In this document: piece after piece, positions 1 through 12,829 of the stretch
How the letters are laid out: the number at the start of each line of letters is the position of its first letter
Numbering within the stretch: the first letter of the stretch is position 1
The notes under the pieces: generated by a model
What the model was told of the DNA's origin: nothing
The model's input: the letters and a program-made list of their open reading frames with translations, nothing else
The model's database searches: none
From: Streptomyces sp. NRRL S-350
GTDB lineage: Bacteria > Actinomycetota > Actinomycetes > Streptomycetales > Streptomycetaceae
Assembly: GCF_000719705.1 (NCBI RefSeq)
Contig: NZ_JOHO01000107.1
Span: forward strand, 1-12,829
DNA: 12,829 nt
Reading direction: 5' to 3'
Program-made: the position numbers and the translations under genes

Positions 1-489
1 TTCGCGCTGATCGTGCCCGGCGGGACCGAGCCGACCCTCGCCGCCCTGGCCAACGAGCCCCTGCTGAGCTGGATCCGCCAGGCCGCGCGGACGGCTGAGG
101 TCGTCGGCTCGGTGTGCACTGGCTCCCTGATCCTGGGGGCCGCCGGCCTGCTCGACGGCCGTCAGGCCACCACCCACTGGGAATTCCGCGACCTGCTGGC
201 CAAGTTCGGCGCGACGCCCGTCGCCGAACGCTGGGTCCAGGACGGCCCCGTCCTCACCGCCGCCGGAGTGTCGGCCGGTATCGACATGGCCCTCCACCTG
301 GTCGAACGCCTCGCGGGCGAGCAGACCGCCCGCACCGTCCAGCTCTTCATCGAGTACGACCCCCAGCCACCCCTGGGCGGCATCGACTGGCGGTCCGTCG
401 ACCTCGACTTCTTCAAGCCCCATGCCCGGGCCATGCTGGAATCGGCCCTGGTAGACCATCCCGCGCTCCTGACCCGCCTGACAACCTGA
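1..489 (+). CDS. DJ-1/PfpI family protein, isonitrile hydratase-like (5' end missing)
   Basis: The reading frame is open from the first base and ends at TGA 487-489, so the N-terminus lies outside the window; about 162 residues are visible. The DJ-1/PfpI (class I glutamine amidotransferase-like) nucleophile elbow is clear: SVCTGSLILGAAGLL, with the Cys codon at 115-117, followed by the conserved TTHW. Further on, VLTAAGVSAGIDMALHLVER and IEYDPQPPLGG match the arrangement I know from Pseudomonas isonitrile hydratase (InhA), where the equivalent Cys is essential and isonitriles are hydrated to N-formamides. The family also includes glyoxalases, proteases and the N-terminal domain of GlxA-type AraC regulators; no HTH domain follows here because the protein stops at LLTRLTT. 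The protein should be cytoplasmic. It converges with the mobile module to its right. Family assignment is firm, the isonitrile substrate is inference. Confidence 0.88.
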   Translation, partial: FALIVPGGTEPTLAALANEPLLSWIRQAARTAEVVGSVCTGSLILGAAGLLDGRQATTHWEFRDLLAKFGATPVAERWVQDGPVLTAAGVSAGIDMALHLVERLAGEQTARTVQLFIEYDPQPPLGGIDWRSVDLDFFKPHARAMLESALVDHPALLTRLTT

Positions 490-636
490 CCACCGCCGCT
501 GCGGCGAACGCCCCCGAGCCCAGTGCCGCACCACGTTGAACCGGAAGCACGACCATGGGGCGCGGACGGTCGCGCGGCCACGCCGGTGCAGGTCGAGCAT
601 GGCGTCAGAAATGTACTTTGCGGTCCGTACTGCTGC
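490..636. other. Junction between the DJ-1 gene and the decayed mobile module
   Basis: These 147 bases lie between the DJ-1 stop codon and the last residues of the large recombinase that still look homologous (GDWAADVSRR, ending near 637 on the minus strand). Both minus-strand frames that could carry the recombinase tail pass into this stretch; one stops at 605-607, the other stays open to the window edge. I see no clear terminator, direct repeat or inverted repeat. One end of the mobile module probably falls here, but its exact base cannot be seen from this copy. Confidence 0.4.
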
Positions 637-2966
637 CCGTCGGCTGACGTCGGCGGCCCAGTCGCCGGCGGCGGCTCGCTGCCACCTGACGGCGACACTG
701 ATGTGGATTCCGAGCATCCGTGCGAGCAGTGCGGCCGGGAGTTCCCCGGCGAGTTGGAACAGGGCCGCAGAGAGCGACTGGCCGGGGAACACGCCGATGG
801 CGCGCGGAGTCGTTCGGCAAGCCGGAACGAACTGATCGGGTGTCCTGGCCGTCCGCCGGGGAAGAGCCACGGTGACGTGTCGGGGGCGCCGAGTGACGCG
901 TGCCCCCGGCGGTCTGCGACCACGTGGAGGACGAGGTTGGCGAGGGGGTCGGGCAGTACCCCCGGCGCGCTCCCGAGCTGGAGCCGAACATGCTGGTCTT
1001 CGCGGTGCACGTGGTCGAGAGTGAGGCGACTGATCGCCGCGGGGCGCTGGGCGTAGAGGGGGACCAGGAGCCCGGCGACTCGGTCCTCGGGTTTGAGGGC
1101 ACTGTCGCCCAGTAGCCAGCGTGCCTGTTCCCACCGGGCCTCGGTGTCGATCGCGCTCATTGGGCCGGTCCAACGCAGTGCGGGCAGGTCGAGCCGGGTC
1201 AGCTTTCGGCCTTTGGCCCAGCGGATGAAGTGCCCAGTGTTGGCGGAGCCGTTGGTGGTTGTCGCGGCGGCCAACTGATCCAGGTCGCCTTGCCCGGCTG
1301 TCACGAGGGTGAGGTCGTGCTCGGCAAGCCAGTCCAGGAAGCTCGTCGCCGCACTCAGGCGGTGCCTGGCGACAGCTGGCTGGTTTGCGGTCGTCGCCTC
1401 GCAAGACCGTTGGCGAATGCGACGCACCACATGCCATGTGCCGTACTGGTGAAGGATCTTCCGTTCCTCCGGGTCAGGACGTGCGGCGATCTTCAGAGTC
1501 GTCCATCGTTCGAGCTGGGCGAGGTGCTCGTCCTGTCGGGGCAGGCCGCCGGTGGCGACCAGGACGCTTCGTAGATGGGTCAGGGTCTTGCTCGGTGGAA
1601 GGTCGTCGAGCGCAGAGTGCGTCAGGGAGCTGTCGCCCGTGGCGAGGCGGGTCAAGAGGGTCCCGACGGCTGGGCGGGACAGCCAACCGAGCGCGATTGC
1701 GGGCCGGTCGGTGCCGGCCAGAGCCCGGTGCAGTGACTCCAGTTCGGGGCGCGGGCAGCCAGTGCTGTCGTGCAGCATGCTGCGGAGCCTTTCGTGGAGG
1801 TGGCAGCGGGCGCAGGCGCCAGAGGTGAGCCGTCCGCTCGTGCCGCAGAGCGGCGCTTGACGCGTGCCGCCGGGGACGATGTCCATGCGGCCGCAGGCTG
1901 AGCACGTCGCGTGAAGCCGAGCGCAGGCCGGGCACCACGGCTGACCGGTTGCCTTGGCGATGAGGCAGGGGACGGTTCTCGCGCAGATGGTGCAGGTCAG
2001 GATGCGCTGTGGTCGGCAGTTCGGACACAGCGGGCCGTCGGCCGTGCGTGTGCTGACGCGTTGGCGACGCCCGCACTGGAGACACTCTTCGAGGTTGTCC
2101 GGGTCGCTAATCAGGCAGTACGGACATAGGGGCCGGCCCTGCGCGTCACAGGCTGCCGGCTCGCGGAGTGCCCCGCACCGGAAGCAGGCGACAGTGCGGG
2201 CGCGCGCGTAACAGGTGCGGCAGATCCTCATCCCGTCGCGCTGTTTCGTGAGCGGCACGACGCGGCAGCAGCTGGGGCACGGCGGCCGCCGGATCGTGGT
2301 GGCGCCCGCGTCGACCAGGGTGTCGACGAGCCTCAGCAGCATCGGGACGGGGGCCTTCGCACCGTCCCCAGTGAGCAATTCCGGGGCATCGCGCAGAATC
2401 CAGGCGAGTTTGTGCAGGTGGGCGGGCTTGGTAACGACCGTCCCCAGCGCCAGCGAGACCGTTTGGACCGACAGGCCCGGGGCGATCCCGGTGATCAGGT
2501 CGACCAGCGTGGATGCCGGGTCGGGGTCGTCCTGGTCCGGGCACTGGCCGCAGCGCGGCCGGCCGAGGCGATCGCGGAAGGCGACTTGCCGTTCGTGGCT
2601 GCAGGCAGAGCACTGCTGAGGACGGACGAAGCACGGTGGGCAGTACCAGTGTTCCGCGCGTCGCTGCATCGAGGTGACCTCGCGGTCGCACTCCGCGCAC
2701 CGTGGCAGCGCGATCCCGGCAGCCCCGGCCGCCCGCAACGCGAGAAGGAGGTCACCGATACTCTTCGGAGCGGGTGACCGGCCGGACGTGAGAACCGAGG
2801 GGTTCTCGACCAGGGCCGCCGCGAGTCTGCGGCGCTTGGCGCGTCCGCCGCCGGTCTGCTCGACGATCCGCAGGACGGTGTCCCGGTCGAGACCGGCATC
2901 GGCCGTCGTGATCAGGCCCACGACGGTTCCCGCCGGATCACGGACCGGGTCCGGCGGGGACATCAC
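637..2966 (-). pseudogene. Large zinc-ribbon recombinase-like protein of a mobile module, frameshifted and without its stop
   Basis: The start is GTG-ATG at 2966-2961, overlapping the stop of the upstream HTH gene. Residues 90-388 carry seven zinc-ribbon-like CxxC...CxxC units, with Cys pairs near 90/93, 119/122, 230/233, 261/264, 295/298, 325/328 and 355/358, each followed by a second pair. Residues about 480-720 resemble a degenerate tyrosine-recombinase core (AQRPAAISRLTLDHV carries a box-I-like Arg); the HxxR and Tyr motifs are not evident. After residue 722 (about base 801) the frame is wrong. Conserved tail sequence (IGVFPGQSLSAALFQL, then LLARMLGIHISVAVRWQRAA, then GDWAADVSRR) resumes in another frame from 780. 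The break sits in a GCGCGC run, consistent with a 2-nt gain. Downstream no stop occurs where homology ends, so the open frame running on to base 162 antisense to the DJ-1 gene is an artefact. Role inferred: DNA-binding partner of the adjacent integrase. Confidence 0.75.
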
Positions 2967-3292
2967 TCGTTCACCGGGGCGATGCGGGCCCGCTTCGGAC
3001 GCAATGATCCGACACCCGCGTCGGAACCAACCGCGCTCCGCTTCAAGGTGGTTCCGGCCACGGCCACCGGCTCGATGAGGTCGTCCATCGTGCAGTCCAG
3101 GATGTCCAGCAGGGCCGTCAGGATTTTCAGGCTCAGACGTTCAGGGCGTTCGACGACGAGCCGGTAGACCTGACTGGAGGACAGTTCGATGCCGCGCTCA
3201 GCCAGCAGCGGGGTGATGTCGGTGGTGGAGAACATACCGCGCGTCGCCATGACCTGCCGCAGGTGCCACTGGTAGTCGAGCTTGCCCGTCAT
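2963..3292 (-). CDS. Small helix-turn-helix (Cro/C1-type) protein of the mobile module
   Basis: This is a 109-aa protein with a compact Cro/C1-like helix-turn-helix over residues about 7-75. The recognition region is SSSQVYRLVVERPERLSLKI, followed by a helix LLDILDCTMDDLIEP that is typical of actinobacterial XRE proteins; the C-terminus (RPKRARIAP) is basic. The ATG at 3292-3290 overlaps the integrase stop by 4 nt (ATGA), and the gene's own TGA overlaps the GTG start of the zinc-ribbon gene by 4 nt (GTGA), so the three genes were translationally coupled. It is the only member of the trio with an undamaged frame. In comparable actinobacterial modules an HTH protein of this size lies between integrase and large recombinase; it may act as regulator or as accessory DNA-binding protein. 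The HTH call is firm, the role is inference. Confidence 0.88.
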   Translation of the reverse strand: MTGKLDYQWHLRQVMATRGMFSTTDITPLLAERGIELSSSQVYRLVVERPERLSLKILTALLDILDCTMDDLIEPVAVAGTTLKRSAVGSDAGVGSLRPKRARIAPVNE

Positions 3293-4408
3293 CGACGGTC
3301 CTTCCCCGTTGTCGTGTGCTCCCCGGCCAGCGCGGGGGTGAGGGCCTTGAGCAAGGCCGTGTTCATGAAGTCGCTGCTGACGTGGGTGTATACGGCCGTG
3401 GAGCTGTCACATTCGTGTCCGACTTGGGATTGGATAAAGCGCCGGTCGACCCCATCCTCGGTCAGATGCGTGACGTAGCTGTGGCGGACGGAATGGACGA
3501 CGAACTCCTTCGGCAGCTTCAGGGCGTCGCGGTAGGCAACGAACCGGGCGTTGATCTCCGCCGGCTTGATCCGGCCGCCCCGCTCGGTCACCCACAGCGC
3601 GGGGTGGTCCTCGCAGCCGAACCTTGGCCGGACGTTCGGACCGCCCATGGCCATACCGAGATCACCATCCAGCGCTTGGAGGCTGTCCGGCGCCGGCCTT
3701 CCCCCAGCGGACCGCCAGGCCCGCGTAGTCCCCGAACTCGGGCAGCTTCGCCTGACGCCGCCAGTCGTGGGTCTCCAGTCGGGCCGTCTCCCTGCGTCGC
3801 AGACCCCAGCCGTACATCGTCGTGAACATCGCCAGGTCCCCGGTCGCGGCGAGTGCTCCCTTGTGGCCCTGTTCGCGCAGACGCTTGATCTCCGGGTTCA
3901 TCTGTCCGAAGAAGGACTTCACCTCTGCTCTCGTCAACGGCCGGTTGCCACTGAGCTGGCCGATGTACTCCTGCGCGTGCCGGGCCGCGTTCAGATCCCT
4001 CAGCGCGAAGCCGGTGAACATCCCGAAGGTGCTCAGGCGCATCTGCGGCCACTCGTAGGCCGGATCGCTCAGGTAACTCAGATAGAGCGCAAGGTCGTTC
4101 TGATACTTTCGCATCGTCGACGTCGCGACGGTGTCCGCGAGCATCGCCGACCACCGGTCGAACAGCCGCCTGTCCCAGGCCGATTCCCACGGGTACCCGT
4201 CGGACATCGCCTGGACCTGGCGCGCGATACGAGCCCTGGTGTTGACCGTGTCCCAGGACAGCCTGCGGGCCCGCTGATGGTCCGCGAAGCCCAGCAGCGT
4301 CTTCTCGAAGACGGCCGCCTTCGGGCGGAGCATCGCCACGCCCGGCAGCACGTGCAGCGTCGCGACGCCCGGAACAGCTACCGATCCCCCTGCGGAACTT
4401 CGGCCCAT
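3289..4408 (-). pseudogene. Tyrosine-type site-specific integrase, broken by a frameshift and a small deletion
   Basis: ATG 4408-4406 is preceded by GGAGGG (4415-4420) at 6 nt. Residues 1-243 read in one frame: a SAM-like core-binding region, then the catalytic domain with box-I Arg (YGWGLRRRE, about residue 204) and the beta-strand Lys (VRWGKA, about 237). At 3677-3679 (CCTCCAAG) one base is missing; the next 15 or so residues (KRWMVISVWPWAV) are in another frame. At about 3637-3640 roughly 22 nt are missing compared with the family as I remember it, and the third frame supplies NVRPRFGCEDHPALWVTERGG, HSVRHSYVTH (HxxR), VGHECD and the nucleophile YTHV to the stop at 3289. Adding 23 nt back gives 381 codons, the usual size for this family. 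All catalytic residues are still encoded, so inactivation appears recent. The stop overlaps the HTH start (ATGA). Confidence 0.87.
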
Positions 4409-4843
4409 CCGTCACCCTCCGTATCCGATGCAGGGGCCTCACCTTCCACGTGGTGATGCGTAGCATGCAACACTGGTGCAGCAGTTGCGCCATAATCGAG
4501 GGAATCGCAGGCCAACTCGTGCCCGGAGCTGACGGGTCGTAATACAACTCGACCCAACCGGGCAACGCACGTTCTGCTGGCCGGGGGTAACACCGCCGGC
4601 CTCGTGGTGCGCATACCGCAACATTGCTCGAAGACGATTGAGCGCCCCGGTGCGTCGGCAGCGCGATGTCGCGCTGGCTGAAGATCCGCTCGCCGATGCG
4701 GACTGTCCCGAAGGCCAAGGTGAGATGGTGTCGCCGGTCGTCGTTCGGAGCGAGAGTCGATAGTGCGAGTGAGGACCAACCCGGTTGGCGGGAGCGGCGG
4801 TTCGTAATGCGATCAACGAGCCTTATGTGGCAGGGGCTGACGG
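4409..4843. other. Gene-free stretch between the integrase and the nucleotidyltransferase
   Basis: These 435 bases hold no reading frame with family resemblance or the usual GC-rich third positions; base composition is visibly more AT-rich than the flanking genes. It contains the integrase Shine-Dalgarno sequence (4415-4420), the nucleotidyltransferase Shine-Dalgarno sequence (AGGGG, 4832-4836) and a 13-nt perfect palindrome at 4776-4788. The two flanking genes are divergent, so both promoters and one end of the mobile module should lie here. I could not pick a convincing -35/-10 pair or terminal inverted repeat by eye. Confidence 0.45.
4776..4788. promoter_or_regulatory. 13-nt palindrome upstream of the nucleotidyltransferase gene
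   Basis: CCAACCCGGTTGG is a perfect inverted repeat around one central C, 55 nt before the GTG start at 4844. Its position fits an operator or a site next to a promoter. Short GC-rich palindromes arise by chance in such DNA, so this is a weak candidate. Confidence 0.25.
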
Positions 4844-5530
4844 GTGTTCTTGGACTACGCGGTTGTCCGTGACAACCCCTCTGCGTGTGTGACCCCGGAG
4901 AGCCTGCAGCGACTGGCAGAGCATGCTCCGTACGAGGAGCAGGCGGCGGTGTTCGCGTCGATCGTGCTGCGGAACGAGTCGGTTCGGACGGTGCTGGAGC
5001 GATTGGCCGCGTTGGACGGCCTGCCGCCGTGGTACCTGACGGCGGGCTCGCTGTTCCAGACGGTGTGGAACGCGGTGGCCGGCCGGGAGGACCTGCAGGC
5101 CGGGATTCGTGACCACGACCTGTTCTTCTTCGACGAGGACACCTCGTGGGAGGCTGAGGACCTGGTGATCAAGCGCTGCTTGGCGGCCGTCGAGGACCTG
5201 GGCGTCGAGCTGGAGCCGAGGAACCAGGCCCGCGTGCACCTGTGGTACCCGGAGAAGTGGGGCAAGGAGATCGCTCCGTACCGGGATCTGCCGCACGCGA
5301 TCAGCTCGTTCGCCGCGACCAGCTGCTGCGTCGGGCTGAGCCTCGACTCCGCAAGCAAGTTGGACGTGCACTCGACGCACGGCTTCGCGGACCTGTTCCG
5401 GCTGGTGCTGCGGCCGAACCCGCTGACCGTGGCGCCGCAGGCGGTGTACGACGCCAAGGCGGAGCGGTGGATGGCGGAGTGGCCGCAGCTGACGAAGCTG
5501 CCCTGGGCGGAGCCGACGGCTTCCGCCTAG
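4844..5530 (+). CDS. Nucleotidyltransferase family protein (NTP_transf_6-like)
   Basis: This is a 228-aa protein. GTG at 4844 is the first usable start after an in-frame TGA at 4838 and is preceded by AGGGG (4832-4836) at 7 nt. The family core is plain: WYLTAGSLFQTVWN (residues 63-76, a GS as in nucleotidyltransferase folds), then GIRDHDLFFFDEDTSWEAED (87-106) with metal-ligand-like acidic residues D90 and D92. Downstream come RVHLWYPEKWG, SFAATSCCVG and RLVLRPNP. These match the bacterial family of stand-alone NTP_transf_6 proteins (COG3575-type) as I recall it; its substrate is not known. No signal peptide or membrane span is seen. The gene stands alone, divergent from the mobile module and convergent with murB, whose stop is 43 nt away. 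It could be an antitoxin-like or RNA/protein-modifying enzyme, but nothing here shows which. Confidence 0.88.
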   Translation: MFLDYAVVRDNPSACVTPESLQRLAEHAPYEEQAAVFASIVLRNESVRTVLERLAALDGLPPWYLTAGSLFQTVWNAVAGREDLQAGIRDHDLFFFDEDTSWEAEDLVIKRCLAAVEDLGVELEPRNQARVHLWYPEKWGKEIAPYRDLPHAISSFAATSCCVGLSLDSASKLDVHSTHGFADLFRLVLRPNPLTVAPQAVYDAKAERWMAEWPQLTKLPWAEPTASA

Positions 5531-5573
5531 TAGCAGCGCGGAGGTGGTCGGGAACGGCCGAATGCGCCGGGCC

Positions 5574-6617
5574 TCATGATTTGGCAGTCCACAGGCCTAT
5601 GCGTGTCGGTTCGGGCTGGAGCGTGATGCCGGTCGTGGTCGCTACCTGGGCGGCGAGGTGGGTGAGCGCCTGGTGGAACCCGGCAGCAGTGGCGTCCCCG
5701 TGAGCAGTGACCGTGAGGGTCCGGCGTTGCGAGCAGCGCACGCCTTCGGCGACTACCTGGCCGGGCCGGCAGCCGACGTGTTCCAGGAGCCAGCTGGCGC
5801 CGGCACGGAGTTCGCCGTTGCTGTCGCGGTGGACGGGACAGCCGAGGTCGGACCAGAGCGTGGCCTGGGTCGTGGTGATGCGAGGGTTGAGGAAGACCGA
5901 TCCGGCTTGCCGGGCGTCCGGGCCGCTCGGGTCGAGGAGGAGACCGCGGTGGCGCCGGTTGGCGAGGACGGCCGCGGTGACCTCCGGGACGGTTGGGCGC
6001 GCGCCGATGGGGACGCCGAGTTCGTCGGCGAGCGGGCGGTAGGTGATCCCGGCCGCCGGGGCGCGGGTGAGGTGGAGCGTGGTCGTGAGGATGGTCCAGC
6101 GGCCGGGGGTCTGCTTGAAGCGGCTGTTGCGGTAGCGCAGGCGGCAGGCCTGGGCCGGGAAGGTCCTCACGCAGCCCATGCCCCAGTCCCAGACCGTGAC
6201 TCCGTGTAGCGCGTCGGCGATCTGCCGGCCGTACGCGCCGGCGTTCTGGACCGGGGCTGCGCCGACGGTGCCGGGTATCCCGGCCAGACACTCGATGCCG
6301 GCGAGCCGCTCAGCGGCGGCCCACTGGACGAGATCGGCGAGCGGGTGGCCGGCCTGGACGGTGACGGCCACCCTGGTGTCGTCGAGCTTCTCCACGGTGA
6401 TCCCATGGGTGTTCATGACGACGACGGTGCCGGGATGCCCGGCGTCTGCGGCGATCACGTTGCTGCCGTGCCCCAGGACGACGGGGCCGTCCTGCTCCCT
6501 CGCGCCGATCGCGCGGGCGGCGTCGTGCCAGTCAGCCGGGTCTGAGAGGTGAAGGACGGTCCCGGCGGGCCCGCCGAGCCGGAGGGTGGTCAGCGATGCG
6601 AGCGTTGCCTGGGGCAC
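5574..6617 (-). CDS. murB: UDP-N-acetylmuramate dehydrogenase (MurB) paralogue
   Basis: MurB reduces enolpyruvyl-UDP-GlcNAc to UDP-MurNAc with NADPH and FAD in the cytoplasm. The start is GTG 6617, giving 347 aa (family usual is about 350), with GAGAGGA (6626-6632) 8 nt upstream; the open frame reaching up to 7067 is only antisense-free overlap with the preceding gene. FAD-binding motifs are present: LGHGSNVI (48-55) and GIECLAGIPGTVGAAPVQNAGAYG (107-130). YRNSRFK (162-168) follows, then the catalytic Ser in AGSVFLNP (S240) and the C-terminal Glu in LQPEPTRIG (E336), matching S229 and E325 of the E. coli enzyme. All key residues are kept, so it should be active. It is the last gene of the five-gene run, 13 nt after the serine hydrolase, and converges with the nucleotidyltransferase. 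Housekeeping murB genes of actinomycetes normally lie elsewhere, so this is probably a second, specialised copy. Confidence 0.93.
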   Translation of the reverse strand: MPQATLASLTTLRLGGPAGTVLHLSDPADWHDAARAIGAREQDGPVVLGHGSNVIAADAGHPGTVVVMNTHGITVEKLDDTRVAVTVQAGHPLADLVQWAAAERLAGIECLAGIPGTVGAAPVQNAGAYGRQIADALHGVTVWDWGMGCVRTFPAQACRLRYRNSRFKQTPGRWTILTTTLHLTRAPAAGITYRPLADELGVPIGARPTVPEVTAAVLANRRHRGLLLDPSGPDARQAGSVFLNPRITTTQATLWSDLGCPVHRDSNGELRAGASWLLEHVGCRPGQVVAEGVRCSQRRTLTVTAHGDATAAGFHQALTHLAAQVATTTGITLQPEPTRIGLWTAKS

Positions 6618-6625
6618 AGCAAGGG

Positions 6626-6632
6626 TCCTCTC
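6626..6632 (-). promoter_or_regulatory. Shine-Dalgarno sequence fixing the murB start
   Basis: GAGAGGA on the minus strand lies 8 nt before GTG 6617 and overlaps the stop codon of the preceding gene. It settles the murB start at the short form; the long upstream extension of the same frame has no homology to MurB. Confidence 0.6.
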
Positions 6633-7668
6633 AATCGGCGGTGACGGCCTTGAGGGCGAGGTTGCGCAGCGGGGCGAGGCGGGTGCGGTTGTCCTGGTGG
6701 TGGTAGACGGCGTTGGTGCAAATGGCCAGGTAGCGGCCGGTGGCGGGGGCGAGGTAGAGGCTGGTGCCGGTGAAACCGTGGTGGTAGGCGATCCGGCCGC
6801 CGTCGGTGAGGATCCACGCCAGGCCTCGGTGGAGGCCGGGTTCGATCTCGGCCTTCGGCTCCATGCTGGTTCGGAGCCAGGCGCCCAGCCCGCTGCTCCC
6901 GTCGGCGTACGCAGCGAGAAGCCCGCTGGCGAAGGTGGCCAGGTCGGCCGGGGTGGTGAACACCCCGGCGTGGCCGGCGACGCCGCCGAGCAGGGTGGCG
7001 TTGTCGTCGTGCGGAGTGCCCCACAGGCGCGGGCCGCCGGGGAGACGCTGCTCGGTCGGGGCGACATCGGCGGACCGGCCGACGGGGCCGTAGGTGGTGT
7101 GCGTCATGCCGAGGGACTGCCAGAGGTCGGCGGCGAGCTGGTCCAGGCGGCGGCCGTGGAGGTGGGCTAGCGCGAGGCCGAGAAGGATGAATCCGCGGTT
7201 GATGTACCGGTGGCCGGCGCCGGGTTCGGCGATGAGCGGTTCGCCGCAGATCAGCTCGGCCAGGGGCTCGGTGCGCCCCCGGTACTGGTCGAGGCGGGTC
7301 TCGGCCCGCAGACCGGAGGTGTGCGCGAGGATCTGTTCGACCGTCACCTTTCCGCCGGGTGCTTGGTCCTGCACACCGGGCAGCAGATTGCGCACCGGCG
7401 TGTCCACGGTGATGCCGTCGGCGAGGCCGACCAGCGGCCAGGTGGCCAGCACCTTGGTCAGCGACGCGGCGTCGTAGACCGTGTCCGGGCCGGGCCGGGC
7501 GTCCCCGCACTCGGGTGCGACGATGCCGGAGGCGGCGAACCCGGGCCGGCTGTCCCGGGTGCCGTAGGCGATGACGCCGCCGGGCAGGGCGCCGTCGTCG
7601 GCCAGCAGATCGAGGCACTGGCGCAGTTCGGCAATGGTGTCCGCGTTCCACGGTCGGGTGCTGGTCAT
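6631..7668 (-). CDS. Beta-lactamase-family (class C-like) serine hydrolase, cytoplasmic
   Basis: This 345-aa protein starts at ATG 7668, overlapping the murA stop by 4 nt (ATGA). It has the three active-site motifs of the penicillin-recognising fold: SLTK (S69-K72), YIN (Y155-N157) and HHGFTG (H297-G298 in the KTG position). HTSGL (116-120) is also typical. PHDDNATLLGGVAGHAGVF (219-237) resembles the version in the YbbE / PBP4B (YfeW) group as I remember it, members of which are tied to peptidoglycan turnover. There is no N-terminal signal sequence (MTSTRPWNADTIAEL), so it should act inside the cell on a small molecule, for example as an esterase, amidase, D-aminopeptidase or acyltransferase. 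Lying between murA and murB in a tight operon makes a muramic- or lactyl-sugar substrate plausible; that is inference. Confidence 0.9.
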   Translation of the reverse strand: MTSTRPWNADTIAELRQCLDLLADDGALPGGVIAYGTRDSRPGFAASGIVAPECGDARPGPDTVYDAASLTKVLATWPLVGLADGITVDTPVRNLLPGVQDQAPGGKVTVEQILAHTSGLRAETRLDQYRGRTEPLAELICGEPLIAEPGAGHRYINRGFILLGLALAHLHGRRLDQLAADLWQSLGMTHTTYGPVGRSADVAPTEQRLPGGPRLWGTPHDDNATLLGGVAGHAGVFTTPADLATFASGLLAAYADGSSGLGAWLRTSMEPKAEIEPGLHRGLAWILTDGGRIAYHHGFTGTSLYLAPATGRYLAICTNAVYHHQDNRTRLAPLRNLALKAVTAD

Positions 7669-8969
7669 GGCGTCTCCTGGTCGATTGTCAGAGGAGCTCC
7701 GAGTGCAGCGAGTTTGGGCAGCAGGTCACCGTAGCCGCGCCGGAGGTGGTACATGCCCCGGATCGTAGAGGTGCCCTCGGCCGCCAGGGCGGCGAGCACG
7801 AGCGCGGTCACGGCGCGGATGTCCTCGCCCTCCACGTCAGCGGCAGCCAGCCGGGACGGTCCCTCGACGGTGATCACCTGGTCCTGCGCGTTGACGTCCG
7901 CGCCGAACTTCCGTAGAGCGGCGAGGTGGCTGTCGCGGCGGATATAGATCCGCTCGTCGATCCGGGACGTCCCGGAGGCCTGGGTGAGGACGGCGGTCAG
8001 CTGGGGTTGGACGTCGGTCGGGTAGCCCGGGTGCGGGCCGGTCTCCATCTCCACCGCGCGCAGCCCGGCTGGTACGGTGACCGTCGTTCCGCCGCGTTCG
8101 GCGGTGAGGAGGATCCCGGCGTCGGCGAAGACCGACACCAGGCCTGTCGGGAAGTCGCCGAGCGGGAAGGCGTCGAGGTGGACGGTCCCTCGGGTGATCG
8201 CGCCGGCGAGCGCCAGCGTGGCGGCCTCCAGCCGGTCGGGCGGCACGGGGAAGACGCCGCCGGCGATGCGGTCGGTGCCGGTGACGTGCAGGGCCTCCGC
8301 GCCCTGCCAGGTGATGCCGACGCCGGAGCGGGCGAGCAGGCCGGCAGTGACGGTGACCTCGGGCTCGATGCTCGGTCCGAGGACCGACGAGGTGCCGGAG
8401 ACGCGGGCGGCCAGCAGCATCGCGGTGACCGTCGCTCCCAGGCTCGGGCCCCACTTCCTGGTGCTGACATTGGTGATGAACGGCAGCCGCTTCGTTCCCG
8501 TGAAGCGGGCGCGCACCCGGCCCCGGCCGACCTCGACCTCGGCGCCGGCGGCTTCCATGGCAGCCAGGTGCAGATCGATGTAGCGGGCACAGAAGGCGTC
8601 GCCGCCTGGCAGGGGGAAGGTGACCTTGCCGGTGCGCGTGAGCAGGGCCGCGGCCATCACCGCGGTGGTGCGGATGCGCCGTCCGAGGTCGTCCGGGATG
8701 ACCGGGAAGTAGGAGTCCGCCGGCCGGGTCTCGAACTCACCGTCGGTGATGGTTGCGCGGGTGCCGGTGCGGTGGAGGATCTCCGCGCACACGCCGATGT
8801 CGAGGATTGCCGGGGCGCCGGTGAGCGTGAGCGGCTGGTCGGCGAGGATCGCAGCGGCATACAGGTGCAGGGCGATGTTCTTGCTGCCCTGGACCGTAGC
8901 CGTGCCGTGCAGCGGGTGGCCGCCGGTGATCCGCAGGGCGAGCCGGTCGGTGGTCGTGGTGGCGGTCAT
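7665..8969 (-). CDS. murA: UDP-GlcNAc 1-carboxyvinyltransferase (MurA) paralogue with Asp at the catalytic Cys position
   Basis: MurA transfers enolpyruvate from PEP to the 3'-OH of UDP-GlcNAc in the cytoplasm. This 434-aa EPSP-synthase-fold protein starts at ATG 8969, with GGGAAGG (8975-8981) inside the end of the preceding gene. Key positions are K30-N31 (QGSKN, E. coli K22/N23), R129 (R120), D319 in YPTDVQPQ (D305) and R385 (R397). The active-site loop is PGGDAFCARYIDLH: Asp124 replaces E. coli Cys115. The same Cys-to-Asp change occurs in Mycobacterium and Chlamydia MurA, which are active but not alkylated by fosfomycin. A Cys does occur three residues on (C127), unlike the usual Gly. The stop overlaps the hydrolase start. 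Related MurA-like enzymes (NikO, PolA) use nucleotides other than UDP-GlcNAc, so the acceptor is open. Confidence 0.93.
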   Translation of the reverse strand: MTATTTTDRLALRITGGHPLHGTATVQGSKNIALHLYAAAILADQPLTLTGAPAILDIGVCAEILHRTGTRATITDGEFETRPADSYFPVIPDDLGRRIRTTAVMAAALLTRTGKVTFPLPGGDAFCARYIDLHLAAMEAAGAEVEVGRGRVRARFTGTKRLPFITNVSTRKWGPSLGATVTAMLLAARVSGTSSVLGPSIEPEVTVTAGLLARSGVGITWQGAEALHVTGTDRIAGGVFPVPPDRLEAATLALAGAITRGTVHLDAFPLGDFPTGLVSVFADAGILLTAERGGTTVTVPAGLRAVEMETGPHPGYPTDVQPQLTAVLTQASGTSRIDERIYIRRDSHLAALRKFGADVNAQDQVITVEGPSRLAAADVEGEDIRAVTALVLAALAAEGTSTIRGMYHLRRGYGDLLPKLAALGAPLTIDQETP

Positions 8970-8971
8970 TG

Positions 8972-9712
8972 TCACCTTCCCTGGCTTCCGGCGGGGAAGA
9001 ACCCGCCGATCTGGGTTCGGGGGTAGAGGGTGGTGTGTGCGCCGATGAGGGTCGCGGGCTGGAGGACAGTGCCGGCGGGGACGATCACTCCGTCGCCGAT
9101 CACCGCGCCGAACTTGGTCTGGCCGGTGGCGATGCGACAGCCGTCGAGGTGAGCGCAGATCTCCTCGGTGGCCGGCTCGACGACCGGCCCGCTGGTGACG
9201 CGCAGGCCGGTGGTGGACACGAACGCGCCGATGTTGACGCCCAGGCCGAGGACGGAGTCGCCGACGAAGCTGGTGTGCTTCATGAAGACGCCGCCGGTCA
9301 GCAGCGAGCGGGTGACCTCGGCGCCCCACCCGATCCGGCAGTCGGGACCGATGACGGAGTGGTCCCGGACGCGGGCCCCGGCGTCGATCACCGCGCCGGA
9401 GCACACCAGCACCGGGCCCGTGACGACCGCGCCCTCCGCGATGACGGCGCCGGCTGCCACGGTCACCTCGCCGCGGACGACGGCGCCGGGCTCGATGACC
9501 CCGGCCGCTTCCGGCAGCTTGATGCCCGACCGTCCGGTCAGCAGGTCGGCGATGGCCTTCTTGACCCCGAAGACGGTCGGGCAGCTGCTCAGCAGGCACG
9601 TGACGACGGGGTCGGTGACCTGCTCGGTGTCGATGTAGTACTCGGGCGTGGTGCGGTAGTCGATGCGCGCCAACTCGGCGCTCATCGTGGGAGTTTCGGG
9701 CAGCCGGTGCAT
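8972..9712 (-). CDS. Hexapeptide-repeat (left-handed beta-helix) acyltransferase, GlmU-C-terminal-like
   Basis: This 246-aa protein starts at ATG 9712, preceded by AGGAG (9721-9725) at 8 nt; a second ATG at codon 10 lacks such a site. Residues about 70-240 are a run of hexapeptide turns with hydrophobic-Gly spacing (GVIEPGAVV, AAGAVIAEGAVV, SGAVIDAGARV, HSVIGPDCRIGWGAEV, VNIGAFVSTTGL, TKFGAVIGDGVIVPAGTVL), the beta-helix seen in acetyl-CoA-dependent transferases. TKFGAVIGDG and LIGAHTTLYPRTQIGGF resemble the C-terminal domain of GlmU-like sugar-nucleotide proteins. The N-terminal uridylyltransferase domain of GlmU is absent, and residues 1-65 are an unrelated helical lead. H146 (FMKHTSFVG) is a candidate catalytic base. 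It ends 2 nt before murA. Likely role: N- or O-acylation of an amino sugar or sugar nucleotide feeding or decorating the MurA/MurB product. Confidence 0.88.
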   Translation of the reverse strand: MHRLPETPTMSAELARIDYRTTPEYYIDTEQVTDPVVTCLLSSCPTVFGVKKAIADLLTGRSGIKLPEAAGVIEPGAVVRGEVTVAAGAVIAEGAVVTGPVLVCSGAVIDAGARVRDHSVIGPDCRIGWGAEVTRSLLTGGVFMKHTSFVGDSVLGLGVNIGAFVSTTGLRVTSGPVVEPATEEICAHLDGCRIATGQTKFGAVIGDGVIVPAGTVLQPATLIGAHTTLYPRTQIGGFFPAGSQGR

Positions 9713-9772
9713 GGCTGGGTCTCCTCTCGGCGGCGAGCGAGTGGAAGAGGGCGGCTGGTGAGGCCCGGGTGC

Positions 9773-9979
9773 TTACGGGGTGGGCAGGTCCGGGGCGGCA
9801 GCCGCCGCGACCTCGGGCCGGGCGTCGTGCTGGTGCTGGACAGCGAGGCCCAGCAGGACGAGCACGGGCACGTGCAGGGCGGCCCAGGACGCGGTCAGAA
9901 GGGTGCCGAGCCGGTCACGGTCCGGTGGTGCGGCGTGCCGGGGGGCGGCCGGGAACGGGGAGGTGCTGGACGTCGGCAT
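9773..9979 (-). CDS. Small single-span membrane protein, first gene of the Mur-like run
   Basis: This 68-aa protein has an excellent Shine-Dalgarno site, GGAGG (9988-9992), 8 nt before ATG 9979, and a strong bias to G/C in third codon positions, so I take it as real despite its size. Residues 1-24 are polar with Pro and Arg; 26-47 form one hydrophobic segment (TLLTASWAALHVPVLVLLGL); the rest is HQHDARPEV plus an Ala/Pro tail. I do not recognise a family. The basic N-terminus (RHAAPPDRDR) before the span suggests N-in topology. It lies 60 nt upstream of the hexapeptide transferase in the same direction and is likely co-transcribed. A membrane anchor or scaffold for the following cytoplasmic enzymes is possible, as is a role unrelated to them. 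Confidence 0.6.
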   Translation of the reverse strand: MPTSSTSPFPAAPRHAAPPDRDRLGTLLTASWAALHVPVLVLLGLAVQHQHDARPEVAAAAAPDLPTP

Positions 9980-9987
9980 GGCCGGAT

Positions 9988-9992
9988 CCTCC
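9988..9992 (-). promoter_or_regulatory. Strong Shine-Dalgarno sequence of the small membrane protein
   Basis: GGAGG on the minus strand, 8 nt before ATG 9979, is a full match to the anti-Shine-Dalgarno core. It is the main argument that the 68-aa frame is a gene and not a chance opening. Confidence 0.6.
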
Positions 9993-9998
9993 GCAGCG

Positions 9999-10019
9999 TG
10001 GGACGGGTTGGCTGTCCCA
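9999..10019. promoter_or_regulatory. Inverted repeat in the leader of the five-gene run
   Basis: TGGGAC (9999-10004) and GTCCCA (10014-10019) are perfect complements separated by 9 nt. The repeat lies just upstream of the Shine-Dalgarno sequence of the 68-aa gene. It could be an operator or a leader hairpin limiting ribosome access. Its arms are only 6 bp, so chance is not excluded. Confidence 0.3.
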
Positions 10020-10045
10020 GTGAACTGCCGGCTCGATGCCGTGAT

Positions 10046-10080
10046 CCGTAGTCGGACTACGGGCCGTAGCCCGACTACGG
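10046..10080 (-). terminator. 35-nt nested double palindrome abutting the regulator stop: terminator/attenuator or operator
   Basis: Plus strand: CCGTAGTCGGACTACGG (10046-10062), one G, then CCGTAGCCCGACTACGG (10064-10080). The first half is itself a perfect palindrome around a central G, the second nearly so, and the halves are 18-nt tandem repeats. Together they also form one 35-nt palindrome with a single internal mismatch (10056 with 10070). In plus-strand RNA that pair is A-C; in minus-strand RNA it is U-G, so only the minus transcript gives an unbroken stem. It begins directly after the TGA of the regulator, as expected of a terminator or attenuator between regulator and five-gene run. 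There is no U tract. A repressor with twofold symmetry could equally bind the two units. Confidence 0.6.
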
Positions 10081-10081
10081 G

Positions 10082-11398
10082 TCAGATGACCTGTACGCCA
10101 GCGCGGGCGGCGAAGTCCCGCACGCCCGGAAGTTTGCGGTCGTACCTCAGTAGGCCGACGGCGAGGTCACGGACAGAGCCCCGACGGACCTCCTGCGGAG
10201 CCGCTTCCTCGGCGGCGAGCAGGGCCCGGTAACAGTGCTCATGCTTGCCCCACTGGTCGAACGCACGGGCTACGTCCGTGAAGAACCTGGCCTGCCGCTC
10301 GGCAGTCGGAAGCGCCGACGGATCGACCGTCCTGGCCAGCTCGATCGCCCGGCCGGCGTCGCCGAGTTCGTGGTGCACCGACAACTCGTGCAGGGCGACT
10401 CCCTGGACGCCGTCCGCCCGGCCGGAGGCCCGACTTGCTGCAGCAGCGCTGTCGGCGGCCTCCTTGATGAGGGCGTGCGCGAAGGACCGATCGCCGGACT
10501 TCGCCGCGGTGTACGCGGCGGTGGCATAGAGGTCGCCGCGGGTGGCCAGGCGGGCGGCCTCGGGCACCGAGGTCTCTGCGAGCAGATTCTCGGCAGCGAC
10601 CACCACGATGTCGGTCGCCCGAGCCAGACTGCCCTGGCGGCGCCATGAACTGGAGACCATCCGCTCGGCCTCGGCGGTGATCAGCGGGTCGCCGCCCATG
10701 CGGGCGGCGGTCAGCGCGCGGTCCGAGGTCACGGCAACCAGGTTGTTGTCACCGATCTTGATGCTCAACCTGACGGCGATGTTGTAGAGCTGGGCGACAT
10801 GGCAGGCCCTCTGCTCCGCCGTGCCGACCAGGTCTGCAGCCACGAGTCGTCCGGGCAGGGCCTCGGCAAGGACGTCGTACCTGGCCGCCTTGAACTCCTG
10901 ACGCGAGGAGACCAGTGAAGCGGTGACGGACTCCAGGGCCGGCTCGTGGCGGGGAGTCGGGATCCGCGCTGGCCCATACAACAGCAGGTCCTCCAGACCG
11001 GATAGCGGCGACGCCGCCTCGGCGTGCGCGACCTGCTGACCGGCGGGCGCCGAGACGAGGGCGGCCACCGCCAGGGTCAGGAACGGGCGGCGACGCACAT
11101 CGTCCTCCTCGGGACCGGAAGTCGTCGCCAGCGTAGCTGAGCTGACACGACGTCGCGGTGATCTCGGCCTCTTCGCGGCCGGTTGCGGCAAGGCCATCAA
11201 CTTCTCGATCTCGACGCCCAGGGCCGAGGCCAGACGCCGTAAGAGCTGCACGTCGTGGACCTGCTGGACATCCCGCTCGACCTGAGACATCCAGTCCTCG
11301 CTGCGGTCGAGCTCGGTTGCCAGGCGCAACTGCGTCCAGCCCAACTCCGAGCGGCGCAGCGATACGAACCTGCCGAACGTGATGTTGCCGTCAGTCAC
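10082..11398 (-). CDS. XRE-family transcriptional regulator with C-terminal helical (TPR-like) sensor region
   Basis: The start is GTG 11398 with GGGAGGG (11403-11409) just upstream, giving 438 aa; the frame extends further upstream but without homology. Residues 7-66 are a Cro/C1 helix-turn-helix (RFVSLRRSELGWTQLRLATE, then DRSEDWMSQVER and LRRLASALGVEIEKL). Residues 72-100 are a basic, flexible linker. Residues 102-120 (RRRPFLTLAVAALVSAPAG) look like a twin-arginine motif plus a hydrophobic stretch, which recurs in this Streptomyces regulator type and is probably structural. Residues about 150-430 are Ala-rich paired helices in the manner of TPR repeats (LYNIAVRLSIKIGD, AAYTAAKSGDRSFAHALI, HELGDAGRAIELA), a likely ligand- or peptide-sensing domain. 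Such regulators often sit beside natural-product or morphogenesis operons. It lies 103 nt upstream of the five-gene run on the same strand and is its obvious candidate controller. Confidence 0.88.
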   Translation of the reverse strand: MTDGNITFGRFVSLRRSELGWTQLRLATELDRSEDWMSQVERDVQQVHDVQLLRRLASALGVEIEKLMALPQPAAKRPRSPRRRVSSATLATTSGPEEDDVRRRPFLTLAVAALVSAPAGQQVAHAEAASPLSGLEDLLLYGPARIPTPRHEPALESVTASLVSSRQEFKAARYDVLAEALPGRLVAADLVGTAEQRACHVAQLYNIAVRLSIKIGDNNLVAVTSDRALTAARMGGDPLITAEAERMVSSSWRRQGSLARATDIVVVAAENLLAETSVPEAARLATRGDLYATAAYTAAKSGDRSFAHALIKEAADSAAAASRASGRADGVQGVALHELSVHHELGDAGRAIELARTVDPSALPTAERQARFFTDVARAFDQWGKHEHCYRALLAAEEAAPQEVRRGSVRDLAVGLLRYDRKLPGVRDFAARAGVQVI

Positions 11399-11511
11399 CG
11401 TTCCCTCCCGGGCTCGTAGGTAGCGGCAGGCCGGTAGGGGAGTCCCGCCGGAACGCCGGGCCCCGGGACCAGAACACCCGTGGGCACTGCGTCGCCCCGG
11501 GCAGCCAGGCC

Positions 11512-11628
11512 TCAGGACGCGTGCCCGCCGACAGGCCAACCGAGGCCGTCGGTCATCCGCGTGAAGTGCACGTCGTCCGTCGTGCGGTCACGCGCCGCGA
11601 GCCTGCTCTCGTCGAGGCGCGTGTTCAG
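11512..11628 (-). CDS. Possible small ORF after the 148-aa gene (no standard start)
   Basis: In the same frame as the preceding gene, the stretch after its TGA (11659-11661) stays open for 48 codons to a TGA at 11512-11514. Nearly every codon ends in G or C, and the product from 11628 reads like protein: NTRLDESRLAARDRTTD, then DVHFTRMTDGLGWPVGGHAS. No ATG, GTG or TTG lies near its beginning; CTG at 11628 is the only near-start, and the first GTG or ATG would give about 20 residues or fewer. Options are a small gene with a CTG start, a former C-terminal extension of the upstream protein cut by a stop mutation, or stop-codon readthrough. I do not recognise it. The opposite strand shows nothing better. 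Confidence 0.3.
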   Translation of the reverse strand: MNTRLDESRLAARDRTTDDVHFTRMTDGLGWPVGGHAS

Positions 11629-11658
11629 CCGCCGCGGCGTGCTGGTCCCGGGGCTCGA

Positions 11659-12105
11659 TCACCGCTCACTTGCCGGGGCGGGGACCTCGTCCTGGCCGTC
11701 CTCCGCCTCCTGCGTCGCCCAGACCAACGGGTGAGCTCCCGCATACCGGGCGAAGGCGTCCTTGCCTTGGTGCAGTACGAGGAGCAGGCGGCAGATCGGT
11801 GCCATTGCGACGATGTCGAGCACGCCGAGCCGCAGCGGTGCGGCAACCAGGCCGCCGCCGAGCCGCAGCGCATCACTCACCACGACTCGCATGCGGGTTC
11901 GGGGCACCAGGTGCCGGTACCGCTCCTCGGTTCCGGCGAGCAACAGCAGGAGGTGACCGGTCAGTTCCTCGTACAGCGCGTACAGGGCGTCCAGCTCGAG
12001 GCCCGCGAGTTCCCCTCCGGCGAGGGCCCGGGCGGCCAGGGCGTCCGCCTGATCGACCGTGCGCAGGACGGCGGCCACGTCGATGTCGATCGGCGGCCTA
12101 GCCAC
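11659..12105 (-). CDS. Conserved actinobacterial protein of unknown function
   Basis: This 148-aa protein starts at GTG 12105, with GGAG 6 nt upstream, overlapping the end of the previous gene by 8 nt (GTGGCTAG). It is helical and leucine/alanine-rich: DIDVAAVLRTVDQADALAAR (8-27), then LELDALYALYEELTGHLLLL (36-55), RMRVVVSDALRLGGGL (71-86) and LGVLDIVAMAPICRLLLVL (93-111). The last stretch is hydrophobic but short of a convincing membrane span, and the tail is acidic (EAEDGQDE). It may belong to the small Streptomyces DUF families linked with natural-product loci (DUF6415-type comes to mind), but I cannot confirm this. Neighbours are equally uncharacterised small genes read in the same operon. 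Confidence 0.75.
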   Translation of the reverse strand: MARPPIDIDVAAVLRTVDQADALAARALAGGELAGLELDALYALYEELTGHLLLLLAGTEERYRHLVPRTRMRVVVSDALRLGGGLVAAPLRLGVLDIVAMAPICRLLLVLHQGKDAFARYAGAHPLVWATQEAEDGQDEVPAPASER

Positions 12106-12592
12106 AGGTCGCTCCGCGGCGCCGGCCGGCCAGAATGAGGTGGGCAACGAGGGCGGGCTCGCACAGCAGCGCGGGCGAGTCCATTTGTACGGACCAGAAG
12201 GCGCGCGCTCCGTCGTCACGGGTCAGGCCCGGCCGCGGTACCGCAACGGTCCGGCCCGGGCCGAGGCAGGGCACGTCCGAGAGGTTCCAGCCCCGCGCGG
12301 TGGTGGCCGGCACCATCGCGTAGTAGGCGTCGTGCGAGTCGTAGCAGAACACCGGGCCGCCGAGGACGCGGCTGAGGTAGCGGTCCACCTGCCGGGGCTG
12401 GTCGGTCCGCGCCGCCGCGTGTACCTCGGCGGCCGGGACCGGTACGACGGCGAACAGGACACCGGAGGGCAGCAGGGCGAGGCCCTCGTTCCTCCAGCCG
12501 TCGAAGGCCAGGGCGGGCACCGGGGCCGCGCAGGCGAGCCACTGCCCGGCGGCGCGCTGCCGCTCGGCCGCGGTGACGATGTGCGCGATCAC
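12098..12592 (-). CDS. Conserved hypothetical protein, 164 aa
   Basis: The start is GTG 12592, 7 nt after GGGAGG (12600-12605) and overlapping the previous stop by 4 nt (GTGA); a longer form from 12730 has no ribosome site and would overlap that gene fully. The sequence is a soluble mixed alpha/beta protein: TAAERQRAAGQWLACAAPVP (8-27), GLALLPSGVLFAVVPVPA (37-54), GPVFCYDSHDAYYAMVPA (79-96), DVPCLGPGRTVAVPRPG (106-122) and SPALLCEPALVAHLILAGR (139-157). The GPGRTVAVP segment faintly recalls the fold of the primase/polymerase-like N-terminal domains common in actinomycetes, but catalytic residues of that family are not evident. I do not recognise a function. Three Cys and several His are not arranged as an obvious metal site. 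Confidence 0.75.
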   Translation of the reverse strand: MIAHIVTAAERQRAAGQWLACAAPVPALAFDGWRNEGLALLPSGVLFAVVPVPAAEVHAAARTDQPRQVDRYLSRVLGGPVFCYDSHDAYYAMVPATTARGWNLSDVPCLGPGRTVAVPRPGLTRDDGARAFWSVQMDSPALLCEPALVAHLILAGRRRGATCG

Positions 12593-12741
12593 TCGGCTGC
12601 CTCCCTCGGCGCCAATTCGGTTCCCAGGTGGGCCGTGCAGAACACCGGATCGAAGCTGTGCTCGGATCCGTCGCTGCCCCGTACGGTGCCCTTGCCCGCC
12701 GGGTGCAGGGGCGGCTCGGTGGTGTCGCATCTGAGCTTGAT
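12589..12741 (-). CDS. Small protein (about 50 aa) with no standard start codon
   Basis: A coding-like frame ends at TGA 12589-12591, overlapping the next gene's GTG (GTGA). It reads KLRCDTTEPPLHPAGKG, then TVRGSDGSEHSFDPVFC and TAHLGTELAPREAAE, with mostly G/C third positions. No ATG, GTG, TTG or CTG occurs in frame between its first plausible codons and the window edge. The best-placed candidate is ATC at 12739-12741, which follows an AGG by 6 nt and lies 2 nt after the stop of the upstream gene. Either a rare AUC start is used, or a base change has removed a start codon, or a frameshift has split it from the upstream gene. Two Cys residues (RCD and FCT) may bind metal. The family is not recognised. 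Confidence 0.45.
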   Translation of the reverse strand: MKLRCDTTEPPLHPAGKGTVRGSDGSEHSFDPVFCTAHLGTELAPREAAE

Positions 12742-12743
12742 CT

Positions 12744-12829
12744 TTAACCTCGCGCGGCGAGGTGGGCCTGGAGCGTGGGTTCGCGTTTGACGGTCTTGCC
12801 CACGTCGTGGCGGGGCGCCGGCTTGCGGT
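12744..12829 (-). CDS. C-terminal end of a protein entering from the right edge
   Basis: A minus-strand frame open to the last base ends at TAA 12744-12746. The visible 27 or so residues (RKPAPRHDVGKTV, then KREPTLQAHLAARG) use GC-rich third positions and are followed 2 nt later by the next coding frame, so this is most likely the 3' end of the first visible gene of the right-hand operon. Too little is present to name it. Confidence 0.5.
   Translation of the reverse strand, partial: RKPAPRHDVGKTVKREPTLQAHLAARG

Follow-up and report, generated by a model that had tools for sequence, protein, structure and literature searches.

What does a streptomycete make with extra copies of MurA and MurB that are encoded beside a GlmU-like acyltransferase and a serine hydrolase? 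The question is raised by a contig of Streptomyces sp. NRRL S-350, of which a stretch of 12,829 nucleotides (the window) was analyzed. Five genes, all on the minus strand, occupy positions 5574-9979. In the order of transcription they encode a small ORF of 68 aa (9773..9979), the left-handed beta-helix N-acyltransferase-like protein HexA (246 aa, 8972..9712), a MurA paralog (enolpyruvyl transferase, 434 aa, 7665..8969), the serine hydrolase SH (345 aa, 6631..7668) and a MurB paralog (UDP-N-acetylenolpyruvoylglucosamine reductase-like, 347 aa, 5574..6617). HexA and MurA are separated by 2 nt, MurA and SH overlap by 4 nt, SH and MurB lie 13 nt apart, and a minus-strand gene for an XRE regulator with a C-terminal TPR domain (HTH_31, PF13560; 438 aa, 10082..11398) precedes the run. 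This agrees with an earlier note, made from the sequence alone, that had described five same-strand genes with overlaps or short gaps behind an XRE regulator; its statement that no other mur, fts or mra gene accompanies them also held among the window proteins scanned against family profiles.

The earlier note had raised two doubts against its own reading, namely that these could be the only murA and murB of the genome and that the five-gene set could be peculiar to this strain. Both Mur proteins are extra copies, since the genome holds two other murA-like genes (C34, 32% identity; C30, 30%) and one other murB (C3, 37%). With these copies present and only 30-37% identical, we ruled out that the cassette supplies the housekeeping murA and murB. 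The set is conserved outside NRRL S-350, and it or parts of it occur in 48 non-redundant actinomycete loci, a count that leaves out 12 loci redundant with genomes already included and the loci in which MurA stands without HexA, SH and MurB (L024, L025, L027, L028, L042 and L044). The gene-neighbourhood search across actinomycetes, a check that the earlier note had proposed, showed that HexA, MurA and SH recur together. They are intact in 39 of the 48 loci, and in 39/39 of these they are collinear on a single strand. Given this collinearity and dN/dS ratios of 0.16-0.46 for the four enzymes over four pairs, the gene set is not a product of chance. For the four proteins, pairwise distances are correlated (0.89-0.95), as shared descent would also give.

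Among the 39 trio-intact loci, MurB is intact in 23, broken in 5 and absent from 11, where a gene counts as absent if tblastn gave no match at E<=1e-6 within 8 kb, so that a MurB that has diverged, or of which only a short piece is left, would go unnoticed. The L107 gene is counted as intact, its stop being the natural end; a short MurB remnant was seen in L078. Because 16 of the 39 trio-intact loci are without an intact MurB, the conserved core is the trio HexA-MurA-SH, MurB is optional and the lactyl step may be dispensable. Thus, the "MurA/MurB cassette" of the earlier note stands as a description of free-standing extra copies and fails as the core unit, and the small membrane protein that it had counted as a member is present here and in only part of the loci. 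Flanks and regulators of the trio vary between loci, which do not lie within one recognisable natural-product cluster. Mobile-element genes adjoin some copies, and the module is mobile in at least some lineages. A search of the open-licence literature, with subscription papers mostly outside it, retrieved no description of this gene set.

In a profile search the MurA paralog exceeds the cut-off of NF006873 (330.4 bits, cut-off 297) and falls below that of the murA equivalog TIGR01072 (315.2 bits, cut-off 392.7). The cassette MurA and MurB belong to the same families as the peptidoglycan enzymes, correspond to adjacent reactions and keep the catalytic residues (for MurA K22, R91, R120, D305, R331, D369, R371 and R397 in the residue table). 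They differ from them in being extra copies linked to HexA and SH, with MurB optional, and in the Asp that MurA carries at the position of E. coli Cys115, the fosfomycin target. This Asp was found in 39/39 aligned MurAs of the loci and in 120/120 database proteins listed, both sets including the window's own MurA; both paralogs in the genome keep Cys. The 39 MurAs and 21 MurBs of the residue table are full-length gene calls that include the variants L024, L025, L042 and L044, and these 39 are a different set from the 39 trio-intact loci. Residues D123, S162, G164, E188 and T304, which we take to contact the nucleotide sugar, are kept in 39/39 aligned MurAs, so that the cassette MurA would be expected to use UDP-GlcNAc. 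The counterparts of E. coli W95, P121 and L124 are altered in most of the 39, with Leu124 retained in the window MurA.

In L024, L025 and L042, a MurA of the window subclade lies beside a nucleotide-sugar epimerase without HexA, SH or MurB, as expected if the substrate of MurA is a nucleotide sugar that a partner enzyme has prepared. The underlying tree is a quick one in which L028, L027, L044 and the paralogs sit on long branches and are placed unsurely. A first scan of a collection of contigs from other genomes with MurA alone confirmed no relative. Recoding at an in-frame TAG in seven MurA matches was considered and rejected; since the alignments stop at or just past the TAG, it is most likely the natural gene end.

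The MurB paralog scores above the cut-off of NF010478 (258.7 bits, cut-off 231; match at 5577-6602). Its GTG start is preceded by GAGAGG, and a longer ORF of 497 aa extends back into SH. It has the FAD_binding_4 and MurB_C domains with the catalytic Ser/Glu, and the equivalents of E. coli S229, E325, R159 and Y190 are kept. Its dN/dS of 0.27-0.46 is the highest among the four enzymes in 2/4 pairs. SH has the S12/class C beta-lactamase fold (PF00144), with the SxxK (S69, K72), Y155 and the HxG motif in the form HHG (H297) invariant in 12/12 aligned sequences. It shares SxxK, Tyr and HxG with S12 hydrolases (D-peptidases, carboxypeptidases and esterases), and its closest sequence matches among solved structures are S12 peptidases, Flp and carboxypeptidases. 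Unlike these, it is encoded between MurA and MurB and has no signal peptide visible by eye, in line with the cytoplasmic hydrolase that the earlier note had proposed.

HexA has hexapeptide/GlmU-like repeats (Hexapep) that cover only positions 233-391 of Arch_glmU in a profile search. No uridylyltransferase domain was found in its 246 aa, which hold the hexapeptide part only, and HexA is not a bifunctional GlmU, in agreement with the earlier note. The acetyltransferase of GlmU uses a catalytic His, and its Arg, Lys and Tyr bind phosphate. In HexA, H146 aligns with GlmU H363 and K200 with K392, and the counterpart of Arg333 is also kept. The left-handed beta-helix is likewise shared with the GlmU C-terminal domain and archaeal ST0452, the best structural matches; ST0452 is the closest structure to the HexA model, a weak one with a pLDDT of 68.7 that stays mostly <60 in the C-terminal third. 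HexA departs from both in lacking the uridylyltransferase, in a Phe in place of Tyr366, in a long loop insert of about 25 residues and in a helical N-terminal part. Given the Phe and the insert, GlcN-1-P is not assured as its substrate. Of the 321 relatives obtained with the HexA alignment, the best 80 include 34 actinomycete loci. The 46 distant relatives in the same best 80 of 321 (L118-L164 minus L121) have SH nearby in 0 cases and MurA nearby in 2 (E<=1e-8). A pattern search of viral contigs gave 9 stretches, none of which encodes HexA.

We read the cassette tentatively, at a little short of an even chance, as a mobile, regulator-controlled accessory pathway to a muramic-type (3-O-lactyl) UDP-sugar. 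The earlier note had offered a lactyl-ether sugar nucleotide of this kind alongside a bypass of inhibited housekeeping enzymes. For the substrate, acyl group, product, role of SH, wall entry, regulator binding and induction we infer the following scheme. HexA would N-acylate an amino sugar 1-phosphate or a UDP-amino sugar, like the GlmU C-terminal domain or ST0452, perhaps transferring an acyl group different from acetyl, and host GlmU would supply uridylyl transfer. The cassette MurA would put enolpyruvate on the 3-OH and, with Asp in place of Cys115, would not be alkylated by fosfomycin and is probably insensitive to it. The enolpyruvyl group would be reduced to the lactyl ether by MurB, either that of the cassette or that of the host, and SH, as a cytosolic S12 hydrolase, would cut or transfer an acyl or amide group on substrate or product. 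Since the module itself lacks a glycosyltransferase and an exporter, the product would join a host wall or glycan pathway. The four small cassette enzymes are probably soluble.

Speaking for the muramic-type route are the extra-copy status, the kept residues of MurA, MurB and SH, the UDP-GlcNAc-site residues and the Asp of MurA, the GlmU-counterpart residues, the collinear trio with its optional MurB, the correlated distances and the MurA-plus-epimerase loci. So do PIG-L (GlcNAc-deacetylase family) and RmlD-like genes that lie upstream in L026, L111 and L114, with the Pfam search made in L111 only. Speaking against it are the missed murA equivalog cut-off, the altered counterparts of W95, P121 and L124, the Phe and loop of HexA and its weak model, the frequent loss of MurB, its dN/dS and a set of which ligase, translocase and glycosyltransferase are not part. 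Either way, this is a recurrent module in which a MurA lacking the usual Cys is paired with an N-acyltransferase and a hydrolase of the cytosol. Should its product be a modified muramic acid, actinomycetes could change their wall chemistry by horizontal transfer; should it be ordinary UDP-MurNAc, the module would offer a transferable way around the fosfomycin target.

That second outcome is the basis of a somewhat unlikely alternative, in which inducible UDP-MurNAc from a fosfomycin-insensitive MurA shields the host or the element from natural MurA inhibitors, while HexA and SH serve as a reserve for acetylation and in detoxifying or sensing fragments of the wall. The Asp-for-Cys change in all relatives examined, set against Cys in both paralogs of the genome, favours independence from fosfomycin-type inhibition. 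One paper describes E. coli C115D as active and fosfomycin-insensitive and reports Asp at this position in MurA of Mycobacterium, Chlamydia and Borrelia (PMC4790336). In another, the same kind of substitution appears as C119D in E. faecium MurA, and E. coli C115D is reported to be more than tenfold less efficient (PMC5652432). The cassette MurA shares the Asp with the MurAs of those three genera but is an accessory copy beside Cys-type paralogs, and this residue may be characteristic of a lineage and unconnected with resistance. Mobile-element genes beside some copies fit a bypass, as does the loss of MurB, tolerable because the host has one. HexA and SH, however, accompany MurA in 39 intact loci and would be superfluous for it, and the MurA-plus-epimerase loci do without both. 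S. rubellomurinus and K. phosalacinea, which make phosphonates, carry the set. PEP-mutase-like genes are not clearly enriched in carriers, neither as matches at E<=1e-40 (6/18 MurA-carrying vs 14/52 other same-genus genomes) nor above the family cut-off (0/18 vs 2/52), which counts against a bypass and led us to reject a phosphonate link.

A route outside the wall is in our view unlikely. In it, the trio would yield an N-acylated nucleotide sugar with an enolpyruvyl or lactyl group that serves as a signal or is built into a natural product, and MurB would be no more than a tailoring enzyme. The optional MurB and the epimerase variants are consistent with such a route. A TPR regulator of the family of NsdA, a protein with a role in secondary metabolism, adjoins the L034 copy, an FxLD-type methyltransferase fusion lies near L111 (with similar ones recognised by eye in L114 and L117), fxlM is annotated in L025 and the MurA relative of L028 lies beside NRPS-type genes. 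No exporter, synthetase or glycosyltransferase, however, recurs with the trio in the neighbourhoods inspected, mostly by eye. NikO of nucleoside antibiotics also represents a MurA fold recruited outside peptidoglycan, but this natural-product enzyme acts on UMP, keeps Cys and is fosfomycin-sensitive according to PMC6801904. The cassette MurA keeps UDP-GlcNAc-site residues and lies far nearer MurA chains among solved structures (best match 1.8e-67) than the NikO chain 4fqd (1.5e-23). By this and its Asp, it does not group with the NikO-type enolpyruvyl transferases.

Peptidoglycan salvage, in which SH and HexA would process muropeptides or amino sugars from recycling while MurA/MurB top up UDP-MurNAc, is barely credible: SH is weakly similar to PBP4B/AmpH-type proteins (49.2 and 33.8 bits, far under cut-offs), which are linked to muropeptide turnover, but MurA and MurB belong to de novo synthesis and no recycling enzyme of the NagZ, AmgK, MurU or MurQ type was noticed in the neighbourhoods inspected, of which few neighbours were scanned against family libraries.

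In the muramic-type pathway that we prefer, the operon would be transcribed from a promoter at a paired palindrome, CCGTA-N7-TACGG, N, CCGTA-N7-TACGG (10046..10080), bound by the XRE-TPR protein. In the alignment, an exact pair with a spacer of 1-2 nt is present in 13/17 loci and imperfect in L033, L043, L076 and L077. The promoter-like element TTCACTGGG downstream of it (10016..10024, minus strand) occurs in 13/17 aligned intergenic regions, and TTCACT in 17/17. Judged from this conservation, the pair is a probable operator of the regulator. It is not unique to the cassette, as a pair also fits C8, 57142-57176, inside overlapping 9-base repeats; the genome has 11 single palindrome sites (control 19).

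The regulator model combines an HTH with a TPR superhelix (pLDDT 83), and matches to its TPR structure include MalT, Rap, AimR and NprR as well as unrelated TPR proteins. Because the latter occupy the top alignment rows, with PlcR absent among the best 50 matches, the resemblance to RRNPP regulators is not specific. Among PADLOC defence models (2023 knowledge), the enzymes matched none and the regulator only generic HTH-type models. It is very unlikely, in our judgement, that this is a mobile operon which reprogrammes the cell wall under the control of a peptide signal. In such a scheme the TPR regulator would sense a peptide cleaved from the tail of the small membrane protein and leave the operator. 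The trio would then make a UDP-muramic acid with a new N-acyl group, which would take the place of the usual one in peptidoglycan and guard the population against inhibitors of MurA, muralytic enzymes or phage. To our knowledge, it would be the first such system for peptide sensing in actinomycetes. The fold of the regulator would suit the RRNPP systems of Firmicutes (PlcR, NprR, Rap, AimR) but equally suits many other TPR proteins. For their adjacent propeptide, which is exported and then bound by the regulator, the small hydrophobic ORF would be the candidate counterpart, and it adjoins the regulator gene at some of the loci only. Two surveys of such systems covered Firmicutes (PMC9765709) and Firmicutes with viruses (PMC10075063). 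The small ORF has no Pfam match. It has one hydrophobic segment (hydropathy maximum 1.9) and a PDLP-type tail, a dN/dS of 0.32-0.62, and homologs at 10 other same-genus loci (E<1e-3).

The contig C107 (12,829 bases) is covered entirely by the window; it belongs to a genome of 8.78 Mb in 253 contigs, and the nearest named relatives of the window are in their majority Kitasatospora. The genes and coordinates of the five-gene minus-strand run reported in the earlier note are correct. In order of transcription these are a small ORF of 68 aa (9979-9773), the hexapeptide acyltransferase HexA (9712-8972), MurA (8969-7665), a cytosolic serine hydrolase of the S12 fold, SH (7668-6631), and MurB (6617-5574). 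The gene for an XRE-TPR regulator (11398-10082) lies on the same strand, is the first in transcription order, and is probably a member of the unit. An NTP_transf_6 nucleotidyltransferase gene (4844-5530, plus strand) is convergent with the 3' end of the cassette.

Contigs C34 and C30 of the genome each carry a further MurA-like gene (32% and 30% identity, respectively), and contig C3 carries a single other MurB gene (37%). The murA and murB of the cassette are thus additional copies. In the paralog on C30 (G000:C30:72421, L048) a helix-turn-helix domain seems, by eye, to be fused to the N-terminus of the enolpyruvyl transferase.

MurA matches with E<=1e-100 were found in 18 of 70 genomes of the same genus (own genome included), and HexA matches with E<=1e-40 in 24 of 394 genomes of the family. 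Named genomes with HexA loci include Kitasatospora, Streptomyces, Actinacidiphila, Streptacidiphilus, Embleya, Streptosporangium and Microtetraspora. Among 48 non-redundant loci the HexA-MurA-SH trio is intact in 39, always in this order and on one strand (39/39); of the others, L032 and L109 run off their contigs, and in seven a gene of the trio is broken or missing. The 39 trio-intact loci comprise 23 with an intact MurB (locus L107 counted among these), 11 that lack MurB and 5 with a broken one. Because MurB is not intact in 16 of the 39, we consider the trio to be the unit and MurB to be optional. The set is conserved outside this strain, and it differs from the MurA/MurB cassette of the earlier note in having the trio as its core. 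Pairwise protein distances of the four enzymes show Pearson correlations of 0.89-0.95, which shared descent would explain as well. Over four pairs, the dN/dS ranges are 0.08-0.26 (regulator), 0.16-0.46 (the four enzymes) and 0.32-0.62 (small ORF).

The MurA of the window retains K22, N23, R91, R120, D123, S162, G164, E188, T304, D305, R331, D369, R371 and R397 (E. coli numbering), each present in 38 or 39 of the 39 clade members with a full-length gene call. Positions 95, 121 and 124 are unlike E. coli in most of these members. All 39 members have Asp at position 115, as do all of the 120 highest-ranked of 1,200 database matches (the window's protein included in both); the two MurA paralogs of the genome have Cys there. 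E. coli MurA C115D is reported to be active without being inhibited by fosfomycin, and Asp to occur naturally in MurA of Mycobacterium, Chlamydia and Borrelia (PMC4790336). A second paper reports a more than tenfold lower efficiency of the E. coli mutant, with little loss in the E. faecium equivalent (PMC5652432). In MurB, S229, E325 and R159 are present in 21 of 21 aligned sequences and Y190 in 20 of 21.

SH has the SxxK, Tyr and HxG motifs in 12 of 12 sequences, and inspection by eye revealed no signal peptide. HexA consists of the hexapeptide part only. In the alignment, GlmU residues His363, Lys392 and Arg333 correspond to His146, Lys200 and an Arg of HexA; the counterpart of Tyr366 is Phe, and a loop insert comes after it. 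The HexA model has a pLDDT of 68.7 and a weak C-terminal third; it is nearest to ST0452, which fills Foldseek rows 1-7.

In three loci (L024, L025 and L042) MurA adjoins an NAD-dependent epimerase, with no HexA, SH or MurB. In a quick tree these MurA proteins nest in the subclade of the window (SH-aLRT 95, 22 rows), and eight rows containing the three variants have an SH-aLRT of 99. Annotation or Pfam places a NUDIX gene near L024 and L025, and one is apparently present in L042. Upstream of the cassette in plasmid pFRL4 (L026), S. actuosus (L111) and S. anulatus (L114) are genes for a PIG-L deacetylase, a nitrilase-like hydrolase, a peptide deformylase and an RmlD-like protein, for which Pfam was run on L111. 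These partner swaps suggest that the substrate of MurA may be a nucleotide sugar that differs with the partner enzyme.

On the reading that we tentatively favour, the cassette would form a muramic-type UDP-sugar by a side route and feed it into a host pathway; the N-acyl group of this sugar may be a different one. A pure target bypass is less likely; the retention of HexA and SH with MurA argues against bypass alone. A non-wall small molecule is slightly less likely still, and the lack of any transfer or export gene in the set argues against a complete natural-product cluster. As MurB is optional, the lactyl step may or may not matter. We found no description of this gene set in the open-licence literature; its enzymes belong to known families, and the combination, the trio as a unit and an accessory MurA with Asp for Cys appear to be new.

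Genes for an FxLD-type methyltransferase and PIG-L lie near cassette or MurA-variant loci (L111, L114, L117 and L025); in L111 the product of the methyltransferase gene is a fusion that combines methyltransferase and NUDIX domains. An additional peptide-deformylase-like gene recurs beside the cassette in L035 (5796-6359), L039 (5830-6393) and L111 (5701-6267, the one Pfam-tested).

Plasmid pFRL4 carries the full set and further Streptomyces plasmids hold MurA relatives. Integrase, HTH_17 (excisionase-like) and DnaB-like genes lie near the set in L032, and by eye similar ORFs occur in L035-L037 and L039. In 5 of 11 sources scanned, tRNA-Ser(GGA) adjoins a dnaX-like gene. The flanks vary between lineages and the trio is constant (by eye). 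The window itself contains a split integrase, and its own copy of the set may be mobile. This tyrosine recombinase (3289-4408) apparently has the integrase-domain C-terminal part in one ORF and the rest in a second; a relative in L028 is annotated as one CDS.

The interval between the regulator and the small ORF contains CCGTA-N7-TACGG-N-CCGTA-N7-TACGG, with TTCACTGGG after it. An exact copy of the palindrome pair (spacer 1-2) is present in 13 of 17 aligned loci, with imperfect copies in L033, L043, L076 and L077, and TTCACT is found in 17 of 17. Single palindromes number 11 in the genome versus 19 for the reversed control. A second place fits the pair, at C8:57142-57176, and the spaced pair is therefore not unique to the cassette. 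This fit is made of overlapping 9-base repeats; of the 3,017-base stretch around it (L170), the first 400 bases were read.

In the regulator model (pLDDT 83) an HTH is combined with a TPR superhelix; PlcR is its second Foldseek row, with a poor overall fit. VIA-align values are 17.5 for Rap, 16.9 for AimR and 15.9 for NprR among RRNPP proteins, and 18.2 for MalT domain III and 20.6 for an unrelated TPR protein outside them. Of two RRNPP surveys, one covers Firmicutes (PMC9765709) and the other Firmicutes and viruses (PMC10075063). The small ORF has a single hydrophobic segment and, in most copies, a PDLP-type tail. A peptide-sensing role is a lead only.

Residues 101-126 of the regulator encoded at 10085-11398, between HTH and TPR and of low confidence in the model, comprise RRR and a hydrophobic stretch ending AHA, which we take to resemble a Tat signal. 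R102-R104 and A124 are invariant across 16 aligned regulators (window included), and the stretch may serve as a membrane anchor.

Several other lineages have a divergent or different type of regulator. Outside the lineage of the window, the small ORF is elsewhere a different one, or none was found. A peptide ending EYVARIEVWPACACPQHRA(D/G) replaces the small ORF in L030 (6522-6644), L032 (16608-16865) and L034 (11735-11992); the regulator of L034 is divergent and of the NsdA family, and those of L030 and L032 are alike by eye. Two lineages share a 31-aa ORF ending IIQECWWERCR (L103, 8023-8118; L105, 3795-3890), located near a TPR-like regulator and upstream of the trio.
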